A stretch of 64,000 nucleotides of DNA from Candidatus Gastranaerophilales bacterium (GTDB lineage Bacteria > Cyanobacteriota > Vampirovibrionia > Gastranaerophilales > Gastranaerophilaceae). The stretch spans positions 62,001 to 126,000 of the forward strand of contig CALUVM010000002.1 of the NCBI GenBank assembly GCA_944324255.1. Reading direction: 5' to 3'. Below the pieces are notes generated by a model. It did no database searches, was not told the DNA's origin, and was given only the letters and a program-made list of their open reading frames with translations. Below are positions 1 to 64,000 of the stretch, in pieces; within the stretch, counting starts at the first letter, position 1, and every line of letters begins with the position of its first letter. A program made the translations under genes and the position numbers.

Positions 1-6
1 CATTAA

Positions 7-1470
7 TTAATCTCCCAAAAATATTTCTCTTACCTTTTCTCTGTCGTCAAAATGAATTGTTTCTGCAGCAAGTATTTGATAGTCTTCATGTCCTTTTCCT
101 GCAACCAGAACAACATCATTTGCGTTAGCAAGTTTATAAGCTTCTTTTATTGCAAGTTCTCTGTCCGGTTCAACAATAACATCGTTAACTTTTTTAATAC
201 CGGCTAAAATATCAGTAATAATTTGCTGAGGATTCTCTGACCGTGGATTATCGCTTGTTACAATAACTTTATCAGCTAATCTTTCAGCAATTTCTCCCAT
301 TTGCGGACGTTTTGTAGCATCTCTGTCACCTCCGCAGCCGAAAATACAGATTAATTGTCCGTTTTTAGGTGTGATTTCTCTGGCAGCTTTAAGAACATTT
401 TCCAATCCGTCAGGAGTGTGGGCATAATCAACAATTACTGTAGGTTTATTAACAACGATTTCAAACCTTCCTGCAACGCCCGGGATTTTCTCAAGAACAC
501 GGATAGATTTTTCTATATCAAAATCAAGGGCAAGTGCTGTAGTTATAGCTGCCAGAATGTTGTAAACAGAGAACATTCCGTTCATAGTCAGTTTTGTTTT
601 ATATTCTTTTCCTTTGACAACACAGGTGAATGATGCTCCGTCATGTTCAAAAATTACATCTTTTGCCCTTACGTCGGCATCTTTGTTAACAGCATAGGTA
701 TAAGTACTTACAGTAGGCGAAATGACGCCCATAAATGCATCTGCATACTTGTCGTCAGAATTTATTATGGCGAAATCTCCTGCTACAAGCTGGGCAAATA
801 ATAGGGCTTTTGCTTTAAAATAATTTCCCATTGTTATATGAAAATCCAGATGATCCTGTGTAAGGTTTGTCAATACTGCTCCGTTAAAGTCTACATAGTC
901 CACCCGATGCTGTACCAGAGAATGAGAGCTTACTTCCATAACTACATTATCTATACATTTTTCATTTATATTAAACAGGATATCCTGTAGTTCCGGAGCT
1001 TGCGGGGTTGTGTGTTTAGCATCGTGATAAGAGTCATCGCTTGAAAACTTATGTCCAAGAGTTCCTATCAGTGCACATTTTTGTCCGTTTGCTTCATAAA
1101 GTTTTTGTATAAGATGTGTAACGGTTGTTTTACCGTTTGTGCCGGTAACACCGATTATATTTAATTTGCGGGAAGGGTTACCATAGAAAATGCTTGAAAT
1201 TCGGGCAATCATTTCTTCTGTTGATGAAACAACAATTTGCGGAACATCAATATTTAAACGTCTTTCTACTACAAATACTACAGCACCGTTAGCGGCAGCT
1301 TCTTCTGCGTATTCGTGACCGTCAACATGTTCTCCTGTCAGGCATATAAATATGTCATTAGGTCTTGCCTTTTTGGAATTGTATGAAATGCCCTCTATTT
1401 CGTATGACATATCTTCCAGATTAACAAGTTCTATGTAGTCAATTTCATCAATTAAATTTCTGATTTTCAT
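7..1470 (-). CDS. murE: UDP-N-acetylmuramoyl-tripeptide synthetase, meso-DAP type (MurE)
   Basis: This cytoplasmic Mur ligase adds meso-diaminopimelate to UDP-MurNAc-L-Ala-D-Glu in peptidoglycan synthesis. The 487-residue length is normal for the family. The ATP-binding P-loop GVTGTNGKTT is at residues 107-116, and the motif DNPR in the C-terminal domain is the family signature for meso-DAP rather than lysine. The start has a GAGG ribosome site and lies 15 nt after the upstream penicillin-binding protein gene, so the two are probably one operon. Immediately downstream, bases 3 to 1 read ATG on the minus strand behind a GGGAGA site; by mur-cluster order this could be murF, but only its first codon is in the window. 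Confidence 0.95.
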   Translation of the reverse strand: MKIRNLIDEIDYIELVNLEDMSYEIEGISYNSKKARPNDIFICLTGEHVDGHEYAEEAAANGAVVFVVERRLNIDVPQIVVSSTEEMIARISSIFYGNPSRKLNIIGVTGTNGKTTVTHLIQKLYEANGQKCALIGTLGHKFSSDDSYHDAKHTTPQAPELQDILFNINEKCIDNVVMEVSSHSLVQHRVDYVDFNGAVLTNLTQDHLDFHITMGNYFKAKALLFAQLVAGDFAIINSDDKYADAFMGVISPTVSTYTYAVNKDADVRAKDVIFEHDGASFTCVVKGKEYKTKLTMNGMFSVYNILAAITTALALDFDIEKSIRVLEKIPGVAGRFEIVVNKPTVIVDYAHTPDGLENVLKAAREITPKNGQLICIFGCGGDRDATKRPQMGEIAERLADKVIVTSDNPRSENPQQIITDILAGIKKVNDVIVEPDRELAIKEAYKLANANDVVLVAGKGHEDYQILAAETIHFDDREKVREIFLGD

Positions 1471-1485
1471 AATAACCTCACTAAA

Positions 1486-3225
1486 TTAAAATTCCTGGTT
1501 AACTGTTACGGTTCTTCCGCTTATTTTGTCAGGCTGAAGATTCAGGATATGTGTAATCTGAGTTGCTATTTCTTTAAAAATAGGTGTAGCTACAGTATTA
1601 CCCCAAATTTCTCCCCCTTGAGCCGAATCAACAATTACATATATTAAAACTTGCGGATCTGTTGACGGCAGGTACCCTACAATAGAGGTATAAAGCTTAT
1701 TTGTGTATCCGGCTCCGTTTTCTTTTGGTTTTATTGAAGTACCGGTTTTTGCGGCAACATTGAAGTTATCCATTTTAACGGCAGTTTTACCTCTGTTGAT
1801 AGCTTCTGTAAGCAGTTCTGTAACAGCTCTTGCGTGTTCAGGAGTCATAACCTGAACTTTTTTTATTTTTATAGCTTCTTCTTCAGGAGAATATTTTATA
1901 ACATGCGGAGTAATCCAGGTTCCGCCGTTAGCAATTGCGGATACTGCCGCAACCATTTGTATAGCTGTTACGGAAGAGCCATAGCCGTAACCCATAGATG
2001 CATGGTCTGACGTATCCCATCTGGCAGCCGGTTTTAAGATACCAACCGACTCTCCCGGAAGGTCTATTCCTGTTTTTTCACCAAATCCGAATTTCTTAAG
2101 CATTCCGTAGTATTCATTTTTATCCATCATTTGTGCCACAAGAACTGAGCCGACATTGCTTGAGTGCTCAAAAAGGTAGACCAAATCAATCATACCCGGG
2201 TTCGGATGCCTGTTATAATCATAATTTTTAATAGTCCACCAACCTACTTTAATTTTTCCGGTATCGTGGATTTTTGTGTATTTATTAATTTTACCCAGTT
2301 CCATAGCTGAAGCTACCGTAATTGTTTTAAAAGTAGAACCCGGCGGGAAAACATCCGTAAGCGTCCAATTTTTTGTTTGAAAACTTGTTGCTGACTTAAA
2401 ATTATTCGGGTCAAAATACGGATAGACAGCATATGCCAGAATTTCTCCGGTTCTAGGGTTTGTTACAATAACAGCACCTCTCAAAGCTTTAAACTTCTGG
2501 ATAGATTTCATTAGAGCTTTTTCGCATACATGCTGAACCGCAGCATCAATAGTTAATGTAACATCCTGTCCTTTTATAGGTTTAGTAGCTGCAATAGGGT
2601 CTGTTGTTATGTTATATATAACCTTACCTTTCGGGGTGACTTCAAGGTCAGAAGTCTTAGAAACACTTTCCAGCTTGTCTTTTGCGGTTAATTCAACTCC
2701 GGAAGCTACGTCGGCATCAAAATTATAATACCCGAGCACATGAGCTGCCAGAGTGCCCTGCGGGTATGTTCGGATACTCTTTTTATCCATCGGAACTTCA
2801 CGTAAATTAAGTTTTGCAATCTGATCTCTCGTGTGCCTGTCCACGTTCTTTTTCAGGGAAATTAAAGGAACATCTTGATTAATCTTTTCAAGCAGGGTCA
2901 TTTGTGAGATTTTTAAAATAGGAGCCAGCATTCTGGCAAGTTCTTCAGGCTTGTGGTCAATATCATCCCGTCTTATATAGATATCGTAGTACAAAGTATC
3001 CGTTGCGAGTTTAATGCCGTTTCTGTCATAAATGTTGCCGCGCATAACAAAGGAATTGGCTCTGCGCTGGTTTTTCGCTTTGATTCGAAAATGTCTGACA
3101 TCAAGCACCTGAACGGCAAACAGGTAGATAACAAATAGAGCAATAAGAATAACAAAAACTATCTGAAGCCACATAAGGCGTTCAGAAAAAAGCCTGTTCT
3201 TGTTAGGATTCCCTATTTGGCGCAT
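1486..3225 (-). CDS. Class B penicillin-binding protein, FtsI/SpoVD type transpeptidase
   Basis: A membrane-anchored D,D-transpeptidase that cross-links peptidoglycan, most likely the divisome or elongation enzyme. One N-terminal membrane segment follows a basic tail. The dimerisation domain is followed by the transpeptidase domain with active-site PPGSTFK (near residue 300), SSN (HSSNVGS) and KTG (AAKTGTS). I place the start at 3225 because GGGGGAG lies just upstream of that ATG; an in-frame ATG at 3240 would put this ribosome site inside the gene. It precedes murE by 15 nt. FtsI and SpoVD cannot be told apart here; no PASTA domain is present. Confidence 0.9.
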   Translation of the reverse strand: MRQIGNPNKNRLFSERLMWLQIVFVILIALFVIYLFAVQVLDVRHFRIKAKNQRRANSFVMRGNIYDRNGIKLATDTLYYDIYIRRDDIDHKPEELARMLAPILKISQMTLLEKINQDVPLISLKKNVDRHTRDQIAKLNLREVPMDKKSIRTYPQGTLAAHVLGYYNFDADVASGVELTAKDKLESVSKTSDLEVTPKGKVIYNITTDPIAATKPIKGQDVTLTIDAAVQHVCEKALMKSIQKFKALRGAVIVTNPRTGEILAYAVYPYFDPNNFKSATSFQTKNWTLTDVFPPGSTFKTITVASAMELGKINKYTKIHDTGKIKVGWWTIKNYDYNRHPNPGMIDLVYLFEHSSNVGSVLVAQMMDKNEYYGMLKKFGFGEKTGIDLPGESVGILKPAARWDTSDHASMGYGYGSSVTAIQMVAAVSAIANGGTWITPHVIKYSPEEEAIKIKKVQVMTPEHARAVTELLTEAINRGKTAVKMDNFNVAAKTGTSIKPKENGAGYTNKLYTSIVGYLPSTDPQVLIYVIVDSAQGGEIWGNTVATPIFKEIATQITHILNLQPDKISGRTVTVNQEF

Positions 3226-3454
3226 ACTTCTCCCCCGCATACTCTATACTAGCATAAGCATGAATGAAAGAGAAGTAATTAAACAAAATTTACAATACAT
3301 GCAGCAGGCATGCTATATTTGCCATTTAGTGTAAAAAATACACCGAATGACTGGTAACCACCCCGGCTATTTTTAAGTGTATTTTTGGCACTTTATGCGC
3401 AAAACCCTATAATTACACAACTTTGAGCTTGTTTACAAAAGTTCACATACCCCC

Positions 3455-3483
3455 TTGACAAAATTTTAAATATGATACATAAT
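3455..3483 (+). promoter_or_regulatory. Sigma70-type promoter for the small gene at 3545
   Basis: TTGACA (3455-3460), a 17-nt spacer and CATAAT (3478-3483). Transcription would start near 3490 and give a leader of about 55 nt that includes the GAGGTG ribosome site. The rest of the 3226-3454 stretch, upstream of the divergent PBP gene, shows nothing assignable. Confidence 0.6.
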
Positions 3484-3544
3484 GAAATTGTAAAATGAAG
3501 TGTAAGAAAAACACTTAATAAGAAAGATCACAGAGGTGATAATT

Positions 3545-3817
3545 ATGCAAGTAACAAGAATTAATAATATAAATAATATCAACTTTAGAGAGAATAATTT
3601 AACAAGAGGGGTTAATTCAGAAAACGCTATTTTAATGCTCAGAGACCCGAATGCAGCAGTAAAATTCGAAAAGAATCAGGAATACGCTAGAATGGCTGAC
3701 TCTGTTGATACTAACCCGTTTGTTTCTCTCGGTTATAAGTTATACAGAACTTTCAACCAGCTTAAGGTTAGAGAAAGATCTAATGCCGAAAATAATAAAT
3801 TTAGCGCAATCGCATAA
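3545..3817 (+). CDS. Small orphan protein, 90 aa, with N-terminal F-containing tail
   Basis: Not recognised. The ATG at 3545 sits 6 nt after a GAGGTG ribosome site; a GTG nine bases earlier overlaps that site and is unlikely. The protein starts with a Asn/Ile-rich stretch ending in NINFREN, resembling the N-terminal tails of other orphan proteins in this window. The body is hydrophilic and probably helical, with no signal peptide, membrane segment or cysteine pair. It is monocistronic, with its own promoter and a hairpin terminator. Function unknown. Confidence 0.7.
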   Translation: MQVTRINNINNINFRENNLTRGVNSENAILMLRDPNAAVKFEKNQEYARMADSVDTNPFVSLGYKLYRTFNQLKVRERSNAENNKFSAIA

Positions 3818-3850
3818 GTTTTTCTATAATATAATACACACACATAATTT

Positions 3851-3885
3851 AGCGGTAATTGATGTTCAATTATCGCTTTTACTTT
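3851..3885 (+). terminator. Rho-independent terminator after the 3545 gene
   Basis: A 12-bp stem with one G-U pair (3851-3862 with 3866-3877), a 3-nt loop, then a T-rich run TTTACTTTT. Confidence 0.7.
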
Positions 3886-4007
3886 TATTAAGGGCGAAGA
3901 TTTAATCTGAACCGGCGAAAGCAATATAAAGATGTATTTCGGGTATCTTGTCCGGCGGCATAAAGGGCATGTTGATTAAACCCGTTCCATCTTTTACACT
4001 TACCCCT

Positions 4008-4592
4008 TTACCCCTCACCGTTAATTCTGGCAATGAGTTTATTATAATTATCCAGATATGTTTGAGCTATTTTAGGTTTATTAAGGCTGTTATATACATA
4101 AGCCAAATTATATTGGAATTCCGGAACATCCGGTTTAAGGGTAATTGCTTGTAAAAGACTTGATTTAGCTTTTTTGATTTTTCCGAGTTTTATATATGCA
4201 CAGGCTAGATTATAGTGAAGGTAAGCGTTTTCTCTGTTTGCAGAGATGGCTTTTTTATAATTATCAACTGCCATATTGTATTTGTTATCTTCAAGATAGA
4301 TATTAGCCAGGTTATAGTAAGCTTTGTAGAACTTTTTATCTGTATTTATTGCTTTCTGGTACATGAATACTGCATTATCACGTTCACCCTGTTCAGCCAT
4401 AATATTACCCAAAAGCAGCCAATCCTGCGCAGAACGTTCTTTTTCATCAATTTGCAGGATTAAATCCATTGTTCTGTTATAGTTGTTATCTATGTAAAAC
4501 GCTGTTGCTTGCTTGGATAAATCTTCTGCAGTTGCTCCGAAACACGGAATTGATATTAAAAATAGCAATAACAGTAATATAACTCTTCTCAT
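4008..4592 (-). CDS. Secreted TPR-repeat protein, 194 aa
   Basis: An N-terminal signal peptide (MRRVILLLLLFLISIPCFGA) is followed by about four tetratricopeptide repeats, recognisable from the W/Y-x-x-A spacing and the phrases KAYYNLANIY and AYLHYNLACAY. It probably acts as a protein-binding scaffold in the periplasm or at the outer face of the membrane; its partner is unknown. There is no Shine-Dalgarno sequence. A near-consensus promoter ends exactly 6 nt before the ATG, so the mRNA is probably leaderless. The gene stands alone between a convergent and a divergent neighbour. Confidence 0.88.
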   Translation of the reverse strand: MRRVILLLLLFLISIPCFGATAEDLSKQATAFYIDNNYNRTMDLILQIDEKERSAQDWLLLGNIMAEQGERDNAVFMYQKAINTDKKFYKAYYNLANIYLEDNKYNMAVDNYKKAISANRENAYLHYNLACAYIKLGKIKKAKSSLLQAITLKPDVPEFQYNLAYVYNSLNKPKIAQTYLDNYNKLIARINGEG

Positions 4593-4598
4593 AATTTA

Positions 4599-4627
4599 AT
4601 TATATTTAAAAAATTCATTCTTTTCAA
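4599..4627 (-). promoter_or_regulatory. Promoter placed for leaderless transcription of the TPR gene at 4592
   Basis: On the minus strand: TTGAAA (4627-4622), 17-nt spacer, TATAAT (4604-4599), then six bases before the ATG at 4592. The predicted +1 is the A of the start codon. Confidence 0.75.
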
Positions 4628-4693
4628 ATCCGTGATTGAATCGGCTTTGAGTTCATGATACACTTCTTATGGTAAAGAAGAAGGAGTAATTTT

Positions 4694-6547
4694 ATGGTCG
4701 GGATATCACTACTAAAAAAAGATGATACAAAAGTTATTTCTGAGGCTCTTAAGGCTCTTGGAAAAGAGAATTTTGCACTAATTATACATGGAAGCAGTTT
4801 TCCATCAAAAGAGGGTGAGGATACCGGTTTTGGTTCTTTTAATTCTGCTGCCGGACATGATTTAATTGATTATGCATCACAGTATTTCAATGCTCTTCAA
4901 TTAGGTCCTGCGGGCAAAACCAAATCTTCAGACCCTTCTCCGTATTGCGGGACAATTTTTTCCGGAAATCCGCTGTTTATTGACCTTAAACAATTAACAG
5001 AAAAGGAATGGGGACATATTTTATCGGAGGAAACATTCAAAAAAATAGTTGCCGAAAATCCTAACAGGGATAAAGGTAAAACAGCTTATTCTTATATTTC
5101 GATTTCTCAAATGAATGCTTTAAAAGAAGCGTGGAATAATTTTAAAAATACAAAATTACTTAAAAAAGAGTTTGAAAAATTTAAAAAAGAAAATGATTTC
5201 TGGCTTTCAAACGATTCTTTATATGAGGCTCTTTCAATAGAAAATAACGGAGATTACTGGTATATCTGGACGAACGAAACCGATAAAAACCTGCTTAACC
5301 CGAAAAACGAAGAGGAGAAAAAACTTTATAAATCACGTATTGAAGAAATTAAGTCTAAATACGCTGATGAAATTGATTTTTATAAATTCTGCCAGTTTGT
5401 GCTTGAGCAGCAGAACGAAGAAACCAAGAAGTTTGCACTTAAAAAAGGTATTAAAATGATTGCAGACAGACAGGTTGCTTTTTCTGACAGAGATGCCTGG
5501 GCATATCAATCACTTTTCCTTGACGGATGGTATCTTGGCTGTCCTCCTGATTATTTTTCAAAAGATGGGCAGGCATGGGGATTCCCTGTAATGGATCCGG
5601 ACAAAATGTTTAATAAAGACGGTTCTTTAGGTGAAGGCGGAGTTTTGATGAAAAACCTTTACAAGAAGATGTTCAAAGAAAATCCGGGCGGGGTTAGAAT
5701 TGACCACATTGTAGGGCTTATTGACCCCTGGGTTTATAAAGCAGGTAAAAAGCCTATGTGCGAAGAAGGTGCAGGACGACTCTATTCTTCTCCTGAACAT
5801 CCTGAACTTTCAAGGTATGCCATTGCACGTATCGAGGATTTAGACCAGACACTGGAAGCTGATAAAGAAAAAAGAGTTAAGACTCTTTCTGATGAGCAGA
5901 TTAAACTTTACGGAAGATTAATAGAAAAAATAGTTATTGCAGCGGCAAAAGAATGTGGCATGGATAAGAATGCGATTGTTTGCGAAGATTTAGGAACTCT
6001 TACAAACCCTGTTGATGCGGTAATGAAAAAATATGAGCTTCAAGGTATGCGGCTTACCCAGTTTGTAGTGCCGGAAAAACCGGAACATCCGTACAGATGT
6101 AAAAACATTACGGAAAATGTATGGAATATGGTTGGAACTCATGACAATCTGCCGATTGAAATGTGGGCAGAAAGCATGATAAACACTCATGAAGGTTATT
6201 TGCATGCTAAAAACCTTGTTGAGGATTTATTTGCGGAAGCTGATAATAAAGATGATATTATTGTTAGACTGACTCAGGATAAAGACTATTTGAAGTTTGT
6301 TAAATTAACAGAGATTTTTGCATCTAAGGCTAAAAATGTTCAAATATTCTTTACCGATTTCTTCCAGATAAAAGATGTTTATAATCGTCCGGGAACATCA
6401 GGGGATCAGAACTGGTCATTAAGACTCCCTAATAATTTTAGAGAATTGACTCCTATTGATTTGAATGCACTGTTAAAAGCTGCAATTATTTCAAGAGGAA
6501 AAGGCTTTGCGACCAAACATGCAATTCTGATTGAAAAATTATCATAG
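4694..6547 (+). CDS. malQ: 4-alpha-glucanotransferase (amylomaltase, GH77)
   Basis: Transfers alpha-1,4-glucan chains between malto-oligosaccharides in the cytoplasm, supporting glycogen or maltodextrin turnover. Length is 617 residues. The GH77 hallmarks are in order: GCPPDYFSKDGQAWGFP, the nucleophile Asp in GGVRIDHIVG, the acid/base Glu in VCEDLG, and the third Asp in GTHDNLP. The start has an AAGGAG ribosome site. The region between about residues 130 and 230 is unusually lysine-rich. No other sugar genes are adjacent; the phosphorylase at 21.9 kb is the likely functional partner. A perfect GC-rich palindrome follows the gene. Confidence 0.93.
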   Translation: MVGISLLKKDDTKVISEALKALGKENFALIIHGSSFPSKEGEDTGFGSFNSAAGHDLIDYASQYFNALQLGPAGKTKSSDPSPYCGTIFSGNPLFIDLKQLTEKEWGHILSEETFKKIVAENPNRDKGKTAYSYISISQMNALKEAWNNFKNTKLLKKEFEKFKKENDFWLSNDSLYEALSIENNGDYWYIWTNETDKNLLNPKNEEEKKLYKSRIEEIKSKYADEIDFYKFCQFVLEQQNEETKKFALKKGIKMIADRQVAFSDRDAWAYQSLFLDGWYLGCPPDYFSKDGQAWGFPVMDPDKMFNKDGSLGEGGVLMKNLYKKMFKENPGGVRIDHIVGLIDPWVYKAGKKPMCEEGAGRLYSSPEHPELSRYAIARIEDLDQTLEADKEKRVKTLSDEQIKLYGRLIEKIVIAAAKECGMDKNAIVCEDLGTLTNPVDAVMKKYELQGMRLTQFVVPEKPEHPYRCKNITENVWNMVGTHDNLPIEMWAESMINTHEGYLHAKNLVEDLFAEADNKDDIIVRLTQDKDYLKFVKLTEIFASKAKNVQIFFTDFFQIKDVYNRPGTSGDQNWSLRLPNNFRELTPIDLNALLKAAIISRGKGFATKHAILIEKLS

Positions 6548-6570
6548 AATAAAATAAAGGGTATGAATAT

Positions 6571-6602
6571 GGCGGGAGCGATGCAGCTGCATCGCTCCCG
6601 CC
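6571..6602 (+). terminator. Perfect 32-bp palindrome, terminator-like hairpin after malQ
   Basis: The arms GGCGGGAGCGATGCAG and CTGCATCGCTCCCGCC are exact complements. Only a short GTTTAATT follows, so the T-run is poor. The palindrome after the phosphorylase gene at 21.87 kb has the same plan: a GC-rich base and a GATGCA/TGCATC tip. Confidence 0.7.
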
Positions 6603-6625
6603 GTTTAATTACTATCTTCCGATAT

Positions 6626-6976
6626 AAGGTCTGCGTGCGTAGCTATGTATGGAAACACCAAACCTGTAGTTATACAGTAGAGGGAGACCTTGCAGAGATA
6701 GTTCAATTTTGGAGTTTTTCTATTGTTTCCCGACAGAAGGTCTACGTGTGTAGCTATGTATGGAAACACCAAACCTGTAGTTATACAGTAGAGGGAGACC
6801 TTGCAGAGATAGTTCAATTTTGGAGTTTTTCTATTGTTTCCCGACAGAAGGTCTGTGTGCGTAGCTATGTATGGAAACACCGAACCTGTAGTTATACAGT
6901 AGAGGGAGACCTTGCAGAGATAGTTCAATTTTGGAGTTTTTCTATTGTCTCCCGACAGAAGGTCTACGTGCGTAGC
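6626..6976. repeat. Tandem repeat of a 111-bp unit, about 3.2 copies
   Basis: The units begin at 6628, 6739, 6850 and 6961 (partial) on the phrase GGTCT, exactly 111 bp apart. They are nearly identical, with differences mainly in CTRYGTGYGTAG, CRAACC and TTGTYTCC. Each unit holds two small hairpins (CTAC-GTGT-GTAG in copy 2 and CTGTA-GTTA-TACAG) and is bounded by GGTCT...AGACC. Because 111 is a multiple of three, open frames run through on both strands, but they have no ribosome site and look incidental. The following bases to 7199 hold no gene that I can see. Confidence 0.9.
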
Positions 6977-7199
6977 ACCGGCTAATGCAAAAAAAACTGA
7001 CTTACTACGAAGCCAGTCTAAGTATTTTCTCTAATAATTTTGGGAGGAGATTTGGGGATAGTTGATACATGGCATGCTACTATAAATTTTGTAATCATGG
7101 TACATGTCGTACAAAAAGTTTTACAAAACTTAATATATCCTCAAATTTACACACCAAATAAGACCGGCAAAGGTTAATAAAACAATGGCACAAAGAGAA

Positions 7200-7388
7200 T
7201 TAGCCTAAAAGTTCGGTTAATAAAGTAGCATTTTCTTCTGCTTTAAGATTATTAGAAATCTTGTTACGTTTAATATATACTCTCAAAGCTTCACGAATCA
7301 ATTCACTTCTTGTTCTTTGTTCGGAATTAGCTATATTATCTACTTTGGTTAGAAAGTCGTTAGACATTGAAATCAATACTCGTGCCAT
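7200..7388 (-). CDS. Ribbon-helix-helix DNA-binding protein (CopG/Arc type), 62 aa
   Basis: The start ATG at 7388 follows GGAGGG, and the protein begins MARVLISMSNDFLTKVD: a short beta strand and the first helix, followed by a typical second helix RTRSELIREALRVYIKRN. It is a small dimeric repressor or antitoxin-like protein. No toxin ORF is adjacent on either side, so it is an orphan regulator or the survivor of a toxin-antitoxin pair. The 219-bp stretch upstream (7389-7607) shows nothing else assignable. Confidence 0.85.
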   Translation of the reverse strand: MARVLISMSNDFLTKVDNIANSEQRTRSELIREALRVYIKRNKISNNLKAEENATLLTELLG

Positions 7389-7607
7389 ATTCCCTCCATA
7401 ATCACACTCTATTATATCATATAAATAGTTTATTACAAGAGTATATCTGTAATATATTAATAAATTGTTACTCAATTAAATCATGCTCTAATCCAGCGGG
7501 AGCATGTATTTCCATGATATTAAGTTTTGTAAACTTCATGTTTTAAAAAGTCAATTCATGAAAACATAAATACTTTATATATATAACGAGAACTATTAAG
7601 AGGATAA

Positions 7608-9818
7608 ATGAGTATGACATTTCCATTTATGACAACAGGATTTACAGGATGGCAGCCATCATTCATAAACTTCCAGATGTGCAGCACTAATCCTATGAAT
7701 TCATTGAATATTATGTGGAACCAGCTTGGTACAAAAAATCTGGCAAATAGTATGATGTATCATTATCCTGTATTTAGTATGAATAATTTTACACCATTCT
7801 TTAATGGAACAAGTAATGATTATTTAACAAATCCATTCTATTCAGTCGCTCAGACTATGTGGAATTTTAATCAATCCGGTAATACTATCTGGGGCGGATC
7901 CAATAACAATATGTTCGGTAATATGGATTTCAGCAAAATGTGGGGTAATTTCACAGGCAGCGGAAGCAGCAGCTCTGTTGGAGGTGAAAGAACCAAGACT
8001 GCTGAGCAGATAGAGTACCAGAGAAAATATAACAAATTGCTTTCTCTTATGAAGCAGTTGAAAGATGCTGAAGAAATTACATCTGCTCAGAAAGATATTA
8101 TTAATGCCGCAATAGTAGCAGATAATGAAAACTCTAAGGGCGAATGGAAAGATAAGTTCAATGCATTAAAGAAAGCATATGATAAAATAGATGATAAAAA
8201 TATTAAAAAATATCTTGTTAAGAATATGGATGCCAGCGTAAACGGAGAGTCCGGTGCTGAAAATTCATTCAGAGTTCAATTAACTGACGCCGGTTATGAA
8301 TATACTGCAACAGATGTTGATACTAAGCTCAATGCTCTAGTCTGTGCAATTAATGAGCTCAGCGACAGCAATCCTAGAATCAGCAACGGTTTAATTGATG
8401 CTCTTGATATTGAAAGCGCTGATACAAACATTCTTGATTTAATCAGCAGCTGGAACAGTGAAAAAGGAAACCTCAATGTAGGCAACAAACGTATTATGGC
8501 TTACATTGCAGATAAATACAACGACAGCAAGATTAAAGATGAATCCAGAGAAGAAATAAAAACAAGTCTTGTTAAACCGCTTTATCTCTCATTAATAAAT
8601 AAAGCAAAAGACTTAGCTAACCAGCTTGAAGGAGAAGAAATCGATAATCTTAATAACGCAATCACAACATTAGCTACTGAATATGAAAAACTTGATAAGA
8701 ATATGTCAACATCATTTGTTCAAGCATTTGATAATCTTTATGTTGCAACAAGATGGGCTGCAATAAAGGTAATTGAAAAAGAAGCTGATGAATATTATGG
8801 TGAAATCGACAGTAAATTCTTCAATAATGAACTGTTTGATGATGATGTCAAAGATGATCTAATAGCAGAAGGTTTTTCTAAAACAGAAATTGATGCTCAA
8901 AAAGTTAACTATGCCGCTATAAAACACGATGACAATGACGATGGCGGTAACGATGATGAAGATTTTGGCGATACGCCGGAAAAACAGATTGAATACCTTA
9001 AAAGCGAGGGTTTAGTTGAAACTCTTGAAGGTAAAACTTATAAAGGCGGGGAAACTGTTTACAGAGAAACAACCCCGACAGGCGAAAACGGAAAAGCAAA
9101 ACTCTTTATAATTAAAGACGGAAAGTTATATGAACTTACTGACCCTGTATTAAATGCTAACGGCAAATATTCAGCAGAAGCTTTGAAAGAAGTTGATGCA
9201 GATGATATCAAGACAGCTCATGATGAAAAAATTGCTGAAGAAGAAGCCGCTGCTGAAAAAGCTGCTGATGAAGAAGTAAAAGAACTTGTAGATATTAGGG
9301 AAAAAGGCATAGAGGTATCAAGAAAACTTTGCGGATGGACAAGCAAAAAGGATACAGAAAAGATCGCTGAGGTTCTCCAAAAAATTAACAAAGATAATGT
9401 TCTTGAATTCTTCGATGGTGCTTTTGAACATTCATCTCTTAATGAGAATGCCGTCAGAAATAAAAAGAGATATAAAATCGAAGGCATTATCGAAAAAATG
9501 TCAGATGATAGCAGAAAGAACACGCATATAACAAAAGAACTGGTAGTCAATTTAGTTAATGCATTCTTAGCAAAGGCTGCCGAAATGGGTCTGGAAAAGA
9601 CAACAGAATATAGAGTACTTGCGGCGTATCTTGAAACAGCTAATAAAGCTGAAAAGGGCTTTAGGGAAAAAGTCACCAGGGAAGATATCAAAGGGATAAA
9701 TGATAGATTCTCTTCCAAGAAGAACGCTATTAATATTTGGTTCATGACAGGCAATTATCAAATAAGCGAAGTTATTGATGATATGATAAGACGGCTATAC
9801 CCGCAAATGAAAAACTAA
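7608..9818 (+). CDS. Large orphan protein, 736 aa, helical and charged
   Basis: Not recognised. The first 110 residues are rich in Met, Asn, Phe, Trp and Gly, with low complexity and an early TTGFTGWQPSF tail; then comes a Gly/Ser linker. The remainder is a long, charged, mainly helical region with an acidic DDNDDGGNDDEDFGD segment near residue 445 and an Ala/Glu-rich coiled stretch near residue 545. There is no signal peptide and no clear enzyme motif. The start follows AAGAGG. The composition resembles the 53.3 kb orphan, with a Met/Asn-rich head and a charged body. It may be a structural or surface-related protein. Function unknown. Confidence 0.8.
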   Translation: MSMTFPFMTTGFTGWQPSFINFQMCSTNPMNSLNIMWNQLGTKNLANSMMYHYPVFSMNNFTPFFNGTSNDYLTNPFYSVAQTMWNFNQSGNTIWGGSNNNMFGNMDFSKMWGNFTGSGSSSSVGGERTKTAEQIEYQRKYNKLLSLMKQLKDAEEITSAQKDIINAAIVADNENSKGEWKDKFNALKKAYDKIDDKNIKKYLVKNMDASVNGESGAENSFRVQLTDAGYEYTATDVDTKLNALVCAINELSDSNPRISNGLIDALDIESADTNILDLISSWNSEKGNLNVGNKRIMAYIADKYNDSKIKDESREEIKTSLVKPLYLSLINKAKDLANQLEGEEIDNLNNAITTLATEYEKLDKNMSTSFVQAFDNLYVATRWAAIKVIEKEADEYYGEIDSKFFNNELFDDDVKDDLIAEGFSKTEIDAQKVNYAAIKHDDNDDGGNDDEDFGDTPEKQIEYLKSEGLVETLEGKTYKGGETVYRETTPTGENGKAKLFIIKDGKLYELTDPVLNANGKYSAEALKEVDADDIKTAHDEKIAEEEAAAEKAADEEVKELVDIREKGIEVSRKLCGWTSKKDTEKIAEVLQKINKDNVLEFFDGAFEHSSLNENAVRNKKRYKIEGIIEKMSDDSRKNTHITKELVVNLVNAFLAKAAEMGLEKTTEYRVLAAYLETANKAEKGFREKVTREDIKGINDRFSSKKNAINIWFMTGNYQISEVIDDMIRRLYPQMKN

Positions 9819-9832
9819 TACTGAAACTAAAT

Positions 9833-9865
9833 AAACAAAAAACCGGCTAAGCCGGTTTTTTGTTT
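9833..9865. terminator. Bidirectional terminator between convergent orphan genes
   Basis: A 15-bp perfect stem, AAACAAAAAACCGGC with GCCGGTTTTTTGTTT, and a TAA loop. It gives a U-run on both strands. It overlaps the last codon of the minus-strand gene. Confidence 0.9.
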
Positions 9866-10730
9866 ATTTAAAAAATGAATATGGCCGTCTTACCTTTTTC
9901 AATAGTCCGTCTTTATCTATCTCATAAAAAGGTCTGTAACTGTGAAAATTATAACAGGCGAAATAATCATAGTATCTCGGTTTAATAGCTTTACAAATAT
10001 TTTCAAAATCTCTCATAACTCCGCGGTTATGCACAAGACCTGTTTTGTCCAGATACTTTCTAAAAGCTATACTGTCAAGAGTATACTGACACAGAACATT
10101 ATTATAGTATGGAATGCCGTCTTTGATAGCACTCTTAAAATCCGAATCGTTTACAAATTTCTGATATTCTCTGGTCGTCATATTATTTCGCAAATATCTT
10201 AATTTTTCATTCAATATTTTTTTACCATTATGCTCATCTGTATAAAAGGACGGTAAATCCTTAGACACTGTATCTGAAGCTTCTTCAAAGCCATTATCTT
10301 CCAGTACGTCCATAAAAGCTTGATAATCAAACCAGTCTTGCGATCTTACTGCACGATGTTCTTGATAACCAGCGCTTCTGGTCATATAATCATCGACAAA
10401 AGAATTCGCCTCACTCTGTGTATAATCTCTATACTCCGCATAAGCCTGCATACGCGCTGCCAGCGGTGCATCATATGTCTTAGGTCTGGAGAATATTGCC
10501 CCCGTTGTTATTGCGCCTAATGCTGCAACAATACCTATTGTCCAGTTTCTGAATTTCGGGGTTTTCATTTTAGCTTTGAAGCCTGGTTTTACAAACGTAT
10601 CCGTTCCCTGTGCTGCTTGCGCTGCTAATTTTGCTTCTGCTGCAGCTGCCTTCGCCGCCTGTTTTTGAGCTTTGCTTATTTTTGCTAATCTAACAAGAAC
10701 ATTCTGACGTTTTACCGGTTTTACTTTCAT
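9864..10730 (-). CDS. Orphan protein with Ala/Lys-rich head and one membrane segment, 288 aa
   Basis: Not recognised. The ATG at 10730 has AAGGAG eight bases upstream; an earlier in-frame GTG overlaps that site. The N-terminus MKVKPVKRQNV is basic, followed by an Ala/Lys-rich helix and a hydrophobic segment (WTIGIVAALGAITTGAIF, about residues 65-82). The C-terminal 200 residues are soluble and rich in Tyr, Asp and Phe. The polar head followed by a single membrane segment suggests an anchored protein. It converges with the 736-residue orphan across a shared terminator. Function unknown. Confidence 0.75.
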   Translation of the reverse strand: MKVKPVKRQNVLVRLAKISKAQKQAAKAAAAEAKLAAQAAQGTDTFVKPGFKAKMKTPKFRNWTIGIVAALGAITTGAIFSRPKTYDAPLAARMQAYAEYRDYTQSEANSFVDDYMTRSAGYQEHRAVRSQDWFDYQAFMDVLEDNGFEEASDTVSKDLPSFYTDEHNGKKILNEKLRYLRNNMTTREYQKFVNDSDFKSAIKDGIPYYNNVLCQYTLDSIAFRKYLDKTGLVHNRGVMRDFENICKAIKPRYYDYFACYNFHSYRPFYEIDKDGLLKKVRRPYSFFK

Positions 10731-10862
10731 ATAATACACTCCTTAATATTTGTTGGTTTTATTTGTTATTGATTATATTAAAAGACATAAATAATATATT
10801 TGCCAATATATTTTACAAAATTTTACAATTTTTATAAAAATAGGTAAATTGGCGGAGAATAG

Positions 10863-11414
10863 TTATTGTCCGACTACAGTTCTTAAATATTGTCTGACTG
10901 CAGGAGTGATGAGTAAGTCCGGCTCTGACATGCAGAATTCGTCCAGAGTATTAATCCCCTTTCTGGTTTCGCCGGTTTCTATATACAAAAGACCGAGCTG
11001 GATTCTTGATAAAGGGTCATTGGACGTCCGGAGTTCTTTTATTTTGGAATTTGTTATCCCGAGTAATTTATAGCAGTTAACTAAATTTTTATGGTACTGC
11101 AAATTTAATCCGTAAAGTTTTATTGCATCTTCAAAACACGGTCTTGCCTGTTCCGGATATCCGATAAAGATATATGTTTCTCCAAGATTGTTATAAAAAA
11201 TTGCAGAAGCCTGCGTTGATGGCGAAAGCGATATCGCAATTTTAAACTCCTGAATGGCAGCATAATAAATTCTGTCTTTAAGGTAATTTAAGCCCACATT
11301 ATTATGATAAAAAGCATCTTTTTCAGCACGAATTACGTACTTGTCAGGTTTTTTATAGCCCGAGCAAAATACTATTACAGCTATAAACAGTACCGTGAGT
11401 ATTCTTTTTATCAT
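10863..11414 (-). CDS. Secreted TPR-like protein, 183 aa
   Basis: The N-terminus is a signal sequence ending VFCSGY, which could be an imperfect lipobox (Phe at -1 is unusual), so it is exported and perhaps a lipoprotein. The rest contains about three tetratricopeptide units (AIFYNNLGETYIFIGYPEQA). Its start overlaps the stop of the metallo-beta-lactamase-fold gene by 4 nt, so the two are translationally coupled. The binding partner is unknown. Confidence 0.82.
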   Translation of the reverse strand: MIKRILTVLFIAVIVFCSGYKKPDKYVIRAEKDAFYHNNVGLNYLKDRIYYAAIQEFKIAISLSPSTQASAIFYNNLGETYIFIGYPEQARPCFEDAIKLYGLNLQYHKNLVNCYKLLGITNSKIKELRTSNDPLSRIQLGLLYIETGETRKGINTLDEFCMSEPDLLITPAVRQYLRTVVGQ

Positions 11415-12340
11415 ATAAGCGAAATTTCTAGTCCTTCATATGCCATAATTGCATTCTCATCAGAATATTCTTCTGCTAATAAGTCTAATTTTTCATCATT
11501 ATATCCCGGGTCATAATGGAAAAATACCATTTTTTTAGCACCAATTTGCTTTTTACAATCAAGTGCCATCTCAAACGTTGAGTGTCCGAAACCTTGTTTT
11601 GGTACATAAATACTTAAATAGTCTTCTGTAGAATATTGAGCATCATGTATAATAAGGTCGCAGCCTTTAGCAAACTTAATCAATTTCTTATCTCCGCCCG
11701 GATAACTTTCTTTATCGGTCGCATAAACAAGAGTCTTGCCTTTATAAGCGATTTTGTAAATAAATACACCGTTTTGCGGGTGAGCATAGGATTTATAACA
11801 GGTTATAACGACATCTTCATCGGTAAAATCGCCTTCTTGAAGCTCATTTACTCTTTTTATAACAGGGAATTCTTCTCCCTGCTTAAATATTACATAATTT
11901 GTTTCATTTAAATCTCTGATTCTTAAGTCTGCCGCAATATCCCCCAAATCAAGAGGGAAAGATTTTGTAAACAAAAGTTTTGCAAGTTCCTGTTCAAGGG
12001 TTTCATTATAGTTTACTCCGCCCAGCAAGGACATTCTTGTAGATGAAAGATGGGACGGTCTGAAAAACGGGAATCCCTGAATATGGTCAAGGTGGATATG
12101 GCTCAAAAGGATGGTGCATTTAACCGGAGTCCGGTCTGTAATTGTTGTTCCGGATTCAATATATTTTTGCATAAGCTCGTTTCCAAGACTTATTAAACCT
12201 GTTCCGGCATCAAGAATTATAAGATGCCCGCCGACTCTTACTTCAACACAGGCAGTATTTCCGCCATACTTTAAAAAATCTTTTTCCGGAACCGGATAGC
12301 TTCCTCTAACGCCTCTAAATTTAATCTTGAATTCTTTCAT
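11411..12340 (-). CDS. Metallo-beta-lactamase-fold hydrolase (phosphodiesterase-like)
   Basis: The zinc-binding motif SHIHLDHIQGFPFF is present, together with the family opening FRGVRGSYPVPEKDFLKYGGN and later metal ligands in HPQNG, YATD and FFHYDPGY. The pattern is close to RNase Z/PhnP-like and cyclic-nucleotide phosphodiesterase-like members of the fold, but the substrate cannot be read from the sequence. Length is 309 residues, with an AAGGAA ribosome site. It lies 3 nt from the metallophosphoesterase gene upstream and overlaps the TPR gene downstream, giving a three-gene operon. Confidence 0.87.
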   Translation of the reverse strand: MKEFKIKFRGVRGSYPVPEKDFLKYGGNTACVEVRVGGHLIILDAGTGLISLGNELMQKYIESGTTITDRTPVKCTILLSHIHLDHIQGFPFFRPSHLSSTRMSLLGGVNYNETLEQELAKLLFTKSFPLDLGDIAADLRIRDLNETNYVIFKQGEEFPVIKRVNELQEGDFTDEDVVITCYKSYAHPQNGVFIYKIAYKGKTLVYATDKESYPGGDKKLIKFAKGCDLIIHDAQYSTEDYLSIYVPKQGFGHSTFEMALDCKKQIGAKKMVFFHYDPGYNDEKLDLLAEEYSDENAIMAYEGLEISLI

Positions 12341-12343
12341 CTT

Positions 12344-13333
12344 TTATTCCTTATATTTTTTCATCTCATAGGTTGCATTTCTGTCTTTTTCTTCTCCATA
12401 GGTAAGGGAAGAATTTAACAGTCTGAGTTTTGATCTGGTTTGTATATCTTTTAAACCGGTTTCTTTTAAAAATACATCAACAATAACCTTTTTCTTATTT
12501 GAGTTAATATTAACTACTCTGAAAGAGTTAGGATATGTTACAAGCGACGGAGTAGAAACATAGAGAATATTTCCGTCCTGTTTAACCTTTGTTGTGTGAT
12601 AATGTCCTTGCAAAACTATAACAGGATTTTTATGAGTTTTTAAAATTTTTTTAACTTCGGATTCATTCAGAAGATTATGGTCCGGACTGCTGTAAGGTTC
12701 TTCAACGGGTACATGAATACAAATAATTATAATATCTTTTTTATGTTTATCCAGTTCGTCTTGGAGCCAGTTTAACTGCTTTTCCGGAACTTCACCGTTG
12801 GTTGTAATTCTTGTATCAATTATACTGTCAAGGCATATTACTCTAAATCCCTTTTTAGGAGAGAATGCATAATAATTACTGTTTGAAGGTATTTGTTTAT
12901 TTGAATTATGCAGAATTTCTCTGAATGCAGCTTTAGTTAAAGGTCCGTCTATTGCGATATCGTGGTTTCCGTCAATAGCATACCAGGGATAGATAAGCTT
13001 TGATGTATGTTTGATAAAACTTTTTAATTCACTTTCTTTAGGCTTGTTTACTAAATCACCGGTGAATACTACAAAATCATACGCTCCGGAAGTATTGATT
13101 TGAAATATTACATCATCAAGTAAAGCGGCAGAACTTTCCAGAAATTTATAAGAAGTATTTTTCTCGAAAGTTGAAAAATGAGCGTCACTTACCTGAGCGA
13201 TTCTTAAGTTATTATTTGCTGCAGTACAGACCTGCGAGCTGATAGCACAGGCAACTGCCAGTGTCAGTACCAGATTAATAAATTTTGAAAAAAAACTTTC
13301 CCTCTTACTCTTCTTATAAAATTTCTTGCTCAT
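12344..13333 (-). CDS. Secreted calcineurin-like metallophosphoesterase
   Basis: The metallophosphatase motifs are DAHF (first Asp/His), FTGDLVN, GNHDI, and the later HVPVEE and GHYHTTK. A hydrophobic segment near residues 15-40 after a Lys-rich start acts as signal peptide or anchor. I choose ATG 13333 over the more distant in-frame start at 13444, because the latter would leave only 5 bp to the divergent gshB-like gene. Substrate unknown; phosphodiester or phosphomonoester cleavage is likely. First gene of the operon with the two genes downstream. Confidence 0.87.
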   Translation of the reverse strand: MSKKFYKKSKRESFFSKFINLVLTLAVACAISSQVCTAANNNLRIAQVSDAHFSTFEKNTSYKFLESSAALLDDVIFQINTSGAYDFVVFTGDLVNKPKESELKSFIKHTSKLIYPWYAIDGNHDIAIDGPLTKAAFREILHNSNKQIPSNSNYYAFSPKKGFRVICLDSIIDTRITTNGEVPEKQLNWLQDELDKHKKDIIIICIHVPVEEPYSSPDHNLLNESEVKKILKTHKNPVIVLQGHYHTTKVKQDGNILYVSTPSLVTYPNSFRVVNINSNKKKVIVDVFLKETGLKDIQTRSKLRLLNSSLTYGEEKDRNATYEMKKYKE

Positions 13334-13449
13334 AGTTATATATAATAATCCATTCCGATAAAAAAATCTATATTGAGTAATAAGGACAGCTTGTAGAAAG
13401 TTGTTCTTAGTGCTAGTATTTAGGGGGAAATCTTCGGGGAGCAAAAAGA

Positions 13450-14400
13450 ATGAGAATACTTTTTATAATTGATAAAATAGAACTTAAATATTTTGAATTT
13501 AATAATCTTGTCACAAATTTCTGGATGATAAAAGAATTTTTAAAACGAGGTCAGGAAGTTCAGATAACGACAATTTCAAACCTGCTGCTAAGAGGAAAGC
13601 GAGCATATGCAAAATGTTATGAGAGTTTTCTTGATAAAGAAAATATCTGCTATAAAGATGTAATTCATGAAGAATTGATTGATAATTTTGATATGGTTCT
13701 ATTCCGTCCGGATCCCCCTGTTGATATAGATTATATTAATGCGACCTATGTCTTTGATTTTGTAACGAAACCGGCTGTCATCAATTCACCTGCAGCGATA
13801 AGAGATTTTAATGAAAAACTTCACAGTTTGAAATTTAGTGAATATATGACGGATTGTATTGTAACAAGCTCACTTAAAGATATTGAAGACTTCTTAAAAG
13901 AACATAAGCAAATTGTACTAAAACCCTTAAACCGCTGTTTTGGCTCAGGGGTAATGTATCTTTATGAAGGTGATCCTAATACAAGAACTATTATTAATAC
14001 TTTAACCAATAACGGAACAACTCTTGCTATGGTTCAAGAATTTATACCCGATGTTAAAAAAGGTGACAACAGAGTGCTCACATTAGGCGGCAGAGTTCTT
14101 CCTTATACCGTTAAGAAGCTTCCGGGGACAGATGATTTCAAGTTTAATACCCATAATGATAATTTTCTTGTGAAATCTGATTTACCGGAATCTGTTATAA
14201 AAAGCTTTGAACCTGTTGCTGAAAAATTAAATTCTCTGGGAATCAAAATGGCAGGACTGGATGTTATAGATGATAAAATTATAGAAATTAATGTTACAAG
14301 TCCTTGTTATTTTATAAAAGAAATAAATGCTATCTATGGAATTGAGCTGGAGAAGGAAATTTGCGATTTTCTGTTGACACCCACCTTGTTATCCGTATAA
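13450..14400 (+). CDS. gshB: Glutathione synthetase-like ATP-grasp ligase
   Basis: The 316-residue protein follows prokaryotic glutathione synthetase along its length: RPDPPVDIDYINATYVFDF, NSPAAIRDFNEKL, the ATP-grasp VLKPLNRCFGSGVMYL, VQEFIPDVKKGDNRVL and the C-terminal GLDVIDDKIIEINVTSP. The segment corresponding to the Gly-rich triad (GNLAAGG in Escherichia coli) is shortened and not conserved, so the acceptor or donor specificity may differ. No gshA is present in the window. GGGGAG precedes the ATG. It is divergent from the phosphoesterase operon. Confidence 0.8.
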   Translation: MRILFIIDKIELKYFEFNNLVTNFWMIKEFLKRGQEVQITTISNLLLRGKRAYAKCYESFLDKENICYKDVIHEELIDNFDMVLFRPDPPVDIDYINATYVFDFVTKPAVINSPAAIRDFNEKLHSLKFSEYMTDCIVTSSLKDIEDFLKEHKQIVLKPLNRCFGSGVMYLYEGDPNTRTIINTLTNNGTTLAMVQEFIPDVKKGDNRVLTLGGRVLPYTVKKLPGTDDFKFNTHNDNFLVKSDLPESVIKSFEPVAEKLNSLGIKMAGLDVIDDKIIEINVTSPCYFIKEINAIYGIELEKEICDFLLTPTLLSV

Positions 14401-14487
14401 ATATAGTGTATAATTCAATTATATGATGTATTCAGAGTTATAAACTCTGGTGTATTATATAAGAAGGTTTAAATAAGAAGGATTATT

Positions 14488-15234
14488 ATGAAAAAGAAAC
14501 TCTTAATGCTTTTAACAATAGCGATTTTATTCTCAACAGCAGGTTTTGTCGGCGCAAAACAAACATCGACAACTGAACTTTCAGGGCTGATAAAATTGTA
14601 TAAAGCCGGAAACTATTCCGAATGCTATATAAAACTAAACGATTATGTTAAAAAAGATCCGGCAAATGCTCTTGCCTATTACTATCTTGCAATGACATCA
14701 GCACAGTTAGGCAAGAAAAATGAAGCAATCGCTAATTATGATAAAACATTAGCGCTGACTTCTCCAAACGGAAACCTCGGCAGATATGCCTTAAAAGGTA
14801 AAACTTGCCTTAAAAATCCGGATCAATGCCAGGATTCAACCTATTCTTCACCATTGGAAGAATTCATAAGAAGCAAAAATGTTTCTGTAACAGATGAAGT
14901 TAAAAGCGAATATGAAAGACTAAAAATAGAAAATATGATGAGGGAAATCAACAGAAACGGAGATATTCCGGCTTCTGAGTTTAAAGAATACAAAGACTTT
15001 AGCAGTGCGGTTCCTACCAATGATGAAATCGTTGCAGCTCTGAGAACTCTTCAAAGAGCAGGTTTAGGTAATATTTATTCAAATAACTATGCTTCAGACT
15101 TGTCGCTCTTAACAGGCGGGTTTAACAATAATTCGGAAGAAGCTCAGATGATGAATATGCTTGTCGGGAATCCTTCTATGAACCCTCAATTAATACAGGC
15201 ATTATTAACTAATAACATGTCATTAGGATTGTAA
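14488..15234 (+). CDS. Secreted TPR protein ahead of fliW-csrA
   Basis: A signal peptide (MKKKLLMLLTIAILFSTAGF) is followed by two tetratricopeptide units (residues about 35-105; ALAYYYLAMTSAQLGKKNEA). The C-terminal 100 residues are unassigned and end in Met/Asn-rich sequence. The ribosome site GAAGGA is good. It heads a tight operon with fliW (4-nt gap), csrA and a further TPR-like gene. The context suggests an envelope role co-regulated with the CsrA switch, but the exact job is unknown. Confidence 0.85.
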   Translation: MKKKLLMLLTIAILFSTAGFVGAKQTSTTELSGLIKLYKAGNYSECYIKLNDYVKKDPANALAYYYLAMTSAQLGKKNEAIANYDKTLALTSPNGNLGRYALKGKTCLKNPDQCQDSTYSSPLEEFIRSKNVSVTDEVKSEYERLKIENMMREINRNGDIPASEFKEYKDFSSAVPTNDEIVAALRTLQRAGLGNIYSNNYASDLSLLTGGFNNNSEEAQMMNMLVGNPSMNPQLIQALLTNNMSLGL

Positions 15235-15238
15235 TTTA

Positions 15239-15673
15239 ATGAAAATAAATACACTTAGATTTGGTGAAATTGAAATAGAAGACAACAGGGTTTTTAACTT
15301 TGTACTTCCTATTATTGGTTTCAATGAATTAAAAAGATTTGTATTACTGGATTTAAAGAAAGATAACTTTTTTAAATGGCTGCAAGCTGTTGATGATCCG
15401 GCTCTGGCTTTTCCTGTTGTTTCGATTTTCGGATTAAATCTGGATTATTCAATAGATTTGCAAGATAACGTTGTGGAATTATTAAAAATAAAAAATGTAG
15501 AAAGTATTCTGGTTTTGAATATTGCTTCTATTCCGCAGGACAATCCACAGGGAACAACAATAAATCTGCTTGCTCCGCTTGTATTCAATGTTGATGAAAA
15601 TCTGGCAGGGCAGGTTGTTCTATCAGGTTCGGGATATGATATAAGTTTCCCGCTCTTTAAGAAAAATAGTTAA
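15239..15673 (+). CDS. fliW: Flagellar assembly factor FliW (CsrA antagonist)
   Basis: In other bacteria FliW binds either flagellin or CsrA and so couples flagellin level to CsrA activity. This 144-residue protein shows the family pattern: an opening with LRFGEIEI, then FVLPIIGF, F-x-L-L-D, the WLQAVDDPALAFPV block and the LLAPLVFN block. It lies 8 nt before csrA, the usual partner. No flagellin or other flagellar gene is in the window, so here it may simply control CsrA. Confidence 0.92.
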   Translation: MKINTLRFGEIEIEDNRVFNFVLPIIGFNELKRFVLLDLKKDNFFKWLQAVDDPALAFPVVSIFGLNLDYSIDLQDNVVELLKIKNVESILVLNIASIPQDNPQGTTINLLAPLVFNVDENLAGQVVLSGSGYDISFPLFKKNS

Positions 15674-15681
15674 GGACAAAA

Positions 15682-16026
15682 ATGCTTGTAATTTCAAGAA
15701 AAAACGGTCAAAAAATCATGATTAACGACAATATTGAAATCACTATTGTCGAAGCTAAAAATGGCGTTTGCAAGGTTGCTATTAAAGCTGATAAGGATGT
15801 AAAAATATACAGAGAAGAAATTTATCTCCAAATTAAGCTTGCAAACTTAATCGGAAAAGAAACCAGAGTTAATACCGTTGATTCTGTTGCTACAATGCTT
15901 AAAGATAGTAATATTAAGATTAACGACGATATAAAAACTGCGAAACCTTCGGAAGAAGAAGTTATTGTAGATGAAGGAAAAGAGTCCAAGTCTATTGTCA
16001 TAAAGAAAAATAATAAAGATAAGTAA
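15682..16026 (+). CDS. csrA: Carbon storage regulator CsrA with long charged tail
   Basis: CsrA binds GGA motifs in mRNA leaders and represses or stabilises transcripts. Residues 1-60 match the family (MLVISRKNGQKIMINDNIEI..VKIYREEIY). The total of 114 residues is longer than the common 60-75; the extra part after about residue 65 is rich in Lys, Asp and Glu and looks disordered. AAGGA precedes the ATG. The FliW neighbour supports the assignment. Whether the tail alters RNA or FliW binding is unknown. Confidence 0.93.
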   Translation: MLVISRKNGQKIMINDNIEITIVEAKNGVCKVAIKADKDVKIYREEIYLQIKLANLIGKETRVNTVDSVATMLKDSNIKINDDIKTAKPSEEEVIVDEGKESKSIVIKKNNKDK

Positions 16027-16029
16027 AAT

Positions 16030-16587
16030 ATGTTCTTTTTTAGTGATGATAACAGTGAGGTGACTTTTTCACCCGGAAGTTTGGAACATGCTTATTTAGC
16101 GATTCTGGATAATAATCTTATAAGCGCTAAAGAGATATTTTGTTCTCTTAACTCCCCTCGTGCAAGGTGGGGAAAGGCACTGGTTGATATTCTTACAGGG
16201 TATATTGAAAAATATCCTTCTTATTTTGAAATAAGAAATTTTCTGGAAATAGATTTAGAATTTCTTCTGAAAAATGAAAAAATAGACTATGTGGAACAAT
16301 TTTTAGGTGCAGCGGAGATCTTGGCTGATATTAATAATGAAACTTATAAATATATAGCAAGAGTTATGTATGAAAATAAATTGTACAAAGCTGCAAAAGA
16401 ATATATGGATAAATCAAAAAAACTTTTCTATAATGATCCGGAATTGCATTTTATGTATACAAAATATTATATTAACTTTAACGAATATGAAAATGCGAGA
16501 TACCATATTGATGAGTGTTTGAGAATACTGCCGGACTATTATCCTGCTAAGATTTTAAAAAATCAAATTCAAGCTCAATTGATGTAA
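16030..16587 (+). CDS. TPR-like cytoplasmic protein, last gene of the fliW-csrA operon
   Basis: 185 residues with no signal peptide. The sequence is helical with TPR-like repeats towards the C-terminus (KAAKEYMDKSKKLFYNDPELHFMY and the following unit). It begins 3 nt after csrA, so it is co-transcribed and probably translationally coupled. No enzyme motif. A role in the CsrA/FliW circuit is possible from position only. Confidence 0.8.
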   Translation: MFFFSDDNSEVTFSPGSLEHAYLAILDNNLISAKEIFCSLNSPRARWGKALVDILTGYIEKYPSYFEIRNFLEIDLEFLLKNEKIDYVEQFLGAAEILADINNETYKYIARVMYENKLYKAAKEYMDKSKKLFYNDPELHFMYTKYYINFNEYENARYHIDECLRILPDYYPAKILKNQIQAQLM

Positions 16588-16607
16588 GACAAAATTTTTA
16601 GTATAAT
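16579..16607 (+). promoter_or_regulatory. Promoter placed for leaderless transcription of the 16615 gene
   Basis: TTGATG (16579-16584), 17-nt spacer, TATAAT (16602-16607). The predicted +1 is at 16614, one base before the ATG at 16615, and there is no ribosome site. The -35 box overlaps the end of the preceding gene. Confidence 0.75.
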
Positions 16608-16614
16608 ACGTGGT

Positions 16615-17283
16615 ATGGGAAGGAATAATTCAGACAGGTTTGAGGTTTCGGGAATAAATCCGTTTTCGGATGCCGAACATGAGAATTTTTTTCTTGCGGA
16701 AGGAGCCAGAATCCTCCCGCCGGAGCCGATGCGCAGGCTGAATGATTATGATTCTCATCTTCTGGAAGAAGATGCTTATAAAGAAGTGTCCGATGATTTT
16801 TTTAAACTTGAGTATAAAATTGCAAGAATTGAAGAAGAGTTAAAAGAACTTGATAACAGAATTCAGTCGGCAAGAGATATCTATGATTATAATCAGATAG
16901 AATCTTTATCAGAAAGAAAAATCCAGCTTAAAGCCGAACGTGAGAACCTTGTTAAAATGTATAATGATATGAGTCTGCCGGCTAAAATAAGTGATGGAAT
17001 TTTAAATCTTTTCGGGAATAAATTTAAAAACAATTTGTCCGTTCTGCAAAAAGCTATAAACTCGTTTTCAGAAGCGTGTATATCTAAGATGCCTAAAAAA
17101 TTTGCTTCTGCTATCGAGCTGAAAAAATCTCTATCAAAACTTGAGAGCATAAATAAAAATGTGGACGAACTTATCGGAATGAATATACCGTACGGTGAAA
17201 ATATTGATAAATATGAACAGCTCTCCAAATACATAATAAGAGCAAATTCTATACAGAGTAATATATCAAAATTTATAAAATAA
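16615..17283 (+). CDS. Coiled-coil orphan protein, 222 aa
   Basis: Not recognised. Residues about 55-120 form a heptad-like charged coiled coil (EELKELDNRIQSARDIYDYN), followed by a more mixed helical region. There is no signal peptide or membrane segment. No Shine-Dalgarno sequence precedes the ATG; a strong -10 box lies 7 nt upstream. A GGAAGG sequence just inside the gene is in the wrong position for this start. It follows the csrA operon but seems to be separately transcribed. Confidence 0.75.
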   Translation: MGRNNSDRFEVSGINPFSDAEHENFFLAEGARILPPEPMRRLNDYDSHLLEEDAYKEVSDDFFKLEYKIARIEEELKELDNRIQSARDIYDYNQIESLSERKIQLKAERENLVKMYNDMSLPAKISDGILNLFGNKFKNNLSVLQKAINSFSEACISKMPKKFASAIELKKSLSKLESINKNVDELIGMNIPYGENIDKYEQLSKYIIRANSIQSNISKFIK

Positions 17284-17285
17284 AA

Positions 17286-17308
17286 AGCGGACTCAATCAG
17301 AATCCGCT
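17286..17308. terminator. Weak terminator hairpin between convergent genes
   Basis: A 6-bp stem, AGCGGA with TCCGCT, and an 11-nt loop, between genes ending at 17283 (+) and 17443 (-). No clear U-run on the plus strand; A-tract upstream gives one on the minus strand. Confidence 0.4.
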
Positions 17309-17442
17309 CTGTAATCTATAACACAATACAAACCATACTTCTATTTAATCTAATAAAGATTTTTTGTGTGAGAAGTATATACTTTTTGTTACAAAATTTT
17401 ACTTTTTAAACGGGTAACAAAACGGGTTTGTATTGAATTTAT

Positions 17443-17856
17443 CTAAGCTTCATTTGCCACAAAAGCGTTCGGCATATGAATTTCAGCTGATGAATAAGTG
17501 TTGAGAGCTTTACCTATATTTATAGGTCTTATGCTCAAAATATTTGTTTCAGGGTTCTGTACTTTCTCTGCAACCGTAAGTCCCGGATTTTCGGTATACT
17601 GGGAAACAGCATTCTTTTCACAGTATGCCATATATTCATCATAAGTTACAGTGCCGTCACCGTTCGCATCCATCTCTGAATTATAATTATCGTCGCCTTC
17701 TTTAGCATATACTCTGTCAGATTGCGTCTGCTCCGCAGCTTTAATTTCAACGGGCTGAGCCGGAGCCATCTCTCTTATTTGTTTGCCGGTATTAAGTGCG
17801 CTCTGTAATAATTGAGAATTTAGCGACATAGAATTCATCTGTATATCGTTAGTCAT
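17443..17856 (-). CDS. EF-hand calcium-binding protein, 137 aa
   Basis: One canonical EF-hand loop, DANGDGTVTYDE, sits near residue 63, with helical flanks (EYMAYCEKN). The rest is Gln/Asn/Ala-rich and unassigned. No signal peptide. The start has AAGGAT. A single EF-hand in a small protein suggests calcium sensing or structural binding, perhaps as a dimer; whether it is exported by another route is unknown. Confidence 0.8.
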   Translation of the reverse strand: MTNDIQMNSMSLNSQLLQSALNTGKQIREMAPAQPVEIKAAEQTQSDRVYAKEGDDNYNSEMDANGDGTVTYDEYMAYCEKNAVSQYTENPGLTVAEKVQNPETNILSIRPINIGKALNTYSSAEIHMPNAFVANEA

Positions 17857-17943
17857 AACTATCCTTTCAATTCTAAACAGTTGATAATCGGAATATATTG
17901 TTATTTTAACACCATTTTGCGTTTTCTCAATCGCTCTAAAGAA

Positions 17944-18957
17944 TTATAAAATACTTTTAAATAGTACATCAGGAGCTATTTTTTTTACTTCATAAATCTT
18001 TAAATTTTTAGCCTGATTAATATCCGTTATATAATCTCCGTCAAAAGCACTAAATCCCGCATTGTCATTGAGGATTTTGGGCGCTATAAACTGATAAATT
18101 TCATCAATCAAACCTTCTTTTAAAAATGCACCTGCCAATTTTCCTCCGCATTCGACAAATACAGAACAAATTCCTTTTTGATACAAGGTTTCTAATACGG
18201 ATTTCAAATCAAGATTTCCTTCTTTTAGAGGGGTATTATCTTTGGATGCAATATAAATTTCACCCTGTTTGTAGATTAGAGCAGTTTTATCAGTTCTTAA
18301 ATCCTTATCTAATATACATTTAAACCGGTGTTCCATGCGAGGATTATCAGCAATAACCGTATTTGCGCTGGTAAGAATACAGTCAAACTCTTTTCTCATT
18401 TTATAAACTTCTTCTCTTGAGCTTGATGAGGTTATCCATTTTGAGGAACCCGTTCTTGAAGCTATTTTACCGTCAAAAGTTGTTGCCGTTTTTAATACAA
18501 CATACGGAAGCTTACGGGTTATGTTTTTTATAAAAACTCTGTTTAAAAATCGGGCTTCTTCTTCCAGAACACCTTCTGTAATTTCAATTCCTGCGGCTTT
18601 TAATTTTTTTATTCCGTCTACTTTGGGATTCGGGTCTTTCATTGCGAAAACAACTTTTTTTATTTTCTTTTCAATAATTAAATCAACGCATGGCGGAGTT
18701 TTTCCGTAATGGGAGCAAGGTTCTAAATTTACATACAAAGTGCCGCCGTCTGCTTCATTATTCTTAAGTTTTAATAAAGCATCTCTTTCAGCATGATTTT
18801 CACCATATTTCTTATGATAACCTTTAGATATAATGTTTCCGTCTTTATTAAGAACAATACATCCCACCATAGGATTTGGCGAAACTTGTCCACGACCTCG
18901 TTTTGCAAGAGCAAAACACATTTTCATATATTTTTCATCAGAATTTTTATTTTTCAT
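17944..18957 (-). CDS. ribD: Riboflavin biosynthesis deaminase/reductase RibD
   Basis: A bifunctional enzyme for the second and third steps of riboflavin synthesis. The N-terminal zinc deaminase has HAERDAL and PCSHYGKTPPC; the C-terminal reductase begins with LKTATTFDGKIASRTG and SKWITSSSSREE. Length 337 is a little short but complete. No other rib genes are adjacent. There is no ribosome site; TATAAT lies exactly 6 nt before the ATG, pointing to leaderless translation. It follows the uracil-DNA glycosylase gene on the same strand. Confidence 0.95.
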   Translation of the reverse strand: MKNKNSDEKYMKMCFALAKRGRGQVSPNPMVGCIVLNKDGNIISKGYHKKYGENHAERDALLKLKNNEADGGTLYVNLEPCSHYGKTPPCVDLIIEKKIKKVVFAMKDPNPKVDGIKKLKAAGIEITEGVLEEEARFLNRVFIKNITRKLPYVVLKTATTFDGKIASRTGSSKWITSSSSREEVYKMRKEFDCILTSANTVIADNPRMEHRFKCILDKDLRTDKTALIYKQGEIYIASKDNTPLKEGNLDLKSVLETLYQKGICSVFVECGGKLAGAFLKEGLIDEIYQFIAPKILNDNAGFSAFDGDYITDINQAKNLKIYEVKKIAPDVLFKSIL

Positions 18958-18963
18958 AATGAC

Positions 18964-18969
18964 ATTATA
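18964..18969 (-). promoter_or_regulatory. -10 box directly upstream of ribD
   Basis: TATAAT on the minus strand with six bases to the ATG at 18957. The -35 region is poor, so this is a partial promoter call based on the same geometry as the other leaderless candidates. Confidence 0.5.
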
Positions 18970-18972
18970 ATT

Positions 18973-19554
18973 TTAAAGTTTATCATATTCCCGTCTTATT
19001 TCCTGAATATCCTGCCACATAAGCCATTTAGGTCCGCCTTTTTCCCGGGTATCGTTTCTTAACAGGTAGGAAGGGTGAAATATTGGCATAAGCTTAGCCC
19101 CGTGTACAATTTCACTGCCCTGAAACCATTGCCCGCGAATTTTTGTTATACCGCCGATATTTCCCAGAATTGATTGAACTGCAACATTTCCGCAAAGCAG
19201 GATTATTTTAGGATGAATTATATCAATCTGGGCTTTTAAATACTCCCAGCACGCTTCTTTCTCTTCGGGAAGCGGGTTTCTATTATCCGGAGGTCTGCAT
19301 TTAAGGGTATTACAGATATAAATATCTTTTCTTGTAAAACCTACGGACGCAAAAATCCTGTCCAGAAGCTGACCGGCTTTGCCGACAAAAGGCTTTCCCT
19401 GCTGATCTTCATAAAATCCGGGTGCTTCTCCTATTAACATAATTTTACTGTTAGGAATCCCGTCGGAAAAAACGATGTTATGTCTGGACTTACTCAACGG
19501 ACACTTCGTACACGCTAAGCACTTTTCTCGTATAGATTCTAATTCTTCGTACAT
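18973..19554 (-). CDS. Uracil-DNA glycosylase, family 4 (iron-sulfur type)
   Basis: Removes uracil from DNA. The motif GEAPGFYEDQQGKPFVGKAG identifies the family 4 active site, with HPSYLLRN at the C-terminal end. Cysteines in CLACTKCPLSKSR and in CNTLKCRPPDNRNPLPEEKEAC supply the [4Fe-4S] ligands. 193 residues is typical. The gene begins 1 nt after the acyl-CoA synthetase gene ends, so it is probably translated by coupling. Confidence 0.93.
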   Translation of the reverse strand: MYEELESIREKCLACTKCPLSKSRHNIVFSDGIPNSKIMLIGEAPGFYEDQQGKPFVGKAGQLLDRIFASVGFTRKDIYICNTLKCRPPDNRNPLPEEKEACWEYLKAQIDIIHPKIILLCGNVAVQSILGNIGGITKIRGQWFQGSEIVHGAKLMPIFHPSYLLRNDTREKGGPKWLMWQDIQEIRREYDKL

Positions 19555-19555
19555 A

Positions 19556-21232
19556 TTATGCCTGAATCAGTTCTTTAACTTTCTTGCGCTGAACTTTCTT
19601 TGTTGCGGTTCTAGGAAGAGCCTGATAAAGTACAGAAATATTAATCGGACGTTTATATGGGGCAAGACGCTTGGACAAACGTTTTACTTCATCTCTCATA
19701 GCATCTTCCAAATCGGTTCCGCTATATTTTTCTTTAACAGAATCCGAAGGAACTACAACCACTGCAATGTCCTCTGTTCCGTCTTTTGCTCCGCCTTCAC
19801 GTGAAACACCGAATACACAAAGCTCGGAGAACATAGGGCTTGTTTCTAATACAGCTTCAACTTCTTCAGGAAAAACCTTTTTTCCGCCTGACAGTACAAT
19901 CATATTTTTGATTCTGCCTGTAATATAAACCCTGCCGTGAGAATCAATTCTGGCTATATCACCGGTGTGGAACCAGCCGTCAGGGTCGATTGCCTCTGCT
20001 GTTAATTCAGGTTGATGGTGATATCCCTTCATTACGGACGGACCTTTTAAAAGCAATTCGCCTGTATCAGGGTCTGTTTTAGCTTCATAGCTCGGAAGAG
20101 GTTTCCCTACAGAGCGTAAATCTCTGTTCTTTTCAATATTCAATGTCGCAATAGGGCTTACTTCTGTTAATCCGTAGGCTTCATATACTTCAATACCGAT
20201 TCTCCTGAAGAACTTAGCGACTTCAAAATCAAAAGGTGCGCCGCCGGACAAACAAGCTCTGAAAGAGCATCCGAAACAATCATGCAAGCGCTTAAACATA
20301 AGCTTCTTAAGCCACCTGTACGGTAAAAACTTAGCTATATGGTATCTTATAGGGAATGTTTCTCTATAGAATTTAGGAGCATTTCTTATTTCTGCTTCAA
20401 GAGCCGTCTTGAGAAGTCTTAAGAATGCCGGAACAAGAACCATAAAGTGAATCCTTTTATCCCGTATAGTGTTTAAAATATCTTTTGGCTTCAGGCTCTT
20501 TGTATAATAGACGGTGTGCCCCATATTGAGGAAAGTCGAAAATCCGACGGTCATTTCAAATAAATGATTCATCGGCAATATGGATAAAACCCTCATATCT
20601 CTGTTTTTAGGGAATATTTCAGCCAGTAAAACCTTCAAATCTTTGAGCTGGGCAAAAATATTTCCGAATGTCGTTTCCACACCTTTTGGCTGACCTGTTG
20701 TTCCTGATGTATAAATAATGAATGCTCTTGAATTTTTAGAACGATGTCTCCATTTACAGGTATAATTCAAAGGCAAGGTGTAAATGCTCTGTAATCCGTT
20801 GGATACAGGCTGCTCATCCATTACGATAATATGTTTTATGGAAGGAACCGCTTTTTGAAGCTCAAGAGCTTTATCCATATATGTTTGTGAAACCATCATT
20901 ACAGATGGATTACAATCAGAAAGAATGGAAGTCAATTCATAAATAGTAAGTTTAATATCCAGAGGAACGGTAATCATACCTGCAATAACTGATGCAAACA
21001 CGCAAACGCCATATTCCGGTTTGGATTCGGATAAAATTGCAAGTTTTTCACCCTTCTGTATTTCTAAATCGTTTACAAGATATGCTGCAAGTCTTCTTGA
21101 AAGCAAGCCTAAGCCATCATAAGTTAATTCGCTCCAGCCAAAAGTTGTTTTCATCCCGAGAGCTATTTTACGAGCATATATATTAGTCTTGTCCTCAAGT
21201 AATGATAATACATTACTGCTGCGATCTTTCAT
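19556..21232 (-). CDS. Long-chain acyl-CoA synthetase (AMP-binding)
   Basis: Activates fatty acids via an acyl-AMP. Motifs of the adenylating family are all present: YTSGTTGQPKGVETT, AYGLTEVSPIATLN, GWFHTGDIARID and GRIKNMIVLSGGKKVFPEEVE. The C-terminal Lys is in RTATKKVQRKK. 558 residues. AGGAGGA precedes the ATG. It is first in an operon with the uracil-DNA glycosylase. Chain-length specificity is not readable. Confidence 0.92.
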   Translation of the reverse strand: MKDRSSNVLSLLEDKTNIYARKIALGMKTTFGWSELTYDGLGLLSRRLAAYLVNDLEIQKGEKLAILSESKPEYGVCVFASVIAGMITVPLDIKLTIYELTSILSDCNPSVMMVSQTYMDKALELQKAVPSIKHIIVMDEQPVSNGLQSIYTLPLNYTCKWRHRSKNSRAFIIYTSGTTGQPKGVETTFGNIFAQLKDLKVLLAEIFPKNRDMRVLSILPMNHLFEMTVGFSTFLNMGHTVYYTKSLKPKDILNTIRDKRIHFMVLVPAFLRLLKTALEAEIRNAPKFYRETFPIRYHIAKFLPYRWLKKLMFKRLHDCFGCSFRACLSGGAPFDFEVAKFFRRIGIEVYEAYGLTEVSPIATLNIEKNRDLRSVGKPLPSYEAKTDPDTGELLLKGPSVMKGYHHQPELTAEAIDPDGWFHTGDIARIDSHGRVYITGRIKNMIVLSGGKKVFPEEVEAVLETSPMFSELCVFGVSREGGAKDGTEDIAVVVVPSDSVKEKYSGTDLEDAMRDEVKRLSKRLAPYKRPINISVLYQALPRTATKKVQRKKVKELIQA

Positions 21233-21296
21233 ACTTCCTCCTGATAACCTACACTTTCCACTAACATTATATCAGAAAAACAGCCATCCGGCATGA

Positions 21297-21788
21297 TTAC
21301 GAGTTGTGGTCAACAATTTTTCCTTCCGCAAGTGATTTTTTTACATCAACAACATGCTGATTTGTACTTCCCACCCAGTGTTTTTTATTGTCCAACAGTT
21401 CCTGCACAAACTTGCCTTCACAAACTACATCTATATCTGCAATCTCCGGAATATCTTTAACTTCATCCCATTCATATCCGGTATAAAGCCAGATTGTTTT
21501 TTCAGGCAATTCCTGTCTTATTTTTTTAATAAGCCTGAAAACTTCTTCTCTGTTAAACGGGTGCAAAGGATCCCCGCCGGAGAAAGTTATTCCGGAAATG
21601 TGCGGTTTTTTGAGTGCTTCGAAAAGTTCATTCTCTGCTGCTTCGTCAAACGGAATCCCGCCTGCCACATCCCAGGTAATAGGGTTTTGACATCCATGAC
21701 AGTGATGCAGACATCCTGAAACCCATAATACAACTCTTAATCCATCACCGTTTAGCATATCATCTTTTGTTATATTGTGATAATTCAT
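21297..21788 (-). CDS. nrdG: Anaerobic ribonucleotide reductase activating protein NrdG
   Basis: A radical SAM enzyme that forms the glycyl radical of NrdD. The CxxxCxxC-type cluster motif is in SGCLHHCHGCQNP, followed by FSGGDPLHPFN. The ATG at 21788 follows GGAGGA; an in-frame TTG four codons earlier overlaps that site. NrdD is not adjacent. It implies anaerobic growth. 163 residues. Confidence 0.93.
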   Translation of the reverse strand: MNYHNITKDDMLNGDGLRVVLWVSGCLHHCHGCQNPITWDVAGGIPFDEAAENELFEALKKPHISGITFSGGDPLHPFNREEVFRLIKKIRQELPEKTIWLYTGYEWDEVKDIPEIADIDVVCEGKFVQELLDNKKHWVGSTNQHVVDVKKSLAEGKIVDHNS

Positions 21789-21872
21789 CTCTTCCTCCAA
21801 CTCTGTTCCTTTATTTTACACTAAGAAAATAGTTTGATAAAGTTATTTATTTTTGTAACAGGAATTTATAAA

Positions 21873-21905
21873 AAGCGGGGCGGATGCACTGCATCCGCCC
21901 CGCTT
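21873..21905 (-). terminator. GC-rich palindromic terminator after the phosphorylase gene
   Basis: A perfect 16-bp inverted repeat, AAGCGGGGCGGATGCA with its complement, and T-rich sequence on the minus strand afterwards. Similar in plan to the palindrome after malQ. Confidence 0.85.
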
Positions 21906-21926
21906 AATTAATTCAACACTTTAAGT

Positions 21927-23618
21927 TTATTTGATATTTGAATATGTCCAGGCATCAAATGTCGGTGTTTCTGTAATATTCATTTCTTTTCTCTTTTCGC
22001 CTGCTGAAACATCATCGTGAGCAATCGGAGCGTACAATCTGTTATAGTATTCTATAACCATTCTATCTGAATTGAAGTAAGCTTCAGATGTTCTGATTGC
22101 CTGTCTCATTAATCTTGCCCATTCCTGCTTGTTATTGTAGTAAGTAGGAATAATCTGATTTTCGATGATATCCATCAAGCATTCATGGTCTTTCCAGTGT
22201 CTTTCTTCCCAAGGCATTTCATCGTCAAGACCAGGATATTCAACAGTGTATCCGTTAATGCCGTTAAATGTACCTTCAACAGCCCATCCGTCATAGATAG
22301 AAAGGTGAATAGCACCGTTAGCATTAGCTGACATACCGGAAGTACCTGATGCTTCAAACGGTCTGAGCGGTGTATTTAACCATACGTCAGTACCACGTTT
22401 GAGCATGCCTGATAATTGTAATTCGTATCCAGGAAGTACAACAACATTTTTCAATGTGTGTGAGCGATTAAGAAGTTTGTTAAACATTTCTTTGCCCATA
22501 ACATCATCCGGATGGAATTTACCTGCAAAGATAATCTGGATTTTGTTTTCATCAAGCAATTTGTTGATTCTGTCCTTATCCATCAAGATTAACCATGCAC
22601 GTTTGTAATCTGCAAATCTTCTTGCCCAGGTAATTGTTAATACATCCGGATCAAATCTCTTACCTGCTACGTTTGCAACGTATTTGAAAAGTTCTTGTTT
22701 CATTTCACGTTTAGCAGCAAGAAGTTCATCAAAAGATTTATCTCCATGCATTCTAGGGTCTTGCCAGTAGTGGAGGTTAACAGCATTGGTAATTGCTCTT
22801 ATAGGGCATCTTCCGTCAACCCATTCCCACATTTTGTTAGCAACAAGCCCGTGAAGCTGAGAAACTGCGTTTGCAATTCTGGACATTCTTAAAGCAGCTA
22901 CTGTTAAAGAGAAGTTTTCACCGCCTAATTGAATAGCTGTTTCACGTGTTGCACCGGCAAAGAAGCCGCCTTCAAGAAGTGTATCAACCCAGTGAACTTC
23001 GTTACCTGCTGCAACAGGAGTGTGAGTTGTAAATACTGTTCTCTTTTTAACTTCTTCAAGATTGCCGTTATACTGTCTTAAAAGTTCAAATGCTGCAGGA
23101 AGAGCATGACCTTCGTTCATATGAACAACATCAAACTTATAACCTGCTGCCTGAAGAACTCTTACACCGGCAACACCTAAAACTGTTTCCTGTGCAATTC
23201 TGATTTTTTCATTTCCGTCATAAAGTTTATGAGAAATGCTCTTAGCCCAGTCACTGTTACCTTCAATATCGGTTGTTAATAAATAAACCGGGCATGTTCC
23301 GAATAATTCAGGTTCAACTCTGTAAGCCTTAACCTTAACCTTTTCGCCGAAAGTATCAACATCAACCACAATTCCTGTATCTGTTAAATAATCATAATAT
23401 TTTCTGATGTAAGCTACTTCAACGTTTCCTGAATGGTCGATTCGCTGGTCATAGTAACCGTATGACCATAACATAGTTACACCAACCATCGGCATTTGTA
23501 AGTACCCTGCTGAAAGCATGTGTGAACCTGCTAAAAATCCTAAACCTCCTGAGTATGTGCTCAGAGATTGATCCATTGCTATTTCCATTGAGAAATAGGC
23601 TACATTTGGTAATGTCAT
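21927..23618 (-). CDS. glgP: Alpha-glucan (glycogen) phosphorylase family protein, GT35
   Basis: Expected to release glucose-1-phosphate from glycogen or maltodextrin. The ATG at 23618 opens VAYFSMEIAMDQSLSTYSGGLG, the usual start of the short phosphorylase subfamily, giving 563 residues. HMNEGHALPA and TTHTPVAAGNE are present, and the C-terminal PLP-site block reads EASGTSGMSANANGAIHLS. In active members I know, the position after GTSGM is the lysine that holds pyridoxal phosphate; here it is serine. The fold assignment is firm; catalytic activity is uncertain. AAGG precedes the ATG. The 278-bp region upstream to 23896 is AT-rich and shows nothing certain. Confidence 0.85.
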   Translation of the reverse strand: MTLPNVAYFSMEIAMDQSLSTYSGGLGFLAGSHMLSAGYLQMPMVGVTMLWSYGYYDQRIDHSGNVEVAYIRKYYDYLTDTGIVVDVDTFGEKVKVKAYRVEPELFGTCPVYLLTTDIEGNSDWAKSISHKLYDGNEKIRIAQETVLGVAGVRVLQAAGYKFDVVHMNEGHALPAAFELLRQYNGNLEEVKKRTVFTTHTPVAAGNEVHWVDTLLEGGFFAGATRETAIQLGGENFSLTVAALRMSRIANAVSQLHGLVANKMWEWVDGRCPIRAITNAVNLHYWQDPRMHGDKSFDELLAAKREMKQELFKYVANVAGKRFDPDVLTITWARRFADYKRAWLILMDKDRINKLLDENKIQIIFAGKFHPDDVMGKEMFNKLLNRSHTLKNVVVLPGYELQLSGMLKRGTDVWLNTPLRPFEASGTSGMSANANGAIHLSIYDGWAVEGTFNGINGYTVEYPGLDDEMPWEERHWKDHECLMDIIENQIIPTYYNNKQEWARLMRQAIRTSEAYFNSDRMVIEYYNRLYAPIAHDDVSAGEKRKEMNITETPTFDAWTYSNIK

Positions 23619-23896
23619 AATTCTAACCTTTTTTATGTGTACTACTAAAGGACTATAAAGCCCCCATAAATTTATATCAACAAAATAACATATAATCAAT
23701 ATTTTTATTAAAAATCTAATACTAAAATATTAGACACTCAGACAAAGATGCTCTCAAATTAAGGGTTTCATAAAATGTAAAGAAATGTAAAGAAGTAATA
23801 CTTTAGAATTAGTCCGCTGTAATTATAAGAAAAAATTGTTTTGTAAAAAAGGATTTAATATTCTCTTATGTTACAATTAACAAAAAAGGAGAAAGA

Positions 23897-24736
23897 ATGA
23901 TGTTATCAGGACCGTTTTTAGACAGAAATTGGATGGGGCAAAATCCCGATTATGAAGAATCAGAAATTATTATGCTCGGACTGCCGTTTGACGGAACTGT
24001 TTCATACAGACCCGGTTCACGCTTTGCTCCGGAGCAGATACGACTGGCAAGCTGGGGGCTGGAAGAGTATTCTCCTTATTTTGATAAACACCTAGAAGAT
24101 TGTAATTTCCATGATGCGGGAGATTTGGAGTTTCCTCTAGGTAATACCGTAAAATCTCTTGATTTAATTGAAAAAAATGTTAGTGAAATTTATAAAGACG
24201 GAAAGAAAGTATTTGGTATCGGAGGCGAACACCTTGTAACTTTACCTGAGATAAAAGCTGTATCAAAATTTTACAGTGATTTAGCAGTTGTACATTTTGA
24301 TGCTCATACTGATTTGAGGGAGGAATACTTGGGAGAACCGCTTTCTCATTCTGCCGTTATAAGACATGTTGGAAATATTATAGGTTTTGAAAATATTAAA
24401 CAAATCGGAATCCGTTCCGGCATGAAAGAAGAATTTGACTTAATGAAAAAATATAATACTCAAATTTATGATTACAGTGAATTAGACTGTTTGAGAAAGA
24501 AGAATATTTTTATAACCGTAGATTTGGATGTGCTGGATACTTCAATTATGCCCGGAACAGGAACTCCGGAATGCGGAGGGTTGAAGTTTAACGATCTTAT
24601 CGGATGGTTTAAGTATCTTTCACACTTTAACATCGTCGGGGCAGATGTTGTAGAACTTGCACCGGATTATGATGCATCAGGAGCTTCAACAGCAGTAGCT
24701 ACCAAGGTTATAAGAGAACTTTTAATGACGATTTAG
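23897..24736 (+). CDS. speB: Agmatinase/arginase-family ureohydrolase
   Basis: A manganese ureohydrolase, most likely agmatinase (agmatine to putrescine). Metal ligands are in IGGEH, HFDAHTDLR and ITVDLDVLD, and GSRFAPEQIR is a family signature. 279 residues. AAAGGAG precedes the ATG; a second ATG follows directly. It stands alone and converges with the HNH gene with no gap. Polyamine synthesis is the likely pathway; guanidino substrate specificity is not certain. Confidence 0.9.
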   Translation: MMLSGPFLDRNWMGQNPDYEESEIIMLGLPFDGTVSYRPGSRFAPEQIRLASWGLEEYSPYFDKHLEDCNFHDAGDLEFPLGNTVKSLDLIEKNVSEIYKDGKKVFGIGGEHLVTLPEIKAVSKFYSDLAVVHFDAHTDLREEYLGEPLSHSAVIRHVGNIIGFENIKQIGIRSGMKEEFDLMKKYNTQIYDYSELDCLRKKNIFITVDLDVLDTSIMPGTGTPECGGLKFNDLIGWFKYLSHFNIVGADVVELAPDYDASGASTAVATKVIRELLMTI

Positions 24737-26212
24737 TTATTTCTTTTCCGTCAAATAGCTTTTAAGATTGTCCTGTAAAGACTGTTCATAATGGGTATCG
24801 GAGATGAGGTCTTTGACTTTGTTATTTAAACTTTTAATGTTTTGGGAAATATTTTTCATCTCTTCTTCAAGTTCCATTTTTCTTTTTATATTTTTATCTC
24901 TTGAATCTTTTGTATTTTCCAGTTCTTCATTTTTTTCTGCCATTCTTCGTTCGGATTTTGCAAGGGCTTTTTTACAATAATTTTCTACGTTCACATTTAT
25001 TTTTCCGGCAGAATAATTATACAGAGTTCTGGAAGTTTTAACAGGATAAAATTCAAACTCTGCAGGCAAGCTTCCGTTCAATATATATTGAGAAATCATG
25101 TCCATTTGTTTTTGTGTATTGTAAACCATTTCAGGATGATATTTTATATATTCGCTGTAAGGAATTGATTTTCTTTTCAGATTACATCCTCTGCACATTA
25201 CGATACCATTTAAAAGAGTATCTTTTCCTCCGTTCGATTTTGGGATAATGTGTTCATAGCTTGTCATAGAAGGGGTTATTAAAGATGCAAGGATTGCTCC
25301 GTCTGAATATTTATGGTCTTTTGCATAGACCATAAATGAATCTACTGTTGTAAATGTTTCAGGAACCTGTTCCAATTCTTCAAAAACTTTCCATTTTAAT
25401 TTTTCAAGCCCGTTTTCTTTAAGCGCTTGTTCATATAATTCTTTCATTTTAACCAGATGCTTTTGTGTATCCCTTCCCTCGGCATATATATCGAGGGCAG
25501 TTTCTTTAAGCTCATCGGTTTTTTCTGCAAGGTCAGGACGTTTTGCTGTTATAATATCCTTTATATTTCCGAAATGATAATCCAGCTGTTCTCTTGTTGT
25601 AGCTCTTTGAAGAAAATCTTTCATTTTATGGAATTTGTATATTTCATCCATATTAACAATTTCAGAAAGAGTCTTGCGGGGATATTTTTTTGCATAAATT
25701 TGAAACTGCTCAAAAATATCTTTCTTGTAACCATTCAATCTGTCTTTAAATATTGCAAACCTTTTCATAACAACGGAAGAGCTTCTTAAATAATTCCTTG
25801 AAGCAGCCTGCATATCATATAATATCTTCTTTGCTGCCATATTTGGATTCGGATGTTTTTCATTCACCGGTTCTGAATTTGCAATATCAGCAACTGCTGC
25901 AGCTCTTAGTTCTAAATAATTTTCATCATTATAAATAATTCTGTCCAGTGATAACTTTGGAAACCGTTCAGCAAAGCTTTTTAATAGAATACTTACTTGA
26001 GGGAAATTTTCTGTTAAATTGCTAAAAGCACCTTTTTTTACAGCTGTTGAAAGAGGCTTTGCTACAGCTCCCCAGGCTCTGTCTGCGACTTCAGGGGTTA
26101 TAACTTTCTGTCCGCAGCATGCGCAGGTTATGTTCGGAATCATTTTTATGGCTTTAAAACGCTGCATTGATGTAAAAGCCGGATTTGATTGAACTTTATT
26201 GACTGATAACAT
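24737..26212 (-). CDS. HNH-endonuclease-domain protein, 491 aa
   Basis: The central to C-terminal region has an HNH motif (HIIPKSNGGKDTLLNGIVMCRGCNLKRKS) with the zinc pair MCRGC; a second pair, CACCGQ, lies near residue 31. The rest is helical, and the C-terminus is a long coiled coil (KNEELENTKDSRDKNIKRK). The start MLSVNKVQSNPAFTSM carries the F-T-S tail seen on other orphans here. No methyltransferase or other partner is adjacent, so a restriction or homing role is not supported. It converges with speB with zero gap, and AAGGGAT precedes the ATG. Confidence 0.78.
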   Translation of the reverse strand: MLSVNKVQSNPAFTSMQRFKAIKMIPNITCACCGQKVITPEVADRAWGAVAKPLSTAVKKGAFSNLTENFPQVSILLKSFAERFPKLSLDRIIYNDENYLELRAAAVADIANSEPVNEKHPNPNMAAKKILYDMQAASRNYLRSSSVVMKRFAIFKDRLNGYKKDIFEQFQIYAKKYPRKTLSEIVNMDEIYKFHKMKDFLQRATTREQLDYHFGNIKDIITAKRPDLAEKTDELKETALDIYAEGRDTQKHLVKMKELYEQALKENGLEKLKWKVFEELEQVPETFTTVDSFMVYAKDHKYSDGAILASLITPSMTSYEHIIPKSNGGKDTLLNGIVMCRGCNLKRKSIPYSEYIKYHPEMVYNTQKQMDMISQYILNGSLPAEFEFYPVKTSRTLYNYSAGKINVNVENYCKKALAKSERRMAEKNEELENTKDSRDKNIKRKMELEEEMKNISQNIKSLNNKVKDLISDTHYEQSLQDNLKSYLTEKK

Positions 26213-26444
26213 AAAATATCCCTTTCATATTTATAATAAAACCACTAAAAAAGTTTTTTGCCACATCAAGAGAGGAGGAAATAAAAATGAGTAATAGGAG
26301 GGGATAGAAAGCAGAAAATCTTAGTTACAAAACTACAGGACATAACTATAGAAGATGTTTTGTTTTTGATAATTATTTCTTTTAACCTGCAATAATATTG
26401 ATAAACTTCTGACAAAATTTGAAAAACTTTTCTTTATTGTGTAC

Positions 26445-26450
26445 TATAAT
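26445..26450 (+). promoter_or_regulatory. -10 box upstream of ctpA
   Basis: TATAAT in the context GTACTATAATAG, about 36 nt before the ctpA start. The -35 is weak (TTGAAA at 26419 would need a 20-nt spacer). The remainder of 26213-26444 holds nothing I can assign. Confidence 0.45.
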
Positions 26451-26485
26451 AGAAAAGCGCTTTTTTCTAATAAGAGGAGTGGTAT

Positions 26486-27691
26486 ATGAAAAGATTTTTA
26501 AAACCGGGCTTAGCTATAATAGCAGCTTTATATATATCTTGCGGAGCATCTTTAGCGGCAACCCCTGCAGAACTTTATGATGATGTTTGGAAAATAGTTA
26601 ACAAAAAATACTATGACCCGACTAATAACTGTCAGGATTGGGATAAATGGAGATATAAATACGAAAACAAACTTAAAACCAATGAAGATGCTTATGTAGC
26701 AATTGATACAATGCTGGCAAGCCTTAATGACCCGTACACAAGATTTTTACAGCCGAAAGAGTTTTCGGAAGAAACACAGTCTATAAAGGGTTCTCTAAAA
26801 GGTATCGGCACCCAGATTGGTATAAGGGACGGTAATCTGGTTATTATAGCACCTCTTGAGGATTCTCCCGCAGAAAGAGCGGGACTTCTGGCAGACGACC
26901 AGATACTTGAAATTAACGGTGAAAGTACAAAAGGTATAAGTATTGATGCTGCTGCCGATAAAATCAGAGGTGAAAAAGGAACTGCGGTTACTCTTTTAAT
27001 CCAGAGGAAGGGTGTTCCAAATAAAACATATAGTATTGTAAGGGATGAGATTGAAGTAAAATCCGTTTCTACAAAACCGCCCTTTGAAACAAGTAAAATT
27101 CCTAATGATATTCAATATATCAGATTAAGTTCTTTTATAAGTAAAAATGCCGCAGCGGAAGTTGAAATGCTTTTAAATAATTCTGCTGATAAGAAAGGAA
27201 TAATTCTGGATTTGCGTTCAAATCCGGGCGGGCTTCTGACTAATGCAATCTATATTTCGGATATGCTTTTAAGAAATGGAGTTATTGTAAGCACCGTAGA
27301 CAGAGATCACTATAAAAACACAACAAAAGCAAGAATGGAGCAGGTTACTTCAAAACCGATAGTTGTGCTTATTAACAAAGGTTCTGCTTCGGCAAGCGAA
27401 ATCTTGAGCGGGGCATTAAAAGATAATCATAGAGCCACAATTGTCGGAGAACAATCTTTTGGAAAAGGACTGGTTCAGGAAATCAACAAGCTTCCGGATG
27501 AAGCCGGTATGAATATTACAATTCAAAGATATCTGACTCCGTCAGGTAATGATATCCATAAGAAGGGAATTACTCCTGATATTATGGTAGAATTAACGAA
27601 AGAAAATGTTGAAGCAAAAGATGATGTTCAGCTTAAAAAAGCAATTGAAGTATTGGAACAAATGACATGTCTTGTACAAAAGAATGGATAA
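26486..27691 (+). CDS. ctpA: C-terminal processing protease, S41 (CtpA)
   Basis: A periplasmic serine protease. Signal peptide (MKRFLKPGLAIIAALYISCGAS), then the PDZ domain (IAPLEDSPAERAGLLADDQ) and the S41 core with the nucleophile Ser in KGSASASEILSGALKD and Lys in GEQSFGKGLVQE. 401 residues. The ribosome site is AGAGGAG. The 3' end overlaps recJ by 25 nt. Confidence 0.95.
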   Translation: MKRFLKPGLAIIAALYISCGASLAATPAELYDDVWKIVNKKYYDPTNNCQDWDKWRYKYENKLKTNEDAYVAIDTMLASLNDPYTRFLQPKEFSEETQSIKGSLKGIGTQIGIRDGNLVIIAPLEDSPAERAGLLADDQILEINGESTKGISIDAAADKIRGEKGTAVTLLIQRKGVPNKTYSIVRDEIEVKSVSTKPPFETSKIPNDIQYIRLSSFISKNAAAEVEMLLNNSADKKGIILDLRSNPGGLLTNAIYISDMLLRNGVIVSTVDRDHYKNTTKARMEQVTSKPIVVLINKGSASASEILSGALKDNHRATIVGEQSFGKGLVQEINKLPDEAGMNITIQRYLTPSGNDIHKKGITPDIMVELTKENVEAKDDVQLKKAIEVLEQMTCLVQKNG

Positions 27692-29997
27692 TAGAAAATA
27701 GCGATAGTAAAAAACCTCTTCTGGACAGACTTTTAGAGGTTAGAGGTATAGTTTCCGGGGATGCAAAGCGGGAGTTTTTGCATCCTCTTGAGATAACGTT
27801 GACCCATCCGAATGCTTTTTGCGATATGCAAAAAGCCGTAGAGAGAATTGTTAAAGCAATAGACGAAAAAGAAAATATCCTGATATACGGAGATTTTGAT
27901 GCTGACGGAGTTACTTCAACTTCGCTTCTTTTGAAAACGCTTACTTATCTGGGCGGGATTGTTGATTATTATATTCCGAACAGAGAAACAGAAGGTCACG
28001 GGCTTAATTCTAAAGCTCTTGTAAAAATTTTGAGCCAGAAGAAACCAAAACTTATTATTACCGTAGATAACGGTATAAGCAATATTGAGGAAGTTAAATT
28101 TATTAATTCTTTCAAGCGGGATATTATAATAACAGACCACCATGAGGCGCCGGATGAGCTTCCGGAAGCTTATGCAATAATTAACCCGAAAGCAATGAAT
28201 GCGCTGGATGAAAAATTAACAACCCGCCAGATAGAATCTCTTACATCACTTGCGGGCGTTGGGGTTGCTTTCAAACTTGCGCAGGGAGTTCTGGAAAGAT
28301 ATGACAAATTGAATTTCAGCTATGAGATTCTTCCGTATGTGACAGTGGGAACTATAGCAGATTTAGTACCTTTAATAGGTGAAAACAGGTATTTTGTAGC
28401 AAAAGGTCTTGAATTAATAGCATCAGGAAAACATTACGGATTAAAAAGGATGCTTGATATTTCAGGTGTCGGAGTGGAAAACGGTTTGACTTCCGAACAG
28501 GTGGCGTTTACTATTGCCCCGAGAATTAATGCTTCCGGAAGGATTGATACTGTAGATGCTGCTCTGAAAGTAATGTGTTCAGATAACAAGCAAGAAATTG
28601 AAATGGCTCTTATTACTCTTGAAAATTATAATAAGCTCCGTCAGGAAATGTGCAGCGAGACTTTTGCTCAGGCGGATGAAATCTGGCAATCATCAGGAAT
28701 GAGAGATAATGCGGTTGTTTTGTTTAATAAAGATTGGCATGTCGGAATTGTAGGAATTGTAGCTTCTAAATTTGTTGAAAAATACTACAAACCTGCTTTT
28801 ATTATGACTTATTCCGAAGAAGACAAACAATACCGCTGCTCTGCAAGAGGGGTAAAGGAACTTAATATTTATGAAATTATTTCCAATATTTCGGAGTATC
28901 TTGACGGTTTTGGCGGGCATCAGTTAGCAGGCGGGTTTTCGTTCAGTGAAGAAAAAGCTTCTTTTGAAACTGTAAAAAAAGCTCTTAATCAAACAATTGA
29001 CGAGATGCTTAACGGTGAAAACTTACATCCTTCTCTTGAAATAGATTTGGAGCTTGAACCGAAAGATATTGATATTTCGCTTGTGGAGGAAGTATCGAAG
29101 CTTGAACCTTTTGGAGCTTCCAATCCTTCTCCTACGTTTGTTATTAAAAATCAGATTTTAAAACAAAAAAAGTTAATGGGTTCAAACAAAGACCATCTTA
29201 AACTTATTATTGATACCCCAAATGGTGCGAAAGACTGCGTCTGGTGGTCAAGAGGCGATATCCCGCTTATTGCGGGGGACAGACTGGATATAGCTTTTGC
29301 CCCTCAGTTGAATACTTTTAACGGAACAACCGATATTCAGCTTATTATAAAAGATATTCATTCTGAAGCTCTTAAAGAGGAAGAAAAATCTAAAATAAAA
29401 GTGTATGATCATAGAAAAAAAACAAATATACTTGCTCAGGTTAATGATTATATCAAAAATTCTAAACTCGGGATTTCGGTATTTGCTGAAGACAGGAGGA
29501 TTATTGAGAGTCTTAAGCCTTATGAAAGTATTACAAACAGTATTGTAGGAAGAAATAACGCTCATAAAAATGACGTTTTAATGTTCTTTGACTATCCGTG
29601 TTCGGATGATGTTATGGATAGTTTGAAACAAAAGGTTTGCGCCTCATCTATTCATTATATGAATTACGAAAATAATAAAACCGATGAAGAAGGAATTTTA
29701 AAGAACTTTTCCGGTATGATTAAATATGCCTGTCATAATTATGACGGGGATTTTACTCTAATCCGTGCCGCCTCTGCTCTCGGTGTAACAGAAGAAGTTG
29801 TTGAAACTCTGCTTGAAATCTTTGAAGATTCCGGCATGATAAAAATTCTTCAAAGAGGCGAAAATACATACAAGATTACATTTATTTCGGGAATCGAAAT
29901 ATCTAAAGCTCTGCATTCCGTTAAATATAAAGAATTTCTTGAGTTAATGAATTCAATAAATAATTACAAAAATAGTTTTATGACTTTAGAAGTGTAA
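27667..29997 (+). CDS. recJ: Single-stranded-DNA exonuclease RecJ
   Basis: A 5'-3' exonuclease for recombination and mismatch repair. DHH-family motifs are GDFDADGVTS, TVDNGIS, TDHHEAP and the DHHA1 block GGHQLAGGFS. 776 residues, with about 200 extra C-terminal residues after the OB-fold, as in cyanobacterial and Firmicute forms. The start overlaps ctpA by 25 nt and has no free ribosome site, so it depends on translational coupling. Confidence 0.93.
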   Translation: MSCTKEWIIENSDSKKPLLDRLLEVRGIVSGDAKREFLHPLEITLTHPNAFCDMQKAVERIVKAIDEKENILIYGDFDADGVTSTSLLLKTLTYLGGIVDYYIPNRETEGHGLNSKALVKILSQKKPKLIITVDNGISNIEEVKFINSFKRDIIITDHHEAPDELPEAYAIINPKAMNALDEKLTTRQIESLTSLAGVGVAFKLAQGVLERYDKLNFSYEILPYVTVGTIADLVPLIGENRYFVAKGLELIASGKHYGLKRMLDISGVGVENGLTSEQVAFTIAPRINASGRIDTVDAALKVMCSDNKQEIEMALITLENYNKLRQEMCSETFAQADEIWQSSGMRDNAVVLFNKDWHVGIVGIVASKFVEKYYKPAFIMTYSEEDKQYRCSARGVKELNIYEIISNISEYLDGFGGHQLAGGFSFSEEKASFETVKKALNQTIDEMLNGENLHPSLEIDLELEPKDIDISLVEEVSKLEPFGASNPSPTFVIKNQILKQKKLMGSNKDHLKLIIDTPNGAKDCVWWSRGDIPLIAGDRLDIAFAPQLNTFNGTTDIQLIIKDIHSEALKEEEKSKIKVYDHRKKTNILAQVNDYIKNSKLGISVFAEDRRIIESLKPYESITNSIVGRNNAHKNDVLMFFDYPCSDDVMDSLKQKVCASSIHYMNYENNKTDEEGILKNFSGMIKYACHNYDGDFTLIRAASALGVTEEVVETLLEIFEDSGMIKILQRGENTYKITFISGIEISKALHSVKYKEFLELMNSINNYKNSFMTLEV

Positions 29998-30076
29998 AAA
30001 ATTGTAAAAGTTTTACAGAACCTTAAACATCCCTTTTTTGTTTAGTGGTAGTATATTCAAAAAGGGATTTATAAGT

Positions 30077-30535
30077 ATGCATATTTTACCAATTAACAAA
30101 ACTGTCACAGAGAAAAAACCTGCTTTTCGTGGATTATGGGGGAATACACAAACCCGTTCTGTCCGAAAAGAAAACTATTCTATGGATAATATTATTCTGC
30201 ATTATTATCCGTTTAAAGATGAGTCTAAAGAATCTGTAGAAAATGTTGTAAAACGGAATTCGTTTGAATATACCGCTTCCTGGTTTGAAACAGGAGGAAA
30301 AGCTGTTGATTATTCAAAGAGCGTAAAAGTACACTACAAACTTCCTTTTACCCGAAGAGAGTATCTGGCATACAAAGCAGCTGCTCTTGCGCAAAATACA
30401 ATTAGCGGAACTGAAAAATTTGTTTATGAAATATTGAAATCAAGAAAGTTAAATAAATATTTAATACCGGAACTGCCTGAAAAGCCGGTTAAAAAGAATT
30501 TCTTTCGCCCGTTTCAGCGTGTAATTAAATTTTAA
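30077..30535 (+). CDS. Orphan protein, HYYPFK family copy 1, 152 aa
   Basis: Not recognised. First of three adjacent paralogues. The ATG at 30077 opens MHILPINKTVTEKKPAFRGL; an in-frame start 39 bp upstream lacks a ribosome site. Family features are an N-terminal tail ending F-R-G-L-W-G, then HYYPFKDESKESVE, then LPFTRREYLAYK and a basic C-terminus. No signal peptide or membrane segment. Function unknown. Confidence 0.75.
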   Translation: MHILPINKTVTEKKPAFRGLWGNTQTRSVRKENYSMDNIILHYYPFKDESKESVENVVKRNSFEYTASWFETGGKAVDYSKSVKVHYKLPFTRREYLAYKAAALAQNTISGTEKFVYEILKSRKLNKYLIPELPEKPVKKNFFRPFQRVIKF

Positions 30536-30552
30536 ATTTAAGGAGGTATATT

Positions 30553-31041
30553 TTGAAAATATTACCGGTTAACACAAAAATTTATCAGTTTCAAAAAAAT
30601 AGTTCAAACAGTTTTAAAGGTTTATGGGGCAGGTCTGAATCTATGGCGTATGCTGGTGACCCTGTATCTAATACGATAATAGTAAAACATTATTATCCTT
30701 TTAAGGATGAATCGAAAGAAAGTATTGAAAAGATTGTAAAGCAAAACAGTTTCCATTTTGAAGCTGATAATACATATAATGACATTTCTGTAAAAACACA
30801 TACTCTTCCTTTTTCGGAAAAAGAATACAATGTTTATATGTCTAAAAAAGTTATTGAAGGTTCACAGTCGGAACCGGCTAAAAGTATTGAGAGTTATTTA
30901 AAACAAAACGGTCTAAAAGAATTTCTTAACAAAAACAGAATCAGCAGTTGGAAACTAAAAGGACTTATCGCCGAAGCGGTTTATCCGAAGAATCCTGTTA
31001 AAAGGTTATTGTACAGGATAACACATTACATAAAAGTCTAA
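30553..31041 (+). CDS. Orphan protein, HYYPFK family copy 2, 162 aa
   Basis: Second paralogue. The likely start is TTG at 30553, behind a strong AGGAGG; it gives MKILPVNTKIY. The tail ends NSFKGLWG, followed by HYYPFKDESKESIE and LPFSEKEYNVY. The sequence between these blocks varies between copies. It probably shares an operon with copies 1 and 3 (gaps of 17 and 14 nt). Function unknown. Confidence 0.75.
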   Translation: MKILPVNTKIYQFQKNSSNSFKGLWGRSESMAYAGDPVSNTIIVKHYYPFKDESKESIEKIVKQNSFHFEADNTYNDISVKTHTLPFSEKEYNVYMSKKVIEGSQSEPAKSIESYLKQNGLKEFLNKNRISSWKLKGLIAEAVYPKNPVKRLLYRITHYIKV

Positions 31042-31055
31042 TAAGGATGTAACAA

Positions 31056-31556
31056 ATGAAGATAGTGCCGGTTCAAAATTCTAACAATACTAATTTTAAG
31101 GGGTTATGGGGAACTCCGGAGAAACGTTCCGGAGGAAACGAGTTTTGCTTTTTTGATCAAACAATCCTGCATTATTATCCGTTTAAAAATGAATCTCAAG
31201 AAGAAATTGATAAAATCGTTAAAGAAAATTCGGAAGAATTTGTTATAAAAAGATTTGAGGCGGGAGATACAACTGGAGAAAGCTATCGCTATGTGCAAGT
31301 GCATGAAAAACTCCCGTTTACCAGACAGGAATACAGAGCATACTATAAAACCTATTTTCTTGAAGGTTCGACTCTTGAGCCGGGAAGAACAATAGAAGAG
31401 TCCCTTAAGACAAGAGGTTTAACCAGATACTTTGCTCCGAACAGGATAACTCAGAAGGAGTGGAGAAATAGTATTATAGAACAGTTTGCACCTAAAAATT
31501 CTATAAAAAGATTTTTTTATATGTTAAGACATCGGATTAAGCAAATAATCAGATAA
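31056..31556 (+). CDS. Orphan protein, HYYPFK family copy 3, 166 aa
   Basis: Third paralogue: MKIVPVQNSNNTNFKGLWG, then HYYPFKNESQEEIDK and LPFTRQEYRAYYK, with a basic Arg/Lys-rich C-terminus. A AAGGAT ribosome site is present. Its last 33 bp overlap the 3' end of the convergent aminotransferase gene. The three copies differ enough to be old duplications. Function unknown. Confidence 0.75.
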   Translation: MKIVPVQNSNNTNFKGLWGTPEKRSGGNEFCFFDQTILHYYPFKNESQEEIDKIVKENSEEFVIKRFEAGDTTGESYRYVQVHEKLPFTRQEYRAYYKTYFLEGSTLEPGRTIEESLKTRGLTRYFAPNRITQKEWRNSIIEQFAPKNSIKRFFYMLRHRIKQIIR

Positions 31557-32633
31557 ACACAAAAGCCCGTTTTTTAATACGTTTTCATTAACACAATAAC
31601 CGAGTCTTAAATACCCTTCCATATCAAAGGTTTTTCCCGGAAGCAAGGCAGTGCCTGTTTGTTTTAAAAGGTTTTCACACAAAGTTTTTGACGGGATATT
31701 CTTTTTGTATCTTATAAGAACTGTTGTTCCGCCTTGAGGAAGTATACAGTTTACATTAGGTTCAGAATTCAGCCAATTTTTAAGAATATTCACCCCGTTG
31801 CGCATTATTTCAAAATTTCTTTTTGAAATTGCATTTTTGTTTTCAAGAGCGATTGAAGAAAAATAATCATCAAGAATACTCATACTTATTGTATTGTATT
31901 CTCTATGCGTAATAATTCTGTCTGTTAAATCTTCTCTTGCCGCAATCCATCCTACTCTTAAACCCGGAAGAGAATATGTTTTAGACATGCTGCCTGTGCT
32001 GATTCCTTTATCATAAATATCGGCAATTGATTTAGAATACGGATTCCCGTAAAGATTTAAGCCTCTGTAAACTTCGTCGGACAGTATCCAAATATTATTT
32101 TCTTTAGCTATTTCAACAATTTTTTCAAGCATGTTATCCGGAATTACAGAGCCTGTCGGATTATTAGGGTTAGTAAAAATCAGAAGTTTTGTTTTTTTTG
32201 AAACAGTTTTTTCAAGTTCTTTCAAGTCCGGGAGCCAGTTATTTTCTTCTTTTAAAAAACCTTTTTTCACTTTTGCTCCAAGAGATTCAGGAATGGAATA
32301 ATGCTGTTGATATGCAGGAAGAATCGAGATAACTTCATCCCCTTTTTCTAAAAGTGATAGGAAAACAAGCTGATTAGCTCCGATGGCTCCGTGAGTGACG
32401 GTTATATTTTCCTGTTTTTGATTTGTATAAAGAGATTGGATTGCTTTTTTTAACCTTTCAGACCCTTGTATTTCTCCGTAAGTTAAATTTGTATTGAATA
32501 TTTCACGGGAATTATCAAAGGAAAAGAGGTTATTAACCGATAAAGGCGCAATACAGGTAGAAGTTAAATCATATTTTGCTATCGGACAATATTTATTCAT
32601 CCAGTCTTCAATTTTAAAGGAATCTATTTTCAT
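31524..32633 (-). CDS. PLP-dependent aminotransferase, class I/II
   Basis: Fold-type I aminotransferase of the aspartate aminotransferase superfamily: GAIGANQLVFLSLL for cofactor binding, TNPNNPTGS, the Asp in ILSDEVYRGL, and the PLP lysine in TGSMSKTYSLPGLRVGW. 369 residues. An AGGATA ribosome site is present. No pathway genes are adjacent, so the amino acid it handles cannot be named. It overlaps the third orphan gene tail-to-tail. Confidence 0.88.
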   Translation of the reverse strand: MKIDSFKIEDWMNKYCPIAKYDLTSTCIAPLSVNNLFSFDNSREIFNTNLTYGEIQGSERLKKAIQSLYTNQKQENITVTHGAIGANQLVFLSLLEKGDEVISILPAYQQHYSIPESLGAKVKKGFLKEENNWLPDLKELEKTVSKKTKLLIFTNPNNPTGSVIPDNMLEKIVEIAKENNIWILSDEVYRGLNLYGNPYSKSIADIYDKGISTGSMSKTYSLPGLRVGWIAAREDLTDRIITHREYNTISMSILDDYFSSIALENKNAISKRNFEIMRNGVNILKNWLNSEPNVNCILPQGGTTVLIRYKKNIPSKTLCENLLKQTGTALLPGKTFDMEGYLRLGYCVNENVLKNGLLCLSDYLLNPMS

Positions 32634-32736
32634 AAAAATATCCTAACATAAAGTGGGGGGAGAGAATAGTCACCAGACATTAAATTTTCCGGTATACTCA
32701 GCATATTAAATGACTAAATATTATCCGATTTCCACC

Positions 32737-32765
32737 TTGTAATTAAAATAAATTACTGCTAGAAT
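32737..32765 (+). promoter_or_regulatory. Promoter placed for leaderless transcription of the 32772 gene
   Basis: TTGTAA (32737-32742), 17-nt spacer, TAGAAT (32760-32765), then six bases to the ATG at 32772. The predicted +1 is the A of the start codon. Confidence 0.65.
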
Positions 32766-32771
32766 TTTGTT

Positions 32772-33791
32772 ATGAAGAAATTAGTTATTACATTTTTATC
32801 TTTAATGATTTTATCATCAGCATCGGTCTATGCTGCAGGTATAGAAGTATTGCCGACAATGCAGTCACGGAGTAACGCGCAGGACAGAGTCTGGGTCGGA
32901 ACTTTTCAAATTGTATGGAATGAATTTATTGATAATGTTATCCATATGCCGGTAAGATTCAGAGAGGGAACTCCGGCTTCTGTTCTGGAACTTAATAAGC
33001 AAACCTTTACCGAAACAGATTTATCCGACAATTCATACTATAAAATGACCGGTAAAGTTACTAAAAGAACAAAAAAACAAATAGCTAAGGCTATTAAAAG
33101 AAAATTTAATGAAACAAGTGATATTCTTGACCAGATTGAATGGAATCCAAAAGAAGAAAAGTTACTTCTTTATGCAATGCTAAAAAAAGATTTTGAATTC
33201 ATAAATGAATTTGAGGTGCTGGAGAAAGCTCCTTTTGGTCAAAATCAAGAAGCTGATTATTTTGGGATTTCAAAAAGAAATAAAGAATTAGCTTCCGGTG
33301 TAGAGGTTCTCTTCTATAATTCTGAGGATGATTTTGCGGTAAAACTTAAAACTAAAGATAAGGATGAAGTCTATTTATATAAAACACCTTCTAACAAAGC
33401 TTTCAATTATCTCTGGCAGGATATATTAAAGAAGCAGGCTTCTTTTAAGGGTATAACAAGATTCAAAGATAATGATGAACTAAAAGTTCCTAACATTAAA
33501 TTCTCTGAAGAAAAGATTTTTGACGAAGTTACAAACAAAAGAATCAAAGGTACAAATTTATACATAGATAAAGCTATGGAAACCGTAAAATTTGATATGA
33601 ATAACAAAGGCGTTGAATTAAAAAGTGAAGCTGCAATGTCTGTTGCAACCTGTTCTTTGCCGGCTCCGGAAGAATTGATTCCGAGGTTGTTTAACTTTGA
33701 TGATACTTTCGTTCTCTTCTTGAAAGAAACCGGAAAATCAAGTCCTTATTTTGCATTAAGAGTTCATGATATAACAAAATATCAAGATTAG
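32772..33791 (+). CDS. Secreted protein with serpin-like C-terminal pattern, 339 aa
   Basis: A signal peptide (MKKLVITFLSLMILSSASVYAA) is followed by about 315 residues. The C-terminal third follows the layout of serpins: VPNIKFSEE (strand ahead of helix), AMETVKFDMNNKGVEL followed by SEAAMSVAT (like the hinge of a reactive-centre loop), and FNFDDTFVLFLKETGKSSPYFALRV (like the terminal DRPFLFLIRD..FxGRV strands). The N-terminal half is not convincing for a serpin, and the length is short. I would call it serpin-like at most. No ribosome site; probably leaderless. Confidence 0.6.
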   Translation: MKKLVITFLSLMILSSASVYAAGIEVLPTMQSRSNAQDRVWVGTFQIVWNEFIDNVIHMPVRFREGTPASVLELNKQTFTETDLSDNSYYKMTGKVTKRTKKQIAKAIKRKFNETSDILDQIEWNPKEEKLLLYAMLKKDFEFINEFEVLEKAPFGQNQEADYFGISKRNKELASGVEVLFYNSEDDFAVKLKTKDKDEVYLYKTPSNKAFNYLWQDILKKQASFKGITRFKDNDELKVPNIKFSEEKIFDEVTNKRIKGTNLYIDKAMETVKFDMNNKGVELKSEAAMSVATCSLPAPEELIPRLFNFDDTFVLFLKETGKSSPYFALRVHDITKYQD

Positions 33792-33940
33792 ACCGGCAGT
33801 TATTCTCCTGCAAAACAAATTTTTTAGGAGATAAAATGTAATTTTTTATTACGGGATTTTCCTTTTGCATGATAATATATTAGAATAGTGTTTGGGGAAT
33901 TACCTTGCCCTAATGGATACAAAAACCGGAAAAGATTTAA

Positions 33941-35911
33941 ATGAGAAGAAGAAGAAAAAAATACGATTTATACATAGTAATCGCTCTGGCAATTTTATGT
34001 ATAGGTTATTTCACCTATAATAATGTTTCCTCGGAAAGCAGAGGAATTAATGCCTATCAGGCAGCGCTTGAAAGTTATAAATCAAGTGATTATGAAACCG
34101 CATACCAGAAATTCGGTAAAATTCCTTCAGGTTCAAGCTTAAAATCATCGGCTCTTTTCAGGCAGGCAAGATGCGCAACCAATATGGGGAAAAAAGAGCT
34201 GGCAATAAAGAAGTATAAAAGAATTGTCCGCTCATCTTCCAAATCCAGCATTGTACCTATCAGCGAATACAATATGGCAAATCTGATGCTTGATATTGGA
34301 GATAAAAGAGCAAAAAAACATTTTAAACATATTATAAAAAAACATCCGACAAGCGACTATGCAATCGCTTCGGAATACTATTTGGGTTTAATAGAACTGC
34401 AAAATTTGCCTCAGAACTCCAAACGTAAAGCTAAAGCTATAGATAGAGCGGTAATTAATTTTAAAAACTACATAGAAAAATCTCCGGACGGCAGGTTTTC
34501 AATTAAGTCTATTGAAGAAATTGAGAAACTGCAGCCTAAATTAACTAACTATGATAACTTATTGATTGCAAAAGCATACTATGCTAACGGAGATTATGAG
34601 AAAGCTAAATTATTTTTGAATAAAACAACTCTTGCCGAAAGCTGGACGGATTTTGCTAAAAATGAATACAGGTTAGGAAATAAAGATAAGGCAAAATACT
34701 ATACAGAAATCGGACTTAAAGACCATGCGGCAAGCTCTGCACAGGAAGATGTTATAGAAGTTATAGATAATTATATATCCTCTTTTCCGACCAGAAAGGA
34801 AGGTATTCTTTCTCTTGTAAATAAAAACTATACATCTACCGGAGCGGATTACATCTCTTATTTGAATTGTAATGAAGTAACGCCGGATAATGTTAAAGAA
34901 GCCTGCTACAGAACACTTTATGAAAAATACCCTAACGGACAGTTCTCGGGAGAAGCTCTTTATAACATTTTTATTTCAAAATATCTGCATAAAAAATATC
35001 AGGATGCGCAAAGATTAGGATTCTTGCATCTGAAAAAATTTCCTAATATAAAATCAAGCCCCGCTGTAACTTATTATATGGGCAGAATAGCAAATAAACT
35101 TAAACATTATGAAAGTTCTAATAATTATTACAAACAGGTTGTAGAAAAGTATCCTGATACATATTATGCCTATAGAGCAAATTATAACCTCTATAAAGAT
35201 GACGGCGCGCTTCCTTTCTTTGATATGAATCCGAAGCCTGTTGTTTTTCCTTATAAAAAATCTCTTGAAAGGAATTTAGTTATCAAACTCGCTCTTCTTA
35301 AGGATTATGATTTAGTAAGCGAACTCTGTAAACAGGATAAATTTATCCAGAGCTGGATAGCTTATCAAAAAGAAGACTATACAGTTTCAGCGATACTGGC
35401 AAGAAATGCTATGGAAGAACTTTCCGTAAAACCACCGTTTACAGATTTAAGATGGAGGCTTATCTACCCTCTTCACTATTTTGAAACCGTAGACAAGTAT
35501 AAGGGCAATAATAACCCTATAATTTTACAGTCAATTGTAAAGGAAGAAAGTCACTTTAATCCTTACGCAAAGAGTTTGACCGGTGCCGGCGGTTTGATGC
35601 AGCTGATGCCGGCTACATATAATGAAATAGTTCAAAACAACAAACTTCCTAGTGATATTTATAATCCTGAAAACAATATAAAAGCAGGAAGCATTTATTA
35701 TGAAAGTTTAAAGAAGGTTTTAGGAAACAAAGATTTATATGCAATTTCTGCCTATAACGGCGGAATCGGCTCTGTAACAGGGTGGTTCTCTAAACTTATC
35801 TATAACGATACTGATGAATTTGTAGAACAGATTCCTTATCCGGAAACAAAAAATTATGTCAAAAAAGTTCTTCGTACATACTGGGTTTACGGAAATATCT
35901 ACTCTTTATAA
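33941..35911 (+). CDS. Soluble lytic murein transglycosylase (SLT domain) with TPR-like helices
   Basis: Cleaves peptidoglycan glycan strands to 1,6-anhydro ends. A basic start and one membrane segment (residues about 9-25) anchor or export it. A long superhelical TPR-like region (residues about 35-500) precedes the SLT domain, with the catalytic Glu in VKEESHFNPYAKS, then GLMQLMPATY and AISAYNGGIGSV. 656 residues, matching Slt70-type architecture. The gene is followed closely by lemA. Confidence 0.92.
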   Translation: MRRRRKKYDLYIVIALAILCIGYFTYNNVSSESRGINAYQAALESYKSSDYETAYQKFGKIPSGSSLKSSALFRQARCATNMGKKELAIKKYKRIVRSSSKSSIVPISEYNMANLMLDIGDKRAKKHFKHIIKKHPTSDYAIASEYYLGLIELQNLPQNSKRKAKAIDRAVINFKNYIEKSPDGRFSIKSIEEIEKLQPKLTNYDNLLIAKAYYANGDYEKAKLFLNKTTLAESWTDFAKNEYRLGNKDKAKYYTEIGLKDHAASSAQEDVIEVIDNYISSFPTRKEGILSLVNKNYTSTGADYISYLNCNEVTPDNVKEACYRTLYEKYPNGQFSGEALYNIFISKYLHKKYQDAQRLGFLHLKKFPNIKSSPAVTYYMGRIANKLKHYESSNNYYKQVVEKYPDTYYAYRANYNLYKDDGALPFFDMNPKPVVFPYKKSLERNLVIKLALLKDYDLVSELCKQDKFIQSWIAYQKEDYTVSAILARNAMEELSVKPPFTDLRWRLIYPLHYFETVDKYKGNNNPIILQSIVKEESHFNPYAKSLTGAGGLMQLMPATYNEIVQNNKLPSDIYNPENNIKAGSIYYESLKKVLGNKDLYAISAYNGGIGSVTGWFSKLIYNDTDEFVEQIPYPETKNYVKKVLRTYWVYGNIYSL

Positions 35912-35974
35912 TTGATTCTTAAAAAGAGAGCAAGTGTTAAAATATATTTGATAGATAAAAAGAAAGGAAGCTTT

Positions 35975-36550
35975 ATGGACACAACAACATTAGTATTAAT
36001 AGTATTAGGAGTCCTTATAGTCTTAGGTGTATACGGTATATATGCCGGATTAATTCAAAAGAAAAATAAAGTTATGGAAGCTTTTTCAAGTATAAGTGTC
36101 CAGCTAAAGAAAAGATATGATTTGATTCCGAATATATTGACCCTTGCAGGAAAGTTTATGGAGCACGAAAGAGGGTTGATGGAAAAAGTTACAGAACTAA
36201 GAACCCAGGCTATGGCTCTTCCAAATGATATGAACAGTATCGGCAAAAAACTTGAACTTGATAATCAGATTAAAAATGCAATGGGTCAAATTATGGTAGC
36301 TGTAGAAAATTATCCTCAGTTAAAATCAGACCAGACAATGATGACTGCAATGCAGACTTATAATGAAGTTGAAGAACATATCGCAGCAGCAAGAAGATTC
36401 TATAACTCAGCTGTTCTTGAACTTAATAATGCAGTTGAAATTTTCCCTTCTTCTATGATTGCTGCAATGATTGGTGTAAAACGTCAGGAATTCTTCCAGG
36501 TTGCAGAAGCTGAAACAAAACCGGTTAATGCAGCAGACTTTTTAAAATAA
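35975..36550 (+). CDS. lemA: LemA family protein
   Basis: An N-terminal membrane segment (TLVLIVLGVLIVLGVYGIYA) and then the family core KKRYDLIPNILTLAGKFMEHE and RRFYNSAVLELNNAVEIFPS. 191 residues from ATG 35975, which follows AAAGGAAG; an in-frame upstream start at 35912 lacks a site. LemA proteins are membrane proteins of uncertain role, often beside DUF3137 proteins, as here. Confidence 0.93.
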   Translation: MDTTTLVLIVLGVLIVLGVYGIYAGLIQKKNKVMEAFSSISVQLKKRYDLIPNILTLAGKFMEHERGLMEKVTELRTQAMALPNDMNSIGKKLELDNQIKNAMGQIMVAVENYPQLKSDQTMMTAMQTYNEVEEHIAAARRFYNSAVLELNNAVEIFPSSMIAAMIGVKRQEFFQVAEAETKPVNAADFLK

Positions 36551-36569
36551 ATAACTTGCGGAGCAGAAA

Positions 36570-37550
36570 ATGGAAGAACAAAAAAAGAGTTTTAGAAATG
36601 AATTTTATGAAAAATTCAGAACAGTTTGTGTGCCTATCTTAGAAGGTTTTGAAAAAGAAAGAAAAATTTACTTTTATATTACGATTTTCCTATTTATAAT
36701 GCCTGTACTGGCTTTAATAGGCGGTGGGATACACGCATTTTTCGTATATGCACCGGCAGGTACAACGAATTTAAGTACAATTGATTTTTCCTCTGCATGG
36801 ACAGCAGGTATTATAGCTCTAATTATTTCAACTCTTCTTATAACTGTAATAAAAAAGTTCTTTGAAAATAAAGTAAAAGAAAAAGTTATGCCAATTTTAT
36901 GTCAATGTTTCGGCAGACTTACCTGGTCTTACGGTCAATACTCTTCTGCTGATATCTTAAGAAGAGTCGGACTTATTGAATCATATTCAAAATACTATGT
37001 TGATGACGTGTTTACCGGTTCAGTAGAAGACGTTCCGCTTGAAATTGCGGAAGTAAAATACACAAAAATAGTGCATGATGTAGATAGTGAAGGCCGCAGC
37101 AGAACCAGAGAGCGTACTATATGGGATGGCGTGCTTGTTCAGTTTAAAATGAATAAAAGCTTTACCGGTCATACTATTGTTAAGCCGGATTCTCTTGTTA
37201 AATTGTCAGGAGATTTTAAACTTCACCATACGACGCTGGAGGATGTTGTTTTTGAAAAGAAATTTGATGTTTATACTGATGATGACGTAGAAGCAAGATA
37301 TCTACTCACTACGGCTTTTATGGAAAGACTGACTAAAGTCAAAACAGCTTTTGGCAGCGGCAAAATCTCCTGTGCTTTTTATCAGGATAAATTAATCCTC
37401 GGTATAGAAACCAATAAAGATTTATTTTCTGTTGCGTCTGTATTTAAACCGGTTAGTGATGAGAAGCAATTTTTTACTATGTTTGAAGAGATTAACTCCC
37501 TTGTTAAATTAATCGATCACTTCAACCTTAATCAGAAAATAGGGTTGTAA
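36570..37550 (+). CDS. DUF3137 membrane protein, LemA neighbour
   Basis: Two membrane segments (residues about 28-55 and 70-90) and a C-terminal soluble domain with the pattern GSVEDVPLEIAEVKYTK and FKMNKSFTGHTIVKPD, typical of DUF3137. 326 residues, GGAG ribosome site. It starts 19 nt after lemA and probably works with it. Biochemical role unknown. Confidence 0.8.
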   Translation: MEEQKKSFRNEFYEKFRTVCVPILEGFEKERKIYFYITIFLFIMPVLALIGGGIHAFFVYAPAGTTNLSTIDFSSAWTAGIIALIISTLLITVIKKFFENKVKEKVMPILCQCFGRLTWSYGQYSSADILRRVGLIESYSKYYVDDVFTGSVEDVPLEIAEVKYTKIVHDVDSEGRSRTRERTIWDGVLVQFKMNKSFTGHTIVKPDSLVKLSGDFKLHHTTLEDVVFEKKFDVYTDDDVEARYLLTTAFMERLTKVKTAFGSGKISCAFYQDKLILGIETNKDLFSVASVFKPVSDEKQFFTMFEEINSLVKLIDHFNLNQKIGL

Positions 37551-37590
37551 ACATTCTGTCTATTTAATAGAATAGAGAAGGGAGGATTCT

Positions 37591-38184
37591 ATGTTTATAA
37601 CATTTGAAGGAGCGGATGGCTGCGGAAAAACTACCCAGATTAAACTGATTGATGAATATCTCCGCTCAAAAGGGTACAAAACTCTTTTAACAAGAGAGCC
37701 GGGTTCTAAAGGTCTGGGTGAAAAAATAAGAGAAATTTTGCTTAACTATGAAGGAGAGGTTTCTTCAAGATGCGAATCCTTCTTATTTCTGGCTGATAGA
37801 GCGCAGCATGTTGATTGTATTATTAAACCTGCTCTTCAAGAAGGTACAATTGTTCTCTGTGACAGACATACGGATTCAACTGTCGCATATCAGGGTTACG
37901 GAAGAGGGCTTGATATAGAAGAAATTAAGAAGCTTAATGCCATTGCAACCGGCGGACTCAAACCGGATTTAACAATTGTTTTTGATGTTGATATAGAAAC
38001 TTCTCAAGCTCGTGTAGGCAAGAATAAAGACAGAATGGAATCAGCAGGGATTGAGTTCTTTAAAAAGGTTCGTGAAGGCTTTCTAGAAATAGCAAAAGAA
38101 GAACCTCAAAGGGTTAAAGTTATAAATTCTTCTGATACAATAGAGAATATTCATAAAAAAGTAGTTGAGTTAATAGGAAAATGA
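37591..38184 (+). CDS. tmk: Thymidylate kinase
   Basis: Phosphorylates dTMP to dTDP. P-loop FEGADGCGKTTQ, the DR-x motif VLCDRHTDSTVAYQGYGRG, and the lid region ARVGKNKDRME. 197 residues. Ribosome site GGGAGG. Its stop overlaps the start of prfB as ATGA, so the two are translationally coupled. Confidence 0.96.
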   Translation: MFITFEGADGCGKTTQIKLIDEYLRSKGYKTLLTREPGSKGLGEKIREILLNYEGEVSSRCESFLFLADRAQHVDCIIKPALQEGTIVLCDRHTDSTVAYQGYGRGLDIEEIKKLNAIATGGLKPDLTIVFDVDIETSQARVGKNKDRMESAGIEFFKKVREGFLEIAKEEPQRVKVINSSDTIENIHKKVVELIGK

Positions 38185-39258
38185 ATTTAGAAGAACTGAA
38201 GCAAAGAGTAAATAAAAATAAGGAGTGTCTTTGACCTTGCCGGTCTGGAGAAGAAATTAAAAGAACTTGAAACCAAACTCCAGAGTCCTGAAGTTTGGGC
38301 TGACCAGAAGCTTGCAACAGAATTGGGACAGAAATCAAGAGAAATAAAGGACACTTTAGAGCAGGTTAAAAAATGGGATTCTATAATTGATGATGCCCAG
38401 ACTGCTTACGAAATTGGGGATGAAGAGCTTATTAAAGAAACGGAGCCTTCTCTTAGCGAACTTGAAAAGGAACTCGATAGATACGATATCCAAAAAATGC
38501 TATCAGGAGAATACGACGAAGCGGACGCTTTTTTAACGATTAATGCCGGAGCGGGCGGAACGGATGCGCAGGACTGGGCGGAAATGCTTCTTAGAATGTA
38601 CACCCGCTGGGCAGAATCAAGAGGTTGGAAGGTCGAGCTTATTGACCGCTCTGACGGAGAAGAAGCGGGGATTAAGTCTGCAACAATCAAGATTACCGGA
38701 AAATATGCGTACGGTTATGCTAAGGCAGAAAAAGGCGTGCATAGGCTTGTAAGAATTTCTCCTTTCAATGCTAACGGTAAACGCCAGACTAGTTTTGCTT
38801 CCTGCGAAGTTTCTCCGATTATTCCGGATTATGAAAAAACAATAACAATTCCGCCTGAGGATTTGGAAATTGATACAATGCGCTCAGGAGGCGCCGGCGG
38901 ACAGAATGTTAATAAGGTAGAAACGGCAGTAAGAATTCTGCACAAGCCTACAGGAATCGTGGTTAAATGCCAGCAGGAAAGATCGCAGCTTCAAAACAAA
39001 GAAAATGCCATGCAGATGCTGGCTTCTAAACTCCTTGAAATCAGACAAAGAGAGCATGAAAAGAAGCTTGCTGAACTAAAAGGAGAAAATGTAAATATTA
39101 ATTTTGGCTCCCAGATTCGTTCTTATGTTTTCCATCCGTATAAAATGGTAAAAGACCATAGAACCGGCTACGAAGTCGGGAACGTTGACTCCGTAATGGA
39201 CGGAAATATTGACGGGTTTATTGAAGAATACCTAAAAAGAAGTAATGAGACTTTATGA
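38181..39258 (+). CDS. prfB: Peptide chain release factor 2, with programmed +1 frameshift
   Basis: RF2 terminates translation at UGA and UAA. The full gene begins at 38181: seventeen codons are read in the first frame to CTT at 38229-38231, then an in-frame TGA (38232-38234). A +1 shift, skipping base 38232, enters the long frame, giving about 358 residues. The shifted frame contains the SPF stop-codon recognition motif (RISPFNANG) and the catalytic GGQ ([11 protein letters not shown]). The layout is the classical RF2 autoregulatory one. The start overlaps tmk, and the end overlaps the following membrane protein gene. Confidence 0.95.
38221..38235 (+). promoter_or_regulatory. prfB programmed frameshift site
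   Basis: The sequence AGGAGTGTCTTTGAC has the standard parts: an internal Shine-Dalgarno-like AGGAG, the slippery CTT codon, the in-frame TGA, and a following C. Low RF2 slows termination and favours the shift. Confidence 0.93.
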
Positions 39259-39599
39259 AAGCATTAAAATATTTTTGTATCTTTAATTTTTGCATCAGTA
39301 TTTTTTGTATTATCGCATTTTACGATTTTATATCTCAGCTATGTAAATTTCCTGCCTGGATACTCATTTTTGTATGCGCATTATTTATATTTATCTTAGT
39401 TAAATCTTCTATTAATAATATTGATACTACAGAATACTTCGGTAAATCTGCAATTTCAGAAATGGAGCAAAAAAATAAACCTTTATTTAGTTATATAAAT
39501 ACCGGTATAGAATTATCAAACTGCCTATATCTTTGGCTCATACCGATTATACACTTGGGTATTAATTGCATATTCATTTACGCATTTTTTGCGCATTAA
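39255..39599 (+). CDS. Small membrane protein downstream of prfB, 114 aa
   Basis: Not recognised. Three hydrophobic segments (residues about 5-25, 33-52 and 92-112) separated by a short polar loop rich in Lys and Glu. The ATG overlaps the prfB stop by 4 nt, so it is co-translated with it. A long hairpin terminator follows. Function unknown. Confidence 0.75.
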
Positions 39600-39624
39600 T
39601 AGCAATCATCCAGAAAAATTTTCA

Positions 39625-39668
39625 ATAAAATAAGTGAATAAGTCCTGCGGCTTATTCACTTATTTTAT
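39625..39668. terminator. Long bidirectional terminator between prfB operon and pepA
   Basis: An 18-bp perfect inverted repeat, ATAAAATAAGTGAATAAG with its complement, around the 8-nt loop TCCTGCGG. A/T runs at both ends suit both strands. Confidence 0.85.
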
Positions 39669-39683
39669 TTTCATACCATCTAT

Positions 39684-41084
39684 TTACTGTTCAAGAATGT
39701 AGTTCAAAAGTGTACGCACACCTGCTCCGGTAGCACCTTTGATAAACTCGTGCTGCGGTTTATCTAAAAAGGCTGTTCCGGCTATATCAATATGAGCCCA
39801 TTTTACATCTTTAACAAACTTTTGGAGGAAACATCCTGCTGTAGAAGCCCCGCCCCAGCGAGAGCCGGTATTCTTCATATCAGCTATATCGCTCTTAAGG
39901 CTTTCGAAATAGTCTTCCCATAAAGGCAATTTCCAATACCTTTCGCCGCTTCTTTGAGCTGTATCAATGAGTTTTGAAACAAACTCATCATCATTACCCA
40001 TAATACCGGCTGCAGCAGTACCGAGAGCCACCATGCAGGCACCTGTCAGAGTTGCAAGGTCAACAACTTCATCAACACCGAGTTCGCAGGCGTAGCACAA
40101 AGCATCTGCAAGAGTTAGTCTTCCTTCTGCATCGGTGTTATCTACTTCAATAGTTTTTCCGTTTTTGGCAGTCAAAATATCACCCGGTTTGTATGCGCTG
40201 CAGCCCGGCATGTTTTCGCAAGCTGCAATTATTCCGTGGACTTCCACCTGAGGGTTAAATTCTTTTATAACACTCATTACACCAAGTACACATGCTGCTG
40301 CTGACATATCGTCTTTCATGGTAAGCATGGATGAAGGCGGTTTAATATCCAATCCGCCGCTATCAAAAGTTATACCTTTACCTATGATTGCGATTCTCTT
40401 TTTCGGGTTTTCAACAGAGTATTTCATGTGGATAAATTTTGGCTCTTGAGCGCTGCCTTTTGCTACCGCTAAGAAAGCGCCCATTCCCATATGTTCACAT
40501 TCTTCTCTGTCATAAATCTTTGTTTCAAGCCCCAAATCACAAGCAATCGCAGCAAGTTCTGTCGGAGTCGCATACTGGGCAGGTTCGTTTGCAAGATTTC
40601 TTGCAAAACTCATTGCTGCTGCAATCTTTTCAGCTTTTCTTACCATAGTTTCGTTTGCCTGAACATAGACTTCTTTAACCTTTTTGTCTTTCTTTTCGCT
40701 TTTATATTTATCAAAAGAATAATCAGCGATTAAAGCTCCCATTGTGAATTGCTCTGAGTAATCAAATTCAATTCCGTCAAGAGAAAAAGCAACTGTTTTT
40801 GCTTCAATCTGCATAGCTTTTTTAATCGCTTTAGCTGCAGCTTCTCTCATTTTGTCAGGGGTAAATTCGGATTTCTTACCTAATCCCAGTACAAGAACTT
40901 TTCTATAAACTTCATTTCCGTACGTTGGAAGCAGATAAGTTTCTCCAAATTTACCTTCAAATTTATCTTCTTCAACCGCGTATTTGTTAGCAAGTTCGCA
41001 AGAAGTTTTTTCGCCTTCAAACATACTCACTACAAGCAAGTCGCAGTTGATTGATTTGCTGTTTTCAACAACTTTTATTTCCAT
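39684..41084 (-). CDS. pepA: Leucyl aminopeptidase (M17)
   Basis: A cytoplasmic metallo-aminopeptidase. Metal and catalytic motifs: GKGITFDSGGLDIKP, MKDDMSAAA and the signature NTDAEGRLTLADAL. 466 residues, with a N-terminal macro-like domain. AAGGAG precedes the ATG. It is monocistronic. Confidence 0.96.
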   Translation of the reverse strand: MEIKVVENSKSINCDLLVVSMFEGEKTSCELANKYAVEEDKFEGKFGETYLLPTYGNEVYRKVLVLGLGKKSEFTPDKMREAAAKAIKKAMQIEAKTVAFSLDGIEFDYSEQFTMGALIADYSFDKYKSEKKDKKVKEVYVQANETMVRKAEKIAAAMSFARNLANEPAQYATPTELAAIACDLGLETKIYDREECEHMGMGAFLAVAKGSAQEPKFIHMKYSVENPKKRIAIIGKGITFDSGGLDIKPPSSMLTMKDDMSAAACVLGVMSVIKEFNPQVEVHGIIAACENMPGCSAYKPGDILTAKNGKTIEVDNTDAEGRLTLADALCYACELGVDEVVDLATLTGACMVALGTAAAGIMGNDDEFVSKLIDTAQRSGERYWKLPLWEDYFESLKSDIADMKNTGSRWGGASTAGCFLQKFVKDVKWAHIDIAGTAFLDKPQHEFIKGATGAGVRTLLNYILEQ

Positions 41085-41166
41085 ACTAAAACTCCTTTCT
41101 TCTTCAAGTATTGTATATTATTTGTACCGGTTTTTAAATACGTTAATCAGATTATTAAACAGAGAT

Positions 41167-41195
41167 TTGACAATAAAATCTGTTTAGGTTAATAT
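41167..41195 (+). promoter_or_regulatory. Strong promoter upstream of the tRNA-Val locus
   Basis: TTGACA (41167-41172), exact 17-nt spacer, TAATAT (41190-41195). Transcription would begin near 41202 and run through the rearranged tRNA-like leader into tRNA-Val. Confidence 0.75.
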
Positions 41196-41272
41196 AAGTC
41201 TTGCTGCAAGGTGTGCGGGCGGGGGTAAATGAATCTCTGATTTATGTCATAGCCTCAAATGCAAGTAGCGAA

Positions 41273-41427
41273 GTGAAAATTAAATATGATGTGCGGGCGT
41301 TTAGCTCAGTTGCCAAGCGAGGCGACGAGGTTAGATAATCCGCAAAGGGTTCAGAAAGGCAGAGCCGAGCGAATAAAGATATTGACGCTCTACCAACTGA
41401 ACAAAGTGAAAATTAAATATGGTGTGC
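41273..41427 (+). repeat. Duplicated and inverted tRNA-Val fragments ahead of the tRNA
   Basis: The phrase AGTGAAAATTAAATATG, then TGTGCGGGCGTTTAGCTCAGTTG, occurs twice, near 41274 and near 41405; the second copy runs into the real tRNA. Bases 41295-41312 therefore duplicate the acceptor and D-arm start. Bases 41384-41400 (GACGCTCTACCAACTGA) are the exact reverse complement of tRNA bases 41439-41455. A third short copy of GTGTGCGGGCG begins near 41211. A segment GAAAGGCAGAGCCGA between them resembles one near 57.75 kb. Confidence 0.85.
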
Positions 41428-41503
41428 GGGCGTTTAGCTCAGTTGGTAGAGCGTCTCCCTTACAAGGAGAGGGTCAGAAGTTCGAGTCTTCTAACGCCCA
41501 CCA
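41428..41503 (+). tRNA. tRNA-Val (anticodon UAC), CCA encoded
   Basis: 76 nt. Acceptor stem GGGCGTT with AACGCCC, D-arm AGCTCAGTTGGTAGAGC, anticodon stem TCTCC/GGAGA with loop CTTACAA (anticodon TAC), T-arm AGAAG-TTCGAGT-CTTCT, discriminator A and encoded CCA. Confidence 0.97.
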
Positions 41504-41507
41504 TTAT

Positions 41508-41538
41508 AAAAATAGGTCTTAAGACCTATTTTTTATTG
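41508..41538 (+). terminator. Terminator of tRNA-Val
   Basis: A perfect 13-bp inverted repeat AAAAATAGGTCTT / AAGACCTATTTTT, followed by TTTATT. Confidence 0.9.
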
Positions 41539-41609
41539 CTTTAAAAGTTCTAACAAATAGATACTTTTATCAAAATTTCTAACTTTGATAAAAAATCTTA
41601 ATATAATAG

Positions 41610-41637
41610 TTGAAATTTGGTAAAAATAGTTTACAAT
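41610..41637 (+). promoter_or_regulatory. Promoter of the structured RNA
   Basis: TTGAAA (41610-41615), 16-nt spacer, TACAAT (41632-41637). The predicted +1 near 41643 coincides with the first base of the closing stem of the RNA described next. Confidence 0.6.
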
Positions 41638-41641
41638 AAAG

Positions 41642-41878
41642 ACACAGGGTGATAGTTTCCTAAGCTATCGGAAGCTCTGTAAGAGGTCTAACGGTTCTTA
41701 TTCTTTCTAGTAAGAGCCGTTCTTGATATGCATAAAATCAATAAGATTAAAAATAAACTTAAATTGAAATCACTCATATTAGCCTCCTTTCTAGTCGGGA
41801 ACTAACCCGAGGTCTACATAATAATTGTCGGTCTGTTCCTTAAGAAAAGAGCTTCTTTTACCCTGTGTTTACTTTTTC
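41642..41878 (+). ncRNA. Candidate structured RNA with paired ends, about 230 nt
   Basis: The two ends pair: ACACAGGGT (41643-41651) with ACCCTGTGT (41860-41868), and inside that GAAGCTCT with AGAGCTTC. Local hairpins are GATAG..CTATC, AACGGTTCTTA..TAAGAGCCGTT (11 bp) and TCGGG..CCCGA. A promoter ends just upstream, and TTTACTTTTT follows the 3' arm. Such closed-stem RNAs with local hairpins recall 6S RNA, retron RNA or type I toxin transcripts, but I cannot assign a family. The minus strand of the same segment carries a small ORF with an excellent ribosome site. Confidence 0.55.
41688..41777 (-). CDS. Candidate 29-aa hydrophobic peptide (type I toxin-like)
   Basis: ATG at 41777 is preceded by AGAAAGGAGG, a ten-base match to the anti-Shine-Dalgarno sequence. 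The peptide starts MSDFNLSLFLILLILCISR, has one membrane-spanning stretch and ends with a basic tail (TRKNKNR). Small size, one hydrophobic helix and a basic end match the general look of type I toxins and other tiny membrane peptides. It lies fully inside, and antisense to, the structured RNA; the same complementary arms could close its own mRNA. If real, the plus-strand RNA would be its antisense regulator. No homology is claimed. Confidence 0.4.
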   Translation of the reverse strand: MSDFNLSLFLILLILCISRTALTRKNKNR

Positions 41879-41990
41879 AATGTCCCACAAGCTTATTATC
41901 CATAAATTTTGTTGATTTGATAAATTATGAAATCAAAATTAAAATTTTAAATTTCATCTAAAAATTCTTTTATAGAAAGTTCTAACAACG

Positions 41991-42044
41991 CTTCTTTAAG
42001 CTCACCATAAAAAGGATAACAACTTTTGTTACCCTGTTTATTTT
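41991..42044 (+). repeat. tRNA-3'-end/terminator-like repeat, copy 1
   Basis: CTTCTTTAAGCTCACCATAA, then AAAGGATAACAACTTTTGTTACCCTG. It is about 85% alike to copy 2 at 42885-42940 and echoes the real tRNA-Val end (CTTCTAACGCCCACCA plus hairpin). The 42045-42491 stretch between it and the next gene has a purine-rich, GC-richer patch (42060-42220) with small inverted repeats but no gene that I can support. Confidence 0.6.
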
Positions 42045-42491
42045 GTATGAGTTTAAATACGAGAACTTTTGACCTGGAAGTTCGCTAGTTTTCTGGACAA
42101 GCGACGCAAACGAAAGTGAGCTGGTCTGGGTTGCGAGAATATTGAACAATATTGAATCGAGGGTTTATTTGCGAAACTATTCAAGCGTGAAGAAAATCCA
42201 AGCGAAGTTTTCTAACCCTATAATAAAGTATCCATTTAATATGTTAAAACATTATTTTTGCCATGATTTGTTTAATATCATTAGGTGAAGTATGGTTTTA
42301 AAAGATATTTGTAACAGATTGTAACAAATTGTTAAGCAAAAATAAAAATCTTTACAATATGATGAAAGCCAATATATTCCAGAACAGAAGAGATTGAAAT
42401 AGAAAAATTTTGCCTTTTTGTATTAAAGTTTTTTGAATTTGTGCCGATATACATAGGGTAAGACTATTGTAACAAATGAAAGGAGTGAATT

Positions 42492-42833
42492 ATGTCTAAT
42501 AATATCAATCTAAATGGAGATTCCCTTATTAAAATTTCTGATAATACTAAGGGAGTAAATAGTGAACAGAAGAAAGCAGATAAACAAGAGTCTATAAAAG
42601 GAGTTCTTAGTTCTGCATTAGCTGATGGAGTTGTATCTAATGATGAGTTAGTTGCACTTGCTAAGCTAGATTTTACAGTAAATGATATTCAGAACGTTCT
42701 TAATAATTCAACACTCAATTTAAGCAATGATGAGAAGCAAAAATTGACAGATGAGTTAATGATTAAAATTGATACCTATAGACAATTAAATCAGGAAAGG
42801 AAAGAACAAGACCCGATACAGTTTGGGTTATAA
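42492..42833 (+). CDS. Small orphan protein, 113 aa
   Basis: Not recognised. AAGGAG precedes the ATG. Hydrophilic and helical, with VLSSALADGVVSNDELVALAKLDF and a following TVNDIQNVLNNSTLNLSNDE; the D-x-x-V-S-N-D-E pattern vaguely recalls a degenerate EF-hand or TerB-like turn, but not enough to assign. No signal peptide. It lies between two tRNA-end-like repeats, which suggests mobile or accessory origin. Confidence 0.7.
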   Translation: MSNNINLNGDSLIKISDNTKGVNSEQKKADKQESIKGVLSSALADGVVSNDELVALAKLDFTVNDIQNVLNNSTLNLSNDEKQKLTDELMIKIDTYRQLNQERKEQDPIQFGL

Positions 42834-42884
42834 TTAAATAAATATTAGAATAAAATTCTTACAATGTGAGGGTTGGGGGTCAAT

Positions 42885-42940
42885 TTCCTTAATGCCCACC
42901 ATAAAAAGGACAATAACTTTTGTTATTGTCCTTTTTATTT
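42885..42940 (+). repeat. tRNA-3'-end/terminator-like repeat, copy 2, with terminator
   Basis: TTCCTTAATGCCCACCATAA is followed by a 15-bp perfect hairpin (42903-42917 with 42922-42936) and a T-run, which also serves as terminator for the 42492 gene. The preceding GGGTTGGGGGTCAATTTCC may be a decayed T-arm. Near-identical to copy 1. Confidence 0.7.
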
Positions 42941-43061
42941 AGAAAATTTATAAATTTAAATGAATTGAATGTTCTGTAAAAAAACTTAAAAATTAAGCAA
43001 TTTTGTCTAATAAAATTACTTAATTTTTATGTGTGTAATTTTTGCAGAAAGAAGGTAGTTT

Positions 43062-43355
43062 ATGAACATTACAAAAAAAGTTTTATAAACCCCAGGTGTA
43101 AAGAAAATAGTGTTTCCGATTGTTACAGCTGGCAGCTTACTTGGTGGTGTTGTTTTATATAACAATATTCAAAAAACTGATACTTTTGAAAAAGAAGAGA
43201 ATGTAAAAGAATATATTATGGAAAAATATGTTCGACCAAGACAGGAACAGGGTCTAAAAATATTAGAAGAATTTCAAGTTGAAGATATAAGTCAATTGGA
43301 AAAAGATATGAATAAAGCTCGTAAAAAGTTCTATAAACGCTTTTCTCCTTTTTGA
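43062..43355 (+). pseudogene. Small membrane protein gene with an in-frame TAA at codon 9
   Basis: ATG 43062 follows GAAGG and opens MNITKKVL, then TAA (43086-43088), and the same frame continues TPGVKKIVFPIVTAGSLLGG and on to 43355. The continuation has one membrane segment (IVFPIVTAGSLLGGVVLYN) and a charged helical tail. An in-frame GTG at 43110 could restart translation, but it has no ribosome site and would cut into the membrane segment. Most simply this is a recently inactivated gene of unknown function. Confidence 0.65.
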
Positions 43356-43413
43356 TTCGGTTTACTGGGTGGGTTAGTATGTCTGACCGACAAACCGGCA
43401 TTGATAGATGCTG

Positions 43414-43476
43414 AAAGGGGTAAATGTAGTGTGAAGTTGTGTAGCGTCTCAACACCACACCATATTTACCCTTTTT
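43414..43476 (+). terminator. Long hairpin terminator after the broken small gene
   Basis: AAAGGGGTAAAT pairs with ATTTACCCTTT; an inner stem GTGTG..GTTG / CAAC..CACAC continues it, and TTTTT follows. Over 20 bp in total, with small interruptions. Confidence 0.7.
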
Positions 43477-43596
43477 AGTATTTTTTTGCCAGGAAGTAAG
43501 TATAACTCCAAATTGGTAAGTTTCTGAAATCAATTTAATAAAATGAACAATAACACCTTCGTTTTCGTTATAATCATGAATCGGAGGTGTTATTGT

Positions 43597-43932
43597 ATGA
43601 AAAGAATATTACCAATACTTGCGATAATAGCTATGATTGTATCACTTCCGGTTTTTGCGGAATCAAAGGTTGAGAGTATTCAGACAAACACTGTGTCGAC
43701 TGTCGAGGATGATGTTTTTTCCTCAGGAGAATCTCCCGATATAAAAACAGGGATAAGAAGAGTCCATCACAGCCCGAGAACAGTAATATTTTACGGCTCT
43801 CCGCCACCTCCTAGAACATACAGAAAGTTCCCATACAGAGATTACAGATTCAACTGGATTGACTGCAGGTATAATCCGCATTACGGATGCTACGGTCCAA
43901 CCTTTAACAGCGGAATCTTTTTCAGATTTTAA
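43597..43932 (+). CDS. Small secreted Tyr/Arg/Pro-rich protein, 111 aa
   Basis: Not recognised. ATG 43597 follows GGAGG, giving a signal peptide (MKRILPILAIIAMIVSLPVFA). The mature part ends with an aromatic, basic, proline-rich region (FYGSPPPPRTYRKFPYRDY and RYNPHYGCYGP) with two cysteines, one in WIDCRY and one in YGCYG, that could form a disulfide. It is probably periplasmic or surface-exposed. Monocistronic with its own terminator. Confidence 0.78.
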   Translation: MKRILPILAIIAMIVSLPVFAESKVESIQTNTVSTVEDDVFSSGESPDIKTGIRRVHHSPRTVIFYGSPPPPRTYRKFPYRDYRFNWIDCRYNPHYGCYGPTFNSGIFFRF

Positions 43933-43973
43933 TAAAAACCTTTCTTCACTTTTCCACTAACACTATAACATCC

Positions 43974-44000
43974 GGCTCCCGTTTTTTCGGGGGCTTTTTA
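43974..44000 (+). terminator. Terminator after the 43597 gene
   Basis: GCTCCCG paired with CGGGGGC (one T-G pair) around TTTTTT, followed by a T-run. Confidence 0.8.
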
Positions 44001-44126
44001 TTGGATATTTTTATTATTTTTTTAAATTGGAAAATTTTTCACTAATAAGTGATTATATTGCAGGATAAAAAATAGGCATTTTCTGAAAAGAAAATGCAGC
44101 AATGCGGGTTTCTCTTTCTTTGGGGT

Positions 44127-44166
44127 GATTTCTTTCTCTTTTCATCGCAAAAAAGAGAAAGAAATC
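44127..44166. repeat. 16-bp perfect inverted repeat (GATTTCTTTCTCTTTT)
   Basis: Arms 44127-44142 and 44151-44166 around the 8-nt loop CATCGCAA. The phrase TCTCTTTCTTT just upstream repeats part of an arm. It could be a dispersed palindromic element; it is not placed as a normal terminator because no T-run follows on the plus strand. Confidence 0.65.
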
Positions 44167-44206
44167 AGCAAGAATAAAATATAACAAATATTAATTAATC
44201 ATAAAA

Positions 44207-44410
44207 ATGCATAATCAATATTTATTCAGAATAACCCGTCTTAGGGGAAAAGAGAGAAAAGTTAAATTTCGTACCTCAGATATAAAATCAGCCTTGAGGT
44301 TTTTAAAATGGTATGCTAAAAAATATAGAGAAGGACTTTTGTTAGAAATCCTTCCTCTGAAAAAAGTTTACAATCCAAAATCAAGGACAATAAGTTATAT
44401 CTACGAATGA
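44207..44410 (+). CDS. Small basic protein ahead of the Y-family polymerase, 67 aa
   Basis: Not recognised. Basic (many Arg and Lys), starting MHNQYLFRITRLRGKERKVK, probably one compact alpha/beta domain. Its stop overlaps the polymerase ATG by 4 nt (ATGA), so the two are coupled; it takes the place usually held by umuD, but it has no S24 peptidase motif. No clear ribosome site. Confidence 0.75.
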   Translation: MHNQYLFRITRLRGKERKVKFRTSDIKSALRFLKWYAKKYREGLLLEILPLKKVYNPKSRTISYIYE

Positions 44411-45624
44411 ATATGCAGGAACAAAAATATATAGCATTAATAGATTGTGACAGCTTTTTTGTATCATGTGAAAGAAAGCTTAATCCGGAATTGAACGGGC
44501 TTCCCGTCTGTGTGGTTTCGGGAGACAGGGGCTGCGTAATTGCACGCTCCAGAGAAGCAAAACAAATGGGTATTCCGATGGGACAGCCTCTGTTTATGGC
44601 ATCAGAGCAGTTTCCGGATTGTATTTATATAAATGCTAATCATTATAATTATTCAACAATTTCATCAGAAGTTATGTCTTTGTTAAAAGAATTCAGCCCT
44701 TATGTTGAAGTTTATTCTATTGATGAAGCTTTTGTCGACTTGACAGGGCTTTCAAAACTGTACAAAATGAATTATTACAAGCTTGCAAAACATATACGGG
44801 AATTTATCCTGAAAGAAACATCTATTCCGGTTTCAATAGGAGTAAGCAGGACAAAGTCATTAGCAAAACTCGCATCTGACAAAGCCAAGAATATGCCTGA
44901 CCATATTTGTGTAACCGGAAGATGCGGAATAACAAGACTTCTCAAACATACCGACATAGAAGAAATCTGGGGTATCGGAAGAAAACTTGCTCCAAAACTT
45001 AGAGGTCACGGGATAAGAACTGCTTATGATTACGTACAGAAAAATGATGTCTGGTTAAAGAGCAGATTCGGGAAAAACGGGCTTGAGGTTAAATATGAAC
45101 TCCTTGGAAATATGATTAATAAAGTTTCGACAGAGATTTCGGCTCCAAAATCCATAAGTGATACAAAATCGTTTCCTGAATTTACATCGGATTTAACCTA
45201 TCTGAAAAATGAACTCATGGTTCATATACACGCTGCTTGCAGAAAGCTAAGGAAATCAGGCTGCAAATGTTCAACTATCGGGGTAATTCTTAAAACAAAG
45301 GATTTTAGAGTTCTATATCAAAAAGTTAATCTTGAACACCCGACAGATTTTGAGTTTGAGATTTCAAACGCTGCAATACCTGAATTAGAAAAAATATTTG
45401 ATAAAAAGATTCTTTATAGAAGTGTAGGAATAGTATTAGATAATTTTAATCCCAACACAAACGAGCAGCTTGCTTTATTTGATGATAATACCAAGCGGGA
45501 AAAAAATGAAAACCTCGGAAAGAGTTTGGATAAACTTGAAGCAAAATTTGGCAGGAATATTGTAAGAACGGGGTTTACTAATAAAGAAGTTCCGTATAAA
45601 CAGGATTTTTTGACCAAGGGGTAA
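44407..45624 (+). CDS. umuC: Y-family DNA polymerase (UmuC/Pol V type)
   Basis: A translesion polymerase. Catalytic carboxylates lie in ALIDCDSFFVSCERK and YSIDEAFVDLTGL; VSIGVSRTKSLAKLASDKAK and EIWGIGRKLAPKL follow. The tail EQLALFDD is a beta-clamp-binding motif. 405 residues fits UmuC better than DinB. The upstream small gene is co-translated, and no umuD is adjacent. Regulation by an SOS-type repressor is plausible, but I see no clear operator here. Confidence 0.92.
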   Translation: MNMQEQKYIALIDCDSFFVSCERKLNPELNGLPVCVVSGDRGCVIARSREAKQMGIPMGQPLFMASEQFPDCIYINANHYNYSTISSEVMSLLKEFSPYVEVYSIDEAFVDLTGLSKLYKMNYYKLAKHIREFILKETSIPVSIGVSRTKSLAKLASDKAKNMPDHICVTGRCGITRLLKHTDIEEIWGIGRKLAPKLRGHGIRTAYDYVQKNDVWLKSRFGKNGLEVKYELLGNMINKVSTEISAPKSISDTKSFPEFTSDLTYLKNELMVHIHAACRKLRKSGCKCSTIGVILKTKDFRVLYQKVNLEHPTDFEFEISNAAIPELEKIFDKKILYRSVGIVLDNFNPNTNEQLALFDDNTKREKNENLGKSLDKLEAKFGRNIVRTGFTNKEVPYKQDFLTKG

Positions 45625-45702
45625 TCGCATCCGATAAAAAATCCTCCATTTAGTCGTTATTTTCATGCTTCCGGTTCTGTAGAATAGAATCGGGAGAGGA
45701 TT

Positions 45703-46473
45703 ATGCAAATAGATTCCAATACAGAAAAAAATCTTGCAAAAGCAGTAACTACGGTTACAGCGCCTAAAAGGTCACGCTCTTATGAACTATGCATAAAAGC
45801 GGATGCTTTAAGGTTTGCAAAGTCTTATCAGGAATCAGTTAAAACCTACCTTGAATCTATTATGATGGATAGGTTTCATAAAGAAGCATATCTCGGTTTG
45901 GCGCTTTCTTACAAATATTTAAAAGAGTATAAAAAAGCAATCAAAAACCTTTCCAAACTTATAAAGATTGACGATCAGAATGACGAATACTTTTATGAAC
46001 TCGGAGTATGCTACCTTTCGGACGGCAGACCTGAATGTGCCATTCCTCAGCTTGTAAGAGCAATTGTTTTAAATAAAGAGAATGTAGAAGCGCAGATACA
46101 ACTCGCTATAGCACATGAACTCGTTGATGAAGCGGATTTGTCATTAATGATTTATAACAAACTTATTGAAACAAATCCGGAGTTTTTAAAAGCTTATTAT
46201 AACAAAGCCGCAATGCTCATGGGAATGGGTGATTTTGAAGAAGCATCCAAGACTTTCTTCCAGATTGTTAAAAGAAATCCTGATTATTATAAAGCTTACC
46301 TCGGTATCGCTATGAGCTTTGACAAACTGGGCCGTTATTCTGATGCAATCAGGTATTATAAAAAGTTTCTGGAATTAAAACAGTTCTCAGAGGATGCTGT
46401 TTTTGCACGTAAGAGAATTGATGAACTCAAACAAATGAGAACTGAAAAAAATCACAATTTAAGATTAATTTAA
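45703..46473 (+). CDS. TPR-repeat protein, 256 aa
   Basis: Cytoplasmic, no signal peptide. About five tetratricopeptide units between residues 25 and 240 (AYLGLALSYKYLKEYKKA, AYYNKAAMLMGMGDFEEA, AYLGIAMSFDKLGRYSDA). GGGAGAGG precedes the ATG. A protein-protein adaptor; partners unknown. Confidence 0.88.
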   Translation: MQIDSNTEKNLAKAVTTVTAPKRSRSYELCIKADALRFAKSYQESVKTYLESIMMDRFHKEAYLGLALSYKYLKEYKKAIKNLSKLIKIDDQNDEYFYELGVCYLSDGRPECAIPQLVRAIVLNKENVEAQIQLAIAHELVDEADLSLMIYNKLIETNPEFLKAYYNKAAMLMGMGDFEEASKTFFQIVKRNPDYYKAYLGIAMSFDKLGRYSDAIRYYKKFLELKQFSEDAVFARKRIDELKQMRTEKNHNLRLI

Positions 46474-46626
46474 TTTGCCGGTTAGAGTTTTTAAGAAAAT
46501 CCAATTATTACGTGTTTATTTTTTGTAAAAAAATGTAAACAAACCGCCGTATACTATGCAAAAAATCTCTTTACGGGTTTTCATTCTACTATCAGCTAAC
46601 TTTTCTAAAGACGAAAGGTCTACTAA

Positions 46627-48069
46627 ATGATTCAAAATTTACATAGTTTTGGATATTACAATCACACTATGCATGCTTGTTCCAAACCGCTTAATTTTAC
46701 CGGAATGTCGCAAGGTTCCCAGTATAGAACTTCTTTTGATTTTATAGCTGCTAAAATGATTAACAATAATACAAAAAAATGGCAGCTTGACGGGAGCTGG
46801 TTATCTGCTGCAAATATATCCAAAGCGATGGAAAAGTTATTTATGCTGAATAAAGTTTTTGGTCCGTACAAGGAAGCTAATCCGTTAAAAATTGCCTGGA
46901 AAAACTATATCCCGCAAGATGTCCGTGAATATTGCGCAGATAAGGTGAATGAAGCCAGAGCGGGAAGGCTTAGAGAATGGCAGAAGTTTTTAGAAAATCC
47001 CGAGTCAAATAAAGATGCAGGAAAATATAAAGAGCTTGTTGAAGATATAAAATCAGATAAAGCTTTGAGTTTTGTAATCTGGAATGCCGTAAACAGTGAA
47101 CTTCAGGTGAATAACAGGCATATTCCAGTGCCGTTTGATATAAAAGCTCTTGATGAAACGGTCAGATATTTTAAAAATATTGAACCAAAATTTAGAGCCG
47201 TAGTTTATGACCATACTTCGTTTATTGAAATGTATACCCATAGACTTAGAGATAACCTGCTTATGGAAAAAGGTTTGTCAGATAATGATGAGGTTTGGGT
47301 CAGAATACCGTCTATAAAAAAAGATCCTCAACATAAAGATGAAAATGTTTCAGCTCTTGAAATATTAAGTTATAAAAACTGGTGTACAAGATCAAGCCTT
47401 GATAAAGCCGAAGCAGCTCTTGAAGACGGAGATTTTCATGTTTATTTAAAACGTGATAAAGAAATCTGGAAACCTCTTATAGGAATGGCATCCGCAAGAG
47501 GAAAAATTGACCAGATTCAAGGTACGGAAAATAATAATTTTATTCCTTTGAATGAAATAGGCAATGTAAAGGAATATTTACGCACCAACGGACTGAAATG
47601 CCAGTCAGCAATATGTAGTGAAGGTCCTAAGGCATTGCAGCAGATTATGATAGCGGATACTCTTCTTAAAACTGATCCGGTCAGCGGAAAGACCTTTTCT
47701 AAAGCTATTAAAGATAATGATACAGAATCTATATTCAGAATGCTGGGAAAAGATTTAATACTTACAGGAGAAGATAAATACACAATAGATAGTTATAGAC
47801 CGCAATTCCTTTTGAATAAAAAGTCCGGAATTACTGTACCTTATTCCTTCCTCGGAATTGATGAAGATGCTCTTCTTGAGAATGTGGCAATTATTAACGG
47901 GGATTTGATTTTAAATAATAAGAATCCTCTGTTTAATTCAACAATTACAAAATTTCCGCCGAATTTAAAGATGGTATCGGGCAGAGTTTATTGTGACAAA
48001 GACCAGTATGAAAAGTTTAAAGACGATATTATAAGAGTTGCCAGACCCGGATTTATAAATATCTATTAA
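46627..48069 (+). CDS. Orphan protein, 480 aa, with N-terminal F-T-G tail
   Basis: Not recognised. The first 35 residues end in KPLNFTGMSQGS, like the tails of other orphans here. The middle has a block WCTRSSLDKAEAALEDGDF followed by IDQIQGTENNNFIPL, and the last part looks like short solenoid repeats (VAIINGDLILNNKNPLFNS, FPPNLKMVSGRVYC). This could be a binding or effector-like protein, but no enzyme motif is clear. AAAGG precedes the ATG. Monocistronic. Confidence 0.72.
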   Translation: MIQNLHSFGYYNHTMHACSKPLNFTGMSQGSQYRTSFDFIAAKMINNNTKKWQLDGSWLSAANISKAMEKLFMLNKVFGPYKEANPLKIAWKNYIPQDVREYCADKVNEARAGRLREWQKFLENPESNKDAGKYKELVEDIKSDKALSFVIWNAVNSELQVNNRHIPVPFDIKALDETVRYFKNIEPKFRAVVYDHTSFIEMYTHRLRDNLLMEKGLSDNDEVWVRIPSIKKDPQHKDENVSALEILSYKNWCTRSSLDKAEAALEDGDFHVYLKRDKEIWKPLIGMASARGKIDQIQGTENNNFIPLNEIGNVKEYLRTNGLKCQSAICSEGPKALQQIMIADTLLKTDPVSGKTFSKAIKDNDTESIFRMLGKDLILTGEDKYTIDSYRPQFLLNKKSGITVPYSFLGIDEDALLENVAIINGDLILNNKNPLFNSTITKFPPNLKMVSGRVYCDKDQYEKFKDDIIRVARPGFINIY

Positions 48070-48148
48070 TAAGATGTAATCTTTAAGTTATATGTTATTA
48101 TAGTAGTATAGTCATTTTATAATTCTGCATATAATGAGAGGGCGCAAA

Positions 48149-49228
48149 ATGTTTTTTAAACCAAAAACAACAATGATGGAACAGGAAATTAAAGAACAGT
48201 CATCCATAGTTCCTTATATTTTGATGAAATATATTGATCCTGAATCCGGCGAGATAAAATTGGATTTACCTCAAAATATAAGGAAGATTGTACTTGTTGC
48301 AAGCGGTTCTTCTTATCATTGTGCACGCTTTGCGGTAGATTTGGTTGAAAAAATTTCTAAAATAGAAACCAGAGCTATTTATTCAAGTGAATTTCTGTTG
48401 AAGAATCTTATTCCCACAGATGAGAATACTCTTTATATTTTTATAACCCAGTCCGGTGAAACAAGCGATACTCTTAAGTCTGTTGAAAGGGTTAAGAAAG
48501 AAACTAATCTCCCGACTTTATGTATAACAAATAATGAAGAGTCTACTATCTGGAAAATGTGTGACTATCATGCGGCATGTTTTGCAGGTATTGAGCAGGG
48601 AATAGCAGCTACAAAATCTTTTACTTCACAGATGTTGTGTTTAATTCTTATTTCGCTCAAACTTATTGAAAATCTTGAGCCGCCAAGTGTTACTGAGCGT
48701 TATAAAAAATCTCTTTTCCATCTGCCGGCTATTATTGAAAAAGCGATTGCCCAAAGAGACGAGATAAGGAAATTTGCTAAACATATTTCAAAAGAGAATA
48801 CAATTGTAATAACTGCGGACGGAATTTCATATTCCCTCGCTAAAGAAGGTGCTTTGAAAATTAAAGAAACTTCTTACAAAAATATAAGTGCAGCAATTTT
48901 AGGTGAATTTATGCACGGACATGTTGCTGTTTTAAATAATAAAGCAACAATGATTTATATTGCCGTGGACAGGATTTCTGAGCGTTCAATTAATAATATT
49001 AACAAAATAAGAGAAGACTATCACCCGACTCTCGGAATAATAGGACCTTCCGGCGCACAGCTCAAGCCTGATTTTAACATAAATGTTGAATGTGAAAACG
49101 AAATTCAACAGCTGTTTGCAAATGTTGTTATATTGCAGCTCCTTGCACTTGAAACAGCTCTAAAGCTTAGACGGAATGTCGATCATCCGAAAGGGCTTCA
49201 CAAAGTAGTAGTAGATAAGGTGATTTAG
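48149..49228 (+). CDS. SIS-domain sugar isomerase, GlmS-like without glutaminase domain
   Basis: Two SIS domains as in the isomerase half of glucosamine-6-phosphate synthase: TTMMEQEIKEQ at the start, ASGSSYHCARFA, TQSGETSDTL, TKSFTSQM, and the end DHPKGLHKVVVDKVI, like the GlmS C-terminus. The N-terminal amidotransferase domain is absent; length 359. It is probably an amino-sugar phosphate isomerase or deaminase. GAGAGG precedes ATG 48149. The 3' end overlaps the convergent 78-aa gene by 4 nt. Confidence 0.85.
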   Translation: MFFKPKTTMMEQEIKEQSSIVPYILMKYIDPESGEIKLDLPQNIRKIVLVASGSSYHCARFAVDLVEKISKIETRAIYSSEFLLKNLIPTDENTLYIFITQSGETSDTLKSVERVKKETNLPTLCITNNEESTIWKMCDYHAACFAGIEQGIAATKSFTSQMLCLILISLKLIENLEPPSVTERYKKSLFHLPAIIEKAIAQRDEIRKFAKHISKENTIVITADGISYSLAKEGALKIKETSYKNISAAILGEFMHGHVAVLNNKATMIYIAVDRISERSINNINKIREDYHPTLGIIGPSGAQLKPDFNINVECENEIQQLFANVVILQLLALETALKLRRNVDHPKGLHKVVVDKVI

Positions 49229-49461
49229 TCGTTAACCCCTTTTTTGTATCTTGCTGTTCTGGCATTAATTGCATAGCAAGCGCTTGAAAGTTTTTGAGAA
49301 AGAACAAACATATTTCTCTGAATCATTGCAACATCATTCATCGCTTCAAGCATTTTTTGCGGATCTACCATAGATTCCATTGAATCATGGTTATCAACCT
49401 TTTCGTCTGCATATTTTTTGACTAAAAGCTTGTCAATATAATCCCTTGCTCCGACTGCCAT
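49225..49461 (-). CDS. Small orphan protein, 78 aa
   Basis: Not recognised. AGGAG precedes the ATG. A charged, Met-rich helical protein (MVDPQKMLEAMNDVAMIQRN) without signal peptide or membrane segment, possibly a coiled coil. It stands between the isomerase and the glycosyltransferase. Function unknown. Confidence 0.7.
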   Translation of the reverse strand: MAVGARDYIDKLLVKKYADEKVDNHDSMESMVDPQKMLEAMNDVAMIQRNMFVLSQKLSSACYAINARTARYKKGVND

Positions 49462-49542
49462 AATAAAGTCTCCTAATTCTAAATTTCCCTATATATTAAT
49501 AAAAACATTCGGAGTCAGGAAATTGCCTAATTGTTACAAATG

Positions 49543-50505
49543 TTAAAGAAGTTCTTTTTCTGTTATATATCTCGGGCGGGCTTTAACTTCGCTGAAAATT
49601 TGTCCGAGATATTCACCGATAACACCAAGACAGAAGATCTGGAAACCTCCTATAAATATAATTAACATAACAAGAGTTGCCCATCCGCTGGGTGCATCGT
49701 GACGGAATAATTTATCACATATAGCGTCCACACCTACACAAGCCATAATAAATACCGTTATCAGACCGATTGCAGAAATTAATCTGAGAGGGACAATACT
49801 ATATGAAGTTATTCCGTTAAGAGCAAGACTCGTAAGTGAAATGAAATTAAATTTTGAATTTCCTGCCGCACGGGGTTTTACGTCGAAATGCACATACGCT
49901 GTTTTTAACCCTGTTTCGTGGAAAAAGCCTCTCAAAAAGAGTTCGCTCTCGGAATATCTTTCTAAAATTCCTAACGCTCTTGAACTTACAAGCCTGAAAT
50001 CGGAATGATTTGGCGGAATCTTTACTCCCATAAGATTCATAAGTTTGTAGAAGAAAAGAGCTGTAATTTTTTTGAAAATTGTATCGGTCTTACGGTCATT
50101 TCTAATACCGGAAACTATTTCCGCACCATTGTGGAATTCATCAATGAACTTTTCAATAGAATTTTCATCCTGCTGTAAGTCTGCATCAATGGTTAACGCA
50201 CAATCGCATCCAAATTCTTTTACTCCGAGAAGTCCTGCAATCAGGGCTTTTTGATTCCCGTAATTTCGGACAAATTTCAAGCCTTTAACTCTTGCAGGGG
50301 TTTGAGAGTGAAGATCTTCTATTATTTCCCAGGTTTTGTCTTTTGAACCGTCGTTTACAAGATAAATATAGCTGTCCGAAGATATTTTATTTTTGCTTAT
50401 TAAATCATCCAGAATCCCGAGCAGGGTTTTTACAGTGGTTTCAATAACCAGCTCTTCATTATAGCAGGGTATTACAATTGCCAGTTTGGTTTTTTTCTTA
50501 AACAT
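49543..50505 (-). CDS. Glycosyltransferase family 2, dolichol-phosphate-mannose-synthase-like
   Basis: A membrane-bound GT2 enzyme that probably moves a sugar from a nucleotide to a polyprenyl phosphate. AIVIPCYNEELVIE, the metal-binding TIDADLQQD, and HSDFRLVSSRAL; two C-terminal membrane segments (residues about 225-250 and 275-300). 320 residues from ATG 50505, which has GAGAGG upstream. It is divergent from the deacetylase gene, so both could act on envelope glycans. Confidence 0.9.
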   Translation of the reverse strand: MFKKKTKLAIVIPCYNEELVIETTVKTLLGILDDLISKNKISSDSYIYLVNDGSKDKTWEIIEDLHSQTPARVKGLKFVRNYGNQKALIAGLLGVKEFGCDCALTIDADLQQDENSIEKFIDEFHNGAEIVSGIRNDRKTDTIFKKITALFFYKLMNLMGVKIPPNHSDFRLVSSRALGILERYSESELFLRGFFHETGLKTAYVHFDVKPRAAGNSKFNFISLTSLALNGITSYSIVPLRLISAIGLITVFIMACVGVDAICDKLFRHDAPSGWATLVMLIIFIGGFQIFCLGVIGEYLGQIFSEVKARPRYITEKELL

Positions 50506-50567
50506 TGTATTCCTCTCATACCTATAATATAATAGGACTATCATAAATACAATACGGGAGTTTATTT

Positions 50568-51428
50568 TTGACTGACAGGAAATTTATTCTAAATGCCGAT
50601 GATTTCGGAATGTCTGCGGCTTTTAACAGGGCAGTGTTAGAGGGCTATCAGGGAGGAATTTTAAAGAGTGCAAGCCTTGTTGCAAACGGTAAGGCATTTG
50701 ATGAGGCGGTTAATACTATTATTCCTCAATGTCCGGATTTAGGAGTAGGAATTCATTTGAATATTATTGAAGGACAATCTCTTTGTGAAGATGTTTCTTC
50801 TCTTGTGGATTCTGAGTGGAATTTTAATAATTCATACGGACAATTACTTCTAAAATCACTTAATAAGAAAGACAGCTCTTTTTTGGAACAGGTTGAAAGA
50901 GAGTTTAGAGTTCAGATAGAAAAAGTTATGTCAAAAACCCCTGTAAGTCATATAGATTCACATGTACATGTACACTCTATTCCGGCGATTTTTGATTTGG
51001 TTTGCCGTCTTGCTAAAGAATATGGAATTAATCAAGTAAGAACCCAGTTTGAAAAACCTTATATAGTTCCGGATATTCATAAACATCTTAATCTTAAATA
51101 TCCCGTAAATTTGATTAAAGTTGCTCTTTTAAACTTTTTCACGGTTTTTAATGAAGCTACGGTTCATAAATACGGACTTCAAACAAATGATTATATTATA
51201 GGCGTTACTTATACTTCTATGATGGACAGCCTCTCCGTTGCTTACGGGCTTATGGCTATAAAGTATAAAAAGGTTGTTGCAGAAGCCCTTATTCATCCTT
51301 GCAGATATGAGGACGGGACAATTGATAATCATTTTACTGAATACTTAATTACAAAGAATAAAAAACTCAAAGATAAAATAGAACAGCTTGGATATGAGAT
51401 AACCAATTATGTTGAAAAGGATTTTTAG
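50568..51428 (+). CDS. ChbG/HpnK (YdjC-like) carbohydrate deacetylase
   Basis: A metal-dependent deacetylase of the YdjC/ChbG/HpnK family: LNADDFGMSAAFNRAV, GVGIHLNIIEG, and the metal-binding HIDSHVHVH. 286 residues. The start is a TTG with GGGAG upstream. The 3' end overlaps the phospholipase D gene by 20 nt. The real substrate (chito-oligosaccharide or hopanoid head group) is not readable. Confidence 0.88.
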   Translation: MTDRKFILNADDFGMSAAFNRAVLEGYQGGILKSASLVANGKAFDEAVNTIIPQCPDLGVGIHLNIIEGQSLCEDVSSLVDSEWNFNNSYGQLLLKSLNKKDSSFLEQVEREFRVQIEKVMSKTPVSHIDSHVHVHSIPAIFDLVCRLAKEYGINQVRTQFEKPYIVPDIHKHLNLKYPVNLIKVALLNFFTVFNEATVHKYGLQTNDYIIGVTYTSMMDSLSVAYGLMAIKYKKVVAEALIHPCRYEDGTIDNHFTEYLITKNKKLKDKIEQLGYEITNYVEKDF

Positions 51429-53115
51429 TATATCTTTTATCATAATCCTGTTTGTTCTTTCTCTTATTTTTCTTGTGCCAAAAGATAAAATATATCGAGT
51501 TCAAGAGATTATCAGTCCGGACAAAATAGTTCTTGATTCCGGAAGATTATTTGAACTTAAAGAGTTTGAAACCTTTGACCCGGCGTTTAGTTCCCGTAAT
51601 GAAAAGCTTGCTAAAATGATTGGTATTACGGAGGAAGAGGCTTTCGTCCTTGGTAATATTTCCGGTTTATGGGCAGAAAATCTTATAAAAGGAAGAAGAG
51701 TTTTTCTTTCAGGGGACGATTTAATTTTCTATAAATACAGCTATAAAACGAAATTTTTGTATTCCGGGTTTTGTCTATATAACTCTAAACCCTATAACCA
51801 GGAAGCTTTTGATATGCGCATGAAAGAAATAAGGCGTGGAAACTACAGAGTGCTTGACCTTGATACGGATAAAGTTTATAAACCCGAAGATAAAGAGGTT
51901 CGTTATCTTAAAAACTATATTGTCTTAAGGTATTCTCATATTCCGAAATCTCTACGCAGGAAGGTTTTAAATCCGACAGTCTTACGTTCTCCTGATTTAA
52001 GGTTTGATAACGGGAATATTGAAATTTATTTTTCTGACCTGACTGTAAAATTAAAGCCTGACAGAAATTGCAGCAGTGATATTTGTCGTGAAATTCTATC
52101 AAATATAAATAACGCTCAAAATACTATAGATATAGCAATATACGGGTATTCCACTGTCCCGTCAATAGAGAAAGCTCTTCAGGATGCAATAAAAAGAGGG
52201 GTAAAGATTCGGCTTGTTTATGATGTCGACTCAAAAGGCGGTAATATTTATGAAAACACCGATACAATCACACGTATTATTCCTGATAATACGTGTGATA
52301 AGAATTCTCAGGAATCAGCCTCTATTATGCATAACAAATTTTATATTTTTGATAATAAAATCTTGATAACCGGCTCTTCTAATCTTTCGCATACGGATAT
52401 GTCCGGATTTAATACTAACAGTATTGTTGTAATAAAATCTCCTGAAGCCTGTGATATTTATAAACAAGAGTTTGAGCAAATGTATAGCGGGAAATTTCAC
52501 ACATCAAAAACGGACAATGGAAATAAGAGCCTGAATATATCCGGTACAAAATTAAGGTTTTATTTTTCTCCTCAGGATAAAACTTTAAAAAATGCGATTA
52601 TTCCGTTGATTGAATCTGCACAAAGATATATTTATATACCGACATTTTTAATAACGGACAAAAAGGTTACTGAAGCTCTTATGCAGGCAAAAACGCGCGG
52701 GGTTGATATTAAAATAATAATAGATGCGCTCAATGCTTCCGGCAAATATTCAAAACATAATGTTCTGAGAAATGCCGGCATTCCTGTTAAAACAGAAAAT
52801 TATGCGGGGAAAATGCATTCAAAATCAATGATTATTGATGATAGGTATACAGTTATAGGTTCAATGAACTTTTCATACAGCGGTGAAAATAGAAATGACG
52901 AGAATCTTGTAGTTATAGAAAACTCTGAAATAACAAAGTTTTATAAGGAATTTTTTCTGTATCAGTGGAACAAAATTGATAATAAATGGCTTAAATACAA
53001 TGCCCGTGCTGAAGGCAGAGATTCTATCGGCTCCTGTCTTGACGGAATTGATAATAATTATGACGGGCTTACTGATATGGAAGATTCCGCTTGTAAGACA
53101 ATTCGTGGCTGGTAA
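51409..53115 (+). CDS. Phospholipase D-family protein, exported, with calcium-loop tail
   Basis: An N-terminal membrane segment (residues about 4-22) is followed by an unassigned region to about 220, then two HKD modules: MHNKFYIFDNKILITGSSN and MHSKSMIIDDRYTVIGSMN. The C-terminus has CLDGIDNNYDGLTDMEDSAC, resembling calcium-binding thrombospondin type 3/MopE-type loops closed by cysteines. 568 residues. It could be a phosphodiesterase acting on phospholipids or nucleic acid outside the cytoplasm. Coupled to the deacetylase gene by a 20-nt overlap. Confidence 0.87.
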   Translation: MLKRIFSISFIIILFVLSLIFLVPKDKIYRVQEIISPDKIVLDSGRLFELKEFETFDPAFSSRNEKLAKMIGITEEEAFVLGNISGLWAENLIKGRRVFLSGDDLIFYKYSYKTKFLYSGFCLYNSKPYNQEAFDMRMKEIRRGNYRVLDLDTDKVYKPEDKEVRYLKNYIVLRYSHIPKSLRRKVLNPTVLRSPDLRFDNGNIEIYFSDLTVKLKPDRNCSSDICREILSNINNAQNTIDIAIYGYSTVPSIEKALQDAIKRGVKIRLVYDVDSKGGNIYENTDTITRIIPDNTCDKNSQESASIMHNKFYIFDNKILITGSSNLSHTDMSGFNTNSIVVIKSPEACDIYKQEFEQMYSGKFHTSKTDNGNKSLNISGTKLRFYFSPQDKTLKNAIIPLIESAQRYIYIPTFLITDKKVTEALMQAKTRGVDIKIIIDALNASGKYSKHNVLRNAGIPVKTENYAGKMHSKSMIIDDRYTVIGSMNFSYSGENRNDENLVVIENSEITKFYKEFFLYQWNKIDNKWLKYNARAEGRDSIGSCLDGIDNNYDGLTDMEDSACKTIRGW

Positions 53116-53154
53116 ATAGAAGTGATTAAGTGAATAAGTAAATAAGTGCCTGGA

Positions 53155-53190
53155 TTCGTTATTCTGAGGCGTTAGCCGAAGAATCGCAAC
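53155..53190. repeat. Small palindromic intergenic repeat
   Basis: ATTCTGAGGC, GTTA, GCCGAAGAAT: an imperfect hairpin of the common ATTCTGAG...CGAAGAAT type. No T-run, so it is not called a terminator. The rest of 53116-53333 holds a ribosome site for the next gene and nothing else certain. Confidence 0.6.
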
Positions 53191-53333
53191 GATAAGGTAA
53201 AATAATATAATATACGCATTATGTTAAGAAATGTTACAAAATGACTGAAAACATGTCAATTTCTGAATTCTAAAAAACTTTACATGGGTAAGGGTTAATT
53301 TAAAATAAGGTTTTTAGAAAGGCAGGCACTTCA

Positions 53334-54485
53334 ATGACAGATTCATTAGCAGTAAGCGGAATGGGAAATTACGGTTACGGTTTTTATGATCCGTATTTTA
53401 TGGAGGCATATAAATCATACAACGCTAATATGGCACAAGCAGCGCAGGCAATGAAAGCTGCTCAATCAACTCAAACAGGAACACAAACACCTTCCGTTCC
53501 TGTAGTAACAACTCAGCCTGAAGAAAAGAAAAAATCAGGTGCTGGATTAGTACTTGGCGGTTTGGCTACAGTAGGTGCTGCCGCACTGCTTTATAAAGCT
53601 CATAAAAAAGGCGGTGAAAAAGGAATCAAAGAAGGTTTCAGACAAATGTGGAAAGGGTTGACCGGCTCTGAAGCTGCTTCTGCTTCTACTAAAGCAACAG
53701 AAAAAGCTAAAAAAGAAGTAGTTACAAGATTTACGGTTCGTAAAAACTCTTCCGGTAACTGGGTTGCACAGGTTCCTGACAGAAGGCAGGCTATTGATGC
53801 CCGTGATGTTGCTGCTCTTGATAAGCTTGGTATTTCAAGAGATATTCCGAAACTTACAGATGACGGTATAAGAGTTAACGAATTGAGATTCGAACATGAT
53901 GGAAATAATTTCGTCTTCAGAAATGGTAAAATCCTCAAATATGAAAAAGGCGGAGTTAATAACATTGATAAATGGAACAACCCTGTCGAACAAGCTGATA
54001 TAGATTATAAGAAAACTATAGAAGAAATTATAGCAAAACTTAAGAAAGGCGAAACAACAACAGCTAACTTACAAGAAATCAAATTCTGGGATTATAATGA
54101 CGGTGTAGCCAGAAGATTTATTCAGTCAGGCACTAGCAGACCTAAATTAGTATCAGTTACAACAAACAGATTCGGCCTTGACTCTTCGGTGGTAAATGCA
54201 GCCCGTGAAAGAAATTCCGTAATTGATAAAGCATTGAAAGCTATTGCTGAAGGCAAAACTCCGGACGGTTTATCAGCTGTAAGAGGAAAATATACAGTTG
54301 GCGGTAAGGATTTCGAAATAGTTAACGGTGAACTTGCCGGTATGTATGAAGGCGGAAAGCTTTACAAACTTGATTCAGACCTCTTCCTTGATTGGAAACA
54401 TAGAAATGAAACAGTATACGAAGCAATGTTAAAAAATATTAAAGAAGGTAAAAATATCCGTGATATAGTATGGCAGGCGGCTTAA
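53334..54485 (+). CDS. Orphan protein with Met/Ala-rich head and one membrane segment, 383 aa
   Basis: Not recognised. The start MTDSLAVSGMGNYGYGFYDP is Gly/Tyr/Met-rich, then a Gln/Thr linker, a hydrophobic segment (GAGLVLGGLATVGAAALLY, about residues 68-86) and a long soluble C-terminal part. That part appears to contain two related units with a F..NGKxxxYxxGG pattern (near residues 200 and 325). Overall plan is like the 7.6 kb orphan. Ribosome site AAAGG; terminator follows. Function unknown. Confidence 0.75.
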   Translation: MTDSLAVSGMGNYGYGFYDPYFMEAYKSYNANMAQAAQAMKAAQSTQTGTQTPSVPVVTTQPEEKKKSGAGLVLGGLATVGAAALLYKAHKKGGEKGIKEGFRQMWKGLTGSEAASASTKATEKAKKEVVTRFTVRKNSSGNWVAQVPDRRQAIDARDVAALDKLGISRDIPKLTDDGIRVNELRFEHDGNNFVFRNGKILKYEKGGVNNIDKWNNPVEQADIDYKKTIEEIIAKLKKGETTTANLQEIKFWDYNDGVARRFIQSGTSRPKLVSVTTNRFGLDSSVVNAARERNSVIDKALKAIAEGKTPDGLSAVRGKYTVGGKDFEIVNGELAGMYEGGKLYKLDSDLFLDWKHRNETVYEAMLKNIKEGKNIRDIVWQAA

Positions 54486-54504
54486 ATATCAATCAACATA
54501 AGCA

Positions 54505-54546
54505 AAGCGGACGGTTCAATTCTTGAACCGCCCGCCGTTTTTTAAG
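54505..54546 (+). terminator. Terminator after the 53334 gene
   Basis: GCGG-A-CGGTTCAA paired with TTGAACCG-C-CCGC around TTCT, then CGTTTTTT. Confidence 0.85.
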
Positions 54547-55495
54547 CCAAACATAGTATTTTATCCAATAGTGAATTAATTTCTTTAATATTATCCATTA
54601 GAACCAGTTCTCCTCTGCATTTTGAAGCCCCCGGAAAACCGTTGACATAATAAGGGTAAAATTTCCTTACAAACTTGATTCCGACATCTTCGCCGCGAAA
54701 CTCTACTTCTTTCATCAGATGTTTTTTTATGCCTTCAATTTTTTCTTCCAAACTTGGCGGAGGCAAGTATTCACCGGTTTGAAGATACTTTTCTATTCTG
54801 GAAATTAAGGTAACATCCCCTAAAACCCCACGTCCGATTGCAATTCCGTCAGCTTTGGATTCTTCAAGACATTGAACGGCTGTTTCTATTGAAACAACAT
54901 CTCCGTTTGCAAAAACCGGAATATCAACATTTTTCTTGAGTTCTGCGATTTTCTTCCAATCAGCTTTTCCGCCGTACATTTGTGAACGTGTGCGTCCATG
55001 GATTGTTATAAAATCTGCTCCCGCTTCCTGCATCTTTTGTCCGAATTCTACATAATTCAACTCGTCCATTGTATATCCGAGCCGGAACTTCACCGACAGC
55101 GGGATTGTAATTTGGGATTTAACAGTCTTTACAATTTCCTGTGCCAGCTCTGCATTTCGCATAAGTGCACAACCGTCAGTTCCTTTAACAACTTTATTTA
55201 CAGGGCATCCCATATTAATATCAATCATATCGGCAAATCTTTCCAGATGTTTAGCCCCATCTGCCATCATCTGCGGTTTGTGTCCGCTCAACTGATATGA
55301 AATAGGTGAATGGTTTTCTCCACGCACAACTATATCAACATCCTTAACCTGATTCAAAGCCTCCGAGCTAATCATTTCGGTAGTTAAAAGACAGGTTTTT
55401 GAATGCTCTCTTATCAGAGATCTTAAAACATAATCCGTTATTCCTGCCATAGGGGCAAGTGACACCCTGCTTTTAATTAGTTCCTTAACCTGCAT
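54542..55495 (-). CDS. dusB: tRNA-dihydrouridine synthase B
   Basis: A FMN enzyme that reduces uridine in tRNA. SLAPMAGITDYVLR, the catalytic Cys in NMGCPVNKVVKG, FRLGYT, TIHGRTRSQMY and the FMN-binding GIAIGRG. 317 residues. The start overlaps the end of the TPR gene by 11 nt, so it is probably co-translated with it. Confidence 0.94.
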   Translation of the reverse strand: MQVKELIKSRVSLAPMAGITDYVLRSLIREHSKTCLLTTEMISSEALNQVKDVDIVVRGENHSPISYQLSGHKPQMMADGAKHLERFADMIDINMGCPVNKVVKGTDGCALMRNAELAQEIVKTVKSQITIPLSVKFRLGYTMDELNYVEFGQKMQEAGADFITIHGRTRSQMYGGKADWKKIAELKKNVDIPVFANGDVVSIETAVQCLEESKADGIAIGRGVLGDVTLISRIEKYLQTGEYLPPPSLEEKIEGIKKHLMKEVEFRGEDVGIKFVRKFYPYYVNGFPGASKCRGELVLMDNIKEINSLLDKILCLA

Positions 55496-57614
55496 ACGGT
55501 CTTAATTCTTCCACCCTTGATTTTGCATATTTGAGGTATTCATCATCAGTTGTGTAGCTTGATATAAATATATTGTAGTATTTGAATGCCTCTTTATAGT
55601 TTTCTAAAGTATCATAATCTACAGCAAGCATATAATTTGCAATCGGCAAATCTTTTGAATATTTGAGTACGTTTAAATAATCATTAATAGCAAGCTGTCT
55701 TTTGTTCTGCTCATCATAGATTAAGCCTCTATAGTAATAAGCATATGCATTACTTGCTTCTTTTGCTATAACTTCATTAAACTTGGTTAAAGCTGATTGA
55801 AAATCGTTCTTTTCAAAAAGGTCAATCCCCTGATTTAGAGAAGTTAGAGAATAATTTTGTAATACATATGTCAATAAATTTTTAGCTTCTGACTGCGGAT
55901 TCATGCTGACAGCTTTTTTTAAATAGTTTTCAGCTTCCATCCAATTTTGCTGTTCTGAATACAAATATCCGATATAATAAGGAATCTCTGCATTCTTAGG
56001 GTTAAGCTGTCCGGCTTTTTTGTAGTACTCAATAGCTTTGTCGTAATTCTCTAAAGCCTGATAAGATGCCGCAGCTCCCAGCATAGAGTCTTCTGTCGCC
56101 GGTGTTATTGCTAAATATTGCTGTAACGCTTTATTGTAATCCTTGTTTTCATAGCTTTCGGAGGCTGCTGAAAGAACTGTTGAGGCAGAATCTTTCTGGA
56201 CATCCTGCAAGGTTTTTAATACAAGATTATTTGCAGGGAACTTAGCTTTTGCCGTATTAAGAATCTCAGCTGCACTATCGTATTCGTTAATTGCCGCATA
56301 GCATATTGCAAGGTTAACGTATGCATCAACGTTTGTTGTACCATTTGATATAGCCGTACGATAAGCCTTAATAGCATCATTCAGTTTATTTTCTTTATGC
56401 AGTTTATAAGCGTAATCGTAAAGCATATTCTGCATTGTTTTATCTTGTGAATTTTTAGCCAGATATTCAATATATTCATCCGGTGACATTGCAGCTTCCA
56501 TAACACCTGCAATTTCAGCTTTTGCTGTCTGATTAGCCGGATCAAGAGATAAAACTTTTTTATAAAGAGTTAAAGCTTCTTTTTTATTACCCATCTCAGA
56601 AAGAGCCTGAGCTTTATATAAATTTGCCTGAACATTATCAGGATAAAGAGTTAAGACTGAATCATATGACTGAATAGCTTTTGCAAAATCTTTTCTTTGC
56701 TGGAAAAGGGTACCGACGTTGAGTCTTGTGTTAACATTTCCCGGATTAAGCTGTTCAGCTTTACCGTAATAACTTAATGCTGTTTCAAAATCGCCCTGTG
56801 CTTGCTTTATCGCACCGATATTTGCATTCAGTTCTGCATCGGATGGTGTTTGGGCAAGTTTTTTTAAATAAATTCGTTCGAGAGCGTAGAGGATTTCCAT
56901 ATCTCCTTTGCTGTTTGCAAGAGCAAAGTTATACTGTTCAACCGCTTCATCAAATTTACCCAGCTTGTCCAGAGTCCTTGCATATTTCATTCGTAAAGCT
57001 CCGTTTGACGGTGCCACATCCAGAGCCATTTTATAATAGTCAGCAGAACGTGGCTCATTAGCAAGGAGTTTCATTAAATCTGCAATTTGCTCGTTTGCCT
57101 GTGCGGAAAGTTTTTCATTCTGCGCAGCCTGTGAAAACTCAAACGCTGCGGCAGAAAAGTTTCCGATTGCCCTTAATTCTTCGGCTTCTTTATATCTGGA
57201 GGCTGCAGTCTTATCAAAACTCATAACATTTAAGCATTGATTTAAATTCTCATTAGCGGAAGCTATCATTGCAGCAGAGTTTTGAACGGTTTGTTCTTTT
57301 GTAGGATACATCCTTAAATAAAAAAGTGCGCTTCTGAAATCGTTTGCCGCCTTCTCATAATTTTTTTCCTGATTAGCATAATAAGTTGCTCTTGCAAGAT
57401 AAGAATTGATAAGTCCAATTCTTGCAGAATTATCCATATAATTAATTCTTAAGGCTTTTCTGAAATCTACAATAGCTGAAGAATACTGCCCTTGTGCCAG
57501 ATAACTCTGAGCAGAGTTGTAATACTGAGCAAACATGCCGTTTGAAGCACTAAAAGCAGGCATTGAAACCGAGAATACTAAAAAACAGACTGTCCCTAAT
57601 AAAGCTTTTTTCAT
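55485..57614 (-). CDS. Large secreted TPR protein, 709 aa
   Basis: A signal peptide (MKKALLGTVCFLVFSVSMPA) and at least ten tetratricopeptide repeats over the full length (ANIGAIKQAQGDFETALSYY, VNTRLNVGTLFQQRKDFAKA, AEIPYYIGYLYSEQQNWMEA). Probably an exported scaffold for envelope complexes. No ribosome site; a TAAAAT box 6 nt before the ATG suggests a leaderless start. It overlaps dusB downstream by 11 nt. Confidence 0.9.
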   Translation of the reverse strand: MKKALLGTVCFLVFSVSMPAFSASNGMFAQYYNSAQSYLAQGQYSSAIVDFRKALRINYMDNSARIGLINSYLARATYYANQEKNYEKAANDFRSALFYLRMYPTKEQTVQNSAAMIASANENLNQCLNVMSFDKTAASRYKEAEELRAIGNFSAAAFEFSQAAQNEKLSAQANEQIADLMKLLANEPRSADYYKMALDVAPSNGALRMKYARTLDKLGKFDEAVEQYNFALANSKGDMEILYALERIYLKKLAQTPSDAELNANIGAIKQAQGDFETALSYYGKAEQLNPGNVNTRLNVGTLFQQRKDFAKAIQSYDSVLTLYPDNVQANLYKAQALSEMGNKKEALTLYKKVLSLDPANQTAKAEIAGVMEAAMSPDEYIEYLAKNSQDKTMQNMLYDYAYKLHKENKLNDAIKAYRTAISNGTTNVDAYVNLAICYAAINEYDSAAEILNTAKAKFPANNLVLKTLQDVQKDSASTVLSAASESYENKDYNKALQQYLAITPATEDSMLGAAASYQALENYDKAIEYYKKAGQLNPKNAEIPYYIGYLYSEQQNWMEAENYLKKAVSMNPQSEAKNLLTYVLQNYSLTSLNQGIDLFEKNDFQSALTKFNEVIAKEASNAYAYYYRGLIYDEQNKRQLAINDYLNVLKYSKDLPIANYMLAVDYDTLENYKEAFKYYNIFISSYTTDDEYLKYAKSRVEELRPYAG

Positions 57615-57620
57615 AACAAT

Positions 57621-57626
57621 ATTTTA
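57621..57626 (-). promoter_or_regulatory. -10 box directly upstream of the large TPR gene
   Basis: TAAAAT on the minus strand with six bases to the ATG. The -35 region is weak, so this rests on geometry and the lack of a ribosome site. Confidence 0.5.
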
Positions 57627-57703
57627 CTACAAGATAAAAAAAATACATACTCGTACCGGGGGGGGAGGGTAAATGAAATAAAATAAAATAGAATGGGTAG
57701 AAG

Positions 57704-57728
57704 CAAAAGCTCATCTACAGGAGCTTTG
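57704..57728 (-). terminator. Terminator after fmt
   Basis: A stem CAAAGCTC / GAGCTTTTG with loop CTGTAGAT on the minus strand, followed by CTTCT. Between it and fmt lies a GAAAGGCGGAGCCGAAAGCG segment that resembles one near the tRNA locus. Confidence 0.5.
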
Positions 57729-57766
57729 TTTCTGAAACTATAGCGAAAGGCGGAGCCGAAAGCGTA

Positions 57767-58690
57767 TCACTTCTCTCTGCAAAGACCGTTTGACCAATCT
57801 CTTGCGGACATTTCGCCTTTACCTTCCGGTTTAACTTTAAGAAGGCGAAGTACTCCTTTTCCTGTTTGAATATCAATTCCTGATTTTGAGATATTTATAA
57901 ACTCTCCGATATTTCCGGTTGAAGAAGTATTAATAACTTCTGTTTCCATAACTTTAATAATCTTGCCGTTATATTCAAAAAATGCTCCGGGGCACTTATA
58001 AACCCCTCTTACAAGGTTATGAATTTCTAAAGCTGATTTATTCCAGTCAATTTTACATTCTTCTTTTTGAAGTTTATCTGCATAGCAAACTCCGTTTTCA
58101 CACTGGGCTTTCGGTGTTAAAGTCCCGTCTGCAATACCCAGAAGAGTTTTTTCTAACAGTTTTGGCGATTCTTCTGAACATATTTCAAAAAGTTCCACGC
58201 AATTCATATTACGGTTAATCTCAATTGGCTGTGTCAGGCAAATAGGACCGGTATCAAGCCCCAGCTCCGTAACCATTGTACAGATTCCGGTTTCTGTTTC
58301 ACCATTAATAATGGCTCTTTGTATCGGATTAGCTCCTCTGTATTTCGGCAGAAGCGAAACATGGAGGTTTATAGTTTCGTATTTCGGGATATCAAGGACT
58401 TCCTGAGATAAAATCTGCCCGAAAGCAAAAGTTACAAAGAAATCCGGTTTTAAATTCCTTAAAGCTTCAATAATTTCCGGCTCCTTGCGAATAGATTTCG
58501 GCTGGAAAACAGGTATATTATGTTCAAGTGCAAAAACTTTTATCGGACTCGGGGTCAGCTTATGTCCTCTGCCCGACGGACGGTCGGGATTGGTTACAAC
58601 CGCCAGCACGTTAAACTTGTCCGAGTTATATAGGTATTCAAGTGACTTTAACCCTATATCAGGGGTTCCGAAAAAAACTATATTAAGCAT
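57767..58690 (-). CDS. fmt: Methionyl-tRNA formyltransferase
   Basis: Formylates initiator methionyl-tRNA. FFGTPDIGLKSLEYL at the start, the active-site SLLPKYRGANPIQRAI, and the His/Asp in TGICTMVTELGLDTGP. 307 residues. Its start overlaps the deformylase stop by 8 nt, giving the classic def-fmt pair in one operon. Confidence 0.96.
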   Translation of the reverse strand: MLNIVFFGTPDIGLKSLEYLYNSDKFNVLAVVTNPDRPSGRGHKLTPSPIKVFALEHNIPVFQPKSIRKEPEIIEALRNLKPDFFVTFAFGQILSQEVLDIPKYETINLHVSLLPKYRGANPIQRAIINGETETGICTMVTELGLDTGPICLTQPIEINRNMNCVELFEICSEESPKLLEKTLLGIADGTLTPKAQCENGVCYADKLQKEECKIDWNKSALEIHNLVRGVYKCPGAFFEYNGKIIKVMETEVINTSSTGNIGEFINISKSGIDIQTGKGVLRLLKVKPEGKGEMSARDWSNGLCREK

Positions 58691-59294
58691 TCTCTTTTGA
58701 TTCTTTTGTTTCTTTTTCTACCTGTTTTGCCTTAATCTCTTCAATCTCTGCTGTTAATTCCGGCTCATCAAGAATTTTATCCACTTCAACCGGAGGGAGA
58801 TTATGTTCTTGAAGGACTTTGTCGGCTTCAAATCTGTTTATAACGTGATCAATAAATAAAATTCCGTCCAGATGGTCAAATTCATGTTGAATCGCTCTGG
58901 CTAAAAGACTTCCGTCCTTTGCTTCCAATACGAAAGACCGTCCGTGAGAGTCAAGAGCTTTTATCATAACATTTGCGTATCTTTTAACATCCGTAAATGC
59001 TTCAGGAAAACTTAAACATCCTTCATGGCTTATTATAGCACCGGATTTTTTAATGATTTTCGGGTTTATAAAAACCATCGGGTTTAAAGGTTCATTTCCC
59101 GTAGAAACATCTATAACAAAGACTCTGTAATTTTCTCCGATTTGCGGAGCTGCAAGCCCTACGCCATTTTGGGCATACATTGTATCCAATAAATCTTCAA
59201 CAAGATTTTTTATTTTCTGAGAAACTTTATGAACCTCTTTAGACGGCTGCCTTAAGGATTCTGTTCCGTATTTTACAACTTTTTTTACTGACAT
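58683..59294 (-). CDS. def: Peptide deformylase
   Basis: Removes the N-formyl group from nascent proteins. All three metal motifs are present: GVGLAAPQIG, EGCLSFP and QHEFDHLDG. 203 residues, with about 30 extra Glu/Lys-rich C-terminal residues. Ribosome site AGAGAGG. Overlaps fmt by 8 nt. Confidence 0.97.
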   Translation of the reverse strand: MSVKKVVKYGTESLRQPSKEVHKVSQKIKNLVEDLLDTMYAQNGVGLAAPQIGENYRVFVIDVSTGNEPLNPMVFINPKIIKKSGAIISHEGCLSFPEAFTDVKRYANVMIKALDSHGRSFVLEAKDGSLLARAIQHEFDHLDGILFIDHVINRFEADKVLQEHNLPPVEVDKILDEPELTAEIEEIKAKQVEKETKESKENA

Positions 59295-59336
59295 TATTCT
59301 TAACCTCTCTTATTTCATCTTAGCATAAAAGAGAGT

Positions 59337-60797
59337 TTATTTAAAACTCCATAAATCCTTCTGGAATAAAACTAAGAACGGAATAAGTTCAAGACGTCCG
59401 ACAAACATGTCGATTATAAATATAATCTTTGTCCAGATATTCAAACTCTGGTAGCTTCCCAGAGGTCCTATAACATTTCCTAATCCGGGACCTATGTTCC
59501 CGAGGGAGCTTACCGTCCCCGTAAGCCCTATTACAGTGCTTTTTTCTATCATTGCAGTTACAAGAGTCGAGCATATCAAAATTGCAAAGTAAAATGAAAC
59601 AAACATAAGGGTCTGATACAAGATTTCTCTTGGAACCGTACAATTTTCAACTTTAATATTAAAAACTGCTTTCGGATGAAGAACTTTTGTAAGCTCGGTT
59701 TTCATAATCTTAAATATCAAAAGCCACCTCATAATCTTAATTCCGCCGCCGGCTGAACTTGCGCAGCTTCCTGTTGCCATTGCAATAAACAGAAGGACTT
59801 TGCTTATATAATCCCATTTAGCAAAATCTACACTGCAAAATCCGGATGAAGATATAACAGAGCAGACATTAAAGAATGAGTGAGTTAAACTGTTGAACAC
59901 ACCGTAGCCTTCATGAATTTCAAGAGAGAGAGCAAGCAGTAAGCCGATTCCGACAGTTATCCAGAAATAGACTCTAAATTCTTCACTTTTAAAAAGTACA
60001 AGCGGATTAAGCTTTGTCCAGGCTTTATATTGCAAGTTGTAGCTTGCTCCGCCAAAGAAAGTGAAAACAGCCATAATCCATAAAATTATATTTGTTGAAC
60101 CTACAAGGCTGTACGAATTTGGTGAAAGACCGCCGCCCGATACCGATGAAAAAGAGTGACACATCGCATTGAAACCGCTCATTCCGTTTATTCTCAGAAG
60201 AACTATTTCCAGAATAGTCATCCCGAGATAAACCTTCCACAAAGCGGAAGCAGTATTTCTGACTCTCGGGGTGAATTTATCTTCAGTAGGTCCGGGAGCT
60301 TCTGCAAAGAACAATTGTCTTCCGGCAATAGCGAACTGCGGAAGAATTGCCACGAATAACACGATAATTCCCATACCGCCTATCCACTGGGTGAAACCGC
60401 GCCAGAAGAAAAGAGCTTTTGGGAAATTATAATCCACAAATATTGTAGAACCTGTTGTTGTGATTCCGGAGGTTGATTCAAATAAAGCGTCAATAAACGA
60501 AAACCCGAAGAACATATAAGGAATTGCCGCTAACAAACCTGCAAGCAGCCAGCAAAAAGTTACTGTGCAGATACCTTCAGATTTTTTAATATCATTTATG
60601 TTTTTAATTTGCGACGCTCCGGGTACGATTTTTTTTAAAGTAACAGCGATTAAGAAAGCAGCTGTTGCCGCAAAAAAGAACGGAAAAATGGCGGATGTTT
60701 CGTGATAATAAAGTGCAATCAAAATAGGTACAAGAAGAAGTACGCTGAAATACATTATTGAAAGACTGAAAGTATATGCAAGATAACTGAGTCGCAT
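59337..60797 (-). CDS. trkH: Trk/Ktr-type potassium transporter membrane subunit
   Basis: A potassium channel-like transporter. About ten membrane segments with selectivity-filter-like turns STSGITTTGST and, later, CSSGFCSVD and SLGNIGPGLG. 486 residues fits TrkH. The start ATG overlaps the trkA stop by 1 nt (TAATG), so the regulatory and membrane subunits are co-translated. Confidence 0.93.
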   Translation of the reverse strand: MRLSYLAYTFSLSIMYFSVLLLVPILIALYYHETSAIFPFFFAATAAFLIAVTLKKIVPGASQIKNINDIKKSEGICTVTFCWLLAGLLAAIPYMFFGFSFIDALFESTSGITTTGSTIFVDYNFPKALFFWRGFTQWIGGMGIIVLFVAILPQFAIAGRQLFFAEAPGPTEDKFTPRVRNTASALWKVYLGMTILEIVLLRINGMSGFNAMCHSFSSVSGGGLSPNSYSLVGSTNIILWIMAVFTFFGGASYNLQYKAWTKLNPLVLFKSEEFRVYFWITVGIGLLLALSLEIHEGYGVFNSLTHSFFNVCSVISSSGFCSVDFAKWDYISKVLLFIAMATGSCASSAGGGIKIMRWLLIFKIMKTELTKVLHPKAVFNIKVENCTVPREILYQTLMFVSFYFAILICSTLVTAMIEKSTVIGLTGTVSSLGNIGPGLGNVIGPLGSYQSLNIWTKIIFIIDMFVGRLELIPFLVLFQKDLWSFK

Positions 60798-62137
60798 TAA
60801 TCCACCTTAAAATATTCTCTTATAGCAGGAGCGTTAGCACCTGTAGTAAAGATTATAAGATTATCTCCGCTCATAATCTGGGTTGCGCCGTTAGGAATAA
60901 TTATTCTGTTTCTTCTTTGGATAACCCCGACAATTGCTTTTGCAGGTAATTTAAGTTCCATAATCTTTATAGTTTGATAATTTTCCGGAAGCTCAATTTC
61001 CATAACTTCACCCATACCTTGTTCAACGGTTGCAAGGATGTCGATATTTGTATCACATAAGTTATTTTTAATTTCATTTAGTGATGCTGTTTTTGTGGAA
61101 ATTGCAATATCAATTCCAACTTTTTCAAACAAAGAAACGTTAGCTCCCTTGCTGACTCTTGAAATAACTCTTTTTACACCCAGCTGTTTGACTAAAAGCG
61201 AACAAAGAAGATTCTTTTCATCATTATTCGTAACACTGACCACTACATCAGAAGAACTTATGTCTTCTTCGTTCAGAAGTTCCAAATCAGTTCCGTCACC
61301 GTTTATGACAAGTGAAGAGGAGAGTTCTTCCGATAATAACTCGCATCTTTTTTCATCTTTTTCGATAACTTTAATATCGAGCTTAAGTTTTTCCAGATTT
61401 TTAGCCAGTTTAAGCCCGACGTTGCCGCCGCCTATTATTGCAACTTTTTTAACAAACTCTTTTTCGTGGAAAAATTTACCGGCTAAAATATCAAGAGAGT
61501 TTGAAAGTCCCATGAATATTACTTTATCATCTTCATGAAGTACAGTTTCGCCGCTCGGGATAAAGAGTTCGCTATTTCTGGTGACTCCGACAATCAAGGT
61601 ATCTTTTGGAAACTCGCAATTTTTAATCATAGAGTTTACCAATACTGAATTTGGAGCGATTCTATATTCTAACAGCCTTGCTTTTCCTCCGGCAAAGTGT
61701 TCAACGTCCAGAGCCTTTGCGACAGTTATAATACGGAAGATTTCTTGAGTAAGCAGTTCTTCCGGCCATATAACATAATCTACATAGAATCCGAAATTGT
61801 ATTCCGCATCTTTTGTAATACCTAAAGAAGACTTATACTCTTCTTTCCTAACAAAGCACATTGTACAAGCCTTGCTCATCTTTTTTACCGTAAGACAGGC
61901 AACTATATTTAATTCATCCGAATCTGTGCATGCGATAAAAACATCAGCATCTTTTATGTTTGCCTGCTTAAGGATTTCAATATTTGATGCATTTCCGTCC
62001 ACAAAGCTTACATCAAGCTTGTTAAACGCATCGCACTTGTATTCTTCATTATCTATTACTGTTATATCATTATCGGCGTAAAACTCGGATGCTATCATTG
62101 AACCGACTTCATTTGCGCCAAAAAGTATCATTTTCAT
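60797..62137 (-). CDS. trkA: Trk system potassium uptake regulatory protein TrkA
   Basis: Two RCK modules, each a Rossmann domain (MILFGANEVGSMIASEF and VAIIGGGNVGLKLAKNL) plus a RCK-C domain, bind NAD(H) or nucleotides and gate TrkH. 446 residues from ATG 62137; an in-frame TTG two codons earlier is less likely. There is no ribosome site. A good promoter ends 7 nt before this ATG, so the transcript is probably leaderless. Confidence 0.93.
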   Translation of the reverse strand: MKMILFGANEVGSMIASEFYADNDITVIDNEEYKCDAFNKLDVSFVDGNASNIEILKQANIKDADVFIACTDSDELNIVACLTVKKMSKACTMCFVRKEEYKSSLGITKDAEYNFGFYVDYVIWPEELLTQEIFRIITVAKALDVEHFAGGKARLLEYRIAPNSVLVNSMIKNCEFPKDTLIVGVTRNSELFIPSGETVLHEDDKVIFMGLSNSLDILAGKFFHEKEFVKKVAIIGGGNVGLKLAKNLEKLKLDIKVIEKDEKRCELLSEELSSSLVINGDGTDLELLNEEDISSSDVVVSVTNNDEKNLLCSLLVKQLGVKRVISRVSKGANVSLFEKVGIDIAISTKTASLNEIKNNLCDTNIDILATVEQGMGEVMEIELPENYQTIKIMELKLPAKAIVGVIQRRNRIIIPNGATQIMSGDNLIIFTTGANAPAIREYFKVD

Positions 62138-62144
62138 AGACAAT

Positions 62145-62173
62145 ATTTAACTTCAAAATACTTATAAAGTCAA
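62145..62173 (-). promoter_or_regulatory. Promoter of trkA-trkH, placed for leaderless transcription
   Basis: On the minus strand TTGACT (62173-62168), 17-nt spacer, TTAAAT (62150-62145), then seven bases to the ATG at 62137. Confidence 0.65.
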
Positions 62174-62182
62174 TTTTGTAAA

Positions 62183-62803
62183 TTATCCCAGATTCTTAAT
62201 AACTCCGGCTATTTTCCCGATTAAAGTGAGTTCGTTAACAGTATTTCCGCTTATTGTACGGATTCTATACTCAGGATTGTCAGATTTTATAATAATTTCG
62301 TCTAAATTTTTTGATAAACGTTTAACAAATATTTCGTTATTAAAACAGAAAACATAAATCTTATTATCCTGAATCTGTTCTCCTTTCCAGTGTTCCACAA
62401 TAAGCTTGTCACCGCTGTCAATTGTAGGCGCCATACTATTTCCGGCAGCATTTATCATTGAGTATTCTTTTAGCTTAGAAAACCCGTTGATCAGAATTTC
62501 AGGAATCGGAAGTTTAATTTTTTCTTCCGAGAATACAATATTTCCGCTTCCGCAGCTTGCAAAAACATCTGTATAATAATCTATATAGACAAGACTTTCT
62601 TCGCTTTCGGAAGTGTCATTAAACAGTGTTATATTAAAATATTCTTCAATTTTTTTAAGCTCATCTATTGTAACCTGACTTTCGTTTTTTATCCGGTTAC
62701 TGACAGTTTGCCTTGTTATACCTAAGCTTTCTGCAAGTGCAGACTGGTTTATATATTTACCTGTTTTTTTAGGAATAACGGTTAAAAGTTCTTCTAATTT
62801 CAT
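62183..62803 (-). CDS. HTH-S24 repressor (LexA/phage CI-like)
   Basis: An N-terminal helix-turn-helix (QSALAESLGITRQTVSNRIK) and a C-terminal S24 peptidase domain: the Ser in NSMAPTIDSGDKLIVE, the Lys in IFVKRLSK, and a possible self-cleavage bond Cys-Gly in VFASCGSGN. Such proteins repress genes until RecA-stimulated cleavage. 206 residues from ATG 62803. It faces a two-gene unit across a region of matched inverted operators, so it probably represses both itself and that unit. Whether it is the host SOS regulator or a domesticated phage repressor is open. Confidence 0.88.
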   Translation of the reverse strand: MKLEELLTVIPKKTGKYINQSALAESLGITRQTVSNRIKNESQVTIDELKKIEEYFNITLFNDTSESEESLVYIDYYTDVFASCGSGNIVFSEEKIKLPIPEILINGFSKLKEYSMINAAGNSMAPTIDSGDKLIVEHWKGEQIQDNKIYVFCFNNEIFVKRLSKNLDEIIIKSDNPEYRIRTISGNTVNELTLIGKIAGVIKNLG

Positions 62804-62831
62804 AATCAATCTAAATTTGTCAAATTTCCAC

Positions 62832-62918
62832 TTGACATTTGTATGATAACATCTTACAATATGTAATATGTTGTAAGCTTATGTATGATATTAAAGCATA
62901 TAATCTTACAAATGTCAA
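62832..62918. promoter_or_regulatory. Divergent promoters and operator of the S24 repressor
   Basis: Plus-strand promoter TTGACA (62832) - 17 nt - TACAAT (62855). Minus-strand promoter TTGACA (62918-62913) - 17 nt - TTTAAT (62895-62890). The outer 11 bases are exact inverted copies (TTGACATTTGT and ACAAATGTCAA). Between them, 62853-62877 is a 25-bp near-palindrome bounded by CTTACAA and TTGTAAG that covers the plus-strand -10 box; more CTTACA half-sites lie at 62905 and 62920. Confidence 0.75.
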
Positions 62919-62977
62919 ATCTTACATAATACAACCACCCTTAATTTTCGGCTTATCAGGAGGAGAAGTTTTTTTAA

Positions 62978-63211
62978 ATGAATTACAAGTATAATGTTTC
63001 TTGCAGTGAAACGACTACGAAGAATTGGACACCGACAGCAATTGACTGCTATAGAATCGGGTGTTCATGTTTCAAGTGCAATTTATATAAGATTTATTTT
63101 TCTAATACTAATATGAAATGCCGTATGAAAGAAACTGTAATAGAACTTGTCAGAAGATTCGGGGTTCCGGAGGAAACAGAATATGATAATACACAACAGA
63201 CAATTGATTAG
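62978..63211 (+). CDS. Small Cys-rich protein under the S24 repressor, 77 aa
   Basis: Not recognised. AGGAGGAG precedes the ATG. Five cysteines, including IGCSCFKCNLYK and a later MKCRM, suggest metal binding; the C-terminal part MKETVIELVRRFGVPEE is a single helix. First gene of the unit controlled by the divergent promoter; by analogy with phage immunity regions it could be a small regulator, which is inference. Overlaps the next gene by 29 nt. Confidence 0.75.
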   Translation: MNYKYNVSCSETTTKNWTPTAIDCYRIGCSCFKCNLYKIYFSNTNMKCRMKETVIELVRRFGVPEETEYDNTQQTID

Positions 63212-63482
63212 TAAATATAACGGTAAAAAAGGCGGACGTCCTAAGAGTACACCTTTTGACAGAATTGAGCTTCCGGATATAAACCTTGTAATACTCACTC
63301 CTAATCAATACGGCTCATTAGTTGAAAAATACGGATACGAGTTTATTAAAAAAGCTCTTTCCATTTTGGAAAACTGGCTGGCACATGGCGGCAAGAGTTC
63401 AGAAAAGTATTTAGGGAAAAATCATTATGCACATTTCCGTTCTGACGGCTGGGTTGTGAATGCCGTCAGACGCAGTGATTAA
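63183..63482 (+). CDS. Small protein with phage-replication-type C-terminal domain, 99 aa
   Basis: ATG 63183 follows GGAGG. After a basic start (KYNGKKGGRPKSTPFDR) it has LVILTPNQYGSLVEKYGYEF, then AALSILENW-like helix and HYAHFRSDGWVVNAV. This LT-x-x-Y-x-x-L-x-x-x-Y-G pattern with a closing W-V-V is common at the ends of phage replication and DnaD-like proteins. It may be a stand-alone or shrunken relic. Co-transcribed with the Cys-rich gene. Confidence 0.7.
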   Translation: MIIHNRQLISKYNGKKGGRPKSTPFDRIELPDINLVILTPNQYGSLVEKYGYEFIKKALSILENWLAHGGKSSEKYLGKNHYAHFRSDGWVVNAVRRSD

Positions 63483-63490
63483 AAATAAAC

Positions 63491-64000
63491 TTATGTAGCA
63501 AATCTGAAGTGGACTATATCCCCATCTTGTACTACATAATCTTTGCCTTCAAGTCTTGTAACCCCTTTATCTTTGCAGGCAGTATATGAGCCGCATTCAA
63601 CAAAGTCTTTGTATGCTGTAACTTCTGCTCTGATGAATCCTTTTTCAAAATCGGTATGGATTACACCGGCAGCTTGAGGGGCTTTTGTCCCGTTTATAAT
63701 AGTCCATGCCCGTGTTTCTTTTTCGCCTGCTGTTATGAATGTTATCAGGTTAAGCAGGCTATATACGGATTTAATCATTTTATCAATACCGCTGTCACTA
63801 ACTCCGAGTTCTTCAAGGTATTCTTTAGCGCCTTCATCACCGAGTTCAACGAGTTCTTCTTCTATACGTGCGCAGATAATTACTGTTTGTGCGCCGTGAC
63901 TTTTAGCGTACTCTTCAACCTGTTTTGTGTAATTATTTCCGTCTTTGAGGTCAAATTCAGAAACGTTAGCGCAATATATAACAGGTTTTACGGACATCAG
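63491..64000 (-). CDS. ychF: Obg-like ATPase YchF, C-terminal part (truncated by window edge)
   Basis: The frame is open to the right edge and contains the YchF C-terminal half: KPVIYCANV, then the helical region and the TGS-like domain LITFITAGEKETRAWTIINGTKAPQAAGVIHTDFEKGFIRAEV, ending VVQDGDIVHFRF. The N-terminal GTPase-fold domain must lie beyond 64000. A ribosome-associated ATPase. Confidence 0.93.
   Translation of the reverse strand: MMSVKPVIYCANVSEFDLKDGNNYTKQVEEYAKSHGAQTVIICARIEEELVELGDEGAKEYLEELGVSDSGIDKMIKSVYSLLNLITFITAGEKETRAWTIINGTKAPQAAGVIHTDFEKGFIRAEVTAYKDFVECGSYTACKDKGVTRLEGKDYVVQDGDIVHFRFAT

Follow-up and report, generated by a model that had tools for sequence, protein, structure and literature searches.

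The AapA peptides of the AapA/IsoA type I toxin-antitoxin modules are small, with about 30 aa; IbsC of the Ibs/Sib pairs is a peptide of 19 aa without a basic tail, and Sib spans the whole ibs ORF. Reports of type I modules from outside three phyla are, to our knowledge, few. Such modules have been reported from Proteobacteria, Firmicutes and Tenericutes, together with one cyanobacterial candidate of 2025, MsoT1/MsoA1 of Microcystis aeruginosa, which comes from the wider cyanobacterial lineage and whose toxin has 63 aa and two predicted membrane helices (PMC12390103). The AapA/IsoA mRNA shows long-distance pairing of its 5' and 3' ends and coding-region hairpins that block initiation, and control by an anti-Shine-Dalgarno in the 3' UTR operates in AapA and Hok (PMC6733600).

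Here we compare with these systems a unit at positions 41642-41878 of the window, a stretch of 64,000 nucleotides from Candidatus Gastranaerophilales, which the original prediction had read either as a 6S-like structured RNA or as a type I toxin-antitoxin pair. All of the elements that it described are present in the sequence. Support for the second reading is strong: the peptide, its Shine-Dalgarno, the antisense RNA and the promoters are conserved, wobble and covariation are strand-specific, and peptide and RNA are almost obligatorily coupled. The 6S-like reading finds no support. The locus is thus very probably a type I toxin-antitoxin module.

Distribution and genomic setting of the family

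The unit is one copy of a multi-copy family in Candidatus Gastranaerophilales, an order of gut bacteria with kinship to the cyanobacteria. A DNA search recovered copies in 28 of 97 related genomes, with a maximum of eight per genome and some in tandem, and a pattern scan of GTDB contigs yielded 68 stretches. A covariance model of the plus-strand RNA (R1) matched 140 of 383 genomes of the order, in 27 of 52 genera. R1 matches below about 40 bits (L147-L150) were rejected as false, with promoter and ORF both absent where inspected; because matches with a best E-value above 1e-7 came, in those inspected, without a promoter and without the ORF, the tally was lowered from 140 to about 129 secure genomes (best E <=1e-7). 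The family reaches 8 copies per genome, often arranged in tandem. About 95 distinct copies were aligned and examined in detail; these counted copies are kin, and their numbers are not those of independent events.

The presence of the family is patchy, extending to about a third of the sampled species, with about two thirds of the relatives lacking it. In wider samples of the class and phylum, all of the matches among those listed belong to the same family of the order; the 383-genome search gave one R1-positive genome from another family of the same order. The other copies all lie in Candidatus Gastranaerophilales/Melainabacteria assemblies or metagenome bins, and one copy-bearing assembly titled Acinetobacter is presumably mislabelled. 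Multi-copy, tandem, patchy and partly prophage-adjacent occurrence is usual for type I modules and was therefore counted in favour of one.

Among the genes that recur within 2.5 kb of the copies are one for tail-fibre assembly (12 loci, the nearest six at 20-55 nt), tail-collar genes, terminase genes and ordinary chromosomal genes. Searches for a plasmid or phage origin returned no match in PLSDB or INPHARED, and none for the exact pattern in IMG/VR. In a subset of genomes (L105, L112, L111 and L062) the copy directly adjoins a prophage gene for tail-fibre assembly, a tail chaperone or terminase, which suggests phage-borne spread of the element. Arrays in which 3 to 5 copies follow each other with a period of about 320-330 bp occur in tandem at L163 (G174:C28), L031 (G046:C1) and L037 (G035:C34), the members having in common the promoter and first hairpin of the small RNA and differing in its linker, its second hairpin and the peptide tail. 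Orthogonality of paralogues through shared complementarity proved unsupported: hairpin 1 is common to tandem paralogues and the longest common stretch has a median of 31.

The window copy is flanked by tRNA-Val on one side and a short hypothetical gene on the other, with no prophage genes evident nearby. At 41271-41445, the 42 nt that run up to and into the 5' part of tRNA-Val have a second copy 133 nt upstream; an inverted tRNA piece (GACGCTCTACCAACTGAAC) and GC-richer filler lie between the duplicates, and the block has a 78% copy on contig C23 of the same genome. The stretch at 42013-42037 (GATAACAACTTTTGTTACCCTGT), which resembles the element's right end (41844-41866) at 78%, folds on the minus strand into a hairpin like that of a terminator; it may be what is left of a second tandem copy, or else a terminator. 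A palindrome-rich repeat occupies 42055-42235; at its very end, contig C18 of this genome carries 101 nt of the repeat at 78% identity.

The peptide gene and the opposing small RNA

The minus strand of the unit carries the following features:

41688..41777, minus: putative toxin ORF, 29 aa, MSDFNLSLFLILLILCISRTALTRKNKNR
41783..41792, minus: ten-base Shine-Dalgarno AGAAAGGAGG, 5 nt from the ATG; almost every copy has AGAAAGG[AG]GG or a near variant of it
41895..41923, minus: candidate toxin promoter TTATCA-N17-GATAAT, weak, from promoter motif scoring
41640..41888, minus: putative toxin mRNA, ends approximate, placed from the promoter and the end-pairing

The ORF and its Shine-Dalgarno are as originally predicted, and the peptide, start codon and Shine-Dalgarno are all kept in about 90 copies. 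Nearly all copies encode a peptide of the form M-x-[ND]-[FI]-N-[LI]-[STA]-L-x-L-I-x-L-I-L-x-I-[LI]-K-[NS]-x-[ST]-...-K-R, and in all but a handful the ATG and peptide are preceded by AGAAAGG[AG]GG. Across the family the peptide has 25-29 aa and is hydrophobic with a basic tail; in the window copy its Kyte-Doolittle value reaches 3.36 over 11 residues and the tail reads RKNKNR. The family therefore has a hallmark of type I toxins, a small (<60 aa) hydrophobic peptide with a putative membrane helix and, as is usual, a basic C-terminus. Across 67 distinct frames, pN is 0.164 against a pS of 0.414 (pN/pS 0.40), and only the peptide frame has 0 stops, the other frames having up to 285; judged by these substitutions, the peptide frame is under purifying selection. 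Owing to a one-base deletion in a T-run, the basic tail is longer (KTALTRKNKNR-like) in the window copy and in several relatives; as the deletion is common to several relatives, the 29-aa form is a conserved variant rather than a wreck.

A toxin promoter scoring at least 9/12 is found in 54% of copies versus 5% of shuffled ones. Half of the family has TAGACA-N17-TAnnAT directly before CAGGGTAAA, and the promoter is weaker in window-type copies. About half of the copies, including that of the window (41880-41900) and the type-B copies L002, L005 and L029, have no such motif beside CAGGGTAAA; since these type-B and window copies tend instead to have a [GA]ACATTGAAAA motif together with an upstream, more distant TATAAT-like box, the position of the toxin promoter seems to have moved.

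On the plus strand, the window copy has a promoter and a predicted small RNA (sRNA):

41610..41637, plus: sRNA promoter TTGAAA-N16-TACAAT, 10/12 consensus; family form TTGACA/TTGAAA-N16/17-AATAAT/TATAAT
41643..41726, plus: putative antitoxin sRNA, ends approximate, from the R1 model (window copy 80.6 bits)
41644..41680, plus: sRNA hairpin 1, its 5' AGGG arm paired with CUCU of the linker, from covariation and folding
41690..41725, plus: sRNA hairpin 2, with a T-run downstream

As had been proposed, the promoter lies by the 5' arm of the unit, ending about 6 nt before ACAGGG in the window and 6-7 nt short of it in the family. This strong putative sigma-70 promoter scores at least 10/12 in 92 of 94 copies and 11/12 in 88 of the 94, the shuffled mean being 6.65. 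At the level of sequence, the antisense RNA thus has a promoter of its own, as type I antitoxins do. The RNA comprises two hairpins joined by a single-stranded linker and covers the 3' part of the toxin ORF and the 3' UTR. Compensatory changes affect 15 of its 26 hairpin pairs, with 122 double-change cells compared with 35 in shuffles and at most 30 when the helices were slid. A plus-strand ORF (ATGCATAAAATC...) was rejected: its start codon is unconserved, being ACG or shifted in many copies.

In most copies hairpin 2 is directly followed by TTTTTT, and we consequently read it as an intrinsic terminator inside the peptide frame of an RNA of about 84 nt. Since the family's plus RNA most likely stops at this hairpin (...CCGTTTTTT), the 237-nt fold would not be a conserved plus transcript; plus-strand selection is confined to the two-hairpin RNA, and the idea of one structured RNA of 237 nt is not borne out. 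In the window the T-run is interrupted (TTCTTG), and because this first terminator is weak, a longer antisense RNA reading through to the T-run near 41869-41878 is possible. That second T-run, originally noted behind the 3' arm, is present in the window and may serve as a terminator there, but is not conserved in the family.

The list of copies obtained with the sRNA search is biased with respect to the toxin side, for which only a peptide-first search is unbiased. The peptide profile alone gave 87 matches (E <=4e-5) in 146 genomes of the order; 83 of these have an R1 match on the opposite strand at a similar offset, and G068 brings the number to 84 of 87. Of the three exceptions, one lies at a contig end (G149), one is a diverged copy (G196, L210) whose promoter and two hairpins can still be made out, and one is a relic (L211). 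Peptide genes thus appear essentially never to occur without the opposing RNA, as expected of a type I toxin and its antitoxin. The sRNA occurs without a recognisable peptide in four places in the 146 genomes and also in several copies beyond these, an asymmetry that would be expected of a peptide that does harm when the RNA is missing.

RNA folds on the two strands

The unit folds with unusual stability when read on either strand (z = -6.75 for plus and -3.64 for minus; 0 of 200 shuffles as stable on either). The helices of the original prediction are all present: the ends pair over 9 bp, ACACAGGGT (41642-41650) with ACCCTGTGT (41860-41868), the inner helix GAAGCTCT/AGAGCTTC is found, and three local hairpins lie at about 41651-41669, 41690-41721 and 41795-41810. 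Helices of the unit are conserved in relatives, contrary to the lack of helix conservation that the original prediction had named as part of its refutation. Beyond the sRNA hairpins, the folds comprise the following:

41727..41779, minus: ORF-internal hairpin burying the start codon, codons 1-3 against about codons 15-18, from unpaired probability
41795..41810, minus: TCGGG...CCCGA hairpin just upstream of the Shine-Dalgarno
41642..41650, unstranded: left arm of the end-to-end helix, at the toxin mRNA 3' end and the sRNA 5' end (ACAGGG), from compensatory changes
41860..41868, unstranded: right arm of the end-to-end helix, in the 5' part of the toxin mRNA, from compensatory changes

The helices were assigned to strands by wobble: G-U pairs persist where the RNA is the one in use, and reading the other strand turns them into A-C. 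Across 89 copies, hairpin 2 has 222 G-U versus 6 A-C cells and hairpin 1 has 68 versus 15, which places both on the plus strand. The pairs in the 5' half of the frame that are common to both folds, those of the start-codon hairpin, show 3 G-U versus 47 A-C in the same copies and belong to the minus strand. The TCGGG...CCCGA hairpin, with 18 A-C versus 1 G-U when read as plus, also favours the minus strand. The outer end-to-end helix has compensatory changes in L041, L044 and L048; its strand is less clear than those of the hairpins, and it is more plausibly a feature of the minus-strand peptide mRNA. The toxin mRNA would begin ACAGGGUAAA and the sRNA ACAGGGUGG, the two being alike. Because wobble assigns the helices to different strands, the supposed 237-nt plus RNA resolves into two overlapping strand-specific structures.

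Folding predictions support locking of the start codon by the coding sequence. The start codon is predicted to be unpaired with a probability of 0.006 in the native sequence versus 0.365 after synonymous resampling with the family's own codons, and this value is lower than in resampled sequences for 65 of 67 frames and in 9 of 10 clusters below 80% identity. The Shine-Dalgarno is not specially hidden in the predicted folds, its unpaired probability being 0.29 at full length versus 0.22 with a shuffled 3' UTR. An anti-Shine-Dalgarno after the stop codon that would hide it was suggested by the minus consensus fold and given up when ensemble folding with shuffled 3' UTRs did not support it; hence, control from the 3' UTR in the style of AapA and Hok was not seen in these thermodynamic predictions.

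Proposed mechanism, rival readings and known systems

From these features we infer how transcription, silencing, activation of the mRNA and toxicity might proceed. The minus strand would give an mRNA of about 230-250 nt, with its 5' end paired to its 3' end and its start codon inside the coding-sequence hairpin; because of both, we propose, the fresh transcript would be poorly translated. Once processing or breathing opened the mRNA, the strong Shine-Dalgarno would drive synthesis of the 25-29-aa peptide, and this basic-tailed hydrophobic product is expected to enter the inner membrane and perturb it. The near-consensus, presumably constitutive plus promoter would produce the two-hairpin RNA of about 84 nt, fully complementary to the last 8-13 or so codons of the toxin and to the 3' UTR. 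As both RNAs start with the same ACAGGGU, the sRNA could compete for the 3' end of the mRNA; once paired, it would keep the mRNA from being translated and leave the duplex open to RNase III. After loss of the module, the toxin would no longer be countered by the short-lived antidote. In the window copy, with its weak sRNA terminator, a longer antisense RNA over the whole mRNA may be made too.

The sequence evidence would also fit if the peptide were a non-toxic small membrane protein, such as a prophage moron or a membrane-stress regulator, whose dose is tuned by the cis-antisense RNA, and several copies do lie by tail-fibre assembly genes, where lysogenic-conversion genes are found. The RNA mechanism would then be unchanged, but neither addiction nor killing would result. 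We consider this improbable in view of the tandem amplification, the extreme Shine-Dalgarno combined with a buried start codon, the scattered distribution over roughly one species in three, and the retention of the sRNA without an intact peptide but not of the peptide without the sRNA, features that together are the usual type I signature. The same solitary sRNAs could be taken to mean that the plus RNA is the main product, acting in trans on targets elsewhere, with the minus-strand peptide secondary; the strongest conserved promoter and the best covariation are both on the plus strand. That is very unlikely, as the linker, where a trans seed would be expected, is the least conserved part of the sRNA (56% mean identity) and the peptide frame is purified by selection.

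A single large structured RNA of about 237 nt, 6S-like or other, would account for the very stable fold and its paired ends, but the inner pairs keep minus-strand rather than plus-strand wobble, and a multi-copy element that is absent from about two thirds of relatives is unlike 6S. The Rfam covariance search that had been proposed found no 6S (RF00013), retron or other relevant match at the gathering threshold or at E <=10, and we give this reading practically no weight; for a retron msr-msd, inspection of the nearby ORFs also revealed no evident reverse transcriptase. The type I toxin-antitoxin module hence stays the preferred reading. More tentatively, and with the balance of our judgement against it, the family might form a new architectural sub-type, both prophage- and chromosome-borne, in the Melainabacteria that is defined by locking of the start codon rather than the Shine-Dalgarno through an ORF-internal hairpin, an sRNA terminator inside the ORF and an sRNA 5' end copying that of the mRNA and competing with it for one 3' target; such a sub-type possibly serves phage-phage exclusion or lysogen maintenance.

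If the type I reading is right, this is a large and evolutionarily well-supported family in a largely uncultivated gut order. Because it is well sampled, it offers clean natural-variation data on the packing of an antisense RNA, a reading frame and two folds into 240 bp. It shows that the family libraries now in use overlook small loci of this peptide/antisense kind in gut metagenomes, and its covariance model is ready for use in annotation.

The peptide gave nothing convincing in profile searches of Pfam, NCBIfam, PADLOC or PDB, no relevant curated Rfam or Pfam/NCBIfam model of Sib/Ibs, Ldr, Fst or Hok matched, and with family models and the peptide profile no Rfam, Pfam or PDB chain match indicated a relation to AapA/IsoA. 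Our literature search in open-licence PMC found no prior report from Candidatus Gastranaerophilales; the family is apparently undescribed. As it has no recognisable membership in any known family, we file it as a new one.

The AapA/IsoA modules of Helicobacter and Campylobacter are similar in having a hydrophobic, basic-tailed peptide, a cis-antisense RNA and several chromosomal copies, and the end-pairing and coding-region hairpins of their mRNA have likely counterparts here. They differ in that here the buried element is the start codon and not the Shine-Dalgarno, the intrinsic terminator of the sRNA lies inside the ORF, both RNAs start with ACAGGGU, the phylum is another and no sequence relation was detected. 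Prophage association and a strong Shine-Dalgarno are shared with BsrG/SR4 and TxpA/RatA of Bacillus prophages (PMC8309996); the 25-29-aa peptide is shorter than those toxins (38 aa in BsrG, or more), the mRNA has an end-to-end helix, and no homology was found. Like Ibs/Sib of E. coli, the family sets a very short hydrophobic peptide opposite a structured RNA in repeated intergenic copies; in contrast to Sib, its sRNA spans only the 3' part of the toxin ORF, and it has no Rfam match. MsoT1/MsoA1, with no reported relation, belongs to a photosynthetic host and has a far longer toxin than the 26-aa peptide here. By analogy, the best reading is that of a new type I family working like AapA/IsoA, BsrG/SR4 or Ibs/Sib.
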